A DNA stretch of 64,000 nucleotides from Clostridium sp. TW13 (lineage in GTDB: Bacteria > Bacillota > Clostridia > Clostridiales > Clostridiaceae): positions 2,428,362 to 2,492,361 of the forward strand of contig NZ_BROD01000001.1 of the NCBI RefSeq assembly GCF_024345225.1. The letters are read 5' to 3'. Below are positions 1-64,000 of this stretch, one piece after another. Every line of letters begins with the position of its first letter. Position 1 is the first letter of the stretch. The notes beneath the pieces are model-generated. The model was not told where the DNA came from and did no database searches. It was given only the letters and a program-made list of their open reading frames with translations. The position numbers and the translations under genes were made by a program.

Positions 1-934
1 TTCTTATTCTTGGATCAACTACAGTATATAAAATATCTGTCAAAAAAAGAACAATTAAATATAAAATTGTAGTTAATAGTGTTTGTCCCATTATCATAGG
101 TACATCTCTACCTGTAACTGCATCTACAAAATATTGACCAGCTCCTGGTATTGAGTATACTCTTTCAATAAAAAATGATCCTGTAATTACAAATGCTATT
201 GTCAATGGAAGATTTGTAACTATTGGAAGAAAAGAGTTTCTGAATACATGTCTACTTATTACTTGTACTCTAGATAATCCTTTTGATTTTGCTGTCAATA
301 CATAATCTTGACTTATATTATCAAGCATTGAAGTTTTCATAAGTCTAGCATAACCTGCTATATACGCAAACGCTCCTGCTAATGTAGGAAGCACTGTGTA
401 CTTAAAACCTGATATAAATGACATTCCTTTTGTAGGCCATCCTATTATAGGAAAATAGTTTCCTGCTAATGTAATCTGCAAAATAAGAGCTATAACCAAA
501 GATGGTACTGATACAAATATCATAGCTATTGTTACTATACCATAATCCACCCAAGTTCCTCTCTTTACAGCTGCAATAACTCCAAGAATTAGTCCTATCC
601 CAATTCCAAGAATAATTTGTTGAATACCTAATCTAGCTGATATAGGTGCCTTTTCCTTCATTACACTTTGAATTGTTTGCCCTGGATATACTATAGATTG
701 CCCAAAATCGAATCTTGTAATTATTCCTTGCATAGATTTAAGATATCTTTCAAAAACAGGTTTATCATAACCATATTTTTTATACATTTCTGCCCTTATA
801 TTTGGTGGTAATTTTGAAACTTTCTCTGTTAACGGATCTCCTGGTACTGCTGCTAAAAGAAAAAATGTAGCTGTCATTATTATAAATAATGTAACAATCA
901 TTGCACAAGCTCTTTTAATTAAATACCTTAACAT
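1..934 (-). CDS. oppB: Oligopeptide ABC transporter permease (OppB-like), 3' end cut by window edge
   Basis: This is an inner-membrane permease of a peptide ABC importer. The 311 visible codons show an N-terminal membrane helix, a periplasmic region containing AVPGDP, then several hydrophobic segments. A cytoplasmic coupling loop (LTAKSKGLS) corresponds to the EAA loop of binding-protein-dependent permeases. The visible part ends DPRIR, close to the usual OppB C-terminus, so only a few residues should be missing. The ATG at 934 is preceded by GGGAG. It lies 84 bases downstream of oppA on the same strand and is probably co-transcribed, with a hairpin between the genes. The oppC, oppD and oppF genes would lie outside the window. 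OppB and DppB cannot be separated by eye. Confidence 0.93.
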   Translation of the reverse strand, partial: MLRYLIKRACAMIVTLFIIMTATFFLLAAVPGDPLTEKVSKLPPNIRAEMYKKYGYDKPVFERYLKSMQGIITRFDFGQSIVYPGQTIQSVMKEKAPISARLGIQQIILGIGIGLILGVIAAVKRGTWVDYGIVTIAMIFVSVPSLVIALILQITLAGNYFPIIGWPTKGMSFISGFKYTVLPTLAGAFAYIAGYARLMKTSMLDNISQDYVLTAKSKGLSRVQVISRHVFRNSFLPIVTNLPLTIAFVITGSFFIERVYSIPGAGQYFVDAVTGRDVPMIMGQTLLTTILYLIVLFLTDILYTVVDPRIR

Positions 935-960
935 TTTTTGCCACTCTCCCTTCATTTTTA

Positions 961-990
961 AAATGCACACCAGCTATCTGATGTGCATTT
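961..990 (-). other. Intercistronic hairpin between oppA and oppB
   Basis: The 9-bp arms AAATGCACA and TGTGCATTT, with an inner CAG/CTG pairing, form a stem-loop just after the oppA stop. On the minus strand the following bases (TTAAAAATG) are a poor U-tract. It therefore looks like a partial terminator or an mRNA-stabilising structure that keeps binding protein more abundant than permease, a common arrangement in ABC importers. The structure is seen; the role is inferred. Confidence 0.7.
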
Positions 991-1018
991 CCATAAGAAT
1001 ATCCTCTATATATAAATT

Positions 1019-2737
1019 TTATTCTTTTCCTGAAATGTAAGCCCATCTCCACTCATAAAGTGAGCCGAACATTGGCATTTCAAAATCTTTAACATAATTT
1101 TGCATGAATGTTCTCTTATCTCTATAATCAACAGGAACTACACCATAATCTTCTGTAATTAGCTTCTTTTCAGCTGTTGCAAAGATATCTTTTCTCTTAG
1201 CTTGATCTGTAACTCCAGCTAAAGAATCTACTATCTTATTGTAATCCTCATTGCTATATCCACCAGTGTATGGTTGCATATCTGGATTTGAGAACAAATC
1301 TATAAATGTCATAGGATCATTGTAGTCACCATGCCAACCTTGTAGAGTTAAATCATATTTATAAGCTTTTAAATCATTATAGTATAATTTGCTTTCTCCA
1401 TAAACCTTTAAGTCTATTGTAACTCCTAAATTCTTTTGAAGTTCTTGTTGCCACCATTCTGCTGATTGCTTTTGTAAAGAAGTTGCTCCATAAACTAAAT
1501 ATGTTAAATGGATATCCTTTAAGTTATCCTTGTCCTTACCAAGTTCTTTTAAACCTTCATGTAAAAGTTTTTGGATTTCCTGTGGTTTACCTGCATACTT
1601 AGAAACTTCATCTTTAAGAGGTTCTGGAACTATACTTCTATATTCTTTATCTCCTAAACTTAATGTTGTTGGAACTACTCCATACGCTGGTGTATATCTT
1701 CCAAATACGTCCTTTAAGTAATTTTCTCTATTAATTGACATAGCAAAAGCTTTTCTTACTTTTACATTTGATAAAATACCACTTGGAGCATTCTTTAAAT
1801 TGAATGATAAGTAATCAGTAGATGGATCCCCAGCCTTTATTGCCTTAAATTTACCTTGTTCTGCTTCCTTAGTCCATTTATCAAGATACTCTGTAGTTGA
1901 ACCTGTTACATCTAATTGTTTTGCTTCAAACATTTGTGCTTGAGTTGAGAACTCTTTAATGTTTGTACTATTAACAGTTTCTATAAAAACATTCTTTGCA
2001 TCCCAGTAATCAGGGTTCTTTACAAGCTTTATACTATTATTTTTATTCCATTCAGAAATCTTATATGGTCCACAGTATACTTGTTTTGTTATATCTGTTT
2101 CGTAATTTTCTCCACCTTTTTCTATAACATCAAGTCTTACTGGCATAAAGCATTGATATGCTATCTTACTTAAGAATGTAGGATCAGCTTTCGCTAGCTT
2201 TATTTCTAAAGTTTTATCATCTTTAGCTGTAACCCCAACATCTTCTGCCTTCGCCTTTCCTTGATTATAAGCTTGTCCATTAACTATATTATATGCGAAG
2301 AAAGCATATGGAAAAGCTTTTTTCTGATCTAATATTCTTATTATTGAATCTTTAAATTGTTGAGCTGTAACCGGCTTTCCATCTGACCATTTGTAATCTC
2401 TTAATTTGAATGTGTATGTCAAACCATCTGTAGATACTTCATGCTTTTCAGCACCAGCGTCAACTAATTTATCTTGTCCTCCAGTATTTTGAATTCTTAA
2501 AAGACCTTCTTGTACTGCACCAATGATAGTAGCTGAATCTGTATCAGAACAATTATTAGTGTCTAATGTTTGAGGATCAAAATAGATTATATTTAGTTCT
2601 TGCTTTGAGTCCTTCTTATCACTAGCTGAATTTCCTTGTGAATTGCTATTTGAGTCTCCACAACCCACTAAACCTACAGCTGTTGTTGTTAGCATAGCTG
2701 CTGCTAAAATTGATGCTAACCATCTTTTCTTTTTCAT
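1019..2737 (-). CDS. oppA: Oligopeptide-binding lipoprotein (OppA-like, SBP family 5)
   Basis: This is the extracellular substrate-binding lipoprotein of the peptide importer. The signal peptide ends in the lipobox LVGC, with Cys26 as the lipidated residue, followed by a Ser/Asn-rich linker. The 572-residue length is normal for SBP_bac_5 proteins. Typical family segments are seen: DPQTLD near the N-terminus, FKLRDYKWSDGKPVTAQQF, NPDYWD, and LTLQGWHGDYNDPMTF near the C-terminus. The ATG is preceded by a strong AAGGGGGC site. The gene is first in the operon and has its own promoter with an overlapping palindrome at about 2776-2823. Substrate range cannot be read from the sequence. Confidence 0.94.
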   Translation of the reverse strand: MKKKRWLASILAAAMLTTTAVGLVGCGDSNSNSQGNSASDKKDSKQELNIIYFDPQTLDTNNCSDTDSATIIGAVQEGLLRIQNTGGQDKLVDAGAEKHEVSTDGLTYTFKLRDYKWSDGKPVTAQQFKDSIIRILDQKKAFPYAFFAYNIVNGQAYNQGKAKAEDVGVTAKDDKTLEIKLAKADPTFLSKIAYQCFMPVRLDVIEKGGENYETDITKQVYCGPYKISEWNKNNSIKLVKNPDYWDAKNVFIETVNSTNIKEFSTQAQMFEAKQLDVTGSTTEYLDKWTKEAEQGKFKAIKAGDPSTDYLSFNLKNAPSGILSNVKVRKAFAMSINRENYLKDVFGRYTPAYGVVPTTLSLGDKEYRSIVPEPLKDEVSKYAGKPQEIQKLLHEGLKELGKDKDNLKDIHLTYLVYGATSLQKQSAEWWQQELQKNLGVTIDLKVYGESKLYYNDLKAYKYDLTLQGWHGDYNDPMTFIDLFSNPDMQPYTGGYSNEDYNKIVDSLAGVTDQAKRKDIFATAEKKLITEDYGVVPVDYRDKRTFMQNYVKDFEMPMFGSLYEWRWAYISGKE

Positions 2738-2775
2738 AAATATTGCCCCCTTAGATTAATTTATTATATATTTTC

Positions 2776-2823
2776 ATAGAAACATATTAATGTTTCTATA
2801 TTAAAAACACTTCATTTTGTAAA
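2776..2823 (-). promoter_or_regulatory. oppA promoter with palindrome over the -10
   Basis: On the minus strand TTTACA (2818-2823) and TATAGA (2795-2800) are separated by exactly 17 bases. A near-perfect palindrome with 10-bp arms and a 4-base centre (2776-2799) covers the -10 and the expected start site. This layout suggests an operator. The regulator is unknown. Confidence 0.6.
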
Positions 2824-3221
2824 AATGTTATTTTATTAATTGTTAACTTTTCATTGTATCGGACAGTAATTTGCTAATTTATTGTTTTAACTTATCTAGG
2901 TTTATCTATTTGCTTTATTCGAATAAATTAATTTATTAATTTATTATATGTTAATCAGTATATATTCATTTCTTGTTTTTGTCAATATTTTTTTTGCAAT
3001 TAATTCATATTTTTCTAATATTATTTTCTTTTTTTTCAAAAATACTAGTTCAAATATATGGAATGAATAATATTAAGGTCAAAATGGTATCAATTATTAA
3101 TCCCTACATAAAACTTGTAAAACAAAATGTTCTAAATGTTTATAATATTTTAAATATACATAAAATGCTACTTTACATAAAAACATGCTGCAAGAATAGA
3201 ATCTAATAACATTTTTTAGAA
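2824..3221. other. AT-rich gap upstream of oppA
   Basis: About 400 bases without a convincing gene. A 77-codon reading frame on the plus strand has no ribosome binding site and an unstructured Ile/Asn/Lys composition. No clear terminator follows the 522-residue membrane protein gene that starts at 4790 and ends at 3222. Confidence 0.5.
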
Positions 3222-4790
3222 TTATAACTGTATATATGAAACAAAAAATGTTGCAGTTAAAACAGTATCAATTGCTACCCCTTCAATAAAGCTTATGATT
3301 GAAAGTTGGTCTAAATCCTTTGTATATTTTATATAAGCATAAGTGCCACATAGTATACTAATTAAAGCTAATAAAAAAACACCTATTATTGGACTCTCTA
3401 TTACGTTCGGTAACTTTGCCATTCCCTTGCTATAAACAACATTGTATATTGTAAATATTTTTATCAGTGAAACTACTGCATAGCTTATAATATAGTATGG
3501 TTTCTTATATTTATCATAATATCTATCTAAAAAAGCAAATATCATTATTGCCATTAATATAATTCCTGCAATAATCCACTTTATTCCCATAAGCACACCG
3601 CTTAATATGGAAGTTATTACTTTACTTGTGGTGTAATCCCTTGAAAGTATTTTTTCCTCGTTTCTATCTATATTATTTGCCTTTATAAATTCATCATTAC
3701 TTGCTGTAATATATAAGGTTTTCTTATTTCCATTAATATTTCTAAAAACCACAGTATCGCCATTTATATCTGGGACTTGTGAAAACCCCATATTCTTGCT
3801 GACACTTGCCATATTTTTCACCACATTATCTTTAAGAGTCAGTTCCACAACTTGTGATTCAGACTTTTCTTCAACATCAGACATCTTATTTACTACCATC
3901 AAAAATCTGACATCATTAATATATGGTATAGTCACTACACTATTAAATGTAGTAATATCTTGATATTGAAAATCTGCCCTATCCACCACTTTATCTGTAT
4001 TTAAATCATAAGTAATCTTTAATACAGTTCCATCTACTCCCCTCTGTAACAATACATACATAAACTTTCCATCTGCATTTATATTTAAATCACTATAAAC
4101 TGTTTTACCGTCATTCGTAAATCTCGCTATATTACTCTTAATATTTATCTTTCCATTTTTTATTGTTATATAAGATAAGCGATAATCATGAAAACTCGTA
4201 ATAATATAGCCATCCTTTGTTTTAATAGCTCCTACTATATCAGAAGGGACATTTACCTCTATACTCTTATTTTCCTTTACATTCTTAATTTGAAGTTTGT
4301 CCTTATATTCTAATAGCATCTCCTGAGAATTAAGCGTTTTTATAGATTGAACACCTATCTCAACAATTTTCTTAATGTCATTTAGGTTTTCATCTAGCAC
4401 ATGAGTTTCCATATATTTTTCACTATTTTTTGTCTTTATCCAAGAAACATAAATACTTTTACCATCTGTAGCAAGATTTAAATTTATAATAAAATCATCT
4501 TCTGTTCTAATAGTTGAATTTTTAATTACTTTTCCTAGTTTATCTATCAATAGTACCTTAACATTCTCTTTTTCATTGTAAACAACAATATTCTTATCAT
4601 TAAACTTAAGTACCTTAGCCTTATCTATATCTATTCCCTCAGCTATTTTTACTGCTTTAGCCCATTTTTCTGATGGTGCAGTTCTAAAGTAACTATGATA
4701 CATATCGTAAACTAAATATATTGAACAAATGAAGAGTAAAAGAAAAACTCCTCTCAGTATCCATCTTGCCTTGCTTGCTTTGTTTTTCAT
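3222..4790 (-). CDS. Unknown membrane protein with large extracytoplasmic domain
   Basis: I do not recognise this 522-residue protein. One N-terminal membrane helix (about residues 12-27) is followed by some 370 hydrophilic residues. These contain repeated beta-strand-like stretches (for example DGKSIYVSW, DGKFMYVLLQRG, NGDTVVFRN), as in a propeller-type repeat domain. The C-terminus has about four membrane helices (roughly 403-425, 433-455, 466-486 and 498-520). This suggests a sensor or anchoring protein with its repeat domain outside the cell. AGGGGG precedes the ATG. It stands alone between the opp genes and the next operon, with no partner that hints at function. Confidence 0.85.
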   Translation of the reverse strand: MKNKASKARWILRGVFLLLFICSIYLVYDMYHSYFRTAPSEKWAKAVKIAEGIDIDKAKVLKFNDKNIVVYNEKENVKVLLIDKLGKVIKNSTIRTEDDFIINLNLATDGKSIYVSWIKTKNSEKYMETHVLDENLNDIKKIVEIGVQSIKTLNSQEMLLEYKDKLQIKNVKENKSIEVNVPSDIVGAIKTKDGYIITSFHDYRLSYITIKNGKINIKSNIARFTNDGKTVYSDLNINADGKFMYVLLQRGVDGTVLKITYDLNTDKVVDRADFQYQDITTFNSVVTIPYINDVRFLMVVNKMSDVEEKSESQVVELTLKDNVVKNMASVSKNMGFSQVPDINGDTVVFRNINGNKKTLYITASNDEFIKANNIDRNEEKILSRDYTTSKVITSILSGVLMGIKWIIAGIILMAIMIFAFLDRYYDKYKKPYYIISYAVVSLIKIFTIYNVVYSKGMAKLPNVIESPIIGVFLLALISILCGTYAYIKYTKDLDQLSIISFIEGVAIDTVLTATFFVSYIQL

Positions 4791-5041
4791 ATTCTGTCCC
4801 CCTAATTCTTTAGATGTAATTATAGAAATTCATTTTATTAATTTTTCATCTATACATATAATAATTTATATAATATAAAAGTAACTTAAAATTTACTTGC
4901 AACATATACATAATTGTACCATATTTTTTATACTTTTTACATTTACTAGATAAATCTGTTAAAGTAAAAATTTTTGCCCTCATGAAAACGTTTTGTGTTG
5001 TTATAATTTAATTATTCCTTCCTAATTTTATTAATTCACAA
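4791..5041. other. AT-rich upstream region of the membrane protein gene
   Basis: No reading frame or clear structure was seen. This presumably holds the promoter for the minus-strand gene starting at 4790, but I could not pick one with confidence. Confidence 0.4.
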
Positions 5042-5090
5042 AGAAAAAAAGAAGTTTATTGTTTTGTTTTACATCATCACAATAAACTTC
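5042..5090 (-). terminator. Rho-independent terminator
   Basis: The 12-bp arms GAAGTTTATTGT and ACAATAAACTTC are followed on the minus strand by a run of T residues. It lies 46 bases after the stop of the gene ending at 5136. Confidence 0.9.
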
Positions 5091-5135
5091 TTCTAAAATT
5101 TAATTATTTTATGTTATAAAAGCTATAAGTTCATA

Positions 5136-5549
5136 CTACATATCAACTTGTTCAATTTCAATTTCGAAAGCTCCACAATTAGCACAAACTATTACACTTA
5201 CTAGAAAACTATTATCAAGCTTTCCAAGCCTAACTAGTCTGCCATAAGAATTAGGCTCATATTTCTCTGAGATGCTGCTCACTACGTATTCATTATTTTT
5301 AGTGAAGATATAAAAATGGCATTCTAAAAAACCGTAGTACTTCTCTTTAGCAGAATCCTCTTTGATACAAACATCACAAGGGTCTTTATAATATTGTCTT
5401 GTAAATCCTACTTCTTTACTTTCACTTAGTAGATTTAAAATTTTATGTAAATCAATCCCTTGAACCTCTATTTGATCATCTCCAATAAGATATTGGAACT
5501 TTTCTTCATTTAACTCATATGTTTTTCCTTCAAAATCAAATTTATACAT
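5136..5549 (-). CDS. Conserved clostridial CxxC protein (DUF3785-like)
   Basis: This 137-residue soluble protein of unknown function resembles the clostridial DUF3785 family as I remember it. It has two CxxC pairs: CDVC at about residue 58 and CANC near the C-terminus. These could form a zinc site. The N-terminus (MYKFDFEGKTYEL) looks like a small beta domain. GAGGTG precedes the ATG. It is followed by its own terminator and lies 59 bases downstream of thiE on the same strand. Nothing in the sequence assigns a reaction. Confidence 0.8.
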   Translation of the reverse strand: MYKFDFEGKTYELNEEKFQYLIGDDQIEVQGIDLHKILNLLSESKEVGFTRQYYKDPCDVCIKEDSAKEKYYGFLECHFYIFTKNNEYVVSSISEKYEPNSYGRLVRLGKLDNSFLVSVIVCANCGAFEIEIEQVDM

Positions 5550-5608
5550 TACTATTCACCTCAAGCATATTATACAGTTTTACTAAATATAAATAAATAT
5601 AAAAAGCT

Positions 5609-6250
5609 CTATTTTTTATTTTTTTCCAATCTTTCTTTGATTATTTCACAAAATTTCTCTGAAACTCCTTTAGGATCTTTGGATGAATACACTGCAGAAA
5701 TCACGCAAACCCCATCATAATCTAGATCTATTTCTTTTACATTCTCTAGATTAATACCTCCAATTAGTACTACAGGAATATTTAAGTTTCTTTTTATTGC
5801 TTTAAACTCTTCTATATCAGCATACTCAGCATCTGCTTTTGATTGAGTTGGGAACATAGCACCAAAACCAATATAATCTGCGCCATTTTCGTATGCAATC
5901 TTAGCTTGCTCAAAGGTCTTTGCTGAAATACCTATTATTTTTCCTTCTCCAAGTTGTTTCTTTGCTTTAATTATAGATTCATCTCCTTGACCAAGATGCA
6001 CACCATCTGCCCCTACTGCTTTAGCAATATCTATATAGTCATTAATTATTAAAAGCACACCATGCTCATCACATAAATCCTTTAATTTCTTTGCTTCTTC
6101 TAACATAACTTTATAAGGCTTATGCTTTTCTCTATATTGGACCACAGTAGCTCCACCTAATATAGATTCCCTAGTTGTATCTATAATGTTATCTCCACCA
6201 TCTGTTATTATATAAAAACTATAATCAATTTTTTTCTTATCTAATGACAT
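5609..6250 (-). CDS. thiE: Thiamine-phosphate synthase
   Basis: It joins hydroxymethylpyrimidine diphosphate and the thiazole phosphate carboxylate to give thiamine phosphate. The 213 residues have the TIM-barrel signatures of the family: QYREK early, GVHLGQGD in the middle, GFGAMFPTQSK for phosphate and pyrophosphate binding, and VVLIGGI near the end. AAGGAG precedes the ATG. No other thiamine genes are adjacent and I saw no TPP riboswitch upstream, so it may be transcribed alone or with the downstream CxxC gene. Confidence 0.95.
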   Translation of the reverse strand: MSLDKKKIDYSFYIITDGGDNIIDTTRESILGGATVVQYREKHKPYKVMLEEAKKLKDLCDEHGVLLIINDYIDIAKAVGADGVHLGQGDESIIKAKKQLGEGKIIGISAKTFEQAKIAYENGADYIGFGAMFPTQSKADAEYADIEEFKAIKRNLNIPVVLIGGINLENVKEIDLDYDGVCVISAVYSSKDPKGVSEKFCEIIKERLEKNKK

Positions 6251-6360
6251 ATTTAATTCTCCTTAAATATAATTTTATTTATATCTCTATTTTAAATCCT
6301 AATACAAAAAAACTCCAGTATTTCTCCAAAACAAAAAAATCCCTTCCTTATTATATAGAT

Positions 6361-6389
6361 AAAAAAAAGGACGGGCAGTTACACCCGTC
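6361..6389 (-). terminator. Terminator of the glnB-glnA-nitR operon
   Basis: GACGGG and CCCGTC arms with a short loop are followed on the minus strand by CCTTTTTTTT. It lies 43 bases after the nitR stop. Confidence 0.92.
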
Positions 6390-6431
6390 AATGAAAGGAA
6401 ATTAAATTTATTTGTGGGGTTATTTTCCATC

Positions 6432-6992
6432 TTAAAAATCACTTAAAAGAATTTTCTCAGCAATTTCACTCATCTTATGTCCACTATCCATACTAATCTT
6501 TTGTATATATCTAAAAGCTTCCATTTCTGAAAGACCTTTATTCAACATCAAAATTCCTTTAGCCTTATCAATAAGCTTTCTTTCTTCCATCTTATTTTCT
6601 AACTTTTCAACCTGTTCTCTTAATTTCAAAATCTTCCTTTTACTCTGAAAAATCAAATCCACGGCATTAATAAGTACAGGTTTTGAAATTGGGCTATTAA
6701 TACAATATACATCCATTTCTTCTTTGATGTAAGAACGATATAATTCATTCACAACCACTAGAAAACTACATTGATCTGCTAAAGCATCATAAATATCCAA
6801 TACCGTCATATCCGGCATTTTATAACTTGTAACAACTAATTCTGGTGCATACTGAATGGCTTTTCTTATAAGTTCACCACCAGTATTACATATACTTAAC
6901 ACATCATAGCCTTCGTCACACAGCATAATTTTAACTTTTTGTGCTGTTTCTACATTACTTAGTGCTACTATTACTCCCCTTTGAATATTCAT
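6432..6992 (-). CDS. nitR: ANTAR-domain RNA-binding antiterminator with pseudo-receiver (NitR-like)
   Basis: The 186 residues have a receiver-like fold (1-115), a coiled-coil linker with KLREQVEKLENKMEERK, and a C-terminal ANTAR domain (IDKAKGILMLNKGLSEMEAF, then HKMSEIAEKILL). ANTAR domains bind paired hexaloop hairpins in leader RNAs and prevent termination. The receiver lacks its phosphorylation site: the usual Asp is Ser56 (VVTSYKMP), and the N-terminal acidic pair is absent (VIVALSN). Phosphorylation is therefore unlikely. It lies 15 bases after glnA, as in the glnA-nitR pair described for Clostridium saccharobutylicum. Its probable RNA targets are the leaders at 8369-8414 and 9063-9107. 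Confidence 0.9.
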   Translation of the reverse strand: MNIQRGVIVALSNVETAQKVKIMLCDEGYDVLSICNTGGELIRKAIQYAPELVVTSYKMPDMTVLDIYDALADQCSFLVVVNELYRSYIKEEMDVYCINSPISKPVLINAVDLIFQSKRKILKLREQVEKLENKMEERKLIDKAKGILMLNKGLSEMEAFRYIQKISMDSGHKMSEIAEKILLSDF

Positions 6993-7007
6993 AGCAACCG
7001 CTCCATC

Positions 7008-8339
7008 CTAATATTTTTTCAAGTAATTGTCTATTTCCCATTGGCTAATCTGAGTTCTATATTGATCCCATTCTAGTTGTTTAGCTTTTACATAATTATT
7101 AAAAATATGCGTACCTAAAGTTTCTTTTACTAATTCACTCTGTTTCATATAATTTATAGCTTCTTCCAAGCTACTTGGTAAATTTTCAATTCCTAATTCT
7201 AATCTCTCTTCTTCTGACATTTCAAAAATATTTTTTTCAGTACTATTTGGTACTTGTAACTTATTTTTAATTCCATCTAATCCTGCCTTCAACAAACAAG
7301 CTAGTGTCAAATATGGATTTGCACTTGGATCTGGACATCTTAATTCAATTCTGGTTCCAGCTCCTCTTGCTGCAGGCACTCTAATTAACGGACTTCTATT
7401 TTTTGCTGACCATGCTATATATACAGGCGCTTCGTATCCTGCTACCAATCTTTTATAAGAATTTACTATAGGATTTGTTATAGCTGCCATAGCTTTAATA
7501 TGTTTCATTAAGCCTGCTATGAAATAATATGCAGTCTCACTCAAACCTAACTTATCACTTTCATCAACGAAAGCATTTTTTCCATCTTTGTTTAAAGACA
7601 TATTTATATGCATTCCAGAACCGTTAATTCCTAATATAGGCTTAGGCATAAAGGTTGCATATAAGCCATGCCTTTGAGCTATTGCCTTTACTACTAATTT
7701 AAATGTCATTATATTATCAGCTGTAGTTAATGCATCACTATACTTAAAATCAATTTCATTTTGACCTGGAGCCACTTCATGATGAGATGCTTCTATCTCA
7801 AATCCCATCTCTTCAAGCATTAAACTCATGTCCCTTCTTGCATTCTCCCCTAAATCTACAGGTCCTAAATCAAAATAGCCCCCTTGATCTTGCGTTTCTA
7901 ACTTAGGCTGACCTTTATCATCAGTTTCAAATAAGAAGAATTCACACTCTGGTCCTACATTTAATGTATATCCAAGTTCCTCTGCTTCCTTTATAACATC
8001 TTTAAGAACATTTCTTGGATCACCAAGAAACGGTGTTCCATCTGGACTGTATACATCACAAATTAATCTTGCAACCTTACCTTGCTGTGGTCTCCATGGA
8101 AAAATCACGAAGCTATCTAAATCTGGTCTTAAATACATGTCTGACTCTTCAATTCTTACAAAACCCTCTATTGATGAACCATCAAACATACACTCATTGT
8201 TTAATGCTTTTTGAAGTTGCTTATCTGTTATTGCCACATTTTTAAGTGCCCCAAAAATATCTGTGAACTGTAACCTTATAAACTTGACTCCATTATCTTC
8301 AACTAAATTTATTATATCTTGCTTAGAATATTTACTCAT
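7008..8339 (-). CDS. glnA: Glutamine synthetase, type I
   Basis: It makes glutamine from glutamate, ammonia and ATP. The 443 residues fit the GSI-alpha length. Recognisable segments are [18 protein letters not shown], the metal and ATP region [26 protein letters not shown], and [11 protein letters not shown]. There is no adenylylation-site insertion typical of GSI-beta enzymes. I start the gene at ATG 8339, preceded by GGGAG. The longer frame from a GTG at 8375 would begin inside the leader terminator. The gene is the second of glnB-glnA-nitR and also has its own promoter and attenuator-like leader. Confidence 0.97.
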
Positions 8340-8368
8340 TGACTCACTCCCTCTATTTAGTAGAAAAA

Positions 8369-8414
8369 GACGCACAACAGAAAAATACTTTTCTATTGAA
8401 CGCCTTTGCCCAAC
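8369..8414 (-). promoter_or_regulatory. ANTAR-type antitermination leader of glnA
   Basis: On the minus strand a hairpin (8395-8414) has arms GUUGGGC and GUUCAAU around the six-base loop AAAGGC, with A at loop position 1 and G at position 4, the ANTAR hallmark. It overlaps the 5' arm of a long terminator hairpin (8369-8404, GGCGUUCAAU pairing with GUUGUGCGUC through wobbles) followed by UUUUUCU. The two structures cannot form together. The top of the terminator can form a second six-base-loop hairpin (loop AGUAUU, which lacks G4). Antitermination is inferred; the pairing was done by eye. Confidence 0.75.
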
Positions 8415-8428
8415 TTTTACTTATTTAT

Positions 8429-8457
8429 ATTCTATATTATTCATTTTAGGAAGTCAA
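8429..8457 (-). promoter_or_regulatory. glnA promoter
   Basis: TTGACT (8452-8457) and TAGAAT (8429-8434) are separated by 17 bases on the minus strand. Transcription should start near 8422, just before the antitermination hairpin. Confidence 0.75.
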
Positions 8458-8576
8458 TGAGTTCCCCATTTATATTCTTAATTTATATAAATTATTGCCC
8501 CCATTAAATCTACTAATTATTACTTCTTATTTCTTACGTATTATATATAGTTTTTATTTTACCCTCTTGAAAAATA

Positions 8577-8942
8577 TTATTTATTTTTATCTATTAGAGC
8601 ATCTGCTCCTCTTTCACCTGTACGTATTTTTACCGCATCTTGAACATCGTATATAAAAATCTTTCCGTCTCCTATTTCTCCAGTTCTTAAAACCCTTTCA
8701 GCGGCTTCGATAACTTTCTCTACAGGAACTTCACATACTACTATTTCAACCTTTATTTTAGGTAATAGTTTTTGTTCTACAGCAACACCTCTATAATACT
8801 GAATGTCACCTTTTTGCATACCACATCCCATAACTTGTGTCACAGACATTCCTGTAACACCTATCTCGTTCATGGCCTCTTTTAGTTCTTCAAACTTTGA
8901 TTTCCTAGTAAAAATATCAATCTTTGTTATTTTATAATCCAT
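8577..8942 (-). CDS. glnB: PII nitrogen signal protein without the uridylylation tyrosine
   Basis: This trimeric PII-family regulator (121 residues) senses ATP/ADP and 2-oxoglutarate and controls ammonium uptake or assimilation proteins. Family features are the T-loop region YYRG, LLPKIKVEIVV, and the C-terminal TGEIGDGKIFIYDV nucleotide-binding segment. In the T-loop the position equal to Tyr51 of E. coli GlnB is Val55 and the position equal to Ser49 is Val53. The known covalent modification sites are therefore absent and control is probably by ligand binding only. It is the first gene of the glnA-nitR operon. AAGGGGGC precedes the ATG. GlnB and GlnK cannot be told apart here. Confidence 0.93.
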   Translation of the reverse strand: MDYKITKIDIFTRKSKFEELKEAMNEIGVTGMSVTQVMGCGMQKGDIQYYRGVAVEQKLLPKIKVEIVVCEVPVEKVIEAAERVLRTGEIGDGKIFIYDVQDAVKIRTGERGADALIDKNK

Positions 8943-9062
8943 TATACAAAGCCCCCTTTTTACTACTATTATACCACAGTATTTTAAAAAACATTCTGTG
9001 CTCTACTTCTAATGTAAATTTCTCATTCTGCAGAAATGATTTGTAAAAATAATAATAAAAAA

Positions 9063-9107
9063 ACGCCGTAGTGTTAGCAACCCATTTTGCTAAGACCCCG
9101 TCGTCTC
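9063..9107 (-). promoter_or_regulatory. ANTAR-type antitermination leader of glnB
   Basis: On the minus strand two adjacent six-base-loop hairpins can form. P1 (9092-9107) has arms GAGAC and GUCUU with loop GACGGG. P2 (9074-9093) has arms UUAGCAA and UUGCUAA with loop AAUGGG (A1 and G4 present). P2 extends into a long terminator hairpin (9063-9104) followed by UUUUUUUAUU. P1 uses the lower part of the terminator 5' arm, so P1 and the full terminator exclude each other. The P1 loop starts with G rather than A, a deviation from the consensus. Confidence 0.7.
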
Positions 9108-9131
9108 AATCAATTATTTATTACAATATTA

Positions 9132-9159
9132 ATTATATAATATTTATCAATTATGTCAA
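9132..9159 (-). promoter_or_regulatory. glnB operon promoter
   Basis: TTGACA (9154-9159) and TATAAT (9132-9137) are separated by 16 bases on the minus strand, a near-consensus promoter. The predicted start near 9125 leaves the leader terminator inside the transcript. This supports the terminator being a regulated attenuator rather than the end of the upstream tetR gene. Confidence 0.8.
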
Positions 9160-9248
9160 TAGTTTTTTCATAAATTATTCTAATTATTTTTCATTACTTA
9201 ATTATTTATCAATAAAACCATTAATATTTTGAGTTTTAGGCAATAGCT

Positions 9249-9854
9249 CTAAACATTAACCATTCTAATTATTTTCTTATATAAAACTGGTTTGATAGTA
9301 TCAATATCTGTAGGCTCATTATTTATAATAGAAGTATAACAAACACTGCCCACAAGTTCCATAACCATAAATAATGTAATTTCAGCTTCTTCTCGTTCCA
9401 TACCTTTGACCATCATGTTATCTATAAATTTTTTTATTGCAGCTTTTATATTCTCATATTTATCAGTCTTATTAACCTCAAATTTGCAAACACTCCAAGA
9501 AAAATTCTTATCAATTAGATTTAACATTAACGTATTTTTTTTGAAATAATTAATGATATATTCCACAAAATATAAGCATTCATTTTGAAAAGAATCTATA
9601 TTAGCTTCTTTTGTTTTTATTATAGCTTCATTTAATACATTCCTGCTTTTAAGCAGAATTAATTTATTGATTATATCTCTTTTATCTTTAAAATAAAGGT
9701 AAAAAGTTCCCTTCGCAATTCCAGCTTTTTTTACTATATCATCTATTGCCGTATTTTTTACACCCTTAGTAGTAAATAACTCATAAGCAGATTTATATAA
9801 CTTATCTTCTTTAATCTTTTTCTTATCTTCTCTTTTATCTATATCCACTTTCAT
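9249..9854 (-). CDS. TetR-family transcriptional regulator
   Basis: The 201 residues have a clear N-terminal TetR helix-turn-helix (AIDDIVKKAGIAKGTFYLYFKDKRDI, about residues 36-61). The C-terminal ligand domain is not recognisable. GGAG precedes the ATG. It is divergent from the aspartokinase gene. Two identical-type palindromes sit on its own promoter, so it probably represses itself and possibly lysC. The charged N-terminal extension (MKVDIDKREDKKKIKEDK) is longer than in many TetR proteins. The ligand is unknown. Confidence 0.93.
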   Translation of the reverse strand: MKVDIDKREDKKKIKEDKLYKSAYELFTTKGVKNTAIDDIVKKAGIAKGTFYLYFKDKRDIINKLILLKSRNVLNEAIIKTKEANIDSFQNECLYFVEYIINYFKKNTLMLNLIDKNFSWSVCKFEVNKTDKYENIKAAIKKFIDNMMVKGMEREEAEITLFMVMELVGSVCYTSIINNEPTDIDTIKPVLYKKIIRMVNV

Positions 9855-9871
9855 CTCTACTCCTTCACAAA

Positions 9872-9922
9872 TGACTCTAAGTCATTATAATTAATTATAA
9901 TAATTTTATGACTCATAGTCAA
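9872..9922 (-). promoter_or_regulatory. tetR promoter with two operator palindromes
   Basis: Two copies of TGACT-N3-AGTCA occur at 9872-9884 and 9909-9921, 37 bases apart. They bracket a minus-strand promoter, TTGACT (9917-9922), 17 bases, TATAAT (9894-9899). One copy overlaps the -35 and the other lies just downstream of the start site. This is a textbook autorepression layout. Confidence 0.75.
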
Positions 9923-10096
9923 TGTCACTACTTTGACGGTTTATTAACATATACATTGCATATACTATAAAATATTGATATTATTTATATAAAATTAAAC
10001 ATCTTCAATAAATAACAAGTCAACGTATATGAACTTACTTTTTTTGAAGATGTCTTAGATAAAATATTAGCAATAAGTATTAAGGTGGGGTAAAAA

Positions 10097-11413
10097 ATGA
10101 ATAAAATTGTTGTTACTAAGTTTGGTGGAAGCTCCTTAGCTAGTGCCGAACAATTTAAGAAAGTAAAAAACATAATTGAGGCGGATAGTAATAGAAAATA
10201 TATCGTACCTTCCGCTCCCGGTAAAAGAGATTCTAATGACTATAAAATTACTGACTTATTATATCTTTGCAACACTCATGTAAAACAACGTATTCCCTTT
10301 GATGATGTATTCAAATTAATTTCTGAAAGATATCTTGGTATCGTAAAGGAATTAAATCTTAACTTTGATATACAATCACATCTTGACATTGTAAAAAACA
10401 CATTAACTAAAGGAGCCTCTGATGACTACGCAGCTAGTAGAGGCGAATATCTAAATGGGTTAATCCTTGCAAATTTTCTTAATGCTGACTTTGTTGATGC
10501 TGCTGAAGTTATAATCTTTAATGAATCTGGAGTTTATGATGAAGAAAAGACCCAAGCTGCAATGACAAAAAAATTAGGTAATAGTTCTAGAATTGTTATC
10601 CCTGGATTTTACGGTGCAAAAGATAATGGTGAGATAAAAACTTTTTCTCGCGGTGGTTCTGATGTAACTGGTTCTATAGTTGCAAAATCAGTTAAGGCAG
10701 ACCTATATGAAAACTGGACTGATGTTTCTGGTTTTCTAATGACAGATCCTAGAATTGTTGAAAACCCAAAAAGCATAGAAAAAATAACTTATAAGGAACT
10801 TAGAGAGCTATCTTATATGGGTGCTTCAGTACTTCATGAAGAAGCCATATTCCCTGTAAGAGATGCTGGAATTCCTATAAATATTAGAAATACTAACAAA
10901 CCAGAAGATAAGGGTACTCTAATTGTTGATGATTTAAGCCCTATAAGTTATAGCAGAACTATAACTGGTATAGCTGGTAAAAAGGGCTTTACAGTAATAG
11001 CAATAGAAAAAGCTCTTTTAAACTCAGAAATTGGATTCTGCAGACGACTTTTATCTATATTAGAGATGTATAATGTGTCTTTTGAGAATATGCCTTCTGG
11101 AATTGACTCAGTATCTTTAGTTATTGCAGATTCTGAGCTACAAGGTAAGTTAGATAAAGTAGTAGAAGAAATTAAGCGCCAATGCAGCCCTGATTCTATA
11201 GAAATCCATCCTAACATGGCACTTATAGCTACTGTTGGTCGTGGTATGACTAAAACAAAAGGAACTGCAGGAAGAATATTTTCTGCTCTTGCAAAAGAAA
11301 ATATTAATATTAGAATGATAGATCAAGGCTCAAGTGAAATAAATATTCTTACTGGAGTTGAAAGTAACGATTTTGAAGCCAGTATAAAAGCAATTTATAG
11401 AGAATTTATATAA
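10097..11413 (+). CDS. lysC: Aspartate kinase
   Basis: It phosphorylates aspartate, the first step towards lysine, threonine and methionine. The 438 residues have the N-terminal kinase signature KFGGSSLAS, FSRGGSDVTGSIVA, and two C-terminal ACT domains (GIAGKKGFTVIAIEKALLN, then IATVGRGMTKTKGTAGRIF). A good site (AAGGTGGGG) precedes the ATG. A 9-bp inverted repeat (ACATCTTCA at 9999-10007, TGAAGATGT at 10045-10053) lies in its leader but has no terminator after it. No lysine riboswitch was recognised. The feedback amino acid cannot be read from the sequence. Confidence 0.95.
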   Translation: MNKIVVTKFGGSSLASAEQFKKVKNIIEADSNRKYIVPSAPGKRDSNDYKITDLLYLCNTHVKQRIPFDDVFKLISERYLGIVKELNLNFDIQSHLDIVKNTLTKGASDDYAASRGEYLNGLILANFLNADFVDAAEVIIFNESGVYDEEKTQAAMTKKLGNSSRIVIPGFYGAKDNGEIKTFSRGGSDVTGSIVAKSVKADLYENWTDVSGFLMTDPRIVENPKSIEKITYKELRELSYMGASVLHEEAIFPVRDAGIPINIRNTNKPEDKGTLIVDDLSPISYSRTITGIAGKKGFTVIAIEKALLNSEIGFCRRLLSILEMYNVSFENMPSGIDSVSLVIADSELQGKLDKVVEEIKRQCSPDSIEIHPNMALIATVGRGMTKTKGTAGRIFSALAKENINIRMIDQGSSEINILTGVESNDFEASIKAIYREFI

Positions 11414-11418
11414 CAAAA

Positions 11419-11451
11419 AATACCTAAAGGGAATCCATTCCTTTAGGTATT
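11419..11451. terminator. Bidirectional terminator between convergent lysC and the NlpC gene
   Basis: The 12-bp arms AATACCTAAAGG and CCTTTAGGTATT are flanked by A-rich sequence on the left and T-rich sequence on the right. It can serve both converging genes. Confidence 0.92.
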
Positions 11452-11474
11452 TTTTATTAGTCATCTAATAACTA

Positions 11475-12848
11475 TTATTTAATTACTCTCCTAGCTCTTC
11501 CAATACTGCTCCAAGGTACATTACAAATTCTTACGCAAGCATTGTGATTAGGAGATTCTATCCACTGACCATTTCCAATATACATTCCCACATGACCTAA
11601 AGATTTATAAAAAAGTAAATCTCCTGGTTTCAAATCATTAACACTAACTTCCATTCCATCCTCAATTTGATCATATGTAGTTCTGCCTAAACCTATACCT
11701 GCTTGTTGAAATGCCCAATACATTAATCCTGAGCAGTCAAAGGCTTTATATCCTTTGTTAACTTCCTGTGCAGCTCTATCATATTTTCCTTCTGCTGCAT
11801 AGTCTTTGAACATATTCTTAAGCCTATTTATAAGACTCATTGTTAATGGTTCTCCAGCTCCCCCATAAACATATGGAGACCCAATTTGCTGCTTCATAAG
11901 AGATAATACCTTACTGTAAACTGATGACTGTGATTCATTTGAATCCTCTGTTTTATTACCAGAATTAGTATTATTAGAATCTTGAATAATTTTAGCATAC
12001 TCTTTATAAACATACCCTGTTGTATCTTTATATTTTATTGAATACCAATCCCCAACTTCAGCTAATATCTCAAATGTATCATTTGGATATATGTAAGCTA
12101 ACACTGTGCTTGCACTATTTGTGCTTGGATTCTTTCTTACTCTTAAGTTTACGCTTACATTTTGAGTAGTTCCTAGCTTTTTAATAGTTTTTTCACTAGA
12201 TTTTGTATCGTTGGATTCTTCGTTTTGTGGTTTTTGATTTTTACTTGTTGAATCAAGCAATTTTACATAATCCTTAGATACATACCCGCGCTTTCCATCA
12301 ACCTCTACTTCATACCAATTACCACTTTCACCTGTTATTGTTAATGCTTGTCCATCATTTAAATAAGTTATAACATTAGTGCTAGTACTAGGCCCAACTC
12401 TCATTCTAAGATTGGAACTAACATTGGTTACTTCCCCTCTCTTAGATTTTGATTCTACATTGCTAGTATTATTACTAATATTATTACTATTTTGAATAAA
12501 TTCAATGTAATCTTGGTATACGTACCCCTTTTGTCCATCTAGCTCTATATTGTACCAACTTCCACATTTTTTAATTATATTTACAGCTTGTCCTTCTTTT
12601 AGATAAGCTATTATGTTAGAATTTATGCTTGCTTCTGATCTTACTCTTAAGCTAGTACTAACATTAATAACCTTTCCCTTACCAGAAGTATTATTTACAC
12701 TTCCTAAGTTATTAGCTGCAGTTGCTGCATATGCATGTTTTGCTGGCATAATAATAGCACTAGAAATAGCAGCACCAATTATTATTTTAGATATTTTACT
12801 CCCATTCAAAATTCTGCCTCCCAAATTTAATAAAGAATTTTTAAACAT
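11475..12848 (-). CDS. Secreted SH3b(x3)-NlpC/P60 peptidoglycan hydrolase
   Basis: This is a probable cell-wall endopeptidase. After a signal peptide (SKISKIIIGAAISSAIIM, cleavage near HAYAA) come three bacterial SH3 domains, each starting RVR or RMR and ending GYVYQDY, GYVSKDY or GYVYKEY. They are joined by Ser/Asn-rich linkers. A C-terminal NlpC/P60 domain follows, with catalytic Cys in DCSGLMYW, His in LGHVGMYIG and the third residue in the SPNHN region. I start at ATG 12848 (457 residues). A longer frame from a TTG at 12893 would begin inside the promoter I see at 12865-12893. The domain layout resembles clostridial wall-remodelling autolysins. Confidence 0.92.
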   Translation of the reverse strand: MFKNSLLNLGGRILNGSKISKIIIGAAISSAIIMPAKHAYAATAANNLGSVNNTSGKGKVINVSTSLRVRSEASINSNIIAYLKEGQAVNIIKKCGSWYNIELDGQKGYVYQDYIEFIQNSNNISNNTSNVESKSKRGEVTNVSSNLRMRVGPSTSTNVITYLNDGQALTITGESGNWYEVEVDGKRGYVSKDYVKLLDSTSKNQKPQNEESNDTKSSEKTIKKLGTTQNVSVNLRVRKNPSTNSASTVLAYIYPNDTFEILAEVGDWYSIKYKDTTGYVYKEYAKIIQDSNNTNSGNKTEDSNESQSSVYSKVLSLMKQQIGSPYVYGGAGEPLTMSLINRLKNMFKDYAAEGKYDRAAQEVNKGYKAFDCSGLMYWAFQQAGIGLGRTTYDQIEDGMEVSVNDLKPGDLLFYKSLGHVGMYIGNGQWIESPNHNACVRICNVPWSSIGRARRVIK

Positions 12849-12864
12849 AATTGTCTCTATATAT

Positions 12865-12893
12865 ATCATAGCCCCTAAAAAATTCTTTATCAA
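12865..12893 (-). promoter_or_regulatory. Promoter of the NlpC/P60 gene
   Basis: TTGATA (12888-12893) and TATGAT (12865-12870) are 17 bases apart on the minus strand. The predicted transcript starts about 10 bases before ATG 12848, which supports that start codon. Confidence 0.6.
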
Positions 12894-12909
12894 GTCAAGT
12901 AATCCAATT

Positions 12910-14820
12910 TTATGAACTTTTATCCAATTCCTCGTTATATTTTTCCCATTTTTCCATGGCTGATTCTAAATTTTTCTCCATTTCCTCTTTTTCTTTACAA
13001 AGGTCATTAAGTTTATCATAATCTGTTCCTTGACTTAACATTTGTTCTTCAATTTGCTGAATACATAATTCAAATTCTGTTATTTCCTCTTCTAGTTTCT
13101 GAATTTTCGCCAGAATCTTCTTATTGATATCTACAGGTTTCACTGTCTTTATCTTTTCTTTTTTGACTTTTTCCTCTACTACCTGTACTTTAAACTTTTC
13201 TTTTTCACTTTTGTAATAATCATAATTACCGTAATAGCTTTTGAATTTTGCTTCATCAATTTCAACTATTCTATCAGCCATTTTATTTACAAAATATCTA
13301 TCATGAGAAATGAAAAATATTGTTCCATGAAAATTTTCTAAAGATTCTTCCAAAGTTTCTATTGAATCAATATCTAAATGATTTGTAGGCTCATCTAAAA
13401 TCAATAAATTTACATCTTCATATAATAATTTGCTTAACTTTAACCTAATTCTCTCTCCTCCGGATAGATGTTTCACCTTTTTAAATACTGTACCACCAAA
13501 GAACATAAACTTAGATAAGTATTCTCTTGCTTTTCCTTCTAGAATTGATATATCTTCTCTGAAAACATCTAATACTGTGGCTTCTTCATTTTTGAATTTA
13601 ATATTTTGTGGCAAATAAGCAACCTTGACGCTTTCTCCTACTTTACTTACTCCCGAATCAGGTACCTCTTCCCCAAGAAGCATCCTTAAAAAAGTGGTTT
13701 TACCACAACCATTGGACCCTAACAAAGCTACTCTTTCCTGAAATAGCACTAATAAATCTGCATTTTTTAAAAGTTGCTTTTCTTCATAACTTTTACATAG
13801 TTTCTCAGCCTTTATAACTTCTTTTCCAGACCTATCAGCTTCTTTAAAGTTTAATTTCATATTGGTGCGTTCAAGCTTAGGTTTACTGATTCTATCCATC
13901 TTATCTAGTTGTTTTTGCATACTTGCAGCTCTTTTAAAAAACTTATTATTATCTGCTCTTATTGCCCAATCTCTTAAATCCTTAATTGCCTTCTCCATTG
14001 CTGCAATCTTTTTTTGTTGTTCTTTAAAAGCCTGAAATTGTAAAAGCATGTTCTCTTCTTTCTGTTTTACATATGAAGAGTAATTTCCATTGTAAGTTTC
14101 ACAGACTCCATCTTCCACTTCAACGATCTTTGTCACTACATTATCTAAGAAATATCTATCATGGGATACCACAATAACAATTCCCTTATATGATTTCAAA
14201 TATCCTTCAAGCCATTCAACTGCTGCCATATCTAAATGGTTTGTAGGTTCATCTAGCAATAATATATCTGGATTTTGTAATAATATCTTGCCAAGGATTA
14301 CTGTGGTCTTCTCTCCTCCACTTAATATGTCAAAATCCTTTTCTAAAAACTCCTTACCAAAATTAAGTCCATTACATACCTTGCTTAACTTTTCTTCTAT
14401 ATCATAGCCGCCCTTAACCTCATAGCTATGTTGAACTGCACTGTATTGTTGCAAAGTTCTTTCTAACTCTTCACCTTTTAATAATTTCATTTTATATTCT
14501 AAAGTTTTCATATCTTGTTCTATAATTTTCAACTCTTCAAACGCAATATTTAATACATCTATCACTTTCATATTCTCAGGATACTTAGGAACTTGTTCTA
14601 GATATGCTACAGAAGCCTTTCTTGGCATAATAATATACCCCTCATCATCTCTAGTCATAGAATAAATTCCTGACATTAATTTAAGTATAGTACTTTTACC
14701 ACTTCCGTTTGCTCCTACTATACCTACCTTTTCCCCGTCATATATATTAAAAGTAATATCCTCCAATACTAAGGTTGCATCTAAATACTTTTTTACATTA
14801 TTAAATGATAATTCAAACAT
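12910..14820 (-). CDS. ABC-F family ATPase (ribosome-associated type)
   Basis: The 636 residues hold two ABC domains and no membrane segment. The first has Walker A GANGSGKST, signature LSGGEKT and Walker B ILLLDEPTNHLD. The second has GSNGCGKTT, LSGGERIRLKL and LLILDEPTNHLD. The domains are joined by a charged linker rich in Lys/Arg (FKRAASMQKQLDKMDR). The C-terminus is a coiled coil of about 80 residues. These are features of ABC-F proteins, which act on ribosomes as translation factors or antibiotic-protection proteins. Which of these applies cannot be told here. Its stop lies just upstream of the NlpC gene on the same strand. Confidence 0.93.
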   Translation of the reverse strand: MFELSFNNVKKYLDATLVLEDITFNIYDGEKVGIVGANGSGKSTILKLMSGIYSMTRDDEGYIIMPRKASVAYLEQVPKYPENMKVIDVLNIAFEELKIIEQDMKTLEYKMKLLKGEELERTLQQYSAVQHSYEVKGGYDIEEKLSKVCNGLNFGKEFLEKDFDILSGGEKTTVILGKILLQNPDILLLDEPTNHLDMAAVEWLEGYLKSYKGIVIVVSHDRYFLDNVVTKIVEVEDGVCETYNGNYSSYVKQKEENMLLQFQAFKEQQKKIAAMEKAIKDLRDWAIRADNNKFFKRAASMQKQLDKMDRISKPKLERTNMKLNFKEADRSGKEVIKAEKLCKSYEEKQLLKNADLLVLFQERVALLGSNGCGKTTFLRMLLGEEVPDSGVSKVGESVKVAYLPQNIKFKNEEATVLDVFREDISILEGKAREYLSKFMFFGGTVFKKVKHLSGGERIRLKLSKLLYEDVNLLILDEPTNHLDIDSIETLEESLENFHGTIFFISHDRYFVNKMADRIVEIDEAKFKSYYGNYDYYKSEKEKFKVQVVEEKVKKEKIKTVKPVDINKKILAKIQKLEEEITEFELCIQQIEEQMLSQGTDYDKLNDLCKEKEEMEKNLESAMEKWEKYNEELDKSS

Positions 14821-15051
14821 ATTTCCACCTTCTTTCTATGCTTATTGCCGCACAATTACATAAGATTAATAACATTACTTTTTTATCATATCAATCAATG
14901 AATGTCAATTTTTTCTTATATAGTAAACATACTTTACAGTTTATTAACATGTGATTTTATTATATGACACAGAATTGACATATAACAACCTTATAATAAA
15001 ACATGTAAAGTAGTTGATAACATTTTATATCCCCGTATAAAATATGAAAGA
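14821..15051. other. AT-rich upstream region of the ABC-F gene
   Basis: No gene was seen. With the terminator at 15052-15085 this makes a 302-base gap. It probably carries the ABC-F promoter and leader. I found no peptide-coding attenuator of the kind some ABC-F resistance genes have. Confidence 0.4.
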
Positions 15052-15085
15052 ACAGAGTATTTTAAGTCCCCCTTAAATACTCTGT
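15052..15085 (-). terminator. Terminator of the HD-GYP gene
   Basis: Arms ACAGAGTATTT and AAATACTCTGT form a hairpin after the gene ending at 15123. The following minus-strand bases (TCTTTCATATTTT) are T-rich. Confidence 0.75.
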
Positions 15086-15122
15086 TTATTGTTTTTATTT
15101 ATTTACATTTTCTAAAAATACA

Positions 15123-16385
15123 TTAAAAATTATTACTATCCAACTTACTTAACAATATCTTATACTGTTTCTTCATAGTAACATATCTACTCATTAATTC
15201 GTCAGTTTGAAAATTTACTTTTTCTATAATATCATCATAATTCTCTATGACCAAATTTACTATATGAGTATCTATTTTATTGTTTTCTACCATGTTTCTT
15301 AAGATCTGTATAATCTTTTCCTTATTGAATTCATTTTTATAACTTCTCACACCCATTAATGCACTTAATATATCTGACACTGCCACTATTCTAGCTTCTT
15401 TGCATATTTCATTTCCCTTTAATCCAAACGGATAGCCTGTCCCATCCAGCTTTTCATGGTGTGCACTAGCAATATCTCTTATATCATCAATATTTAAATC
15501 ACTTAAAATTTTATATCCAATTATTGCGTGACTCTTTATTATTTCAAACTCTTCAGTGGTCAATTTCCCTGGCTTTTCTAAGATTTCTATTGGTATTGCA
15601 ATCTTACCTATATCATGAATAGTTGCTGCTATCTTAATTCTTATGGCATCTTCCTCACTCATACCAGATAGCTTGGCAACTTCATAGCTAACAGCTTCAA
15701 CCACAATTGTATGCTTCAGAGTAGATTCACTCATAAAATCTATTGAGTACGCCAACATCTTTGCATAGGCAATTATTTCATCTCTATAAACTACCTTTCT
15801 TCCAAAGAAACTATAGAGTTCTTCCTTATATGTATTATCACTCAATCTTGTACTAATAAAATCATCTTTATTAACTTTCTGAAATAAGCCCACATTTTCT
15901 TCTAAATACTCTTTTTTCTTTGTTTCCAGCCATGATTGTTTAATCGCATTATCTTTTAAATGAATCAAAGCTATACTGTCAGCTAATCCTAGCATCAAAG
16001 CCTCTTTTGGAATTACTATTTCCCTTTCTTTTTCAAAATAACTCGAGTCCAAATGATGCCCTAAAACAACTTCATTTAAATCCCCTAAAGGCGAAAAATA
16101 TTTAATAAATAGAGCTCCATAAACAGCATGGTTTATAGGGGTATTAGTTTCTATATCTAAAAGTTCATCTCTTTCAGTTACTTTATATGCTCCTATATCA
16201 TGAAATATAGCTATAGTACATAATTTATAAATCTCTTCATCTGTGTATCCTTTATGCACTTTCAATAATTTATATAAAATGTATGCTACCTTTTCACCAT
16301 GATCCAATAATCTTGGGTCCATGTAATTCAATACCTTTTGTATAAGTTTTATTACTTGCTTTAATGTAACATTACTTTCCGTCAT
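15123..16385 (-). CDS. HD-GYP domain protein (probable c-di-GMP phosphodiesterase)
   Basis: The 420 residues contain two HD-type halves. The N-terminal half has a plain HD pair (FHDIGAYK at about 61). The C-terminal half has the full HD-GYP pattern: HDIGKIAIP at about 253 and HHEKLDGTGYPFGLKG at about 306. Proteins with an intact GYP motif usually hydrolyse cyclic di-GMP. No membrane segment or receiver domain is present, so the signal input is unclear; the degenerate first HD half may be a sensor. The gene appears monocistronic, with a terminator 38 bases after the stop. Confidence 0.9.
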   Translation of the reverse strand: MTESNVTLKQVIKLIQKVLNYMDPRLLDHGEKVAYILYKLLKVHKGYTDEEIYKLCTIAIFHDIGAYKVTERDELLDIETNTPINHAVYGALFIKYFSPLGDLNEVVLGHHLDSSYFEKEREIVIPKEALMLGLADSIALIHLKDNAIKQSWLETKKKEYLEENVGLFQKVNKDDFISTRLSDNTYKEELYSFFGRKVVYRDEIIAYAKMLAYSIDFMSESTLKHTIVVEAVSYEVAKLSGMSEEDAIRIKIAATIHDIGKIAIPIEILEKPGKLTTEEFEIIKSHAIIGYKILSDLNIDDIRDIASAHHEKLDGTGYPFGLKGNEICKEARIVAVSDILSALMGVRSYKNEFNKEKIIQILRNMVENNKIDTHIVNLVIENYDDIIEKVNFQTDELMSRYVTMKKQYKILLSKLDSNNF

Positions 16386-16484
16386 ATGTTTTCTCCTATA
16401 AAATTATTACACTTTATTTTTCGTTAATTTATCAAATTTGTTTATACAATAGTTAATAAAAGTATTTAATCTTTATAACTATTT

Positions 16485-17027
16485 TTAAGCTAGTCCTATC
16501 CATGTGCATAGATCAAACACAGAATGACATATTATTGGAGACCACAAAGACTTATATTCCTCAAATAAGTATCCAAATGCTAAACTTCCCATAAGAATAG
16601 GAATAGATGCACTTACAATATTAACATGTGAAATTATCCATGTTGGAAAATGAAATACAACAAAAACTATACTAGTTATTATGTTAGCGCTCCAAAAACT
16701 CATATGTTTCCTTAATTGTTGCAGCAAAAATCCTCTAAAAGGTATTTCTTCAAAAATACCTACACATATTACACTTATCCAAAGTAAACCTATATTGAAG
16801 TTTATTGATTTCCAACCAATAATTGAATTTTTAATAATTAATAAAATAATAAATAAAATACTAACTAATACTCCAGATAATATACCTTTTCTAACATTTC
16901 CTTTAAGTCTCAGATATGTTAAAGGCTTAACTTTATGTTTTACTCTTAAATAAATAAAAATAGGTAGTATAAAAATTACTAAATAAATTAATCCTGTGCC
17001 TAAAAATAAACTTATATTATTCTGCAT
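16485..17027 (-). CDS. CPBP-family intramembrane metalloprotease
   Basis: The 180 residues contain about five membrane helices and the CPBP (Abi) motifs: EEIPFRG (motif 1, EExxxR), FVVFHFP (motif 2, with His) and ICHSVFD (motif 3). Members cleave within membranes, process peptides, or give self-immunity. It is divergent from agrB with 197 bases between the start codons. In Staphylococcus aureus the CPBP protease MroQ is needed for Agr peptide signalling. By analogy this one may act on the AgrD peptide at 19926-20078. That link is inference from position. Confidence 0.9.
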   Translation of the reverse strand: MQNNISLFLGTGLIYLVIFILPIFIYLRVKHKVKPLTYLRLKGNVRKGILSGVLVSILFIILLIIKNSIIGWKSINFNIGLLWISVICVGIFEEIPFRGFLLQQLRKHMSFWSANIITSIVFVVFHFPTWIISHVNIVSASIPILMGSLAFGYLFEEYKSLWSPIICHSVFDLCTWIGLA

Positions 17028-17224
17028 CGTTGTTCCTTTCTAATTTACATTTCATCTCATTACTTTAGCATAAGCTTCCACTCGCTATCAAGTATAATAT
17101 ATATTTTAACATGTTTATAATATTTATAAAAAAATATCTCTTAATTATATGGTAAAATTAATTAAAACAGTATATTATTATATTGAATTAATATCTATTT
17201 TTATCATTTAAAGGGGGAATTCTT

Positions 17225-17824
17225 ATGAGTATTAGTGCTATTTTAAGTGAGAAATGCACTAACTTCATAAAACAAAATACAGATACGTCGGAACAAGACT
17301 TAGAGAAAATCAATTATGGTGTACAAGTTATCTTTATAAACATTGTTAAAATGATTATTTTATTTGCTACAGCTTATTTTTTAAATGTACTGTATTATAC
17401 ATTTATTGCATTTATATTTTTTGCTATTTTAAGAACATTTGCATGTGGAGTTCATGCTAATTCAAGTTTCCAGTGCGTTATTATAAACTACATTGCATTT
17501 TTAGGAAATGTATATCTATCTTTATACTTTCCTTTTAATAAGGTAGTAATAATTATATTTTTTGCAGTAAATCTTATACTTACATGTTTATATGCTCCTG
17601 CAGATACCGCAGAGAGACCTCTTGTAAGCAAAAAGTTACGAAAATCACTAAAAATAAATTCTATTATAACTTTAATTTTATTTTTCTGCATAGCTATGTT
17701 AATAAAAAATGAAGTGTATGCGAGTCTCATTACCTTTGCTACTTTCGAGGAATGTATGATGATTACGCCAATGGCATATATGCTTTTTAAAAAAAATTAT
17801 AGAAATTACCTAAGTGTGAAATAA
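17225..17824 (+). CDS. agrB: AgrB-family peptide-processing protease
   Basis: This membrane cysteine protease cuts the AgrD precursor and forms the thiolactone ring. The 199 residues have several membrane helices and the catalytic block RTFACGVHANSSFQC, placing His77 and Cys84 at the same positions as in the S. aureus protein. A second family signature is YAPADTAERP. AAAGGGGGAA precedes the ATG. It is followed at 20 bases by the response regulator. The usual agrD directly downstream is missing here; the peptide gene lies at the other end of the locus. Confidence 0.95.
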   Translation: MSISAILSEKCTNFIKQNTDTSEQDLEKINYGVQVIFINIVKMIILFATAYFLNVLYYTFIAFIFFAILRTFACGVHANSSFQCVIINYIAFLGNVYLSLYFPFNKVVIIIFFAVNLILTCLYAPADTAERPLVSKKLRKSLKINSIITLILFFCIAMLIKNEVYASLITFATFEECMMITPMAYMLFKKNYRNYLSVK

Positions 17825-17843
17825 ATTTAAGGGGGAAAATAAT

Positions 17844-18578
17844 ATGCTAAAACTGATACTTTGTGAAGATAATAATCAACAAAGAAAACAATTTGAAAAT
17901 ATTCTTATGGAAGATATAGAATGTAAGGACATAAGCATTGCTTTATCTTGTAGTGATCCACATGAAGTAATTAGGTTTGTAGAAAACTCAGATGAGGATA
18001 ACTATATATACTTACTTGATATCGATTTAGAGAATACTATGGACGGCTTAGCTCTTGGAAGAACCTTGAGAACTATAGATCCAAATGGATTTATTATATT
18101 CTTAACTTCTCATACTGAATTAACTCTACTAACTTTCCAATATAAAGTACAAGCTTTGGATTATATATTAAAGGCTGATAAAAAAATATTAATACAAAAA
18201 TTTGATGAATGTATATCAGAAGTGATTAAACTTAAAAAATATAGGGACATAAAGGATACCAATGCTATATCTTTAGAAATAGGTAATAACCTTATATTCT
18301 TTAGCTTAGATGAAATTTTATTCTTTGAAACCTCAAGTAAAGAACATAAAATCAGGGTACATACTGAAACTGGACATTCAGAATTTTATGGTTCTTTAAA
18401 AGAAATTGAAACAAAAGTAAGCTCAGCTTACTATAAGCCTCATAGGTCTTATCTTGTGAATACCAAAAAAATAAGATCCATCGATAAAGATAATTTAATA
18501 ATAGAAATGGTGAATGGTGAAACTTGCTATGTGGCTCAAAGGTACCTAAAGGGGTTGTTACAGAAATGTCTGAAGTAA
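17844..18578 (+). CDS. agrA: LytTR response regulator (AgrA-like)
   Basis: The 244 residues have a receiver domain with phosphorylatable Asp59 (YLLDIDLE), the conserved Thr in FLTSHTEL, and Lys in ILKADKK. A C-terminal LytTR DNA-binding domain follows (EILFFETSSKEHKIRVHTETG, then HRSYLVNTKKI). LytTR domains bind direct repeats upstream of target promoters. It overlaps agrC by 13 bases, implying translational coupling. It probably activates the agr genes and unknown targets in response to the peptide signal. Confidence 0.94.
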   Translation: MLKLILCEDNNQQRKQFENILMEDIECKDISIALSCSDPHEVIRFVENSDEDNYIYLLDIDLENTMDGLALGRTLRTIDPNGFIIFLTSHTELTLLTFQYKVQALDYILKADKKILIQKFDECISEVIKLKKYRDIKDTNAISLEIGNNLIFFSLDEILFFETSSKEHKIRVHTETGHSEFYGSLKEIETKVSSAYYKPHRSYLVNTKKIRSIDKDNLIIEMVNGETCYVAQRYLKGLLQKCLK

Positions 18579-19903
18579 TTTTCTATTTGTTTTATCCATT
18601 AATTCTAATGTTAATGATGTTAATTCCTATGCTTAATTTAAGCCTTATAAAATTAAGTAAAAAAAGCTTACTTTTATTTTCATTAATTAGTTATTTAATT
18701 CTTGCAATTTTATTTTTCTACAAACTTGCCACTATTTCATTATTTCTGTTTGTTTTTAGTTCAAGTATATATTTATATATTAATAGTAAAAACATATTAT
18801 ATTCTATAATAACTGTTTTGTTTAGTATTATTATTGTTATAATTAGTGACACTCTTACTGGACTAATCTGCTCAACATTACTTAACATACAATATAAAGC
18901 AGTATCTTCAAATATAAAATTATATTCTATTATAGGAGTAATTATACTTATTCTTAGTACTATTATTAGCAAAATATTAAGTAAACTGCTCTTTAAACTC
19001 AATTTTAAATATATCAAAATTCACCAACACAAACAATTAAAATACCTATTAGCAAGTGTAATCATTACTTTAGCTTTACTTTTAGAATATTTAACTATAT
19101 ACAAACACCTTAATATCTATTTCAGTAACTTTGATGTTTTTCTTCATGAATTATTAATGTTAACCTTTTTTACAATGATATTAGTTTTCTTATACAGTTT
19201 TACTAAAATAATTGTCAATGTATTAAAACAAGAATATCTTAACAAAGAATATTCTCAATTACAAAATTATACCAACATGTTAGAAAACTTATACACTGAC
19301 TTGCGACGATTTAAACACGATTACTTGAACATTCTTTCTACTCTGGGAGATTTTATTGACACTGAGGACATTAACGGTCTAAAAGAATACTATAATAAAG
19401 AAATACTACCCGAGAGCTATAAAATTATGTCTAAAGATAAACATTTAGCACTATTGAAATATATCAAAATAATTCCACTAAAAGCGCTCGTTTCATCAAA
19501 ATTAATTTATGCACAATCTAAAGGAATCGAAACAAAAATTGAATTAATAGAAAATATAGAAAAAATAAACATAAAAACCATAGATATATGTAGAATAATT
19601 GGAATTCTTCTTGATAATGCAATAGAGGCATCTCTCTTATGCGAAAAGAAACTAGTGCATTTTGCTATAGTTAAAAATAACAATATGACTATATTCATCA
19701 TAAATAATTCTTGTATTAATAATATTCCTCCTATCTACAAATTATATGAAGATAATTATTCTACCAAAGGAAAAAATCATGGTATAGGATTAAAAACAAT
19801 TAGAAATATTATTAACAATGATTACAATAATATTCTTCTAAATACAAAACTTGAAGATGGATTATTTAAACAAGAATTAATAATAAAAGAAAACGACAAC
19901 TAA
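18566..19903 (+). CDS. agrC: AgrC-type sensor histidine kinase
   Basis: The N-terminal half (about 225 residues) has six or seven membrane helices, the peptide-sensing part of this family. The kinase half has the unusual H-box RRFKHDYLNIL, N-box IIGILLDNAIEAS and G-box KNHGIGLKTIRNI, typical of the AgrC (HPK10) group. I start at ATG 18566 because AAAGGGG lies at a fitting distance. An upstream start at 18524 would read far into agrA and adds no conserved sequence. It gives 445 residues. It ends at a terminator shared with convergent agrD. Confidence 0.93.
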   Translation: MSEVIFYLFYPLILMLMMLIPMLNLSLIKLSKKSLLLFSLISYLILAILFFYKLATISLFLFVFSSSIYLYINSKNILYSIITVLFSIIIVIISDTLTGLICSTLLNIQYKAVSSNIKLYSIIGVIILILSTIISKILSKLLFKLNFKYIKIHQHKQLKYLLASVIITLALLLEYLTIYKHLNIYFSNFDVFLHELLMLTFFTMILVFLYSFTKIIVNVLKQEYLNKEYSQLQNYTNMLENLYTDLRRFKHDYLNILSTLGDFIDTEDINGLKEYYNKEILPESYKIMSKDKHLALLKYIKIIPLKALVSSKLIYAQSKGIETKIELIENIEKINIKTIDICRIIGILLDNAIEASLLCEKKLVHFAIVKNNNMTIFIINNSCINNIPPIYKLYEDNYSTKGKNHGIGLKTIRNIINNDYNNILLNTKLEDGLFKQELIIKENDN

Positions 19904-19925
19904 ATTAGTTATCGTTTTCTTTTAT
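19886..19925. terminator. Shared terminator of agrC and agrD
   Basis: A hairpin with arms AAGAAAACGA and TCGTTTTCTT, continued past one mismatch by AACTA/TAGTT, is flanked by A-rich and T-rich sequence. It covers the agrC stop and ends at the agrD stop, so it serves both directions. Confidence 0.85.
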
Positions 19926-20078
19926 TTAATCTTGTTTATATAAAGATTTTGGCATACTTGGTTCTTCATACCACCAATAAAAACACATTGAACTTGCAGT
20001 TGCTGCAACCATCATTGCTATAGATGAAAGAATTAGAGCTAAAGATTTTTTAAATTCTTTTGATTTCATTTTGCCCAT
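19926..20078 (-). CDS. agrD: AgrD autoinducing peptide precursor
   Basis: This 50-codon gene encodes a Lys-rich amphipathic leader (MGKMKSKEFKKS), a hydrophobic stretch (LALILSSIAMMVAATASS), and then MCFYWWYEEPSMPKSLYKQD. Cys32 followed by aromatic residues is the expected thiolactone core; with a five-residue ring it would be CFYWW. The acidic Pro-rich tail EEPSMPKSL matches clostridial AgrD tails. AAGGGGTG precedes the ATG. It is convergent with agrC rather than next to agrB. A TATAAT lies upstream at 20116-20121 with no good -35, which fits an activator-dependent promoter. Confidence 0.9.
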   Translation of the reverse strand: MGKMKSKEFKKSLALILSSIAMMVAATASSMCFYWWYEEPSMPKSLYKQD

Positions 20079-20673
20079 CACACCCCTTGTAAAACTATAT
20101 GTTTATTGAACCCAAATTATAAGCAATAGCTATTAGTTCTAGTTAATTTATAAAATAATTCTATTATAAAAAACATACATAAAATACCTATGTAACTATA
20201 AATGTCTTATATGTTTATAAAAATGTGTATAGAACCATCCCGCTTAAATTTTGATGCATTATAGTTTGTCTACCAGCATTATTATGAAATACTTCTACAT
20301 AGATAATAGGTGGCACTATGCACCCTTCGGCTACTATATAAGCTTTATCGCCTTCCACATAATTCTCTAATAAATAAAATATTACTTGTAATTTTAAGTC
20401 CAATTTAGATATATTATACAATATCTTTTTTGATTATTACATATATATTATTAATTTAGTAAGTTATTCTAAAATTTAATGGTATCTAAATTTTTTCTTT
20501 CATATTATAAAATATTTTGATGCTTTATATTAATATCAAGCTAATCCTAAAATAGACTTTTTTTCTCCAATCCCTGATTTTTACTATAAATATTTATATA
20601 TTTTTATATTTTTCTATAAACATTTGTTTATACTTTTATATAAATATATGCTTATATTTTCCTCTTTATAAGC
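20079..20673. other. AT-rich gap between agrD and the cellulase operon
   Basis: It holds the agrD upstream region. A 68-codon minus-strand frame (20215-20421) has a TTG start and no ribosome binding site, so I do not call it a gene. The rest is extremely AT-rich with no structure I can support. Confidence 0.5.
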
Positions 20674-20725
20674 TAGAAATAGTAATCATAAGACTCAGTC
20701 CTACAATTACTATTTCTATTTTTTC
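20674..20725 (+). terminator. Strong hairpin after the GH48 gene, with the T-run on the plus strand
   Basis: The 13-bp arms TAGAAATAGTAAT (20674-20686) and ATTACTATTTCTA (20706-20718) enclose a 19-base loop. TTTTTTC follows on the plus strand, so as a terminator it faces the cellulase operon. On the minus strand it lies 15-66 bases after the GH48 stop with no T-run, and there it could protect the mRNA 3' end. Confidence 0.7.
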
Positions 20726-20739
20726 TTAATATCTATCTT

Positions 20740-22956
20740 CTATTTAGTTTGCTTAGCTGTAATAAGCTGTCTTAATGCTAATAAATCTTTTGAATTTATT
20801 TTGCCATCGCTATTAACATCCGCGTTATCTTTATCATAACCATCTTGAGCTTTACCTGATACAACCTTTTGTAATAGAACATAGTCATTAATATCTATCT
20901 TATTGTCGTCATTTACATCTCCTTTTAGAGATACACTTGGCTTAAATAAGATTGAATAAGTTCCATTAGCAAGTGCAACTTGGGATTGTGCCCAGAAACG
21001 ATGATAATTAAATACTGGAGCAGTGCCATTCTTGTAAGCATCTTCTACTTTCTTAAAGTCTGGATCTAACTTATATTTAGATCTGATATCTATGAACTTA
21101 ATTCCTGATTTAATTGCATCTCCGTTAGGCATTTTTCCTGAATAGCTTTGTGGAACAAATACATCTGTATCAAAGAAATTCTTATAATCTGCACGTGCCT
21201 CTGGCACTGATACACCCTTATCATCTTTATATAGATTCCACATACGATCTAACAAATCCTTAGCAAGTTGTCTTGAAGCATCATCATATTGAGAGTACTT
21301 CTTAGTAGCAGCACTATAGTAAAGTAATGTATCTGCTAAAGAAGAAGTTGTACCTACATCTTGAGTGTAGTCTGATACCTTTACATGAAGACCTGGATTT
21401 CCAGTGTAAGTTCCATTCCAAGTATCTGGTTGACCTGACCAAGATAGATTTGATGGTATTGCATAGCTTCCATCTGAATTAAGTTGTACTACATCTTTTA
21501 CCCACTTTGTCCATTTATCAAGTACAGCTTGTGCCCTCTTATCTCCAGTTTGATAGTAATACTCTGCTACACGCTGCATTGACCATACTTGCATACCAAA
21601 CCAATTATTGCTTGGTGGATCATGGTAAACTGGCTGCCAATCATAAGCCATTCCGTAGAAGGTTGGGGTTCCTGCTGGATATTGACTGTAACTACCACTT
21701 TCTGTAGTAACAGAGTTAGTTGCTCCTCCTGCTATAGCTCCTTCTGAAGATTGTAACCATTGATAAAATTCTAATTGACGAGTTAAACTCTTATCCCAAT
21801 CTGATGCTCCATTAGCTGATTTAGGCTTAAAATCACTATCTTTAGACATTACCCAAGCAGCCATAGGATTTTGATATCCAAAATGATTATGGCTGCTGCC
21901 AATCTTCCATGACCAACCACCGTCAGCTGCACCTCCCCATGCATAATACCAAGACAATAGATAATGCTCACTAGTATTTGATGGTTGTCCAGAACCTACA
22001 CCTATATTCTTAAAATATTTATCAAACATAGAATATCTTAAATAGTCACCCATCTTTGATGCTTTAGTTACATCATTGCTAACACTTGCACCTTGTTCTT
22101 TTGCCCATTCATCAGCCCAATAGGTGGCTTGAATTGCACGAGAATCTGCATCTGGCGCATCAGTATAACGCCATTGTTTAGAATAACTATTATCTCCAGT
22201 AAATAAATCTAAATAACCATTCTTTCCACCAAATTTAAATTCATCCCAAGATGGTTGAGGTACAGTCTTCCATACAGATTCAGATGGTCCTCTTTGGAAA
22301 GTATTGATATATGAAGGGCTAGTATTAGTTCCATCATTATGATTTCCAAAACCATACCAGTTATCTGTATCTAAAAGCCAGTGCATTCCATACATTTCTG
22401 AGGTTCCATAAGCATTTTTAAGTTCATCACTAATAGGATCTTGTCCAACTGGAGCTCCAAACTGTAATTTACTTGGATATTTATCTGTTGTTAAATATTC
22501 ATTAGCTAGAGTTGCTGGACTATTAGGGTTATATTTTGACATTCCTGGCTGATCCTTAGATTGAGGTATAATATATTTTTCAGCAGAATCCCAAGAATCA
22601 TTGAATTTTGACCAGTCTTTTGTAAACTTGCCATACATAGCTTCAAGCCACATATAATAGCTATAAGCTTCACTAGTAGTTTCATGCCCATAATCTGGTG
22701 CCTCACACATTAAAGTTTCAACTGAATGATATGGAACCTTTAATGTTTTTCCATCAGAAGTAAAATCTTTGAAGTAGCCATTCTTTGAATCATGAATCTT
22801 ATTCCACATGGTTAGAAAACGTTGTTGATATTCATCAATTTTAGCAGGATCACCAGTTGTATTTGCTCTAGCACTATTAGATGAAAGTATTGGTGTCAAA
22901 AAAAGTGTGCCACAAAGAACTGAAGCTAAGGTCACTTTAAACTTTGCTTTTGCCAT
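20740..22956 (-). CDS. GH48 cellulase with type I dockerin
   Basis: This is the key processive cellulase of cellulosomes, acting from chain ends on crystalline cellulose. The 738 residues comprise a signal peptide (1 to about 31), a full GH48 catalytic domain (about 33-665) and a C-terminal dockerin (about 675-735). The dockerin has two calcium-binding repeats: [20 protein letters not shown] and [22 protein letters not shown]48 signatures such as [25 protein letters not shown] and [16 protein letters not shown] are present. There is no carbohydrate-binding module, so it depends on the scaffoldin for targeting. It is the last gene of the operon, 125 bases after the GH9 gene. Confidence 0.97.
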
Positions 22957-22987
22957 TTTATATTTCCCCCTAATTCTTATAATTTAT

Positions 22988-23022
22988 TTTAGTAACCAGT
23001 CGTTCTATGATTTTTTACTAAA
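22988..23022 (-). other. Small stem-loop between GH9 and GH48 genes
   Basis: The 8-bp arms TTTAGTAA and TTACTAAA have a 19-base loop between the two cellulase genes. It lacks a T-run on the minus strand, so it is unlikely to be a terminator. It may be an RNA-processing or stability element. Confidence 0.5.
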
Positions 23023-23081
23023 CTATCCTCCCTTCAAATAAATTAAAACAAACCGGTAACAATCAAATTAATATCTAATAT

Positions 23082-24659
23082 TTATTGAACAGGAAAACTT
23101 GGTATTTGCTTTGATAGATATTTTCTTAATATCAAAAGATCCTTAGAATTTACATTGCCATCTGAATTGACATCTGCGTTGATTTTGTTAATGTTAACAT
23201 CCTTTCCTAATACATATTTTTGCATTGCCACATAATCGTTGATGTCAATATTCCCATCTGAATTGACATCTCCTAATTTTTTTGAAATATTGTTAGTATA
23301 TTGAACCATACCAGCTAGTGCTCCAACCAAACCTGCATTATAATCGATGGCTACTTCTGTATACTGATATTGGTTTATATCATCTACATAGGTATCATTG
23401 GAACTAGGTCCTCCAACTAATGCTCCTAAAATTAGATTTTTAGCTTCTTTTTCATTATCATGATTATCATTTGTATATCCATTTGCAGCCCTGTGATGTG
23501 GATGTTTAGGCCATTTACTTCCAAAGCCTATAACATAGGACATATTGGCTGGATTTTTGCCCAATATATAATCAATTTGTGATTTAGCAAATGTTTTCAA
23601 AGATTCGTCATTATTATTTTTGTAATATACTAAAGCTAGCATTGACTCTGCAGCTGCATATCTTAACACTCCCCAGTCAGATAAATATTTTAATCCTCCT
23701 GCAGTAGTCTTTACTGTGTTTTTCCAATAATTAAAATTAAAATCCATTGCATCTTTATATTGTTTTTCCCCAGTTACATCTGATAATTTAAGAACAGCTG
23801 GCAATTTCATGCTGTCCCAACACATTGTCCAATTATCATTAAGTGATATGGAATTCAACATTATAAATTGTTTTGCATCCATTAAATACTGATTATTACT
23901 TTCAGCTATATATAGCCAAATGGCAGCCCAAGCTAAATCATCTCCATATGAGTTTGATTTATAGTAGGTTTGACCACTTCCGCATCCTTGATTTGTTTTT
24001 CCCATAGCATATAATTCTTTTGCTGCCTGTAAACACTTTGCGGCATAATTTGAATCTATATTCTTATAATTTAAATACATAAGAGTAAGTGCTGCTGAAG
24101 TCTCACCTAATACATCTGATGCTGGATTTGAGGAATCAGCTACATATAATGTTGGTCTTGAAGTGGTCTGTTTTTCTGGTGCTCCCCAATAACCATGATC
24201 TGTATCACCATCTCCAACTTGATAATAAAATGTATTGGTATTAGGATGACACTTTAGAAAATAATCTGTAAAATACTTAAGCTGCTGCAACTGTTTGTCA
24301 GTATTTTGAGATGAATCAAAACCAGACTTAAATTCATATAATGCCCATCCCATAACTGAAGCTGCATACCCCTGTGGCAAGCCAAACTTCACATGATCTC
24401 CTGCATCATGATAGCCACCTGATAAATCAAGACCCTTGTCTTTTCCATCATCAATATGGCATGCACTTCTCCAGGTAAAATAATTGTTTACTCCTGCATC
24501 CTTTCCACATTTATTTGCATCATAAAAAATAATTGAGTCTTTTAACGCTGTAGAATAATCCAAATTCTCATCTGCTTTTATTTTTCTTGCTGGTGTGATT
24601 GAAGTTAAAAATATCATTGTAGTTAATGCAACCAAGGCTAACCTTTTTTTATTTCTCAT
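23082..24659 (-). CDS. GH9 endoglucanase with type I dockerin
   Basis: This secreted cellulase has 525 residues: a signal peptide, a GH9 (alpha/alpha)6 catalytic domain (about 34-460) and a dockerin. The catalytic base region is GGYHDAGDHVKFG and the acid is Glu in YTEVAIDYNAG. The His motif HPHHRAANGY is present. The dockerin repeats are DVNSDGNIDINDYVAMQKYV and DVNSDGNVNSKDLLILRKYL. No CBM3c or Ig domain flanks the catalytic domain, so this is the compact GH9 type. I start at ATG 24659, preceded by AGAGGAGAA. It lies between the scaffoldin and GH48 genes. Confidence 0.96.
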   Translation of the reverse strand: MRNKKRLALVALTTMIFLTSITPARKIKADENLDYSTALKDSIIFYDANKCGKDAGVNNYFTWRSACHIDDGKDKGLDLSGGYHDAGDHVKFGLPQGYAASVMGWALYEFKSGFDSSQNTDKQLQQLKYFTDYFLKCHPNTNTFYYQVGDGDTDHGYWGAPEKQTTSRPTLYVADSSNPASDVLGETSAALTLMYLNYKNIDSNYAAKCLQAAKELYAMGKTNQGCGSGQTYYKSNSYGDDLAWAAIWLYIAESNNQYLMDAKQFIMLNSISLNDNWTMCWDSMKLPAVLKLSDVTGEKQYKDAMDFNFNYWKNTVKTTAGGLKYLSDWGVLRYAAAESMLALVYYKNNNDESLKTFAKSQIDYILGKNPANMSYVIGFGSKWPKHPHHRAANGYTNDNHDNEKEAKNLILGALVGGPSSNDTYVDDINQYQYTEVAIDYNAGLVGALAGMVQYTNNISKKLGDVNSDGNIDINDYVAMQKYVLGKDVNINKINADVNSDGNVNSKDLLILRKYLSKQIPSFPVQ

Positions 24660-24707
24660 AAATATTTCTCCTCTCACTTTAATTTTTAATATGTACTAAA
24701 ATGTAAG

Positions 24708-24794
24708 TTACCCTTAAGCTCAGAGAAGGAGGGGAACTTCCTTTAAATAAACTAACTCTGAGCTTAAGAATTTCTTATTCTATATTAAGGGTAA
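24708..24794 (-). other. Complex stem-loop between scaffoldin and GH9 genes
   Basis: A perfect 13-bp inverted repeat (CTTAAGCTCAGAG at 24713-24725 and CTCTGAGCTTAAG at 24756-24768) encloses 30 bases. A second perfect 10-bp repeat (TTACCCTTAA at 24708-24717 and TTAAGGGTAA at 24785-24794) shares bases with it, so the two compete. There is no minus-strand T-run, so this is probably not a terminator. In the C. cellulolyticum cip-cel operon, intergenic stem-loops set transcript ratios by processing and stabilisation, and the same may apply here. Confidence 0.75.
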
Positions 24795-24842
24795 TTATCA
24801 ATAGTTAATTTTTGAGTATTACTGAAATATACTAATTATTTA

Positions 24843-27707
24843 TTAATGAATTGTTATTGTTCCATTGTTTAATACAAAGATTAAATCTTTTCCATCAGCA
24901 TCTCCAAAATTAGTTTCTCCATTATCTGATAACTTTGTTACACCTGGAGTTGCTGTATCCTTAATTTTTACTGTTATATATACCAAATCTCCTGAGGATT
25001 TGATCAAATCTTTACCTGTTGCTTCAAAATCTAAGAATGACATACTCAATAAATTATTATTTTTATTGTCATAGTAGCTAAAGTTAGCCTTTGGATTAGC
25101 AATTATACTGCCTGGTGCTACACTTACTATATCAATTAAGTTAGAATCATACTTAAACTTCAAATCAAGGCTTGATATGCCTGATACTGGAATATTTTTT
25201 AGTGAAACTGGAATAACTAACGTATCCCCAGCCTTTCCTTCCACTGCTCCTATATTAGTAGAAAACTTATCCACTGGTACTCCTACTATTGTTACTGAAC
25301 CATTTGTATAATTTAAGTTATAAGCTGCACTCTTTGTATCTACAAAGTTCCCTGGGTCACTTACTTTTACATCAGTGGTTCCTTCTTTAGCTCCTGCTTT
25401 TATATCAAAGCTTATATTAAAGAATAAACCATCTTTTAATATTGCTTCTAATTCTGCACCTGTTGAATCGCAATAGAAAATATTAATTAATCCATTTTCC
25501 GCATCTACACTTGGTATAAATGTTGCATCTGGATTTACACAGATGTCTCCTGGAGTAACTTTTACATTTTCAAATAAATTCTTATCATAGCTTAAAGTGA
25601 AAGTACATGCATTCATTCCATTCTTAGTGATTCCTTTAACAGTTACAGGCACTACCACAGTTGTCCCAGCTTTACCTGTTGCATTTCCTATTACAACATT
25701 TAAATTCATTACTACAGGTTTTACAGTCACTGTAAGTTTTTGTACATCTCCAGCACTAAACTTGAACGTTAGCACTGTATCTCCTGCTGGTAAAGTATCA
25801 AGATATGCTTGAGTTAATGTTGCTACATTATCTTTTAATATATAATCTGTTCCTGCAGTTAAATCCTTTTTACCATCATTTATGCTTACAAGAGTATTTC
25901 CATTGTAAGTTATTGTTACTGGAATATCCGCTTTGTTTCCTTGATCGTATACTGAAGATGCTGGAGTTATAGCTGAATTTACAACTTGTTCTCCAACTAT
26001 TGATATTGAACCATTTGTGTAATTTAAGCTATAAGCCTTGCTTTTTGTATCTACAAAGTTACCTGAATCGCTTACTTTTACATCACTGCTTTGAGACTTT
26101 AATCCATTCTTTATATCAAAGCTTATATTAAAGAATAAACCATCTTTTAATATTGCTTCTAATTCTTCTCCTGTTGAATCACAGTAGAAAATATTAATTA
26201 AACCATTTGCCGCATCTACACTTGGTATAAATGTTGCATCTGGATTTACACATATATCTCCTGGAGTAACTTTTACATTTTCAAATAAATTCTTATCATA
26301 GCTTAAAGTGAAAGTACATGCATTCATTCCATTCTTAGTGATTCCTTTAACAGTTACAGGCACTACAACTGTTGTTCCTGCTTTACCTGTTGCATTTCCT
26401 ATTACAACATTTAAATTCATTACTACAGGTTTTACAGTCACTGTAAGTTTTTGTACATCTCCAGCACTAAACTTGAAGGTTAGCACTGAATCTCCTACTG
26501 GCAATGTATCAAGATATGCTTGAGTTAATGTTGCTACATTATCTTTTAATATATAATCTGTTCCTGCAGTTAAATCCTTTTTACCATCATTTATGCTTAC
26601 AAGAGTATTGTCATTAAAAGTTATTGTCACTGGAATATCTGCCTTTTTGCTTTGATCGTATACTGAAGATGCTGGAGTTATAACTGAACTTGGAGTTGAA
26701 TTAATAACTTCAATTGTAACAATTTTTGAACTTGCTTTATCAAAATCAAAAGAAATTGTAGTTTTGCCTAAAGGTAAAGTTGAAAGAAAATCTTTACTTA
26801 AAGTAACTCCTGCATCCGTAACAATGTAATCCTTTTCTTTTACCATAGGAACATATGAAGTTCCATTATAATAGCTTAATGCTTTTAACACATTATCATT
26901 AAATTTAATTCCTATATTTATATCAGCAGCTTTTTTAACATATTTGTCAAAGGTTGCTGACTCTGTGGTAATAACTGGATCAATTGTTACTTTTCCATCT
27001 GGTGCAACTCCCCATAAAGTTGTCCCATTTAAAGTTGCTGTAACTTTATCACTTTCAACATAATTTGAATCCTTACTATCAAAGGAATAATCATTACTTT
27101 GTGTGTAATTTGACCAATCAACCTTTGAAACTCTAGTTTGAATTTCCATTGTTTGACCAGCTTCTAAGGTTCCTGCAGCTTCGTTAAATCCTATTTCTAA
27201 ATAACTATCTGCATTAGTCACTGCTTGATTCAATTTACCAAAGACTCCTGTTACATTACTAGTTAAAGTTGAATATGTGCCACTGGTGGTAGCAGCATAA
27301 TCACACCAAAAGCTTTGTTCCTTATTATCATCAGATGTGTAATAATATCTTAACTTTAGATTTGATAGCTTGATTGAAGAACTTCCTGTATTTGTAACTT
27401 TAAATTTAGGGTTAATAGAATTTGATGAAGAGCTTGTACTTCCATTAAACATTCCCACTTTTACATGAGCATTAACATCTACTGCAGCATTTAAATTTTT
27501 ATTAGCGTCTGCTTTTTTATCTTGAGCAACTCCATTCACTTTATTTTCTGCGCCTAAAACAACTGTGTTGTCCAAATTTCGTGTATCCACATTATCCATT
27601 TGTACCTTTGAGTTAGCCTTTTCTGCCGCTGAAACAACTTTAGTTTGTTGAATTCCTACAGTAACTAATACTGCTGCAATAATAGCAAAAAGTTTTAATC
27701 TTCTCAT
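24843..27707 (-). CDS. cipA: Primary scaffoldin: CBM3, X2-X2-cohesin-X2-cohesin-cohesin
   Basis: This non-catalytic cell-free scaffold holds dockerin-bearing enzymes on cellulose. In 954 residues the order is: signal peptide (1 to about 27), an Asn/Lys-rich linker, a CBM3 (about 78-240, with SFWCDYA and YLEIGFNE), X2 module 1 (about 250-338), X2 module 2 (about 340-428), cohesin 1 (about 430-572), X2 module 3, cohesin 2, and a divergent cohesin 3 at the C-terminus (GAVEGKAGDTLVIPVSLKN). Cohesins 1 and 2 are nearly identical and contain three Cys each (NACTFTL, GDICVN, FYCDST). No dockerin or anchor is present at the C-terminus. It is first in the operon. Confidence 0.95.
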   Translation of the reverse strand: MRRLKLFAIIAAVLVTVGIQQTKVVSAAEKANSKVQMDNVDTRNLDNTVVLGAENKVNGVAQDKKADANKNLNAAVDVNAHVKVGMFNGSTSSSSNSINPKFKVTNTGSSSIKLSNLKLRYYYTSDDNKEQSFWCDYAATTSGTYSTLTSNVTGVFGKLNQAVTNADSYLEIGFNEAAGTLEAGQTMEIQTRVSKVDWSNYTQSNDYSFDSKDSNYVESDKVTATLNGTTLWGVAPDGKVTIDPVITTESATFDKYVKKAADINIGIKFNDNVLKALSYYNGTSYVPMVKEKDYIVTDAGVTLSKDFLSTLPLGKTTISFDFDKASSKIVTIEVINSTPSSVITPASSVYDQSKKADIPVTITFNDNTLVSINDGKKDLTAGTDYILKDNVATLTQAYLDTLPVGDSVLTFKFSAGDVQKLTVTVKPVVMNLNVVIGNATGKAGTTVVVPVTVKGITKNGMNACTFTLSYDKNLFENVKVTPGDICVNPDATFIPSVDAANGLINIFYCDSTGEELEAILKDGLFFNISFDIKNGLKSQSSDVKVSDSGNFVDTKSKAYSLNYTNGSISIVGEQVVNSAITPASSVYDQGNKADIPVTITYNGNTLVSINDGKKDLTAGTDYILKDNVATLTQAYLDTLPAGDTVLTFKFSAGDVQKLTVTVKPVVMNLNVVIGNATGKAGTTVVVPVTVKGITKNGMNACTFTLSYDKNLFENVKVTPGDICVNPDATFIPSVDAENGLINIFYCDSTGAELEAILKDGLFFNISFDIKAGAKEGTTDVKVSDPGNFVDTKSAAYNLNYTNGSVTIVGVPVDKFSTNIGAVEGKAGDTLVIPVSLKNIPVSGISSLDLKFKYDSNLIDIVSVAPGSIIANPKANFSYYDNKNNNLLSMSFLDFEATGKDLIKSSGDLVYITVKIKDTATPGVTKLSDNGETNFGDADGKDLIFVLNNGTITIH
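25285..26691 (-). repeat. Tandem 711-bp duplication inside the scaffoldin gene
   Basis: The X2-cohesin unit is present twice with an offset of 711 bases (237 codons), roughly 25285-25980 and 25996-26691. Long stretches are nearly identical at DNA level, including silent positions. This implies a recent duplication or gene conversion. Such a repeat can expand or shrink by recombination. Confidence 0.85.
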
Positions 27708-27900
27708 TTAAATTATTTCCTCCCTATTTTTAATAAAACCAGTTAAGTTATAATTAGATTACTTCTTCACCTCCACAAAATAAATTATGATTTGGGATAC
27801 TTAAAACCTTAATAAGAATTCTTTAATTTATAATAAGAGCTTGTAATTTAATAAACAGCTCTATTATATTTAATTTTATCTATCTGCCTCTGTATACCTT

Positions 27901-27955
27901 TTCAAATAATGATTGAAATTAAGTCATTTTTTAATAATTTCAATCATTATTTGAA
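27901..27955 (-). other. Perfect 21-bp hairpin in the scaffoldin leader
   Basis: The arms at 27901-27921 and 27935-27955 are exact complements over 21 bases, with a 13-base loop. It lies between the predicted scaffoldin promoter (28039-28066) and the start codon, inside a leader of about 325 bases. It is not followed by a T-run on the minus strand. It may stabilise the operon mRNA at its 5' end. Confidence 0.75.
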
Positions 27956-28038
27956 TATCAATTTTCTCTCTTACTTTGCATTTCGTTTTATAACTCAATT
28001 ATCTATCCTTTCAAGAGCAAATTCTACATTTTTTCATA

Positions 28039-28066
28039 ATTATACCAATAATAATCTCAAAGTAAA
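28039..28066 (-). promoter_or_regulatory. Predicted cellulosome operon promoter
   Basis: TTTACT (28061-28066) and TATAAT (28039-28044) are 16 bases apart on the minus strand, the best match upstream of the scaffoldin gene. No catabolite-repression palindrome was recognised around it. Confidence 0.5.
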
Positions 28067-28156
28067 TTTTTATTTCAAAAATTCATTTATGCTATAATAC
28101 CTAGTACAAAATGACAGTTTTGTTGCATTTAATTATTTTTCATGATATAATATCAT

Positions 28157-28200
28157 TCAAAAAAATCCTTAGTTGAAATCTTTGCTTCATCTAAGGATTT
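28157..28200 (-). terminator. Terminator of the structured RNA
   Basis: The 10-bp arms AAATCCTTAG (28163-28172) and CTAAGGATTT (28191-28200) are followed by TTTTTTGAAT on the minus strand. Confidence 0.88.
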
Positions 28201-28400
28201 TGCTTATTCATTACTAATAATTTATTTATCCGATAGCTAGCATCCGTAACACTCCAACTTCTTTAAGTTGGAGATAACGGCTGCACGCTCCTGGATAAGT
28301 TCAACTAAGATTCAGACGGGGATCAAACCCCACCTGAATCAAGTTTCACTTGATAATTAATAAAACTCAAAATTTCCTTTTAAACTTTGAAGATTATTCT
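28157..28400 (-). ncRNA. Highly structured noncoding RNA, probably raiA-motif type
   Basis: On the minus strand, in order: a GATTCAG/CTGAATC hairpin with an inner GGGG/CCCC stem (28309-28340), and a domain closed by TTATCC (28226-28231) with GGATAA (28293-28298). That domain contains a CCGT/ACGG stem capped by CTCCAACTT/AAGTTGGAG (28252-28273). An intrinsic terminator closes the gene. Base composition is far less AT-rich than the surroundings. The string CTTATCCAGGAGCGTGCAGC and the general layout match my memory of the clostridial raiA-motif RNA, linked to sporulation and aggregation. Identity is from memory; the structure is seen directly. The 5' end near 28400 is approximate. Confidence 0.65.
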
Positions 28401-28519
28401 TATAACTTTAACCATCATTTGTAAAATATTCTTAAAAGCCGTTTTTTTAAGCGTGAAATATGTTGACAAGCTTTTATGACTTTCACGAGCAAATATTGGC
28501 CATTTGTGAAAATCTATAT

Positions 28520-28628
28520 AAAATTAAAGGTTTATATTGTATTATTAACTTACCAACACACTCAATATTTAATACCTTTAATAAAATAAAAAAAAGCTGG
28601 AGGATAATTCTCCGGCTTTTTTTTATTT
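28520..28628 (+). ncRNA. Putative small RNA, copy 1
   Basis: This transcript of about 100 bases is proposed from a TATAAA -10 (about 28516-28521), an identical central block, and an intrinsic terminator with arms AAAAGC-GGAG and CTCC-GCTTTTTTTT (28590-28625). The block includes an unpaired A/C-rich stretch (ACTTACCAACACACTC) suited to base pairing with target RNAs. A 68-codon frame (ATG 28460) runs through it but has no ribosome binding site, and its 3' part crosses the terminator. The -35 is poor, so promoter placement is uncertain. Confidence 0.6.
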
Positions 28629-28729
28629 TCTACAAAATATCCTTAAACACTATTTTTTTATCATGAAGTATGTTGACAAGCTTTTTCAGCTTTTACGAGC
28701 AGATATTGATGGTTTGTGAAAATCTATAT

Positions 28730-28832
28730 AAAATTAGAAGTTTATATTGTATTATTAACTTACCAACACACTCAATATTTAATACCTTTAATAAAAATAA
28801 AAAAGCTAGAGAAACATTCTCTAGCTTTTTTA
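28730..28832 (+). ncRNA. Putative small RNA, copy 2
   Basis: This is the second copy of the neighbouring small RNA, with the same TATAAA element and A/C-rich block. Its own terminator (28798-28832) has arms AAAAAGCTAGAGA and TCTCTAGCTTTTT. The terminator stem differs in sequence from copy 1 but keeps pairing, which indicates selection on the RNA structure. The hairpin is palindromic enough to also end the convergent small gene at 28838. Confidence 0.6.
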
Positions 28833-28837
28833 TTGTA

Positions 28838-28999
28838 TTAGAATCCTTTTTTCTTTGCTATTACACCACTTTCATTTAGAGCTGGTTCTTCTATGGTAGT
28901 TACAAAACTATTTTTTGACATAGATTGATCTGTTTTAGTTTCATTTCTTAGTGATTCTTCCCTTGTATGTTCTCTCTGATTACGATATCTCATATTCAT
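28838..28999 (-). CDS. Small hydrophilic protein, unknown
   Basis: About 53 residues, rich in Arg, Glu, Asn and Ser, with no membrane segment or known motif. Translation could start at any of three close ATG codons; the one at 28999 lies four bases after AAAGG. It ends at the shared hairpin with small RNA copy 2. It could be a real small protein because it has a plausible ribosome site and terminator. I do not recognise it. Confidence 0.45.
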   Translation of the reverse strand: MNMRYRNQREHTREESLRNETKTDQSMSKNSFVTTIEEPALNESGVIAKKKGF

Positions 29000-29274
29000 C
29001 ATTCCTTTCAAATAAGGCATCTTGAAAAAATAAATAAGTATATCTGCTAGTTTATTTTCAAATGCCTAAAATAGTTTTATTTTATAACTCCGTTAATAAA
29101 TTACCGCATCCTAATTTTATTTTTACAAAATAATAATAATATATACCTAACTTTTATTGTATTTTAAGAATATAAAACTAAAAACTATCAAAAATAGAGT
29201 ATAGACTTTTAAAGTTAAAAATTATATAATTGTTATTAATTAATAGTAATTATTGTTGAAAGCGAGTGTTGATT

Positions 29275-30483
29275 ATGGAAAATGTTAAAAGTATTTCACC
29301 TGATTTATTTTGGGTTGGTTCTTTAGATCCAAACCTTAAAGTATTTGATGTTATAATGGAAACTGAGTTTGGTACTACCTATAACTCATATTTATTAAAA
29401 GGTACCGAAGGAACTGCTATATTTGAAACTGTAAAGGATAAATTTTTTGATGATTATCTTGAAAAAATTAAATCTCTTGTAGATCCAAGTACTATAAATT
29501 ATATTGTTGTAAACCACACTGAACCTGACCATAGCGGTTCAGCAGCCAAATTGCTTGAATATGCACCAAATGCAACAGTAGTTGGTTCATCTCAAGCAAT
29601 ACTATTTCTTCAACAAATTGTAAACAAACCTTTTAAAAGTCAAGTTGTTAAGGAAGGTGAAACATTAAATCTTGGAAATAAAACTATTCGCTTTATTTCA
29701 GCACCTAACTTACACTGGCCGGATACAATGTATTCGTATGTTGAAGAGGAAAAAACACTTATTACTTGCGACTCCTTTGGAGCTCATTATTGCTCAGATA
29801 AAATTTTTAGAAATGATCTTGAAAAAGAAAAAGATGCTGAATATCTTAAGGCCTTTAAGTTCTATTTTGACATGATAATAGGACCATTTAAACCTTTTGT
29901 TCTTACTGCATTAACAAAAATTAACGACCTAGATATTAAATATATTTGCCCAGGACATGGAATGGTTTTAAGCGGAGAATATATAGATAAATACAAAGCT
30001 TTATATAAAGAATGGTCAACTGTTGAGAAGAGAAAAACTCCAAGTATAATTTTAGGTTATGTATCTGCTTATGGCTTTACTGAAAAACTGGCTAACAAAA
30101 TAGCAGAAGGAATTAAATCTACAAATGATCAATATGAGGTTTTAGTCTATGATTTAAGCATTGCAAAACAAGATGAAGTTATCAAAGAAATAGAACAAGC
30201 ATCTGGCCTTCTAATAGGGTCTCCAACTATACTTGCAGATGCTCTTCCACCTGTTTTATCTTTACTTTATACTCTAAACCCTGCAATCCATAAAGGAAAA
30301 TATGCAGCCTGCTTTGGTTCATATGGTTGGAGTGGAGAGGCAACAAAAAATATTCAACAGAGATTTGTTCAACTTAAATTTAAAACACCATTAGAGCCAT
30401 TAAAGATAAAATTCAATCCAAGTGATGAGGAATTACAACAGGCTTTTGACTTTGGTGTAGAATTTGTAAAATCAATGCAATAG
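29275..30483 (+). CDS. fprA: Flavodiiron protein (A-type flavoprotein, O2/NO reductase)
   Basis: It reduces oxygen to water or nitric oxide to N2O, protecting anaerobes. The 402 residues have an N-terminal metallo-beta-lactamase-like diiron domain with HTEPDHSG, DSFGAHYCSD and CPGHG. A C-terminal flavodoxin domain follows (ILGYVSAYGFTEKLAN, then CFGSYGWSGEA). I choose ATG 29275 over the upstream GTG at 29266 because it fits the AAAGCGAG site. No rubredoxin or flavin-reductase domain is fused, so an external electron donor is needed. It is followed by a terminator and is apparently monocistronic. Confidence 0.96.
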   Translation: MENVKSISPDLFWVGSLDPNLKVFDVIMETEFGTTYNSYLLKGTEGTAIFETVKDKFFDDYLEKIKSLVDPSTINYIVVNHTEPDHSGSAAKLLEYAPNATVVGSSQAILFLQQIVNKPFKSQVVKEGETLNLGNKTIRFISAPNLHWPDTMYSYVEEEKTLITCDSFGAHYCSDKIFRNDLEKEKDAEYLKAFKFYFDMIIGPFKPFVLTALTKINDLDIKYICPGHGMVLSGEYIDKYKALYKEWSTVEKRKTPSIILGYVSAYGFTEKLANKIAEGIKSTNDQYEVLVYDLSIAKQDEVIKEIEQASGLLIGSPTILADALPPVLSLLYTLNPAIHKGKYAACFGSYGWSGEATKNIQQRFVQLKFKTPLEPLKIKFNPSDEELQQAFDFGVEFVKSMQ

Positions 30484-30513
30484 CATTTCACATAATTCAT
30501 ATATAAGATAAAC

Positions 30514-30550
30514 GCCTTGAGATTAAATATTAACCTCAAGGCATTATTTT
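30514..30550. terminator. Terminator between fprA and the NAD-salvage operon
   Basis: Arms GCCTTGAG and CTCAAGGC are followed by ATTATTTTT on the plus strand. It probably also ends the convergent minus-strand operon. Confidence 0.88.
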
Positions 30551-30566
30551 TACTTACTTTATTTAA

Positions 30567-32036
30567 TTAAAATTTCTTATTCAATCTATTTCTTATTTCT
30601 TTCAAGGAATATTCTCTTGTAAGTTTTCCATCCTTAAATACAGGAATCAACAAGTTATCTGTATAAGCTTCCTGCTCTTTAATAGTTAATTGATCCTTGT
30701 ATAAAATGTCATCTCCTTCTCTATATACATAACACATACCCTTCTGAGATTTTTTGAAATTTCCTGTATCTGTTTTAGGGTCTTTGAATATAAATTTTTC
30801 CTCTCCATTAATCACAGCATGAGTTGCCTTCAATGCAAATCCAAAGGTATCCCTTGTATTAAATTGATAAGTGTAAGAGCCTATTCCAAATACACAATTA
30901 CTTACAGCAAAACCTTTATCAGCCAACTGTTTACAGATTTCATCACATCTTTCTACTGTAATACTATCACCATAAATTGTTCCTATATGCTTGTCTAAAA
31001 CCTTATATCCTTTTGAATTTATTGATCCTCCAAATAAATCCCATAGTAATTCTACAGTCCCCTTATAGGCTGGACTATCCTTTGATGCTTCATTATCCCC
31101 ACAAATAATCTTCACTGGATCTCCACTATCCCCTCTTATAACAATCTTACCATCTCTATTTAAAATATCTTGCTTTAGAACTGGTAGTAAATTCGTTATA
31201 ACATTCCAATAATCATAGGTGTCAGAAACTATGCTCAATATTCCTGTTGGAAATACCTCATTAATCAATCTTTTATATGCAGAAAGTTCATCTTGTCCAT
31301 AACTACACATTACACTGTGTTCTGTAGATGGAGTACCAAGAGCCACAGTTTCTTTTTCAATATCACAGTTGTAATACTCCTCTAAATACACAATTGCAGG
31401 TATTGTAGCTGTTCCAGTAAAGGACAACAAATGTCCTGCACTACTAGATTCTGCACTTTCTAAGGAACTAAATCCTCTCATACTAAAGTCACCACAAGCT
31501 TTAGCAGGCTCACCATTTTCTACTGTTAACTCAAAATACTTCTCAATAATCTCTCTATATCTATAGGCAATAGTAGCACTGGTCATTGGTTGCCAAATAT
31601 GACAGCTCATAAAAGTTTCTAGATAATTAACAAGCCAAGCAAAATCCTCATGAGTATTTGTAATTTCAATCATTGGAGTTTTTATATTAACCCTTGTCCC
31701 TTCTTCCACAGCTCTAATTTGTATAGGCAAGTATCCCAAATCATGCAATTTTTCTATATGCTCAGTATCTGCTGCTATTTCTCCCATAGCTCTAGAAATA
31801 ATCCTTTTATATTCAGCTATAATCTCATCTTTAGGTCTATTAAAGAAGTTTTCATTAAAATAACTAATCAAATATTTCTTTATAAAAGGCTGAAGTCCAA
31901 ACATGACTACCTTATCCATATCCTCTTTTCTTGACATTCTAGGGGTCCAATAGCTTACTAATTTTGTCAAGCCTTGTGCATAACACATATGATGTATAGT
32001 CTTATAAAAATCTGTTAGCAATAGTGGGTTTATCAT
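30567..32036 (-). CDS. nadV: Nicotinamide phosphoribosyltransferase (NAMPT/NadV type)
   Basis: It converts nicotinamide and PRPP to NMN. The 489 residues follow the NAMPT layout: an N-terminal TDFYKTIHH and SYWTPRM, DFSMRGFSS, HLLSFTGTAT, GTPSTEHSV, SIVSDTYDYWN, VIRGDSGDP, and a C-terminal GIGSYTYQFNTRDTFGFALK. It overlaps the nicotinamidase stop by four bases (ATGA), so the two are translationally coupled. It is the last gene of a four-gene NAD-salvage operon. Nicotinate phosphoribosyltransferase is the alternative, but these motifs fit NAMPT better. Confidence 0.9.
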   Translation of the reverse strand: MINPLLLTDFYKTIHHMCYAQGLTKLVSYWTPRMSRKEDMDKVVMFGLQPFIKKYLISYFNENFFNRPKDEIIAEYKRIISRAMGEIAADTEHIEKLHDLGYLPIQIRAVEEGTRVNIKTPMIEITNTHEDFAWLVNYLETFMSCHIWQPMTSATIAYRYREIIEKYFELTVENGEPAKACGDFSMRGFSSLESAESSSAGHLLSFTGTATIPAIVYLEEYYNCDIEKETVALGTPSTEHSVMCSYGQDELSAYKRLINEVFPTGILSIVSDTYDYWNVITNLLPVLKQDILNRDGKIVIRGDSGDPVKIICGDNEASKDSPAYKGTVELLWDLFGGSINSKGYKVLDKHIGTIYGDSITVERCDEICKQLADKGFAVSNCVFGIGSYTYQFNTRDTFGFALKATHAVINGEEKFIFKDPKTDTGNFKKSQKGMCYVYREGDDILYKDQLTIKEQEAYTDNLLIPVFKDGKLTREYSLKEIRNRLNKKF

Positions 32037-32587
32037 AATCTTTCACCTCTATTTATTACTTTTGCCTGCAATGATTCCAAAACATCTAATGCTTCTTCAT
32101 GTAAACAAGGATCAAAACTAGCACAAAGACTTGCATCTACAACTATAGTTGACTCTACGTATTGAGACTGAAATGTTACAGCATTGCTTATTACACATAT
32201 ATTGCTTACTACTCCTACTAACTCTATTTCTTCTATATCATTTCCAACTTCTTCAGTAATCTTTAACATTGTGCTTGGATCTATACCAAAAGATCTTTTC
32301 TGATAATGAAATGTGTTTTTTACGCCTTTGAACTCCTTTAATCTTCCGTATAAATCATGTCCTTCAGAATTTATAATGCAATGAGGAATTGGTAAATTTC
32401 TGCCTTCCCTTGTTTCTAAATAATTTTCAAAATGAGTATCATAGGTGAATACCACCTTATCTCCTCTATCTAAATAAGATTTTACCTTGTTATAAATTCC
32501 TTCTTCTAAAGTTTCAGCCTTCTTAAAGCCTAATGCACCATCTACAAAATCCTTTTGATAATCTATAACTACTAGTAATTTTTTCAT
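32033..32587 (-). CDS. pncA: Isochorismatase-family nicotinamidase
   Basis: It probably hydrolyses nicotinamide to nicotinate. The 184 residues show the cysteine-hydrolase triad: Asp in VVIDYQKDF, Lys in the HYQKRSFG region, and Cys in GVVSNICVISNAV. The metal-site region is TYDTHFENYL. In this operon a nicotinamidase beside NAMPT gives two routes for nicotinamide. Other amidases of the superfamily share the motifs, so substrate assignment rests partly on the neighbours. Confidence 0.87.
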   Translation of the reverse strand: MKKLLVVIDYQKDFVDGALGFKKAETLEEGIYNKVKSYLDRGDKVVFTYDTHFENYLETREGRNLPIPHCIINSEGHDLYGRLKEFKGVKNTFHYQKRSFGIDPSTMLKITEEVGNDIEEIELVGVVSNICVISNAVTFQSQYVESTIVVDASLCASFDPCLHEEALDVLESLQAKVINRGERL

Positions 32588-32605
32588 AACCTATCTCTCT
32601 CCCTT

Positions 32606-33403
32606 TTATATAATTTTTGTTATATTAATTTTCTGATGTTCTTCATTTAAAATACTATTTGTTGTGTAGACTTTTTTGATTAAATCATTCTTAAGAATTT
32701 CACCTTCAAAGATAGTATTCTCACAATGGGTTACCACTAAATAAACTTCTGAAGCACCTATTTCTTTAAGCTTTTCTGCAGTTAGAATAAAAGTTCCTCC
32801 CTTAGAACATAAATCATCAACTATAATAGCTTTGAAGCCTTTCTTGCTCACTGTTCCATTAAGCTCTAATTTTTTTATATTGCCCGTTTTAAAATCTCTT
32901 TCCTTAGTGGCAGTTAAAATATTTTCGTAATGAATTTGCTTTCCATATCTCTTTGCAGCACCTGCATCTGGATATATTAAATATACTTCCTCTTTTGCTG
33001 ATTTAAATTCTTCTAACAAACTCTTAGTAATTTCTGCAGACATATTTATTACTTTAACTCTATCTAAAAGTGCTACACATACTTCTGAATGCGGTTCATA
33101 TATAACCACTTGCTGAAAATCCAAATTATTTATCAATTTGCACAAATATTTTAGAGTAAAAACTGTCATTCCTTCTGTCCTATCCATTCTGCTATAAGGC
33201 ATGTAAGTAAATATCAAACTAGCTTTTAGTCTAAATTCATCTAAATGACTTTTTAAAAACATTAGATGAGTTAAATCTTCATCATTCTCAAACTTAAGTT
33301 TTATCTCATTATTTTCTTGCATATTAAGCGTATTACTATTAATTAATGACTCCCCATTTGGGAATTTAATTATCTCAACTTTCTTATCATTTAAACTAAT
33401 CAT
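32606..33403 (-). CDS. Ribose-phosphate pyrophosphokinase-like protein
   Basis: This is a Prs-family protein that would make PRPP for the phosphoribosyltransferase next door. At 265 residues it is shorter than housekeeping Prs (about 310). It keeps a PYSRMDR segment (family: PYaRqDR) and a PRPP-loop region (AIIVDDLCSKGGTFI, family: vDDiiDTggT) in which the usual DT is CS. The divergence suggests a specialised enzyme dedicated to NAD salvage. It lies between the regulator and the nicotinamidase with gaps of 18 bases on each side. Confidence 0.85.
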   Translation of the reverse strand: MISLNDKKVEIIKFPNGESLINSNTLNMQENNEIKLKFENDEDLTHLMFLKSHLDEFRLKASLIFTYMPYSRMDRTEGMTVFTLKYLCKLINNLDFQQVVIYEPHSEVCVALLDRVKVINMSAEITKSLLEEFKSAKEEVYLIYPDAGAAKRYGKQIHYENILTATKERDFKTGNIKKLELNGTVSKKGFKAIIVDDLCSKGGTFILTAEKLKEIGASEVYLVVTHCENTIFEGEILKNDLIKKVYTTNSILNEEHQKINITKII

Positions 33404-33421
33404 CTTTATTCACCTCATAAA

Positions 33422-34315
33422 TTAAAAATTATGTTCCCAATTTGCATTAAACTTAAATACCTTAGCTGGTCTAAATGGCTTCCCATCTATTTTCTCATCC
33501 GTTTCAACTATCATATTATCCATCTTTCTTCTAAAATTTAATATTTCTCTCCCCATAATTGCTTCATACACATTTTGAAGTTCTTTAACTGTAAATAATC
33601 TTGGCAATAAATTTAGAGCTATAGGTGTATACTCCACCTTGTTTCTAAGCCTATCAAGAGCATAATCTATTATCTTGTAATGATCAAAAGCTAATTCAGC
33701 ACTACTTCCTTCTAATAATTTATAAGTAACTTCCCGCTCTCGTAAAATTGTCTTTCTAATATTCTCCATAATTTCATATTCCATTTTGATATCTTCATTT
33801 TCAGATGTAAAGGTTAACTTATATCTATTTTCAACACTGCCTTTCAAAGAATTTGATTCTATTACCTTCTTTTCTATCCAAAACCATTGAGTTTCTTTAT
33901 TAGCTTCTGGTTGTGTATACTTTATATTTTCCTTAGCTATTAGCGCCAAATTAGCCACACTAACCACCCTTGTTCTAGGATCACGCTTCACATCACCAAA
34001 AGTCCCCAACTGTTCTATATACACATTTTCAATCCTTGTTTTTTCCTTTAGCTTTCTTCTAGCACCATCCTCTAGATTTTCATCCATTTGAACAAAGCCT
34101 CCTGGAATTGCCCACTTGTTCTTGCAAGGATGCTCTTTTCTCTTTATTAGCAATATCTGCATTCCCTTTTTGGGAACTTTACGAAGATTATCTTCTTTTA
34201 TATCATCTGTAGTGAAAATAATCACATCATTTGTAATGCTTGGTCTTTCATATTTTTCAATATTGTAGTCTTCCAAAAATTCTTTTTCACTTTTTTCATT
34301 TTCTTTTAGATTCAT
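33422..34315 (-). CDS. nrtR: NrtR-like Nudix-family transcriptional regulator of NAD salvage
   Basis: The N-terminal Nudix domain (about residues 25-170) is joined to a C-terminal winged-helix domain (about 210-297, with FTVKELQNVYEAIMG). In the Nudix box (GGFVQMDE, then ARRKLKEKT) two of the catalytic Glu of the REUxEE core are Lys, so hydrolysis is probably lost. NrtR regulators bind ADP-ribose through such domains and repress NAD genes. I start at ATG 34315 (297 residues) after GAGAGGAAG. It is the first gene of the operon and is preceded by a promoter with half-site repeats. Confidence 0.88.
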   Translation of the reverse strand: MNLKENEKSEKEFLEDYNIEKYERPSITNDVIIFTTDDIKEDNLRKVPKKGMQILLIKRKEHPCKNKWAIPGGFVQMDENLEDGARRKLKEKTRIENVYIEQLGTFGDVKRDPRTRVVSVANLALIAKENIKYTQPEANKETQWFWIEKKVIESNSLKGSVENRYKLTFTSENEDIKMEYEIMENIRKTILREREVTYKLLEGSSAELAFDHYKIIDYALDRLRNKVEYTPIALNLLPRLFTVKELQNVYEAIMGREILNFRRKMDNMIVETDEKIDGKPFRPAKVFKFNANWEHNF

Positions 34316-34356
34316 CGTTATACTTCCTCTCAAATAGATATTATCAATTTGATTTT

Positions 34357-34393
34357 ATGTATTTATAATACATCATCTGTATTTATTTGTAAA
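34357..34393 (-). promoter_or_regulatory. NAD-salvage operon promoter with NrtR-type operator
   Basis: TTTACA (34388-34393) and TATTAT (34365-34370) are 17 bases apart on the minus strand. Three half-sites overlap it: ATGTATT (34357-34363), AATACAT (34367-34373) and TGTATT (34378-34383). They form two palindromes sharing the middle half-site. Binding would block the promoter. Confidence 0.75.
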
Positions 34394-34466
34394 GCCTTTT
34401 TATAAAAAACCTCAAATTTAAAATATACACCTATAAAAAACAAAGAATTTCTTTTGAATTAACAGA

Positions 34467-34498
34467 TAAAAAGCCCATGACTCTTAGCCAGGACTTTT
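34467..34498 (-). terminator. Terminator of the subtilase pair
   Basis: Arms AAAAGTCC and GGGCTTTT (one wobble pair) on the minus strand are followed by TTATCTG. It lies 37 bases after the stop at 34535. Confidence 0.7.
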
Positions 34499-34534
34499 AA
34501 TTAATTTTTGTTGTATAGTTTTTTTACTTAACAC

Positions 34535-36250
34535 TCATATCATACTCTCGAACATTTGAAGCACATTTAATATTCCGTATCCCCACCGTGCATTTGGATA
34601 AATGTCTCCTATTCTTTTAACTGTTGCTCTACAAAGATATGCCTTAACAGTTTGAGAATACATATTACGATTATTCCCCTGAACCATACCCCATTGAAAT
34701 AGCATCACACAGGCTCCAGCTACAACAGCAGCTGAAACACTTGTACCATTTACAACAGCTGTAGTATTATTAGGTGCCACAGTTAAGGCATTTACACCAC
34801 CTGCTGCTACATCAACTCTACCAATAAATCTTTCTCGAAAAGACATTCCAGAATAATCGAGCACATTATTATTATTTTGATTGTAGGCTGCTGCAGTTAT
34901 CACATAAACAGAGTTTCCAGGGTTTGTTAAAGTTCCATAGGGATCTGAAGCACTAAATTTTGTATTTCCTACAGTTATTCCACGCTGTGGCAGCCAAGCA
35001 TTATATACTCCGTTTAAAATATAGTTTGCATGTAATCTAAGTATCCAAATGCCTGGCTGCAAATTGTAGAATCTAATTCTTATTAATTCATCCCCAGTAT
35101 TTTCTTCTGGAAAATAATAATTAATTTTTAATGAGGTTTGCTCAAAAATGAAGGTATGAGTTTTGACTTCGTTAATAACAATAGGAAAAACCCCACTACT
35201 TTCACCAGAAGGAGATACTATATCAATAGTCATAATATTAGGTAAATCAATCCATACATCTATCCATAAGTACTTTTGCTCTGGTGATGCCTGCAATTCC
35301 ATTGCAGTAACTGCATTAGGTTCTGTAATAATACCAGAAGTATGTCCACCTGTATCTCTTTCATTTCCTGCTCCTGAAACTACTAAAATCCCACTAGTTC
35401 CAGCAATTTGTTCAATAAACTCCTCTAAAATCCCGTTGCCTTTATGATTTCCTAAAGAGCTTCCTAGCGGAAGATAAATTACCATTGGCTTTTTACTTGT
35501 AAGTGCATATTCAAATAAAAATTCTAAAGCAGCAAAAATTGATGTTACATTAAAAATGGGTATTTTTATATTAAATTGAGCTTCATATGAATAATCCTCT
35601 ATTAGTTTAACTGCAACAAAATCACACTTAGGTACCATTCCTTTCAGCATTGGATTTTTCCCTGCAGCTCCAATTATTCCAGCCATATTAGTACCATGGC
35701 CAATAGTATCTCTTGTAGGCACAATATCATAAGGTGATTTTCCTTGTGTACCTGCCTTGATTGCTTGATCTATGCTAGGTTTTCTATAAATGGCTCCAAA
35801 TGATACGTAAATTTCATCTTCTTGCGGCTCCGCTAAAATACTTTGATCCCAAATACATTGAATTCTTGTTTCTCCATTTTCATTCATAAATTCATCACTT
35901 AAATAATCTATCCCTGAATCAACAATAGCAACGTCTACACCTTCTCCAGTTAAATTTAGAGGTAGCTGTTGCTGCAAAAAATCAACTTGAGTAGCTTGAA
36001 CTGGTGAAATTTCCTGTAAAGTAAGCATATCTGCTGGCATAACATATACAATTGATTTTATATATGGTCTATCAATATTTATTTCAACATTCTTAGGCAC
36101 AGATACAATAGCATATTTATCATTTATTATTGTTACATAATAACCAGGAACTTTAGAAATTTCTGCTTCAATATCACCTTGGTATTGAACCATATAATGA
36201 TCCAAATTTCTATTCACAAATATATCCTTTGGTGCATTAGTTTTTTTCAT
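34535..36250 (-). CDS. Csp-like S8 subtilisin-family protease (downstream copy)
   Basis: The 571 residues have the subtilase triad: Asp in VAIVDSGIDY, His in IGHGTNMAGIIG and Ser in NGTSVSAAVVAG. A long insert before the Ser (about 330-450) looks like the beta jelly-roll of clostridial Csp germination proteases. There is no signal peptide; the N-terminal 100 residues may be a propeptide. The ATG, preceded by GGAGGAG, lies inside the end of the upstream protease gene (14-base overlap). Csp proteases process pro-SleC in spores, but no sleC gene is seen nearby, so a germination role is only an inference. Confidence 0.88.
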   Translation of the reverse strand: MKKTNAPKDIFVNRNLDHYMVQYQGDIEAEISKVPGYYVTIINDKYAIVSVPKNVEINIDRPYIKSIVYVMPADMLTLQEISPVQATQVDFLQQQLPLNLTGEGVDVAIVDSGIDYLSDEFMNENGETRIQCIWDQSILAEPQEDEIYVSFGAIYRKPSIDQAIKAGTQGKSPYDIVPTRDTIGHGTNMAGIIGAAGKNPMLKGMVPKCDFVAVKLIEDYSYEAQFNIKIPIFNVTSIFAALEFLFEYALTSKKPMVIYLPLGSSLGNHKGNGILEEFIEQIAGTSGILVVSGAGNERDTGGHTSGIITEPNAVTAMELQASPEQKYLWIDVWIDLPNIMTIDIVSPSGESSGVFPIVINEVKTHTFIFEQTSLKINYYFPEENTGDELIRIRFYNLQPGIWILRLHANYILNGVYNAWLPQRGITVGNTKFSASDPYGTLTNPGNSVYVITAAAYNQNNNNVLDYSGMSFRERFIGRVDVAAGGVNALTVAPNNTTAVVNGTSVSAAVVAGACVMLFQWGMVQGNNRNMYSQTVKAYLCRATVKRIGDIYPNARWGYGILNVLQMFESMI

Positions 36251-38117
36251 AATACTCCTCCATATTTTCTTTTGGAATTCTTATAAATAAATTATTAAAA
36301 TAAAATTCAAAATAACGACAATGGTTCTCATCCTTCCAAGATATCAAATCATCTACACTCTGCCTACTCTCTCCACTTAATGATTTATCCACCCTATAAT
36401 TTCTGCTTATTATATCAAAGGTTCCTACCAAATCAAATTTTCCATATCCAATTTCTCTATTTGGATATCTATACGCTGGATTACTTCTATCAGCTCCATG
36501 AATTAAATATGTTATTACTTTTGTAGAATACATAGTGGTGTCATTTCCATTTATAACTCCCCATTGAAGCAATAATGCACAAGCTCCCGCCACAATGCCT
36601 GCTGCTGCTGAACTTCCAGTAACTGTAGTAACTCCTCCACTAGGCTGCGTTGTCAATATATTTACACCCAAGGTTGCAATATCAGGATTGATAATAACAT
36701 CATCTGCATTAAACCCTTTTCCTGATGTAGGGATGAGAGCACTGTTATTCCCAAAGTATGCTATGGTTCCAACCTTTCTTGCAGTGGATGGAATTGTTAA
36801 TGTGGTATTAGGATCCGAATTTAGAAATTTTGTGCCTGGTGGTAGAGTTTTAGCAGGAGGGAGCCATATATCATATCTTCCATCTGTTATATACTCTCCT
36901 CTTAATTGCAACACCCATATACCGGGTCTCATATTAGTAAAAGAAAGCTGTATCATCTCATGTCCTGTATAGTGCTCTGGTGTGAAATAAGCTACGGTCA
37001 TTGTGGTATTCAAAAAAATAAATTTGATTGTTACTGTCTTATCTATTTTAGACTTAATAAATTTAGATTCCTCCCCATTAGGAGAAATTACATTTATTGA
37101 AGCAGTATTAGGGATTCTCACCCACACGTCAAAAGTAAAAAGTTGCATTTCTTTGGATATTCTTAATTCCACAGTAGAAATATCGCCTTGATTCAAGATA
37201 GATCCCGAAGCATGTCCTTCTGAAGCTCCTTCATTTCCTGTTCCTGATATTGCAACTATTCCCCTAATTGTTCCTATAGCTGTTATATATCTAGACACCA
37301 GATTATTCCCATCATGGCTACCTTCTGTAGTTCCAACTCCTATAAATATTACCATAGGCTTTTGAACCTTTATGGAGTAATTTTTTAAGTATTCTATTGC
37401 TGCTACAACTTCAGAATTGTTATAAATCGGAACATAATCAACTCCATTAGCTGCTAATCTATTCTTAAAATTAGTTGATTCTAGCAATTTTACAATAACA
37501 AAATTGCTATCTATAGATATTCCTTGAAATTGGCCATTATACCCCCTCGCTCCTATAATCCCTGCTATTTTAGTTCCGTGTCCTTCTATATCCTTTGAAG
37601 GAACAATTGCATATGGATCTTGATTATTTTTTTTCGCATTAATAGCACTATTGATTTGCTCATTAGTATACGTAACACCTACATATACTGAAGTATCTTT
37701 ATAATCTTCAATCGATTGATCCCATAAGTTCTCTACCCGTGAAGTACCATCTTCTCTTATAAATTCTTGATTTAAGTAATCTATACCAGTATCAACCATT
37801 CCAATCAATACATTTTTACCTGTTAAATTTAAATATGGATTAATTTTAATATTATTTATATTGTCTACATCAGAAGGCGATATATCTTGGGCAATAAACA
37901 TACGTCTTTGATCTATATATATAATTGATGGCACATCTTGTTGGAGCCTAGCTAAGTTTTCATAAGGCGTAGAAATAACAGCTAATGTATTAGTAAGTAC
38001 GTCACCACAAGCATAAGTAATTTTAGATATTTCTTCTTTAAAATTACCTCTGTATTCTACTAAAAAATCAGGTGAATCTGTATAATAAAGCTTACAATTT
38101 TTAAAGTTCGCCACCAT
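36237..38117 (-). CDS. Csp-like S8 subtilisin-family protease (upstream copy)
   Basis: The 626-residue paralogue of its downstream neighbour has the same order: N-terminal propeptide-like region, Asp in IGMVDTGIDYL, His in EGHGTKIAGIIG, a jelly-roll-like insert, and Ser in TGSSAAAGIVAG. The catalytic residues are intact, unlike C. difficile CspC and CspA, which are pseudoproteases. A charged C-terminal extension of about 50 residues (SGESRQSVDDLISWKDENH) is absent from the neighbour. The two genes overlap and form one transcription unit. Confidence 0.88.
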   Translation of the reverse strand: MVANFKNCKLYYTDSPDFLVEYRGNFKEEISKITYACGDVLTNTLAVISTPYENLARLQQDVPSIIYIDQRRMFIAQDISPSDVDNINNIKINPYLNLTGKNVLIGMVDTGIDYLNQEFIREDGTSRVENLWDQSIEDYKDTSVYVGVTYTNEQINSAINAKKNNQDPYAIVPSKDIEGHGTKIAGIIGARGYNGQFQGISIDSNFVIVKLLESTNFKNRLAANGVDYVPIYNNSEVVAAIEYLKNYSIKVQKPMVIFIGVGTTEGSHDGNNLVSRYITAIGTIRGIVAISGTGNEGASEGHASGSILNQGDISTVELRISKEMQLFTFDVWVRIPNTASINVISPNGEESKFIKSKIDKTVTIKFIFLNTTMTVAYFTPEHYTGHEMIQLSFTNMRPGIWVLQLRGEYITDGRYDIWLPPAKTLPPGTKFLNSDPNTTLTIPSTARKVGTIAYFGNNSALIPTSGKGFNADDVIINPDIATLGVNILTTQPSGGVTTVTGSSAAAGIVAGACALLLQWGVINGNDTTMYSTKVITYLIHGADRSNPAYRYPNREIGYGKFDLVGTFDIISRNYRVDKSLSGESRQSVDDLISWKDENHCRYFEFYFNNLFIRIPKENMEEYYEKN

Positions 38118-38225
38118 ATACCCCTAAATATTACTCATACTTAGTAATATTTAAGGATTATGCAAATTATTCATAAAAAGAAACATATTGAATTATAAAT
38201 TCTAACTATCTCAACACATGAAAAA

Positions 38226-38250
38226 TGGAGGCATACGCCTCCAAAAAATT
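38226..38250 (-). terminator. Terminator of the first ABC exporter operon
   Basis: TGGAGGC and GCCTCCA arms with a 4-base loop are followed by TTTTTCATG on the minus strand. The T side of the stem abuts the stop codon at 38253. Confidence 0.85.
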
Positions 38251-38252
38251 GT

Positions 38253-39368
38253 TTATCTTCCTTCTAATATTGCCATTATATCAGTTCTGTTAAAGAATTT
38301 CCTAAGAGGCACTCTAGAAGTTAAAAATACTACTATAGATAAGCATATGGAGCCTAATAAATATATTGGTTCGAATATATTTATAGTCTGTCCATGAGGA
38401 TCCAAATAAGCAAAGTTTAATATTTCTACTCCTAAAATACCAACTATTGTTCCTAAAATAAATCCAATAATTATTACAGCTAACTGCTCTCTTAGTACAA
38501 CTTTTTTAACTTCTTTCTGGCTCATTCCCACAGCACACATCAATGCTATTGATTCTTTTCTAGATATTAAGTTTATATAAATCAAGTTATTTAAAATAAC
38601 CCATTCTATAGCTATCATGACACACACAATAAATATTCCAAACCCTATAAAAGCTGCTTCAAAAGATTTAGTAAAAGTTTCTGTCCATGCCACATCCATA
38701 ATAGTTATTGATTTTTTGTATTTTTCATCAACTATTTTTACAGGTTTGTAGTCATTGAAGATTGTAATAAATCCCCTAACATTCTGTTTATCTTCAAGGC
38801 TTTTATCAACGTAAAATACCATAATTTCATCTGCTTTGAATAAACCAACTATTTTCTTTTTACCTTCTATACCTTCCAAGATATTTATATCATTACCTAT
38901 ATACTGATTAAGTTTATAATCTTTAGATTTAGCATAATCCTCATTTGCTAATATTTCTCCATCATTTTCTGGCATCCTGCCTTGTGTAAGCTTTAGATTG
39001 TCATTTTTAAAAATATATTTAATATCATCTTTTTTAAGCCCTACTGCCCTACATCCAACGGTACCTAAAACAGTTTTCATAGAAGTGGAGTTTATACTTG
39101 CATCTAAAACTTTTTCTACACCACCTGCATTTTCAATTTCTTCTCGGCATTGTTTTAAATCCTTTAGTGCTGTTTCAGGTTTATTGGCCATATATATTGC
39201 TTTGTTTTCAAAAGGGGAATGCATCAATCTATTAATATTTTTTATAAAGCCCCCACCAAAAGCAAAGAAAAAATATATTATAGCTACTCCTAAAGATAAT
39301 GAAATAATTTGAGCCACTATCTTATTTGAATTATTCTTTATATATTTCAATGTGCTTAATGGTTCCAT
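38253..39368 (-). CDS. FtsX-like ABC transporter permease (second of pair)
   Basis: The 371 residues have one N-terminal membrane helix, a large extracytoplasmic domain (about 45-215) and three C-terminal helices, the FtsX/MacB-type topology. Sequence around the third helix (NLIYINLISRKESIALMCAVGMSQKEV) resembles the family's cytoplasmic loop. Its ATG follows the previous permease stop directly. With the other permease and the ATPase it forms a heterodimeric exporter or mechanotransmission complex. Substrate unknown; the adjacent sensor kinase suggests envelope stress or peptides. Confidence 0.88.
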   Translation of the reverse strand: MEPLSTLKYIKNNSNKIVAQIISLSLGVAIIYFFFAFGGGFIKNINRLMHSPFENKAIYMANKPETALKDLKQCREEIENAGGVEKVLDASINSTSMKTVLGTVGCRAVGLKKDDIKYIFKNDNLKLTQGRMPENDGEILANEDYAKSKDYKLNQYIGNDINILEGIEGKKKIVGLFKADEIMVFYVDKSLEDKQNVRGFITIFNDYKPVKIVDEKYKKSITIMDVAWTETFTKSFEAAFIGFGIFIVCVMIAIEWVILNNLIYINLISRKESIALMCAVGMSQKEVKKVVLREQLAVIIIGFILGTIVGILGVEILNFAYLDPHGQTINIFEPIYLLGSICLSIVVFLTSRVPLRKFFNRTDIMAILEGR

Positions 39369-40487
39369 CTAATGTCCCCCCTCTATTATATTTATTGTAT
39401 CTGCATTTCTTATAAGTTTGGCTACAGGAAAAACAGAAGATATAGTGGTTACAACAGGAAATATAGCTACCTTTAAAACATCTGATACTATTAGTCTATA
39501 CCCCGGAACTCCTCTTGCAGTAACTCTAAAACTTTCTATTCCTATAAATAATACAATTAAAGCTATACCAACCACAAACGCTAATATATTAATAACGAAT
39601 ATCTCATTGAAGACTCTAGCTAAAATGTTCTTCACCTTAAAACCTAATGCCTTTTCAATACCAAACTCTTCCTTTCTCTGAAAATATTCTGAATAATTTG
39701 TAAAACCTATAATAACTGCTTGTACTAGAACTATAATGATAATTAACAGATTACACATGAAGGTAAAAGAAGAATTAAAATTTTGACTATCACTCCAATC
39801 TATATCATAATTTGTAACATCAAAATTCTTACTTCTATTTTGTAAAAGTTCTGAGTCTAGCTCTTTTCTGAAGCCATCTTTCCAAAAAAATAGATAATTT
39901 TTAGCTGAAGTTAAATTATGTTTATTTGACTGCATAGGAACAAAACCTAAGTTAATATCTCCTTTAATTACTCCAGTTAAAACATACTCACCTGATATTT
40001 TAAAATATGGATCTGTATCTTTAGATATCTTATCTCCAACTTTTAACTTCTTATTCCTAACTACCATGTCACTCAAAATTATTGAATTTTCTTTAGAAGT
40101 GTCAATTTTTCCTTCCTGCAAAGATAATCCTAACTTATTCATAGTAAAGTTGATATCCTTTTCTTCCATCTTATATACTACAAATCCTGAATCCATGCCA
40201 ATAGTATTTTTTGTGCTGCTGGTCATAATGATTGATGGAATTATTTTTTCAATACTATCAGCTTTATTCAAATCATTTACTACCTTATCTAGTATTTTAT
40301 CATCCTTACTTATAGCCTCTGAAAAATAATTTAATCTTCCAGTAGATAAACTAAATCCATCTACCATATTCCTTACAATAAGCTGCATAAATAAAACTAT
40401 AAATATGCAAAGTCCAATAACAATTGAAGAACTGATAGCTTTTTTCTTATGAGTCTTTAGATATTTCCATACACTTAGAGGACTCAT
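39369..40487 (-). CDS. FtsX-like ABC transporter permease (first of pair)
   Basis: This 372-residue protein has the same topology as the downstream permease: helix at about 17-37, an extracytoplasmic domain, then three helices after about residue 240. The loop EYFQRKEEFGIEKALGFKVKNI is typical of FtsX-type permeases. GGAAGGTG precedes the ATG, which shares one base with the ATPase stop. Confidence 0.88.
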   Translation of the reverse strand: MSPLSVWKYLKTHKKKAISSSIVIGLCIFIVLFMQLIVRNMVDGFSLSTGRLNYFSEAISKDDKILDKVVNDLNKADSIEKIIPSIIMTSSTKNTIGMDSGFVVYKMEEKDINFTMNKLGLSLQEGKIDTSKENSIILSDMVVRNKKLKVGDKISKDTDPYFKISGEYVLTGVIKGDINLGFVPMQSNKHNLTSAKNYLFFWKDGFRKELDSELLQNRSKNFDVTNYDIDWSDSQNFNSSFTFMCNLLIIIIVLVQAVIIGFTNYSEYFQRKEEFGIEKALGFKVKNILARVFNEIFVINILAFVVGIALIVLFIGIESFRVTARGVPGYRLIVSDVLKVAIFPVVTTISSVFPVAKLIRNADTINIIEGGH

Positions 40488-41149
40488 TATAAGTCACCTT
40501 CCTTTAAGCTTCCATCTATAATACGAATCTGACCATCAGCCTCTTTTAATATTGATTGATCATGAGTAACTACAATTATAGTAGCGTGATTCTTATAACT
40601 ATTTAAAAATTCCATTACTGCAATAGCATTTTCATGATCTAAAGATGCCGTAGGCTCATCCCCAAAAATTATTTTAGGCTCATTAATGAGAGCCCTTGCA
40701 ATAGCAACTCTTTGGCGTTGACCTCCTGACATTTCAAAAGGCTTCTTTTTTATGCAGCTTTCAAGACCTAAGTCACATAATAATTCTTTAGCTCTCCCCT
40801 CATATTTCTTAAAGTCCTTATTAACAGGAACCAATACATTTTCTAGAGCTGTTAAATAATTAATTAGAAAATGTCTTTGGAAAACAAAACCAAAATTCTT
40901 ATTTCTAAATTCAGCTAATTCATTACTTTTTAAACTCCATATATCATTATTGTCAAATAATACCCTTCCTTTTGTAGGCTTCCTAAGACCACTTAATAAA
41001 TACAACAAACTGCTCTTTCCACTTCCTGATGGTCCTAAAATACCGTATAATTTCTTATCTCCAAACTGTACACTAACATCTCTCAAAGCTTGAAACTCTG
41101 ATGGTTTTCCTATATCAAATATATAATTTAATCCTTCACCTTTTAACAT
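40487..41149 (-). CDS. ABC transporter ATPase (LolD/MacB type)
   Basis: The 220 residues show Walker A GPSGSGKSS, a Q-loop FQRHFLI, signature MSGGQRQRVAIARAL, Walker B IIFGDEPTASLD and the H-loop VVTHD. I start at ATG 41149, which has GAGGAG at the right distance, rather than the GTG at 41158. It drives the two FtsX-like permeases that follow. It is separated from the upstream response regulator by a terminator-like hairpin. Confidence 0.94.
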   Translation of the reverse strand: MLKGEGLNYIFDIGKPSEFQALRDVSVQFGDKKLYGILGPSGSGKSSLLYLLSGLRKPTKGRVLFDNNDIWSLKSNELAEFRNKNFGFVFQRHFLINYLTALENVLVPVNKDFKKYEGRAKELLCDLGLESCIKKKPFEMSGGQRQRVAIARALINEPKIIFGDEPTASLDHENAIAVMEFLNSYKNHATIIVVTHDQSILKEADGQIRIIDGSLKEGDL

Positions 41150-41194
41150 TATCTTCACTCCTCTTCGTTCATTGATTCTATTTTATATTGATTA

Positions 41195-41245
41195 AGTAAA
41201 AAAATTAAGTAACCACAGTCATATGTTTATATGACCATGGTTACT
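41195..41245 (-). terminator. Terminator between the two-component genes and the ABC genes
   Basis: An interrupted hairpin (AAGTAACC/GGTTACT and GTCATAT/ATATGAC arms, 41207-41245) is followed by TTTTTTTACTT on the minus strand. It separates sensor genes from exporter genes and may be partial. Confidence 0.8.
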
Positions 41246-41246
41246 A

Positions 41247-41900
41247 TTACTTAGAATTTATGAACACAACTAGCTTTGCTCTATCATTTATCCCTGTCTT
41301 ACTATATATAGATGATACATAATTTTTAACAGTTCCATCTGAAATAAATAATGATTGAGCAATTTGCTTATTAGTAAACCCTTCAGCTACAAGTCTTGCA
41401 ATTTCTTTTTCCCTTTCTGAAAGCATATTTAATTTGTCTTCCTGCTTAAAGTCATAGGGCTGCATTTCTCTAATATGACTATTCTTAATTGCAGAATCAG
41501 CTAAAACCTTTGCAACCTTATTCTCTAGCATAAGATTGCCTTCATAACATTCTTTCACTATTCTAATTAATTTTTGACTTTCTATATCCTTAAATACATA
41601 TCCAGAGGCTCCATAGCTTAGTCCTTTTAAAATGTATTCCTCATCATCAAAGGTAGTAAGGATAAGTACTTTTACATCTGAATACTTTTCTTTAATAATT
41701 CTTGTTGCTTCAATACCTCCCATACCTGTCATCCTCACATCCATAAGTAGTACATTAGGATTATACTTTTCTACAATCTCTATAGCTTCTTCTCCACTTT
41801 TCCCACAGGCCACCACATTAATATCTTCATCTGTAGATAAGATTGTACTTAACCCATCTCTCATTAATCCTTGATCATCTATTATAGCTACCTTAATCAT
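41247..41900 (-). CDS. NarL/LuxR-type response regulator
   Basis: The 217 residues have a receiver domain (IDDQ acidic pair, phosphorylatable Asp in VLLMDVRM, Thr in ILTTFDDEEY, Lys in GYVFKDIES) and a C-terminal LuxR helix-turn-helix (LSEREKEIARLVAEGFTNKQ). I start at ATG 41900, four bases after GGAGGG; the upstream ATG at 41912 contains that site. It pairs with the kinase gene 54 bases upstream and probably controls the ABC operon that follows. Confidence 0.94.
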   Translation of the reverse strand: MIKVAIIDDQGLMRDGLSTILSTDEDINVVACGKSGEEAIEIVEKYNPNVLLMDVRMTGMGGIEATRIIKEKYSDVKVLILTTFDDEEYILKGLSYGASGYVFKDIESQKLIRIVKECYEGNLMLENKVAKVLADSAIKNSHIREMQPYDFKQEDKLNMLSEREKEIARLVAEGFTNKQIAQSLFISDGTVKNYVSSIYSKTGINDRAKLVVFINSK

Positions 41901-41954
41901 ATTTCCCTCCATTAGACACCTAAAAACAAATAGCTTTATATCTTTTTGCCATTG

Positions 41955-43124
41955 TTATTTATTTTCAGAAGCTTTAAACTTAACATAAATATTAAAACCT
42001 TCACCCTTGCAGCTTTCAAAACTAATTTCACCTGAAGCTATCTTCACTCTTTCTTCCATGGAAGACAAGCCAAATCCTTTATTTATTACTGATACACCTT
42101 CACCATTGTTTCCAATAAATAAGTTTAAAACTTCATGTACATATTTTACGGTTATTATAAAACTACTAGCTTTACCATGCTTCACTCCATTAGTAAATGC
42201 CTCTTGAATTACTCTATATACAGTTTTTTGAATTATCTTAGATTCTCTAGAGAAATCTTCAATTGATGCAATAACTTTTAAATCACATAACTTTTTTGTT
42301 TCTTCTATTAACAAAAATAATTCATCATAATAATTGCATCTCTCTTCATCTGAATAACTTCTCACAGCCTTTCTCATTTCTCTAAGAGCCTTTCTGACCT
42401 GCTCAGTTCCTTCAGATATTTTTTGTTTCCCACCATTCAAATCCCCATCTACTACCAAAAGCCCAGCTTGCAATTCTGCCAAAGCTGTGGTTAGAGTATG
42501 TCCTACAGTATCGTGGATTTCCCTAGATATACTAATTCTTTCATTTACTCTTGTCAATTCTTCAACTTTGTCATATGCCTTAGTTAATTTTCTATTATAA
42601 TTTACACCATCAACAGTTTTCATTAATAGACTTTCTTTTATCTCATTTATTTTATCATTTTGTTCAATAGCTTGTCTTAAAATATAAAGCAAAAGAAAAA
42701 ATACTACATAAATAATTAACCAATTAATAAACTCTCCAAAATTCTGATGATTTTTATATGCACCTACAAAAATCCCATCACTTACAGCAATAATCACAGT
42801 GAAAATAAGTGCTGCCAAGTTAGTATAATACATGTTTATTAGAAAAATTATGCTGAAGTAATATAACTTTAGCACAACTCCATTATAGCTGTAATTAATA
42901 AATATACTAAATATAATATCTCCTAACAACCATAAAAACAGCCATTTTTTATGGTTATCTTCTCTAAAAAAATATATATCCTTTATGCATATTGAAAATA
43001 TCAACATGCTATTAAGGAACATGAGTATAAACGGATTATCTATATTTCGTAATGCAGAAATAATAAAAATAGTAATTAAAATCATATAATTTGCATTAAA
43101 TGCTCTATCCTTTAATTTATCCAT
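41955..43124 (-). CDS. NarL-family sensor histidine kinase
   Basis: The 389 residues have about five membrane helices in the first 150, with very short external loops. A coiled coil follows, then a HisKA_3 domain (SREIHDTVGHTLTTAL, phosphorylated His) and an ATPase domain (AFTNGVKHGKAS, GFGLSSMEERV). The short loops suggest intramembrane sensing, as in kinases that watch peptide exporters. It is the partner of the response regulator just downstream. Confidence 0.92.
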   Translation of the reverse strand: MDKLKDRAFNANYMILITIFIISALRNIDNPFILMFLNSMLIFSICIKDIYFFREDNHKKWLFLWLLGDIIFSIFINYSYNGVVLKLYYFSIIFLINMYYTNLAALIFTVIIAVSDGIFVGAYKNHQNFGEFINWLIIYVVFFLLLYILRQAIEQNDKINEIKESLLMKTVDGVNYNRKLTKAYDKVEELTRVNERISISREIHDTVGHTLTTALAELQAGLLVVDGDLNGGKQKISEGTEQVRKALREMRKAVRSYSDEERCNYYDELFLLIEETKKLCDLKVIASIEDFSRESKIIQKTVYRVIQEAFTNGVKHGKASSFIITVKYVHEVLNLFIGNNGEGVSVINKGFGLSSMEERVKIASGEISFESCKGEGFNIYVKFKASENK

Positions 43125-43240
43125 CTTATTTCACCTTTATCATAGAATTTGCCTTAGATGCTACATTCGGCATCTAAAAATACATAAGTCTATATGCCTT
43201 AATATTTATTATATCTTACAATACATATAACTTTATATAC

Positions 43241-43284
43241 AAAAAAAAAGAATTCTTAACCTTAACAGTTAAAAATTCTTTTTT
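43241..43284 (-). terminator. Terminator of the MacB-like operon
   Basis: An imperfect hairpin AAAAAGAATT-TTAAC with GTTAA-AATTCTTTTT lies 20 bases after the stop at 43304. A run of nine T follows on the minus strand. Confidence 0.85.
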
Positions 43285-43303
43285 ATAGCTTTAAGCAGAT
43301 TTT

Positions 43304-44467
43304 CTATTCATATCTTAACGCATCTATAGGCTTTAATTTTGAAGCCTTATAAGCTGGGAACAATCCAAATATTATTCCTATAGCCATCGAGAATCCAAAA
43401 GCAATCAAAATAATATTTAGTGAGAATACTGCTGAAACACCAAAGGAATTTAATAAATCTCCAACTCCAATTCCCAAAGCTACACCAAGTATTCCACCGA
43501 TTGAACTTAATACAAGAGCTTCAATCAAGAATTGCTTTAGTATATCTTTTTGCTTACCTCCAAGGGCTTTTCTTATACCTATCTCCTTAGTTCTTTCTGT
43601 TACAGATACAAGCATTACATTCATAACTCCTATACCACCAACTATTAATGATATGCCTGCAATTCCTCCAAGCAATAAGCTTAATGTTTTAGTAATTGAA
43701 CTCATTGTATCTAATAGCTGTTGTTGACTCATTAGATTATAAGGTTTTGCGCCATACTTGCTTAGCTTGCCTGTCATATAGGAATCTATAGAAGCCATTG
43801 CACTATCTACAGAACTTTCATTGGTTGCTTCTATATATACTGTAGATATTTTAGTGTTTTGTGCTATGAACTGTGCAGTAGAAATTGGCATAATTATAGT
43901 ATTGTCTATATTTCCAGCCATAGATGAACCTACACTTTTAAGTACTCCGACTACCATAAATTCATCACCATTAAGCTTTATATATTGATTTATTGGATTT
44001 AATCTTCCAAATATATCTTGAGCAACTGTATCTCCTATAACAACTACTTTACTTCTATTATCCACATCAATTTGAGAAATAAATCTTCCATAATTCAAGT
44101 TTAGCTGCCTTATCTCAGAAATATCTTCATTTACTCCATTTACAGAGTAATTTGTTGTTTGAGTTCCTGTTTTAACCTGTACACTTGCAGAAATTATAGG
44201 AGACGCATTTTTCACTCCATCCATAGCCTTAATTGCTGTAATATCCTCTGGAGTCACCCCTTTTGACGCATTAACACTCAATGTTATTAAATTACTTCCT
44301 AAGGATTGAACTTGACTCATTATGGATTTAGATGAACCATTTCCTATAGCCACCATTACAATTACTGAGGAAATACCTATTACGATCCCAATCATAGTCA
44401 ACAAAGATCTTAATTTATTACTTTTAATATTCTTCAATGCTATCTTTATTATTTGTAAAAATCTCAC
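43304..44467 (-). CDS. MacB-like ABC transporter permease
   Basis: The 387 residues have the MacB N-terminus (ALKNIKSNKLRSLLTMIGI) and an extracytoplasmic MacB_PCD domain (about 45-250). Three C-terminal helices carry the loop MLVSVTERTKEIGIRKALGG. It begins with GTG after GAGGGG. It forms a tripartite-like efflux system with the ATPase and adaptor genes directly upstream. In Firmicutes such systems export peptides or antimicrobials; the substrate is unknown here. Confidence 0.94.
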   Translation of the reverse strand: MRFLQIIKIALKNIKSNKLRSLLTMIGIVIGISSVIVMVAIGNGSSKSIMSQVQSLGSNLITLSVNASKGVTPEDITAIKAMDGVKNASPIISASVQVKTGTQTTNYSVNGVNEDISEIRQLNLNYGRFISQIDVDNRSKVVVIGDTVAQDIFGRLNPINQYIKLNGDEFMVVGVLKSVGSSMAGNIDNTIIMPISTAQFIAQNTKISTVYIEATNESSVDSAMASIDSYMTGKLSKYGAKPYNLMSQQQLLDTMSSITKTLSLLLGGIAGISLIVGGIGVMNVMLVSVTERTKEIGIRKALGGKQKDILKQFLIEALVLSSIGGILGVALGIGVGDLLNSFGVSAVFSLNIILIAFGFSMAIGIIFGLFPAYKASKLKPIDALRYE

Positions 44468-44469
44468 AG

Positions 44470-45141
44470 TTATCCCCTCTCTTCATATAGCTTTCCATCT
44501 ACTATTTTGACTACTCTCTCAGCTTGGTTAGCGATATTGTTATCATGGGTAATCAATATAATTGTTTGCCCACCTTTATGGATTTCTTTTAACATTTCCA
44601 TTACTTCTGCAGATGTCTTACTGTCTAAAGCTCCGGTAGGTTCATCTGCTAGTATTATTTCTGGCTCTCCAGCCAGCGCTCTTGCAACGGCAACCCTTTG
44701 CTGCTGTCCACCTGAGAGCTGATTTGGTTTATGGTTCTCTCTACCCTCTAATCCTACCTTTTTTAGATATATCATTGCTTTTTCTCTAGCTTCTTTTGCA
44801 CTAATTCCTCTGTATAATAGGGGAACCTCCACATTTTCCAAGGCTGTAAGCTTTAAAAGCAAGTTAAAATTCTGAAAAACAAAGCCAACCTTCTTGTTTC
44901 TTATTTCTGCCAAAGCATTTTCTTTACATTTTTCTACATTAACACCACCAAAAATGTACTCTCCTTTATCAGGTGTATCTAAACATCCTAAGATATTCAT
45001 TAAAGTAGATTTTCCTGAACCAGATGGTCCTACAATGGATACAAATTCATTGTCCTTTATGGTTATAGATACATTATCCAAAGCCTTAACTATTTCATCA
45101 CCCATTGTATAGTGTTTAATAACATTCTTTATTTCAATCAT
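44470..45141 (-). CDS. MacB-like ABC transporter ATPase
   Basis: The 223 residues have Walker A GPSGSGKST, Q-loop FQNFNLL, signature LSGGQQQRVAVARAL, Walker B ILADEPTGALD and H-loop LITHD. It lies between the adaptor gene (14 bases) and the permease gene (2 bases). Confidence 0.96.
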   Translation of the reverse strand: MIEIKNVIKHYTMGDEIVKALDNVSITIKDNEFVSIVGPSGSGKSTLMNILGCLDTPDKGEYIFGGVNVEKCKENALAEIRNKKVGFVFQNFNLLLKLTALENVEVPLLYRGISAKEAREKAMIYLKKVGLEGRENHKPNQLSGGQQQRVAVARALAGEPEIILADEPTGALDSKTSAEVMEMLKEIHKGGQTIILITHDNNIANQAERVVKIVDGKLYEERG

Positions 45142-45155
45142 ACACTAACACCTCA

Positions 45156-46115
45156 CTATTTAGATGATGAACCAGATTTTTGTGTTCCACCATTTCCATT
45201 TCTTCCATAACCACTTCCACCAAAGCTTCCTCTATTTCCACCTGCACCTTGCATCATAGATTTCATTGAATTGTTGCTAGTATTTGTTGCAACCTTTGCA
45301 ATTAATACTTCATCGCCTTCTTCAAGTCCTTTTGTTACCTCCACATAAGTTTCGTTACTTATTCCTGTTTCTATATTTTTCATAGTTACACTGCCATTAG
45401 CATCTCTCACCATTACAAACTTTCCTCTATTATTACTCTTTACTGTACTTATTGGTAGCATATTCACATTATCTTTTTTCTCAATAACAATCTTTGCATT
45501 AGTAGACATTCCTATTTTTATATTCTTTATATCATCAAAAGATATTGTAACATCAAAGGTAGTTACCCCATTACTATAAGTTCCAATGTTACTAATTTGA
45601 GAAATCTTTCCCTTAAAAGTTTCTTTAGGAAAAGCTGTCAAAGTAATAGTCGCTTCTTGCCCAGATTTTATCTTAGGTAAATCAGTTTCATCTACTTGTA
45701 TTTTTGTTGTTAACGTCTTATTATCAGTTATATTCATCAATTCTTGGTTAATATTTATATTCTCACCAACATAAAGACTTAAATTAGATACAATCCCTGC
45801 TTGTCCTGCTGTTATTACATTTCCACTACTTAGTTTTATCAATGTATCTCCTGCGTTAACAATAGAATTATTGGAAACATCAATTTCACTTATTGTATCT
45901 TTATAACCAGATCTTATAGTGTACACATTAGCTGACTCCACACTACCTGAACCTGTTATTGCATTCTCTAATGATCCTTTTGTAACCTTTATTGATGTAT
46001 ATTGCACAGCTGAAACATTACTCTTATTTGATTTTTTATAAAAATAAGTAGCTGCTCCTATCCCTCCTGCTATAAGTACAACTGCTAAAATTACACTAAT
46101 TACTTTCTTTTTCAC
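45156..46115 (-). CDS. Efflux adaptor protein (HlyD/RND periplasmic adaptor-like)
   Basis: The 319 residues have one N-terminal membrane anchor, a lipoyl-like barrel half (SGSVESANVYTIRSGYKDT), a shortened hairpin region, beta-barrel domains, and a Gly/Ser/Asn-rich tail (about 285-319). It starts with GTG. The short coiled-coil part is typical of Gram-positive adaptors that serve MacB-like transporters. It is the first gene of the exporter operon, preceded by a terminator that separates it from the two-component genes. Confidence 0.9.
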   Translation of the reverse strand: MKKKVISVILAVVLIAGGIGAATYFYKKSNKSNVSAVQYTSIKVTKGSLENAITGSGSVESANVYTIRSGYKDTISEIDVSNNSIVNAGDTLIKLSSGNVITAGQAGIVSNLSLYVGENININQELMNITDNKTLTTKIQVDETDLPKIKSGQEATITLTAFPKETFKGKISQISNIGTYSNGVTTFDVTISFDDIKNIKIGMSTNAKIVIEKKDNVNMLPISTVKSNNRGKFVMVRDANGSVTMKNIETGISNETYVEVTKGLEEGDEVLIAKVATNTSNNSMKSMMQGAGGNRGSFGGSGYGRNGNGGTQKSGSSSK

Positions 46116-46168
46116 AATACCATCCCTTTCAAATCTAATTTACAGTTAGATGATATTATATGAACCTT

Positions 46169-46200
46169 AAAAAAAGCTTAAAAATGATTTTAAGCTTTTT
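46169..46200. terminator. Terminator between the OmpR-type two-component genes and the MacB operon
   Basis: Arms AAAAAGCTTAAAA and TTTTAAGCTTTTT with a 4-base loop are followed on the minus strand by TTAAGG. The symmetric A and T runs allow either direction. Confidence 0.9.
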
Positions 46201-46252
46201 GCGTTAAATATTTATTTTTAAACACCTAAAGTAGTTAGCAGTTTCAAATAAA

Positions 46253-47497
46253 CTAGTATGCAGACTTATCTATTCTTTTTGAAGATGCCTTAATTGGTAT
46301 TGTAACTATAAACTTCGTACCTTTAGGCATATTATCTTTTGCTTCTATTGTTCCATTGTGCTTGGTCACTATCCATTGTGCAATAGATAATCCTAATCCT
46401 GTACCCCCATTTGCTTTTGTTCTTGATTTATCTTCTACAAAAAATCTTTCAAATACCTTCGCCTTATTCTCCTGCTTAATTCCAATTCCACTGTCTTCTA
46501 CTGACAAAAGGACCTTATTATCTACTTCTAATGTTGAAATCTTAATGTAGTCACCAGCCTGAGTATACTTTATTGCATTATCTAAAAGTATTATTATCAA
46601 TTGTTTTATTCTACCTTCATCTCCCCAAATTATTGCGGGAGATAATTCAGTATATACTTTCTTTTCTTGCATTTCTCCAATCTCTGCATAAGGTTCTATT
46701 ATATTTTCAACTATAGACTTTATATCTATTGTATTCTCTTCTATCTCTATAACATTTGAATCAGATCTTGCTAAGGTTAATAAATCAGCTACCAATCTGT
46801 TTAATCTATTAACTTCTGATAAAGCAGGTTCTATATCATCATATTTATCAATTATTTTACTTTCCGGATCTCTAAGAAGTAATTCTAATCTTGATTTTAC
46901 AGTGGTTAGTGGAGTTCTAAGTTCATGGGAAGCATCCTCTACAAACTGCTTTTGTTTTTTCCACGACTCCATAATTGGCTCCATACTTTTTCCTGCTAAA
47001 AACCAACTAACACCAATTGATACAATTACCATAATAGCTCCACCCGTCAAAAGCATATAAAGTAAATTATTTATTACTTCTTCTGTAGAATTTATATCCA
47101 CCAATAATTGAATCACTCTAGTTTTGTTATCAGCGCTGGTTACATTAAAGCAAATAGTTCTAAAATAATTCCTATCAACCTCTATAGTTTTTACTTCATT
47201 CAGTGTTTTTTCATTTAATATATCTTGGTTTTCATAATAAAATTTAGGCACACTATTATTATTAAGTATTTTTCCATCAGAATCTTTAATAAGTACAGTC
47301 ATCCTAGGGGCTATCCTAATTCTATTTAGGTAAAATCCATTAGTCATACGATTCTTTACATTTAGAAGTTCTTTATCAACACTTTTGTATTGAGCAGATT
47401 TAACTAAGTTGAAAATGGCAAATGAAAATATCCAAAAAAGAGTCATAATTATAGTAGCATTTATTACTATCAGTCTAAACTTATTGTGCTTAACCAT
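46253..47497 (-). CDS. Sensor histidine kinase of the OmpR pair
   Basis: The 414 residues have two membrane helices (about 10-32 and 148-170) around a 115-residue external sensor. HisKA (VEDASHELRTPLTTVK) and ATPase motifs (IILLDNAIKYT, DSGIGIKQE, GTGLGLSIAQ) follow. It lies 2 bases after the response regulator gene on the same strand. The pair probably controls the MacB-like exporter downstream. Confidence 0.94.
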   Translation of the reverse strand: MVKHNKFRLIVINATIIMTLFWIFSFAIFNLVKSAQYKSVDKELLNVKNRMTNGFYLNRIRIAPRMTVLIKDSDGKILNNNSVPKFYYENQDILNEKTLNEVKTIEVDRNYFRTICFNVTSADNKTRVIQLLVDINSTEEVINNLLYMLLTGGAIMVIVSIGVSWFLAGKSMEPIMESWKKQKQFVEDASHELRTPLTTVKSRLELLLRDPESKIIDKYDDIEPALSEVNRLNRLVADLLTLARSDSNVIEIEENTIDIKSIVENIIEPYAEIGEMQEKKVYTELSPAIIWGDEGRIKQLIIILLDNAIKYTQAGDYIKISTLEVDNKVLLSVEDSGIGIKQENKAKVFERFFVEDKSRTKANGGTGLGLSIAQWIVTKHNGTIEAKDNMPKGTKFIVTIPIKASSKRIDKSAY

Positions 47498-47499
47498 AT

Positions 47500-48171
47500 T
47501 TACACCTCAACCAACATATATCCAAAACCTCTCATGGTCTTTATATACTTATCATAATCATAATCTTTTAATATTTTTCTTAAATTGCTTGCGTAAACTT
47601 CCACTACATTTACTGCTGTATCAGAATCAAATCCACATAATCTATCAAAAATTTGATCTTTTGTAAGAATAGCACCTTTATTATTCATTAGATATTCTAA
47701 AAGTTCATAATTTTTCCCCTTTATCATAAGTTTTTCATCCCTAATTGTTACTTCATGAGTTTTTAAATTAATCTTTAAATCCTTAAAACTTAATATTTCA
47801 TTTTCTTCGAATGCTCCATTTCTCTTCAATAATGAAAAAATCCTCATCTTTAATTCTTCTAAATAGAATGGTTTTACAAGATAGTCATCTGCACCTTTTT
47901 TAAATCCATTAATTTTATCGTCTATGCTGTCTCTAGCAGTTAATAATAATACTGGGGTATTTATTTTGCTATTTCTTAATCTTTCAAGTACTTCATAGCC
48001 ATTTAATTCTGGCAACATTATATCTAAAATTATTCCATCATATACTCCACTTTGTGCTAAATACAATCCTTCTTCTCCATCATATGCATGTTCGCACTTA
48101 AAATCATCCTTTAGTCCTTTTGCTATTGACTCACTTAAAAGTTTATCATCCTCAATTATAAGAATTTTCAA
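47500..48171 (-). CDS. OmpR-family response regulator
   Basis: The 223 residues have a receiver domain (IEDD, phosphorylatable Asp in IILDIMLP, Lys in YLVKPFYLEEL) and a C-terminal winged-helix domain (LTKDQIFDRLCGFDSDTAVNVVEVYASNLR). It is the first gene of the two-component operon. The ATG lacks a clearly visible perfect site, but the AGGAGGTA-like sequence upstream is acceptable. Confidence 0.95.
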   Translation of the reverse strand: MKILIIEDDKLLSESIAKGLKDDFKCEHAYDGEEGLYLAQSGVYDGIILDIMLPELNGYEVLERLRNSKINTPVLLLTARDSIDDKINGFKKGADDYLVKPFYLEELKMRIFSLLKRNGAFEENEILSFKDLKINLKTHEVTIRDEKLMIKGKNYELLEYLMNNKGAILTKDQIFDRLCGFDSDTAVNVVEVYASNLRKILKDYDYDKYIKTMRGFGYMLVEV

Positions 48172-48407
48172 ATTACTACCTCCTGATTTTAGAACTACTA
48201 CTGTACAATTATGTAATATTGTTGTTATTACATAATTGTATCATATTACTATATATGAGTTCTTACAAATTTAAAACTTGTATTTTTAATCAATTTGTAT
48301 TAATCTAATAATAATTTTATAATAAATTTATGAAATATATTAATTTTTCTCTCATAAATTTTTAAGTGAGAGATACCCTATAAAATTCAAAAAAATGAGG
48401 TGTGAAT

Positions 48408-49637
48408 ATGCTATTCTTAGATGAGGCAGAAAGATGTTTATTATGTAAAGTTCCAAGATGCAAGCAAAACTGTCCAATTAATACTCCTATTCCTGAGATA
48501 ATAAGTTTATATAGAAATGGAGAAATAGAAAAAGCTGGCGAAGTTTTATTCCAAAACAATCCTCTTTCTTTAGTTTGCTCAATAGTTTGTCCACATGAAA
48601 ATCAATGTAAAGGCAACTGCGTAAGAGGCTTAAAAGGGGAACCAATTAGATTCCATGATATAGAAACTGAAATTTCTGAGGATTATTTTAAGAAACTTCA
48701 TTTTGAAAATACACCTAAGGACAAAGATAAAATTGCTATTATAGGAGGCGGTCCAGCTGGTATTACAATCGCACTTATACTAGCAAGAAAAGGCTTCAAG
48801 GTAACTATTTTTGATGCTAATCCTAAAATAGGTGGTGTTTTAAGATATGGTATACCAGAATATAGATTGACTAACAAGCTTATTGATGATATCGAAAATA
48901 AACTTCTACAACTTGGAGTAACAATTAGGCCAAACACTCTTATTGGACCAATTATAACTTTAGACAAACTATTAAGTGATGGTTATAAATCTATATTCAT
49001 AGGTACAGGTGTTTGGAATCCTCAACCTTTAAATATAAAAGGTGAAACTCTTGGCACTACACATTACGCCATTGATTATTTAAAATCACCTGAAGTTTAT
49101 AATTTAGGTAATAAGGTAGTTGTTATTGGTGCTGGAAATGTAGCCATGGATGCTGCTAGAACTGCTAAACGTTCTGGAGTAAAAGAAGTTTACGTAATAT
49201 ACAGAAAGAGTGAAGCTGATATGAGTGCTACTAGAGAAGAAATTAAAGAAGCGAGAGAAGATGGAGTTATCTTCAAATTCTTTAGAGCTCCTCTTGAAAT
49301 CACTGAAGATGGAATAAAGCTTGCTTACACTGAAAATGTAATTGATGAAAATGGTAGAGTATCCACTAAAATATTAGAAGGACAAGAAGAATTCTTTCCA
49401 TGTACTTCAACCATTATAGCAGTAAGTCAATTACCTAAAACTAATATAGTTTCTACTTCTGCTGATTTGCAAACTAACAACCGCGGTTTTGTTATAATTG
49501 ATGAAAAAGGTACTACTTCAAAAAAGGGTGTATTCAGTTCTGGTGATGTAGTAACTGGCGGAAAAACTGTAGTAGAAGCTGTAGCTAAAGCTAAGATTGT
49601 AGCTGATGCTATGGAAGAATACTGCTTAAACAATTAA
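48408..49637 (+). CDS. GltD/NfnB-like NAD(P)-dependent FAD oxidoreductase
   Basis: The 409 residues have an N-terminal iron-sulfur domain with two Cys clusters (CLLCKVPRCKQNCP at about 10-23 and CSIVCPHENQCKGNC at about 58-72). An FAD site (IIGGGPAGITIA) and an NAD(P) site (VVIGAGNVAMDAARTA) follow. This matches the small subunit of glutamate synthase and the related NfnB subunit. No large gltB or nfnA partner is adjacent, so its electron partner is unknown. I start at ATG 48408 because GAGGTG precedes it. A terminator follows. Confidence 0.92.
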   Translation: MLFLDEAERCLLCKVPRCKQNCPINTPIPEIISLYRNGEIEKAGEVLFQNNPLSLVCSIVCPHENQCKGNCVRGLKGEPIRFHDIETEISEDYFKKLHFENTPKDKDKIAIIGGGPAGITIALILARKGFKVTIFDANPKIGGVLRYGIPEYRLTNKLIDDIENKLLQLGVTIRPNTLIGPIITLDKLLSDGYKSIFIGTGVWNPQPLNIKGETLGTTHYAIDYLKSPEVYNLGNKVVVIGAGNVAMDAARTAKRSGVKEVYVIYRKSEADMSATREEIKEAREDGVIFKFFRAPLEITEDGIKLAYTENVIDENGRVSTKILEGQEEFFPCTSTIIAVSQLPKTNIVSTSADLQTNNRGFVIIDEKGTTSKKGVFSSGDVVTGGKTVVEAVAKAKIVADAMEEYCLNN

Positions 49638-49668
49638 TAAAAGTATAAAATTTCGAACATGTAAAAGA

Positions 49669-49710
49669 AAAGGCTAAAGGGTATAAATCTATATCCTTTA
49701 GCCTTTATTA
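49669..49710 (+). terminator. Terminator of the GltD-like gene
   Basis: The 12-bp arms AAAGGCTAAAGG and CCTTTAGCCTTT are followed by ATTAATT on the plus strand. Confidence 0.85.
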
Positions 49711-49733
49711 ATTCACACAATAAAATAAACTGA

Positions 49734-49769
49734 CTTTTAATATTCACAGGGGGATGCAAATATTAAAAG
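49734..49769 (-). other. Hairpin with C-rich loop downstream of the YyaL gene
   Basis: The 11-bp arms CTTTTAATATT and AATATTAAAAG enclose a 14-base loop. On the minus strand that loop reads TGCATCCCCCTGTG. It is followed by TCAGTTTATTTTATT and may terminate the yyaL transcript. A CCCCC loop can pair with Shine-Dalgarno sequences, as in known Gram-positive regulatory RNAs. Confidence 0.55.
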
Positions 49770-49872
49770 CTAATATTTTAATTGAAACTATTTTTTTCAC
49801 ACACACTCTACATTTTTATTATAAAAAATAATTATGAATAAGTTGTGTTCAAAAAAAAAACTTTATATGAAT

Positions 49873-51912
49873 TTATTTATCAAACAAATCTTCAAAATTA
49901 TTTACAGGAGCTTGGCAGGTATTATTCTCACATAAATAATAAGTACTTTTATTATTTATAGTCGTATAATCCTTGCTAAAAGGAACTATTTCTTCTAACT
50001 CTTTCTCATTTTTATTTGTTTTAACTAAAACAGTTAAATTGAAATTAGGCTTTTTTCTTAATTGGACTTTTAAATTTTCTAAATCATTATCATTTTCAAC
50101 AACACATACCAATTCTTTAGATTTGCTCAATGCAAAAGATGCTGCCATAAGATAAAAACTGTGATTTATTTCTCCTCCATACAAATTACTTGTGATAAAA
50201 TCAAGTTGTTTTTCAGCTAACTCTTCTAACTCTTTCTGTCCAGTAAATCTAGAAAGCTTAATTAAATTATATGCAGCAACAGAATTGCCTGATGGCATAG
50301 CTCCATCATATAGTTCTTTAGGTCTTGCAATTAATTTTTCTCCATCCTTACCATAAATAAAAAAGCCAGCTTTATCATCATCCCAGAATAACCGTATCAT
50401 TTCTCTGTTTAATTCTATAGCTTTTTTTAAATATTCTAATTTAAAACTTCCTTCATATAACTCTATAAGCCCCCAAGTTAAAAATGCATAATCATCCAAA
50501 TATCCTTTATATAATGACTCTCCATCTCTATATCTGGCAAGCAATCTGCCATCTTTATCAACTAATGAATTAAATATTAAATTTACGGCCTTATCTGCAC
50601 ATTCAATGTACTTTTCTTCACCAGTAATTCTATAAGCTTTTCCCATTGCTGCAATCATTAATCCATTCCATGCTGTTAAAATCTTATCATCTTTATGCAA
50701 ATTCATTCTAAGATTTCTATACTCCAAAACTTTTTTTCGTGATTCATTTATCTTAGAATCATATTTTTGAAAATTCTTGTTATTAATTAGATTAGGAATA
50801 TTCTTGCCTTCAAAATTGCCTTCTTCAGTTATATCAAAATATTTATTGAATATATCCCCCTCTTCATCTCCTAATGTTCTTTTAATTTCTACAGGATTAA
50901 AAACATAAAATTTGCCTTCCTCTCCCTCACTATCTGCATCTTCTGCTGAATAAAATCCACCTTCTTTTCCTACCATTTGCCTAAAAACATAGTCTAATAC
51001 ATTCTCCGCAATAGTTTTATATAATTCTTTTTTGGTAACCTCATAAGCTTCTAAGTAAGTCATAACTAATAATGCATTATCATATAACATCTTCTCAAAG
51101 TGAGGAACTAACCATTTCTCATCTGTAGAGTACCTTGAAAATCCAAAACCTACATGATCATATAATCCACCTCTATACATAGATTCTAAAGTTTTCTCTA
51201 CCATATCCAAAGCTATCTTCTCGCCATTTTCATCATAGTATCTAAGCAAAAACATTAATTTATGAGGAGTTGGGAACTTGGGTGCACTTCCAAAACCACC
51301 GTACTTTTCATCAAAATTATCCCAAAGTTGAGTAAATCCATTAGTTAATATATTGGGATTCAACCTATTTTGATTTGTACCTATATTAAAGTAGTTACCA
51401 AGCTGAGATACTATATTTTCTGTAGAATCTAAAATATCTGATTTATTACCTTCCCATTGTTCAGATACAGAATGTAAAATATCCATAACACCTGGCATTC
51501 CATAGCGAGAATATTTAGGAAAATAAGTTCCTGCATAAAAAGGTTTTTGGTCTGGAGTCATTATTATAGTCAATGGCCATCCACCATGACCAGTTAATGC
51601 TTGGCAAACAGTCATGTAGACACTATCCACATCAGGTCTTTCTTCCCTATCCACCTTAATTGCCACAAAATTATCATTCATTAATTGAGCTACTTCTTCA
51701 TCTTCAAATGATTCGTGCTCCATTACGTGACACCAATGACAAGTGCTGTAGCCTATACTTAAAAAAATTGGCTTATCTTCTGATCTTGCCTTGTTAAAAG
51801 CTTCATCTCCCCAAGGGTACCAGTTCACAGGATTGTTAGCGTGCTGGAGCAAATATGGAGACTTTTCATTTATTAGTCTATTTGCTACTTTATTAATAGT
51901 AGGCACAGGCAT
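49873..51912 (-). CDS. YyaL/SSP411-type thioredoxin-fold protein
   Basis: The 679 residues have an N-terminal DUF255 thioredoxin-like domain ([20 protein letters not shown], then the CHWCH active-site-like motif in [14 protein letters not shown]) and a long alpha/alpha-barrel similar to sugar epimerases ([34 protein letters not shown]). The family is widely conserved (YyaL in Bacillus, SPATA20 in animals), but its reaction is not established. GGAAGG precedes the ATG. It appears monocistronic. Confidence 0.93.
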
Positions 51913-51964
51913 CGCCTTCCTTTCATAATTAAGTTATACTTAGTATGCTCATTTTTCTAAAAAT

Positions 51965-51991
51965 AAAAACCCCACAAAATTTAGTGAGGTT
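51965..51991 (-). terminator. Terminator of the P-loop kinase gene
   Basis: AACCTCAC and GTGGGGTT arms (one wobble pair) are followed by TTTATTTTT on the minus strand, 17 bases after the stop at 52008. Confidence 0.85.
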
Positions 51992-52007
51992 AGGGATTGT
52001 AAATTTT

Positions 52008-52871
52008 TTATATATGCATAACTACTTCTTTATATATGAAATGATTTTCAGCTTCGTAATCTATATGTTCTACAATAATTTCTTGTTTGTTCATTGTTAA
52101 TGATTTAAATGCACTTTCTTCAATTTCTTTTCGATACATAAAGTATTTCATTAAATCTACTCGATTTTTTATATGATTCCGTTCTCCATATTTTGATTTC
52201 TTAACGTATTCTACCATCCAATCAATCCAATCTGGATAAAGCTCATAATTGTCTGATAAACGTTCCTTTGCAACCTTATCAATTTGTGCCTTTAAATCAT
52301 AAGGTTTTAAGTAAAAAATCATAGGATTAAGAGGCCTTAAGATTTTCTCTATTTCTAAAATAGAGTCAACAATATACTCAGATGTGCAATCAGAGAATCG
52401 CACTAACTCATTTAAAATATGTTGGAATATCACACTTTCAAAAACATAAATACATTCATTCTCCAATGCAATATTAACAAAATGCTGTATTCGGCCTTTA
52501 ACCAATTGTATGAAATCATCAGCATCCAATCTTCCTTCATAAGCTTCGTATTCTTGCAACTCATCAAATAACTCTGGCACATCCTTAAAAGCAGCAAAGA
52601 AAATGCAATAATATTTTCCATATTGTTTAATACTACTCATGATACGTTCTCTATGCTCTTTAAACTTTTCTAATATAAAATCTAATTCACTCTTCTTTAA
52701 CACTGCTAGGAATTTCAGGTCACAAGGACTTTCTTTTGCATTATCCAAATCATATTCAAAATATACATTAACATCTTTCCCTTGTTCATTTAAGTTGTTA
52801 TACAGATTCCATGCACATGAGGACTTCCCACTACCGTGAATACCTTCAAAATCAATGAATCTTGTCTTCAT
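52008..52871 (-). CDS. P-loop kinase-like protein of unknown substrate
   Basis: The 287 residues begin MKTRFIDFEGIHGSGKSSCAW, a Walker A motif of the nucleoside or thymidylate kinase fold. There is an ERxxxS-type segment in the first third and a C-terminal region rich in aromatic and charged residues. The overall pattern resembles deoxynucleoside-kinase-like proteins, but no lid or DRS motif can be identified with confidence. I start at ATG 52871, preceded by GAAGGAGGG. The same region carries a small overlapping frame (52852-53001) upstream. Confidence 0.8.
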   Translation of the reverse strand: MKTRFIDFEGIHGSGKSSCAWNLYNNLNEQGKDVNVYFEYDLDNAKESPCDLKFLAVLKKSELDFILEKFKEHRERIMSSIKQYGKYYCIFFAAFKDVPELFDELQEYEAYEGRLDADDFIQLVKGRIQHFVNIALENECIYVFESVIFQHILNELVRFSDCTSEYIVDSILEIEKILRPLNPMIFYLKPYDLKAQIDKVAKERLSDNYELYPDWIDWMVEYVKKSKYGERNHIKNRVDLMKYFMYRKEIEESAFKSLTMNKQEIIVEHIDYEAENHFIYKEVVMHI

Positions 52872-53001
52872 TATTTTTCCCTCCTTCAACAATTACGAAT
52901 TTTGGATCTATATTACTTAGCTCTAATTCTTTATTTTCTCTACATAAAGCACATGTTACTTGTCCATAAAGTTTTGACCGTGTCACGTTCGGCACGCTCA
53001 A
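52852..53001 (-). CDS. Possible small CxxC protein overlapping the kinase start
   Basis: A 49-codon frame from a TTG at 53001 encodes a Cys-pair sequence (GQVTCALCRENKELELS, then NIDPKFVIVEGG). It ends inside the kinase gene in another frame, so the kinase ribosome site lies within it. The composition looks coding rather than random, but the start codon and ribosome site are weak. It may be a translationally coupled leader protein or a remnant of a larger gene. Confidence 0.35.
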   Translation of the reverse strand: MSVPNVTRSKLYGQVTCALCRENKELELSNIDPKFVIVEGGKNNEDKIH

Positions 53002-53130
53002 TATACTAACCTATGCCTTAATTTGGTATCGCCTAAATATTGTAACACACAACTCATTATTGTTAAATAGATACTAAAGCACTAACTCATACCAACAGGC
53101 ATATTAATAATACATCCTTGTTATATCCAA

Positions 53131-53163
53131 ATAAAAAGTGACTATGTACACCACATAGTCACT
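53131..53163 (-). terminator. Terminator of the choloylglycine-hydrolase-family gene
   Basis: The 11-bp arms AGTGACTATGT and ACATAGTCACT are followed on the minus strand by TTTTTATTTGG. The rest of the gap 53002-53242 shows nothing else. Confidence 0.9.
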
Positions 53164-53242
53164 AAATTTTATTTAAACTTAATCTCAATCATCAAACTAT
53201 TTTCAACATACTTATAGTCTATATACTCAATTTAAATGGTTT

Positions 53243-54082
53243 TCACTTATATAAGCTAATAAGGTCATTCACAAGTATTTCTTCATTTGTAAATTGAATT
53301 TTATTATTGCCTAAAAATCCATCCAATGATTGGATTGTTTTTTCCATAATAGAAATTTTCCATCTTTTGCTTAAATCTTTTTTAAAACTAATATAAATTT
53401 CATTTTTTAATGGTTCATATACTATTGAACACAAAGTTGGACACTGAGAAGTTGTATCCTGAGAAGTTCTTTTTAAAACCTCAAAAGCTTCATTTATTCC
53501 AAAGTTATCAATATTATTACAGATATATTCATGAGCACAAATATATCTATCAGCACCTATACCATATACATTATTATAATTTGTTTCCTTAAAATCCCCA
53601 TTTGGAAAATTAGTCATTATAATAAAATCATTATGAATAGGACTTACTATATTTGTACCATTTCCTTCTTCCAGAATAAATGCATCACCACTTTTATCAG
53701 CGATAATAGTATGTAGCCCTAAATCTGGAAATAATGGATTTCTAGGATACGCGATTACTCTTTTATTAAGAATTTCAAAAAATTCAGATGTTTTTCTTGT
53801 TTTCTTTAGCGCATCATCAAAAATATCAAAAGCAAACCAATCATTTTCGTCACAAGTTGATTTAAAACCTGGACCATATTTTACTGCTTGAGTACAAATA
53901 AAAAGACCATCACTATTAACACCAGCGATATCAACGTATTTATTTTCCATTAAGGCTGAAAAATTAAAAATATTTTTATCATTATAACTATTAATTTTCA
54001 GTTTTAAATCAATTTCATCAGTATCAAAATTCATACCATAAATAGTTTTTTCTTGACCGTATACTGCAAAACTTGTACACAT
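53243..54082 (-). CDS. Choloylglycine-hydrolase/penicillin V acylase family (Ntn hydrolase)
   Basis: These enzymes cut amide bonds with an N-terminal Cys. Here Cys2 (MCTSFAVYG) would become the nucleophile after Met removal. Other family segments are GMNFD, the NSDGLFICTQ region, EEGNGTNIVSP and MTNFPNG. At 279 residues it is shorter than most bile salt hydrolases (about 325) and closer to the acyl-CoA:6-APA acyltransferase-like or uncharacterised linear-amide hydrolases. No signal peptide is seen, so it is cytoplasmic. The substrate is unknown. Confidence 0.85.
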   Translation of the reverse strand: MCTSFAVYGQEKTIYGMNFDTDEIDLKLKINSYNDKNIFNFSALMENKYVDIAGVNSDGLFICTQAVKYGPGFKSTCDENDWFAFDIFDDALKKTRKTSEFFEILNKRVIAYPRNPLFPDLGLHTIIADKSGDAFILEEGNGTNIVSPIHNDFIIMTNFPNGDFKETNYNNVYGIGADRYICAHEYICNNIDNFGINEAFEVLKRTSQDTTSQCPTLCSIVYEPLKNEIYISFKKDLSKRWKISIMEKTIQSLDGFLGNNKIQFTNEEILVNDLISLYK

Positions 54083-54439
54083 TTTAGAATCTCCTTTTAA
54101 TTTATAATTTTGACATATAATATGCTTAGAGTATTTAGAGAATCATTTAGCTATTTTACCATTGGTTTCACCACTTTCTTAAACTTATATTTAAATGATA
54201 TCACCAGACATCTCGATGGTTCAACCTACAACATTTTTCAGAATCAAAAATGCGCCACTAGTTTTACAAAATTAGTAGAGTAACTTCTTGACGTGTTGTT
54301 TGAATTGTTTTGCTTATACACCTTATTATAATTCAGTAGATTAAATTAGATAATTTTATTTTGTCTATAACCCTATAAAAATATAAGTTCATACATAAAA
54401 GTAATTTATAAAAAAGTTACTTTTTGTGTCTGAAACATA
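54083..54439. other. Gap without recognisable gene
   Basis: About 350 bases upstream of the Ntn hydrolase. Short, broken frames only; I could not relate them to a known protein. It may include decayed sequence. Confidence 0.4.
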
Positions 54440-54486
54440 AAATAATAATAGTCAAGTCTCCCGCTTATAGAATATTGGGATACTTG
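54440..54486 (-). terminator. Terminator of the PAS histidine kinase gene
   Basis: CAAGT-TCCC and GGGA-ACTTG arms (one mismatch) are followed by TATTATTATTTTATG on the minus strand, 27 bases after the stop. Confidence 0.75.
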
Positions 54487-54512
54487 GCCATTTAAATTGA
54501 ATTATTTAATTC

Positions 54513-56147
54513 TTAGTTATATATGTCTGAAAATTCTATATTAATTTTTTCAATAAAATCATCACTTATTTGAGTATTTCCTGTATTTTTAGTAGACGCT
54601 TCCCATACAGCAAGTTTACATGGAATATGTATTATAAATTCAGTACCTTTTCCCTCTTCACTTTTTACTGATATGTTTCCTCCATGCTGTTCAACCAATG
54701 ACTTTACAATTGATAAACCTATGCCACTTCCCTCGTGATTTCTGGTAAGTGACTTATCGACTTGTACAAAACGTTCAAATATCATATTTAATTTTTCTTG
54801 TGGTATGCCTATTCCTGTATCTTTTATTCTTATACATACATCACTATCGTTATCTTCTATATAAACATCTATTTTTCCTCCACTAGGAGTAAATTTTACT
54901 GCATTTGATAATAAATTCAAAATGATCCTTTCCATTTTTTCAGTATCAACTGCAATTACTTTTTCTTCAGCATCAGTATCAAAAGTAACTGAAATCCCTT
55001 TCTTCTCAATGTAGTCCGCTACAGATAAAACTACATCCTCAACTAATTGTATTATATCTTGATTCCTTTCATTTATACTAAAATAACCATTATCAAACTT
55101 TGTTATATCAATTAAATTATTAATAAGTCGTAGCAGACGATAACAATTTTGTTTCATCATCTTTATATATTTAAATTTATCTATAGAAGCATTCTCATTT
55201 TTATCTTCTTTAAATAAAATTTCTTGCATCTGTAAGGCGGAAAAAATCACATTTATTGGAGTTCTTAGCTCATGAGAAATATTAGCAAAAAATTCAGTTT
55301 TAATTCTATCATTTTCCTTTAATTTATCTAACCTTATTGTTTCCTCTTCCATTTTTCTTTGTAGCTCTTCTTTTTTTATTCTTTCAGTAATATCCCTACA
55401 TATTCCTATAATCCCCAAAATATTACCTTCTGAATCATAATACGGTGTTTTTATTGTATCTAACAACGCTTCTCTACTATCTGGATACTTAATCCACTGT
55501 TCATAGCTAACTTTCTCTTCTTTTTCAATCATTTTCGCATCCATTTCCCTATAAAATGATGCTTCTTCTTCATCAAAAATATCAAAATCGCTATGTCCAA
55601 CAATATCTTCTTCTTTCATTCCTGAATAGTTTTCATACGCTTTGTTGCAGCCTAAGTATCTACTGTTAATATCTTTATAAAAAATTAAATCTGGGATTGA
55701 ATTAATAAGAGAGACTAAAAGTGATTCCTTTTCTTGAAATTCAATATAAAGTTTTTTATATTTTTCCTCACTTTTCTTAATTTCACTCACATCGTGAATA
55801 GTGCCTGACAATTTTTCCGGCATACCTTGATCATCATAAAAAACCTTGCCTTTTAATTCTACCCATCTTTCTGTTTCGTTGTTTTCCTCTACTATTTTAA
55901 ACTCCTTATCAAAGTCTTTGCCTGTTTTAATTGCTTCCATGAAATATGAACTTAGTTCTTGTCTTTGACTTGGATGAATTACCTCTAACCAATCCTTTGT
56001 ACCTTCCATTTTCCTACCGCTAATTCCAAACAACTCATATCCTTTTTCTGAAGCAGTCACTGTATGACTTCTCATATCAAAACTGAATATTCCTACCTTT
56101 CCAATTTTTTGAAGTTCATCTATCCAAAATTCATTACTTAAATCCAT
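54513..56147 (-). CDS. Cytoplasmic PAS-PAS sensor histidine kinase
   Basis: The 544 residues have no membrane segment. There are two PAS domains (about 10-125 and 145-270; the PAC ends are GTIHDVSEIKKSEE and GICRDITERIKKEE). A HisKA domain (FFANISHELRTPINV) and an ATPase domain (LNLLSNAVKFTPSGG, DTGIGIPQE, GSGIGLSIVK) follow. I start at ATG 56147; the frame extends to a TTG six bases earlier. No response regulator is adjacent, so it is an orphan kinase, of the kind that feeds Spo0A in clostridia. That role is a guess from family behaviour. Confidence 0.92.
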   Translation of the reverse strand: MDLSNEFWIDELQKIGKVGIFSFDMRSHTVTASEKGYELFGISGRKMEGTKDWLEVIHPSQRQELSSYFMEAIKTGKDFDKEFKIVEENNETERWVELKGKVFYDDQGMPEKLSGTIHDVSEIKKSEEKYKKLYIEFQEKESLLVSLINSIPDLIFYKDINSRYLGCNKAYENYSGMKEEDIVGHSDFDIFDEEEASFYREMDAKMIEKEEKVSYEQWIKYPDSREALLDTIKTPYYDSEGNILGIIGICRDITERIKKEELQRKMEEETIRLDKLKENDRIKTEFFANISHELRTPINVIFSALQMQEILFKEDKNENASIDKFKYIKMMKQNCYRLLRLINNLIDITKFDNGYFSINERNQDIIQLVEDVVLSVADYIEKKGISVTFDTDAEEKVIAVDTEKMERIILNLLSNAVKFTPSGGKIDVYIEDNDSDVCIRIKDTGIGIPQEKLNMIFERFVQVDKSLTRNHEGSGIGLSIVKSLVEQHGGNISVKSEEGKGTEFIIHIPCKLAVWEASTKNTGNTQISDDFIEKINIEFSDIYN

Positions 56148-56420
56148 AACCAACTATCCACTTCCTACACAATGTATTTATACAAAATGAATCTTATTCT
56201 AACCCATTCGACACCAATATACATTATATATGTAATTTTACTTAAATTCTATATTTGCATAACAATTATTCTGCTTATCTCTTCAATTTGAAACAACATG
56301 TCCACATTTTTTGATTTTCCATTAAAATACAACTATATATTTTATTAAATTAAGCAACTATTCTATACAATTATTATATTTTTAATACCTTCTAAAATAA
56401 TGTATTGAGTTCATATAAAT
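56148..56420. other. Gap upstream of the PAS kinase gene
   Basis: No gene was seen. With the terminator at 56421-56455 it fills 320 bases between two minus-strand genes and presumably contains the kinase promoter. Confidence 0.4.
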
Positions 56421-56455
56421 AGAAGCAATGATATGTGTTGCACTTCATTGCTTCT
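56421..56455 (-). terminator. Terminator of the cooS-like gene
   Basis: The 11-bp arms AGAAGCAATGA and TCATTGCTTCT form a hairpin 13 bases after the stop at 56468. The T-run is modest on both sides. Confidence 0.75.
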
Positions 56456-56467
56456 ATTTTATTTAAA

Positions 56468-58378
56468 TTAACTTAATCCTAAGCCTTTTCTCTTTTTAAC
56501 TATATGAGCTTCTATATTATTTGCCACCTCAACAGGATCATCACCCAATGCAATCTTACCGCCAGTTACATCTTCAGCTTTTTGAGTCAATAATTCTACA
56601 AGTTGAGGAGCTCCTGTCATAAATGGTGTAGGTGATAAGTGAGTATATGCTCCATATGCTAAAGCAAATACTCCATCTATAGTTGCCTTTTGTTCCATCC
56701 ATTCTGGGGCTGTAACAGCTATAGGAAGATCAGATACATCTACATTTAAATGATCTGCTAAAGCACTAACAAGCATTGAAATTCTTCCTGTATCTGTGCA
56801 TGTTCCAAAGCTTAATACTGGTGGAATCTTAAGCATGTTGCACACTTCTTTCAAACCTTCTCCTGCAAGCTCATTAGCTGCTTCTACAGTACATAACCCT
56901 GCAACCTCAAGAGCATGATTTCCACAACCACCAGCAACTACTAGTATATCCTTCTTTATAAGTTCTTTTGTAAGATTTATTGTCATAGAATCTTGTGGTC
57001 CATTTCTTAGAGTTGAGCAGTTTGCAAGTGCTACTACCCCTTTAATCTTGCCAGCAGCAATTACATCTACTAGAGGATCAAGTTTGTTCCCAAGAGCAGC
57101 TAAAACTGCTTCTGTTGAGAAGCCTGCTATAGCCTTCTGTAACTTATTAGGAACCTTAGGTTCTATTTTTCTTTCTTTTCTCTTCTTAAAATTTTCTATA
57201 GCAAGTTCAATTAATTTATCTGCCATGGCATCCACTTCAGATGGATCATATGGAATCTTCGCATCAAGTCCTGGTAAATCGATGATCGTGCTCACTGATA
57301 CCAAAGTTACTTGATATTTTTCTGCATACATATCTATAGCTGGAGGTGAGCAGTTTTCTTCCATGGCAAACACGTCAACTGTACCAGTGGCTAGTAATGG
57401 TTCTATTGTAAGCCAATTTCCCATATGACCTACAAAAACATCATCCATTTCAAATCTTTGAAGTAATTCCTGACCGGTTTCTATTGATCCCACTACTCTA
57501 AGACCTTTAGCTCCTGCAGCTTTCGCTTTTTCTTGAACTTCTGCTGTTCTTGCTTTTAATATTGTAGCAACCCCTGGCCAAGGTTGATGACCGTTAAATA
57601 CTACATTTACATAGTTTGGATCCATAATTCCTAAATCCATATTAACCTCATGTGGTTTTGGAGTTCCAAACAAAATATCTTGAACCATTTCCAAACCTAT
57701 TTGAGAATTATAAATTGTAGCTATACCAAGTCTAAGAGCTTTCATAGCTAAAGAAACATGGCTTCCATCTACATTTGTAAGGCAACTAGCTACACAATTT
57801 TGTTCTTCATGCACGGTACCAGCTGGATATATGGCTAGCTTCTTCCAAAGTTCTTTTCTCTTTTTAGGCGCAAAAGCTTCTACCATAATATTTTTATCTT
57901 CAACATCAATTTTCTGTTGCTCTTCAAGTAAATCTGCTAATTCAATGGCCATCTTATTTGTGTCTTGACTTACATTGATTCCAACTTTTTCGCACATCCA
58001 TTTAAGTTTTTCTACATCTTTAATTTGAAATGGAGTTTTTCCTTCTGCTGTAGCTTTTAGTGTTCTAAAAGCTTCATAAGCATGATGACTATATGTACCT
58101 GCCCCCATTATATTTTTTAGAAGGAAATTTCTCATTGCCATAGCATCAGCTGCTATACCACATACCCCTTTAGTTTGACCAGTTTTCTCACTAATTCTAC
58201 AAGGTCCATTTGAGCATAATTGGCAACTCAATCCTTCAAGACAAAACTTACATCTGATTTTTTCTTGTAGAGCAAATCTATCAAATACATTGGACATTCC
58301 ATCTTCTCTGATTCTCTTAAGCATTTCCTCTACAGAATCATGATAACTTACTCTACCTTCAAGTTTATTTTCACTCAT
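56468..58378 (-). CDS. cooS: CooS-family protein with an altered C-cluster (carbon monoxide dehydrogenase-like)
   Basis: The 636 residues cover the whole CooS fold. N-terminal Cys residues fit the B-cluster (Cys52, 55, 60, 73) and a C-x2-C D-cluster (Cys43, Cys46), the spacing linked to a [2Fe-2S] form in the Desulfovibrio vulgaris enzyme. Five of six C-cluster ligands are present: His264, Cys343, Cys454, Cys485, Cys527; the catalytic Lys is Lys564. The sixth, Cys295 in the Carboxydothermus enzyme (VVGICCTG), is Glu300 here (VVGSIETG). CO oxidation is therefore doubtful. No cooF, cooC or acetyl-CoA synthase genes are adjacent. An enzyme reducing hydroxylamine or a similar compound is an alternative. 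Confidence 0.9.
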   Translation of the reverse strand: MSENKLEGRVSYHDSVEEMLKRIREDGMSNVFDRFALQEKIRCKFCLEGLSCQLCSNGPCRISEKTGQTKGVCGIAADAMAMRNFLLKNIMGAGTYSHHAYEAFRTLKATAEGKTPFQIKDVEKLKWMCEKVGINVSQDTNKMAIELADLLEEQQKIDVEDKNIMVEAFAPKKRKELWKKLAIYPAGTVHEEQNCVASCLTNVDGSHVSLAMKALRLGIATIYNSQIGLEMVQDILFGTPKPHEVNMDLGIMDPNYVNVVFNGHQPWPGVATILKARTAEVQEKAKAAGAKGLRVVGSIETGQELLQRFEMDDVFVGHMGNWLTIEPLLATGTVDVFAMEENCSPPAIDMYAEKYQVTLVSVSTIIDLPGLDAKIPYDPSEVDAMADKLIELAIENFKKRKERKIEPKVPNKLQKAIAGFSTEAVLAALGNKLDPLVDVIAAGKIKGVVALANCSTLRNGPQDSMTINLTKELIKKDILVVAGGCGNHALEVAGLCTVEAANELAGEGLKEVCNMLKIPPVLSFGTCTDTGRISMLVSALADHLNVDVSDLPIAVTAPEWMEQKATIDGVFALAYGAYTHLSPTPFMTGAPQLVELLTQKAEDVTGGKIALGDDPVEVANNIEAHIVKKRKGLGLS

Positions 58379-58599
58379 AAAACTTCGCTCCTTTAATTAT
58401 AGATATCAATAATAAAATTACCTAAATTGGATTAAGATATTCATTTTTTTATTTATAAGCATATAAATTATTTATTTAGAAAATACACTATAAACTTGTA
58501 AGTTATCAAAACATGTTATATTATGAATATATTTATATACATTACTAGATAATAAACTGGCAGTTAATAATTACATGATAATAATAGGAGGATATCTTG

Positions 58600-59460
58600 A
58601 TGTTTGGTAAAATTGCAGATTTACATATTCACTCATTTTATTCTGATGGAACAATGTCTCCAGAAGAAATTTTAGAAAAAGCAATTAATAGAAATATAGG
58701 TCTTTTAGCTATAACTGATCATGATATGCTTGATGGTTCAATTGAACTAGTCAAGCTTTGTGAAAACAAAAATATTCAGTGTATTTCTGGTGTTGAGATT
58801 GATGCAATTCATAATGGACTGAATTATCATATTTTAGCTTATGGAGTAAATTTAAATGATGAGGTTTTCTCCAATTTTATAAAACAAAATCGCATTCTAT
58901 TAGAAAAGGTTAATATAACTCTTATTGAAAAAATGTCTAAGGACTATCAAAACATATCTTTAGAAGATTACTTATATTATACTTATGACAGAAAATTAGG
59001 TGGTTGGAAAACTCTTCATTACTTAATTGAAAAGGGAATAGCTAAAGATGTATTTGAAGGACTCCAATTGTATGATAAATATGAAACACCTCATAGTTGT
59101 GTAGAATTTCCTTCAATAAAGCTAATTACAGATTATATTCATAAGGCTGGAGGAAAGGCTGTTTTAGCTCATCCAGGTAAAGTTATTCCTACAAATGATA
59201 TGGATATTTTTAAAGAAGACTTATTAGAAGTAATTGATTTTGGTATAGATGGTATAGAATGCTATTATCCAGCTCATACAGAAGATATTACAAGAATATG
59301 TATTGAAGTTTGTGAAGATAAGAATTTACTTATAACCTGTGGTTCAGATTGTCATGGAGAGTTTCAATCTACAGAAATTGGTCAAATGAATATACCTATT
59401 GAAAAACTAAACTTAAATGGACTTTATTCATCTAGCATAAAACCAGCCTATTCATCTTAG
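58600..59460 (+). CDS. PHP-domain phosphoesterase
   Basis: The 286 residues are a PHP metal-dependent phosphoesterase. The four metal motifs are visible: ADLHIHSFYSDG, AITDHD, SGVEID, and the C-terminal VLAHPGK and TCGSDCHG. The closest known family (YciV/RNase AM type) hydrolyses 3',5'-nucleoside bisphosphates or short RNAs. I start at ATG 58600, preceded by AGGAGG. It is divergent from the cooS-like gene with 221 bases between them. It stands alone. Confidence 0.92.
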   Translation: MFGKIADLHIHSFYSDGTMSPEEILEKAINRNIGLLAITDHDMLDGSIELVKLCENKNIQCISGVEIDAIHNGLNYHILAYGVNLNDEVFSNFIKQNRILLEKVNITLIEKMSKDYQNISLEDYLYYTYDRKLGGWKTLHYLIEKGIAKDVFEGLQLYDKYETPHSCVEFPSIKLITDYIHKAGGKAVLAHPGKVIPTNDMDIFKEDLLEVIDFGIDGIECYYPAHTEDITRICIEVCEDKNLLITCGSDCHGEFQSTEIGQMNIPIEKLNLNGLYSSSIKPAYSS

Positions 59461-59507
59461 TAAAAAAGCTATCTTATTGCTTTAATCGAATATTAAGTCA
59501 TCTTCGC

Positions 59508-59560
59508 AAAATAAGTAAGTTCAAATATTTCACGTATATTTGGACTTACTTATTTATTTT
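59508..59560. terminator. Bidirectional terminator between the PHP and FMN-binding genes
   Basis: A long stem with arms ATAAGTAAGT and ACTTACTTAT plus CAAATAT/ATATTTG is flanked by A-rich and T-rich ends. It serves converging genes. Confidence 0.85.
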
Positions 59561-59592
59561 CAGATAACTTTCTATATTAAATATATTATTAA

Positions 59593-59997
59593 TTACGCTT
59601 GTCCTGCTTTTAGTGCATTCTCAATAGCCTTCAATATTACTTTGCTACTATTTGTTGCCCCTGAAATTGCATCGACTTGAAGTGATTGAGCCTCTACAAC
59701 TCTATCTGTAATAACTTCAGCTGGTTTTCCTCTTTCATTTTTATGATTTAGCAACACAATATTTTTAATCTTTTTATTACTAATTGTAACTTCAACTTTA
59801 GCAGATATTAATAATGCATCACATCCACCTGTATATTTGCCATCAGAAACCTTTGATAGATCCACAGTACCAATTTCTAATTTTTTTATAGTATCCTTAT
59901 ATTTTTGTACAGTAATCAAATACTTTCCTGCCCACATTCCTATAGCCAATACTGCTATGCACCCTGCACTTATTACTACCTTTTTTACATTCCACAT
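59593..59997 (-). CDS. Membrane-anchored FMN-binding-domain protein
   Basis: The 134 residues have one N-terminal membrane helix (about 5-25) and an extracellular FMN-binding domain like that of RnfG, NqrC and PplA. The motif for covalent flavin attachment, SGAT in DAISGATNSSKVIL, is present. GDGKYTG-like sequence (SDGKYTGGC) precedes it. I start at ATG 59997 after GGGGTG. Such proteins take part in extracytosolic electron transfer. It is co-transcribed with the TetR gene 14 bases upstream. Confidence 0.9.
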   Translation of the reverse strand: MWNVKKVVISAGCIAVLAIGMWAGKYLITVQKYKDTIKKLEIGTVDLSKVSDGKYTGGCDALLISAKVEVTISNKKIKNIVLLNHKNERGKPAEVITDRVVEAQSLQVDAISGATNSSKVILKAIENALKAGQA

Positions 59998-60011
59998 AAT
60001 ATTCACCCCAT

Positions 60012-60659
60012 TTATTTTTTGATTGTACTAAATAACATTTCAAATCCATTTTCTATTAACTGTTCAATTTCTATATGATAGTATTCTCTTATATATTTTT
60101 GCTTTTTGTTTATCAATGTTATAATCCCCAGTACATTTGCCCAAAGTATTAACGAAACAGTAGTAACATCAACCTTATCTGATATTTCTCCTCTATCAAT
60201 TCCATCAGCTAAGCACTTATTAAGAAGTTCAAAGGAATATTGCCCTGCTACATAACATTCCTTAATTAGTTCATTATCAGTATTGTGAGAAAAATCAAAT
60301 TCTCTATTTTGATAATCTGAAATTGCCCTAAAATATGCAGGGCATACCCTACTAAATTCAATAAAAGTTTGACCAAGTTTCTTGATTTTTTCTGTTTCTT
60401 TTAAACTTTCATTCTGATTTATCGCCTCATCAAGCATAGTATTTAACGATTTAAATCCTTCTAACATTATTTCATAATATAATTCTTCTTTGCTATTAAA
60501 ATATGAATACACAGTCTTCTTAGTGAATTCAGCTGCCTTTGCAATATCCTCCATTGTAGAGTTTTCAAATCCCTTCTCTGCAAAGATATCTTCTGCCGCC
60601 CTTAATATAAGATTCTTTCTAAATAATCGTTCTTTTTCTTTACGTTCTGTTATCCCCAC
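60012..60659 (-). CDS. TetR-family regulator of the FMN-binding gene
   Basis: The 215 residues have an N-terminal helix-turn-helix (TMEDIAKAAEFTKKTVYSYFNSKEEL). The start is GTG at 60659, preceded by AGAGGTG at the right distance; no ATG fits better. The gene leads a two-gene operon with the FMN-binding protein. An inverted repeat lies on its upstream region, so it probably represses this operon. The ligand is unknown. Confidence 0.92.
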   Translation of the reverse strand: MGITERKEKERLFRKNLILRAAEDIFAEKGFENSTMEDIAKAAEFTKKTVYSYFNSKEELYYEIMLEGFKSLNTMLDEAINQNESLKETEKIKKLGQTFIEFSRVCPAYFRAISDYQNREFDFSHNTDNELIKECYVAGQYSFELLNKCLADGIDRGEISDKVDVTTVSLILWANVLGIITLINKKQKYIREYYHIEIEQLIENGFEMLFSTIKK

Positions 60660-60670
60660 AATAAATTCAC

Positions 60671-60716
60671 CTCTAGTTTATGTATTATACTAATAGTTTA
60701 CTTTATAAACCTAGAG
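60671..60716 (-). promoter_or_regulatory. Inverted repeats upstream of the second tetR gene
   Basis: CTCTAGTTTA (60671-60680) pairs with TAAA-CTAGAG (60706-60716, one extra base). Inside it a smaller palindrome GTTTA-N5-TAAAC occupies 60696-60710. These are candidate TetR operators. Confidence 0.5.
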
Positions 60717-60753
60717 TATATTACAATTAAGCAAATGTCAATACAATATTAGC

Positions 60754-60800
60754 AAAAAAGTTATCTTATCGCTCATTAAAAGCAATAAGATAACTTTTTT
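60754..60800 (-). terminator. Terminator of the AAC(3)-like gene
   Basis: Arms AAAAAAGTTATCTTAT and ATAAGATAACTTTTTT form a strong hairpin eight bases after the stop at 60809. A single half-site of similar sequence occurs at 59462-59482. Confidence 0.9.
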
Positions 60801-60808
60801 ATGATTAC

Positions 60809-61630
60809 CTATTCTATATGCATTGTTTGTCTCTTATTTTGTATCCACACTTCTGCATAATCTACTGCAGCTCTCTGTTTAAAAATTCTACATTTAGCTG
60901 ACCCAACTGCTCCTATATCAACTTTATGTTTATTTTCGAAATCTTTCCCTATATCCTCAAATAAATCAGTATCAAAATCTATATCTTCATAGGCTTTCCA
61001 TGCTCTTTTCCCATTTTCTATTATTGGTGCCCCTGCTTTACAAATCTTTTTATCTATCACTCTATTCTCAGCCAAATGAAAAGATGTATTATTTTCATAA
61101 CTTACTCCTAGTAATAGTACATATCCATCTAAGTCATAAATTCTTGCCAAAGGAGAATTCTCCCCAAGTGAATAATCTAGAGAATGCTTTTCAACAATAA
61201 ACTGCGCATCCTTCCCCCAAGCTGCAAATGATACAGCTGGATGATTACTTCTAACTACCCCTTGAAAATTTCTAAAAGTTTCTGCTATCACTCCCATAAA
61301 ACTTGAAGGGGTATACTTTGGATCAAAGGCTGGCATTGTATCTCTTATTGCCTGCCACCATTCCTTAGGAACTGGTGGATTACACCAATCACATGGATCT
61401 GAATACTCCCCTGAGTGCTCTGGCATAATTATATTACCATTTGGTGTAACAACATCCATTAAGGCTTGGACGACTGCAACTGAGCCTCCACAAACCCACC
61501 CCATAGAACTTAATGATGAGTGTACAATAACTGTCATTCCTTCCTTCAATCCTAATTTTCTCAAATCTTCAACTATGCTTTCTCTTGTTCTTAGTATTGG
61601 CGTATTATCTATTAATTCTTTTTGTCCCAT
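60809..61630 (-). CDS. AAC(3)-family N-acetyltransferase
   Basis: The 273 residues match the aminoglycoside 3-N-acetyltransferase fold. Motifs are VIVHSSLSSMGWVCGG, IIMPEHSGEYSDP, SNHPAVSFAAWG, SPLARIYDLDGYVLLLGV and the active-site His in TSFHLAEN. I start at ATG 61630; the ATG at 61636 lies too close to AAGGAG. Housekeeping members of this family (for example YokD) acetylate other compounds, so resistance cannot be assumed. It is monocistronic with its own terminator. Confidence 0.9.
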   Translation of the reverse strand: MGQKELIDNTPILRTRESIVEDLRKLGLKEGMTVIVHSSLSSMGWVCGGSVAVVQALMDVVTPNGNIIMPEHSGEYSDPCDWCNPPVPKEWWQAIRDTMPAFDPKYTPSSFMGVIAETFRNFQGVVRSNHPAVSFAAWGKDAQFIVEKHSLDYSLGENSPLARIYDLDGYVLLLGVSYENNTSFHLAENRVIDKKICKAGAPIIENGKRAWKAYEDIDFDTDLFEDIGKDFENKHKVDIGAVGSAKCRIFKQRAAVDYAEVWIQNKRQTMHIE

Positions 61631-61864
61631 TTTCATACTCCTTTATATCTGCATAAATAATTCATTTCGATTCTATGCTATTCCCTATATTTTGCAAAAA
61701 AAATGCTTTACCCATCATTTCTCTGATAAGATAAAACATTCTTAAATACAAATTAAAAACTATCTATATTTATACTTTACTGATTCATAAATGTATATAT
61801 TATCAAAACTCTGACAATATAAACATAACATGACAACTTTAAACTTTCAATTTCAAAAACAATT

Positions 61865-62155
61865 CTATATAGAACTTGTACGCAATGAACCTTCTTGGTT
61901 TATTATTCTTCGTATACTATGTTCTGAAAGAAAATATAATCTAGCAAGTTCTTTAATACTAATATTATTTATATATTTGATATAAATCTCAGAATTCCGT
62001 TGCTTTAGGCTACTTCTTGTACCGTTCTTTTCACCCCAAGCCTTCTCATTGCCACTTTTTCTAGGAATATAAATATATTCTCCATCAACATATTCCTGAA
62101 TTATTTCAATTATTTCTTTTGGTAACACCTTTTTTGCCTTAACATACCTCATCAT
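61865..62155 (-). CDS. CD3324-like small helix-turn-helix protein
   Basis: The 96 residues begin with the family pattern MRYVKAKKVLPKEII and IYIPRK, then WGEKNGTRSSLKQRN, and end in a helix-turn-helix (SIKELARLYFLSEHSIRRII). The family is common in clostridia and is of unknown function; it may bind DNA like Mor-type regulators. AGGAGGGG lies six bases before the ATG and is partly inside a small hairpin (62167-62190). Confidence 0.85.
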   Translation of the reverse strand: MMRYVKAKKVLPKEIIEIIQEYVDGEYIYIPRKSGNEKAWGEKNGTRSSLKQRNSEIYIKYINNISIKELARLYFLSEHSIRRIINQEGSLRTSSI

Positions 62156-62166
62156 GTATTGCCCCT

Positions 62167-62190
62167 CCTCAAATCCTTTTTCATTTGAGG
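62167..62190 (-). promoter_or_regulatory. Hairpin touching the ribosome site of the CD3324-like gene
   Basis: On the minus strand CCTCAAAT and ATTTGAGG form an 8-bp stem with an 8-base loop. The GAGG of the 3' arm is the start of the AGGAGGGG ribosome site, so the stem could limit translation. Confidence 0.5.
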
Positions 62191-62464
62191 CAAAGACTAT
62201 TATAAAGCAAGCAAATGTATCTACCTAAATATTTTTAATAGATTAGGCTCCAAACAAAACATTACTTACTATTTATCATAGTCTTTGCATGGAGCATTTT
62301 TGGTGCAGAACACTTATGTATAAACATTATATTTTCCCCCTTATGTTACACTTGTAATATTTGTAATTATATTTTAAAGTAATTATATCTTTTAATATAA
62401 TCTGGTAAATTTATTATATCATAAATAAGTATATGCTTAAATAAATCCTGTAATTATTCACAAA
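62191..62464. other. Upstream region with a long-range inverted repeat
   Basis: GCAAAGACTAT (62190-62200) and ATAGTCTTTGC (62278-62288) are perfect 11-bp complements 77 bases apart, in the leader or promoter region of the CD3324-like gene. No coding sequence was recognised. Confidence 0.5.
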
Positions 62465-62537
62465 ATTGAAAAGCCATAGAAATTGAGATTTTCATACAAA
62501 ATTCACACTTTCGTACAAAATATCTCACCTCTATGGC
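62465..62537 (-). terminator. Terminator of the CAP-domain gene
   Basis: A long interrupted stem has GCCATAGA (62473-62480) paired with TCTATGGC (62530-62537) and GAGAT/ATCTC inside. TTTTCAATTTT follows on the minus strand. Confidence 0.8.
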
Positions 62538-62570
62538 ATTCATATTATACTTTTTTAAAGCCTAATTTAA

Positions 62571-63485
62571 TTATTTATAGAACTCCTGAGTTGCATAGTA
62601 TGTGTCGCCTATCTTATAAACTCCAATTCCTATACTACTAAAGTTTGTTGATAATATGTTAGCTCTATGTCCTGGTGAGTTCATCCAGTTTGTCATAAAG
62701 TTATCAGCTAAAGTAGAGTTTCCTGTCACGCCACCAATGTAAGCTATATTTTCTCCCCAAGCCATGTAATTAACTCCATCAGCCTTCATTATGTCAGCCA
62801 TAAGTTTACCTTCAGGATTTTTGTGGTCAAAGTAACCTCTATCCCCCATGTCTTGAGATTTAATTCTTGCATAATGCTCCATTGTTGAATTGTAACTTAA
62901 TTGTGGAACACCTGCTTTTGCTCTTTCTTGGTTAACCTTATTAAATATTAGTTGTTCTATTTCTGCTATAAATTTATCACTTGAAGCTGTACTTTGAGTT
63001 GTTGTACTTGGTTTAGTAGCAGTTGATGTACTAGTACTTGGTGATTTTGCAGTAGAACCATTAGTCGTTTGTTTTGTAGTATTTGATTTAAAGTAACTTG
63101 TCCAATTACTTGCTGAATTACTACAGTTTCCTGCTTGATCATTTGAAAATATTGTAACCTTATTTGCTGTTCCATTATTTGGTGCAGCTTGTACACCAAC
63201 TTTCGAATTATTAGCTACTGTTGCTGCATTTGAAGATGCTGGACAATTGCTTGTACCATTTTTAGTTGATGAATTTTGGGCTATATTTAAATCTTTAATA
63301 TCTTTTGTATTTGCTGTTGTACCAACTAAATTTGTATTATTTGCATTTAGAGCTTGTGCCTTCGTTTGCACAGCTGAATTAGCTGCTGTTGTATTATTAA
63401 CCTTGGAAACTCCGAAAGCAGCCATACCTAGGCTTAAAATTACTCCTGATGTAGCTAATACTTTTATGATTTTATTATTTTTCAT
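62571..63485 (-). CDS. Secreted CAP-domain (YkwD-like) protein
   Basis: The 304 residues have a signal peptide (1 to about 31), a long Asn/Thr/Ser-rich low-complexity stretch (about 32-175) and a C-terminal CAP domain: IFNKVNQERAKAGVPQL, HYARIKSQDMGDRGYFDHKN, AWGENIAYIG and NSPGHRANILSTNF. His and Glu residues of the CAP cavity are present. Related clostridial proteins are secreted or coat-associated (YkwD/YabE-like), with unproven activity. AGGAGG precedes the ATG. It is monocistronic. Confidence 0.93.
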   Translation of the reverse strand: MKNNKIIKVLATSGVILSLGMAAFGVSKVNNTTAANSAVQTKAQALNANNTNLVGTTANTKDIKDLNIAQNSSTKNGTSNCPASSNAATVANNSKVGVQAAPNNGTANKVTIFSNDQAGNCSNSASNWTSYFKSNTTKQTTNGSTAKSPSTSTSTATKPSTTTQSTASSDKFIAEIEQLIFNKVNQERAKAGVPQLSYNSTMEHYARIKSQDMGDRGYFDHKNPEGKLMADIMKADGVNYMAWGENIAYIGGVTGNSTLADNFMTNWMNSPGHRANILSTNFSSIGIGVYKIGDTYYATQEFYK

Positions 63486-63848
63486 AATTAATTCCTCCTC
63501 AGATCTGTTTTAATAGCCTGTGCCTATAAGTTAACATAGAATTATGCATGAGTTCAAAGGAGTTTATTGGTACTATATGAATTATATTTCCTCAATTCGT
63601 AAATTATCTAAGGAAATTATAGGAAACCAAATTATAGAAAAACATTTCAAAACCATTACATATCAATACATTACGCGTATATTTTGAGCAAAACTTTAGG
63701 CCTAATTTCTTAGTAAATTAAACCACTAAATCCATCAGATACTTGTTCAGAATATTAAGATTTTTCATCAAATTCAATCTCACTATTATTGGAGACCTTA
63801 TCTAAAGCCAAATTCTAATACTTTTTTAATAATGATAAACGCATAAAA
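63486..63848. other. Intergenic region upstream of the CAP gene
   Basis: About 360 bases, AT-rich, with no reading frame or strong structure seen. It holds the CAP gene promoter and the 3' region of the next gene. Confidence 0.4.
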
Positions 63849-64000
63849 TTAATCCTTCTGCTCTTTATTTTTTTCAATCTCAACTATCCATGTAAAATTA
63901 ACTATATGTTCACTGTAAATCTTATAATTTAATGAATATACATATGCCTTTAATTCAACTAAGTTTGTATAATGCTTAGATTCTATTACCTCCCATAAAT
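63849..64000 (-). CDS. C-terminal end of an unidentified gene
   Basis: A minus-strand frame enters from beyond the window and ends with a stop at 63849. The visible residues (LWEVIESKHYTNLVELKAY, then YSEHIVNFTWIVEIEKNK) look like real coding sequence with mixed charged and aromatic residues. I do not recognise the family from this fragment. Confidence 0.55.
   Translation of the reverse strand, partial: LWEVIESKHYTNLVELKAYVYSLNYKIYSEHIVNFTWIVEIEKNKEQKD

Follow-up and report, generated by a model that had tools for sequence, protein, structure and literature searches.

The gene at 56468-58378 of the window, that is, of the whole 64,000-nucleotide stretch of DNA that was analysed, encodes a protein that is, by its sequence, a new member of the CooS-V subfamily, also termed structural group D-1 of the CO dehydrogenase (CODH) family. 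We put at about 0.85 the probability that the protein carries an Fe/S/O hybrid cluster and is not a CO dehydrogenase, a reading that draws on its sequence and on analogy with the characterised CooS-V. The subfamily itself is already published, and the finding is in that sense not new: the Cys-to-Glu group has been known since 2019 (PMC6344411) and the structure of CooS-V since 2022. What is new here is minor, namely the existence of genomes in which such a protein is the only CooS and acetyl-CoA synthase (ACS) is lacking, and a 30-31 nt element upstream of the gene in many relatives. The features on which the analysis is based are as follows.

56468..58378, minus strand: protein of CooS-V type (structural group D-1), 636 residues, assigned from the open reading frame and its translation, identity to 7b7q, TIGR01702 and the tree.
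57479..57481, minus strand: codon of Glu300, the replaced C-cluster ligand, computed from the open reading frame and placed by alignment.
58160..58252, minus strand: cysteine codons of the D-cluster (C43, C46) and B-cluster (C52, C55, C60, C73), derived from the open reading frame and by motif.
58387..58393, minus strand: Shine-Dalgarno sequence AAAGGAG, read directly from the sequence.
56416..56460, minus strand: inverted repeat AAATAGAAGCAATGA / TCATTGCTTCTATTT directly 3' of the stop codon, read directly from the sequence.

The reading frame opens with ATG. Its D-cluster, which the sequence-only reading had described as C-x2-C, is indeed formed by C43 and C46 and is of type III (C43-x2-C46-x5-C52), followed by a B-cluster of the form C52-x2-C55-x4-C60-x12-C73. 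The active site comprises H264, E300, C343, C454, C485 and C527, together with N342 and E562. It had also been proposed that every metal ligand aligns except one, with Glu300 at the Cys295 position, and alignment bears this out: Glu300, in the motif GSIETGQE, falls on the second cysteine of the ICCTG or MCCTG of canonical CooS proteins and on Glu295 of CooS-V. An alignment in which another cysteine fills this position would have overturned that proposal, and none emerged, as the remaining cysteines (C129, C195, C199, C496 and C513) all align elsewhere. The protein thus has four cysteines and Glu300 where an active Ni,Fe-CO dehydrogenase has a C-cluster set of five cysteines and a histidine. 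In addition, the acid-base histidine (His93 of CODH-II) is replaced by Tyr96, and the lysine is kept as K564.

The closest protein of solved structure is CooS-V from Carboxydothermus hydrogenoformans (PDB 7b7q; E 4.6e-257), with which the protein shares 377 of 627 residues (60%) and of which it is the orthologue; identity to other CooS groups is around 28-41%. All of the CooS-V residues His259, Glu295, Asn337, Cys338, Cys449, Cys480, Cys521 and Glu556 are matched. Structural group D-1 was set up on the basis of a type III D-cluster, His, Glu, four Cys, Tyr and Lys (Inoue et al., 2019; PMC6344411), and each of these signatures is present (type III D-cluster, H264, E300, the four cysteines, Y96 and K564). 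Phylogenetic placement among the CooS clades, which had been suggested as a check, gave the same assignment: in a maximum-likelihood tree the 20 sequences with Glu lie on one side of a branch with support of 100/99, with both 7b7q and the window protein inside the group and Clostridium drakei as the neighbour of the latter. An AlphaFold model built from a 16-row alignment has a mean pLDDT of 71 and was used for its overall fold only, pLDDT falling below 50 at residues 28-67, 312-323, 455-462 and 556-589, regions in or next to which cluster ligands lie. At this middling confidence the predicted fold matches CODH structures with Z of 37-47 and hybrid cluster proteins (HCPs, the hydroxylamine reductase family) with Z of 22-27.

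This placement is informative because of what is known of CooS-V, even though as a biochemical model it is a thermophile enzyme at 60% identity. CooS-V contains a [4Fe-3S-nO] hybrid cluster from which Ni is absent, and it catalyses neither CO oxidation nor CO2 reduction (Jeoung et al., 2022; PMC9311411). Reduction of NO was not detected, and hydroxylamine is reduced with a kcat of 0.13 per s and a kcat/KM of 20 per M per s, less than a genuine CO dehydrogenase achieves; potentials are ~300 mV lower than in HCP, and the channel is open in the reduced state only (PMC9311411). The earlier remark that CooS-V lacks CO oxidation and acts on hydroxylamine was accordingly right on the first point, and on the second describes an activity that is real but very slow. 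With turnover this slow, the true substrate is probably another molecule.

By homology to the solved structure, the window protein would be a homodimer of CooS-V type in which Glu300 replaces the cysteine ligand of the exo iron beside nickel, such that the nickel C-cluster would not form and an Fe/S/O hybrid cluster would take its place. This cluster would be held by C343, C454, C485, C527 and E562 (Glu556 of CooS-V), with Glu300 and His264 as redox-dependent ligands. Less surely, electrons may enter via the D- and B-clusters, and reduction of the low-potential cluster may open the channel and allow a small nitrogen- or oxygen-containing molecule to be reduced. The protein might then serve by itself in detoxification or redox buffering, as a reductase outside CO metabolism; taken by itself, this reductase role is, on analogy with CooS-V, about an even bet. 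The idea that the protein is a stress reductase similar to CooS-V therefore stands as regards the link to CooS-V, whereas the stress function is a guess, hydroxylamine being a poor substrate and NO reduction having gone undetected.

It is very improbable that Glu300 simply substitutes for cysteine as an iron ligand and that a nickel cluster is still built, which would leave the protein a CO dehydrogenase. Every other C-cluster ligand is retained, the protein scores 918.9 bits against the CODH catalytic family TIGR01702 (an NCBIfam equivalog) and so bears the label of CO dehydrogenase, and there are genetic hints from Methanosarcina acetivorans of a D-1 role in CO oxidation (cited in PMC6344411). 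However, CooS-V has the same residue and neither Ni nor CO activity, and CODH-II in its C295E form, produced in E. coli, is deficient in Ni and inactive in CO oxidation (PMC9311411). The loss of the acid-base histidine to Tyr96 points the same way, as does the acsA mutant of Clostridium autoethanogenum, which does not oxidise CO with cooS2 still present (PMC4895105). Orthology with CooS-V, position in the D-1 clade and the lack of CO activity in CooS-V together give good support to the original suggestion that this is not a CO dehydrogenase.

Searching GTDB genomes brought up 80 loci that encode relatives of 74-91% identity, mostly from Clostridia with one record labelled Calditrichales (L044). 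E300, E562, N342 and the four cysteines are kept in all 80, Y96 is likewise invariant, and the motif reads GSIETGQE in 79 and ASIETGQE in one. Since SIETGQE is shared by every relative, Glu300 is neither chance nor a sequencing error, and its invariance along with that of E562 and Y96 argues for selection on a working site and not for decay. The nearest group in the tree is the sister group D-2, represented by three D-2-like loci (L094, L095 and L101), which resemble D-1 in their type III D-cluster and in keeping E562 but differ in retaining the cysteine (GHVCEGQQ) and in having Asn at the acid-base position. Because this group has the D-cluster of D-1 yet keeps the cysteine, the type III D-cluster is probably older than the Cys-to-Glu change. 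The open frames of these three loci are 716-732 codons long, with an N-terminal extension of ~100 residues that is free of cysteine as read in L094.

The gene appears to stand alone. That no partner genes lie nearby had been noted from the sequence, and this holds for genes of ACS, CooF and oxidoreductases: the neighbours of 56468-58378 encode a PHP-domain protein and a PAS histidine kinase. No neighbour is conserved across the 80 loci. Clade D genes are in general mostly solitary, without clear partners (eLife 2026 survey, PMC13056359). The inverted repeat at 56416-56460 is probably a terminator that marks a single-gene unit; it is absent from the output of the terminator scan, for which the loop limit is 8, and the only Rfam match at the gene is a sub-threshold one to a terminator hairpin. 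Further along the window, 59593-61636 on the minus strand holds in a row genes for an Antibiotic_NAT protein (aminoglycoside 3-N-acetyltransferase family), a TetR-type regulator and an FMN-binding domain protein.

The histidine kinase has some bearing on whether the protein is a turnover enzyme at all. It might instead store electrons or sense redox or nitrosative conditions, with the redox-dependent rearrangement of the cluster as the signal. The very slow turnover and morphing cluster of CooS-V (PMC9311411) would suit such a role, redox sensing has been proposed for clade D (PMC13056359), and in the window the kinase gene is next on the same strand. However, the kinase is not conserved next to the gene, its cluster lying near only 5 of 81 loci; moreover, the protein has no output domain, and a buried cluster reached by substrate channels suits an enzyme. 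Sensing or storage is, on balance, unlikely.

The wider genomic setting also speaks to function. In the host genome (4.6 Mb, two contigs) no acetyl-CoA synthase was found. There is one further CooS, of clade C type by motif (GCTCVGQD) and tree, and its gene (L006:1495-3381, minus strand) lies directly behind that of an Rrf2-family regulator (3443-3856, minus strand). The genome also encodes two true HCPs, so that an extra scavenger of NO or hydroxylamine is not obviously needed. Across the 147 genomes of the host's family a D-1 gene occurs in 44, one copy of which (G130:C1:3898975-3900854) is split into two overlapping frames and is likely a pseudogene or a sequencing error. D-1 is more frequent in genomes with ACS (12 of 15; Fisher p 3e-5, kinship ignored). 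In 21 of the 44, two independent searches found no CooS besides D-1, Cdh-type alpha subunits being judged indirectly by the absence of ACS, which is missing from all 21. These genomes, which are 92-100% complete, are G103, G090, G078, G071, G086, G100, G029, G128, G105, G051, G073, G115, G124, G094, G047, G021, G049, G080, G020, G027 and G040. According to a published statement, CooS-V types are found solely in company with other CODHs (Jeoung et al., PMC9311411), which is not borne out in this 147-genome sample. The lack of conserved neighbours, the absence of ACS from the genome and the carriage of D-1 as sole CooS in 21 genomes argue against a role in CO metabolism.

The same survey bears on whether the gene is a decaying paralogue without function. 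Decay might be suspected of an orphan gene that has lost a catalytic ligand, is patchily present (44 of 147 genomes) and has split frames in one of them, but it is extremely improbable for one whose cluster ligands are all invariant across 80 relatives, whose mean column identity is 85% in a 16-member alignment and which is retained as the sole CooS in so many genomes.

A bipartite element of 30 or 31 nt, TACATAWTT-N-RG(A/C)AAACTT, precedes the D-1 gene in 30 of 79 relatives. It is located at roughly -75 to -30 relative to the ATG, and in most carriers it ends 22-44 nt before the start codon. Carriers include L012, L014, L016, L022, L023, L024, L026, L036, L039, L041, L043, L047, L052, L053, L056, L057, L060, L069 and L072, among others; 11 of the 30 belong to one genus, Desulfosporosinus, and the other 19 lie outside it and have diverged flanks. 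A stricter form of the element has 25 matches in 1.97 Mb (both strands of the D-1 loci) and is present in 25 of 80 upstream stretches (79 relatives and the window), from which it appears that all matches lie upstream of the D-1 gene. When whole genomes were searched, the 30-31 nt form was almost always single and directly before the D-1 gene, with two chance-like exceptions (L127 and L130), and beyond that gene only scattered single matches, and no regulon, were found. Before the window's own gene there is no clear copy and at best a decayed one. No RNA pairs are predicted in the element. In the region upstream of the window gene and its 79 orthologues, consensus operators for HcpR, PerR, FNR, NsrR, Rex and SigB gave matches no more often than shuffled sequence. 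The simplest guess, from its sequence and position, is that the element is a promoter or operator.

Carriage as the sole CooS without ACS in many genomes, coupled with an upstream element that is nearly specific to the gene, is the basis for a tentative suggestion, less likely than not to be right, that CooS-V proteins may serve anaerobic Firmicutes as a reductase or sensor system that stands by itself and has its own dedicated control. Were this true, the element would indicate a specific signal and hence the true substrate of these proteins. The genomes with D-1 as their sole CooS are cleaner hosts than Carboxydothermus in which to find the function of CooS-V. The default annotation as CO dehydrogenase through TIGR01702 is misleading in that it implies CO metabolism where there may be none, and the correct filing of D-1 genes matters for counting CO users.

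Three known systems invite comparison. The window protein resembles HCP in belonging to Pfam PF03063, in the same kind of Fe/S/O cluster found in its CooS-V orthologue, and in Glu562, which corresponds to Glu556 of CooS-V and occupies the position of HCP Glu494. It differs in its weaker predicted fold match (Z about 22-27 vs 45), and its TIGR01703 score of 47.2 bits, against a cut-off of 360.8, places it outside the HCP family. The cooS2 gene of C. autoethanogenum (CAETHG_3899) is, according to the literature, likewise an orphan D-1 gene, the knock-out of which barely changes autotrophy (PMC4895105); that organism is an acetogen with CODH/ACS, whereas the window genome lacks ACS. The window protein shares 79% identity with a relative from Clostridium ragsdalei (L065). 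The host of CooS-V itself is a thermophile with five cooS genes, unlike the window host with its one further CooS and no ACS. The two proteins agree in all their cluster ligands, Glu295, Asn337 and Glu556 of CooS-V (PDB 7b7q, 7b7t, 7b95, 7b97, 7b9a) corresponding to Glu300, Asn342 and Glu562, and neither has a genomic link to C1 metabolism.
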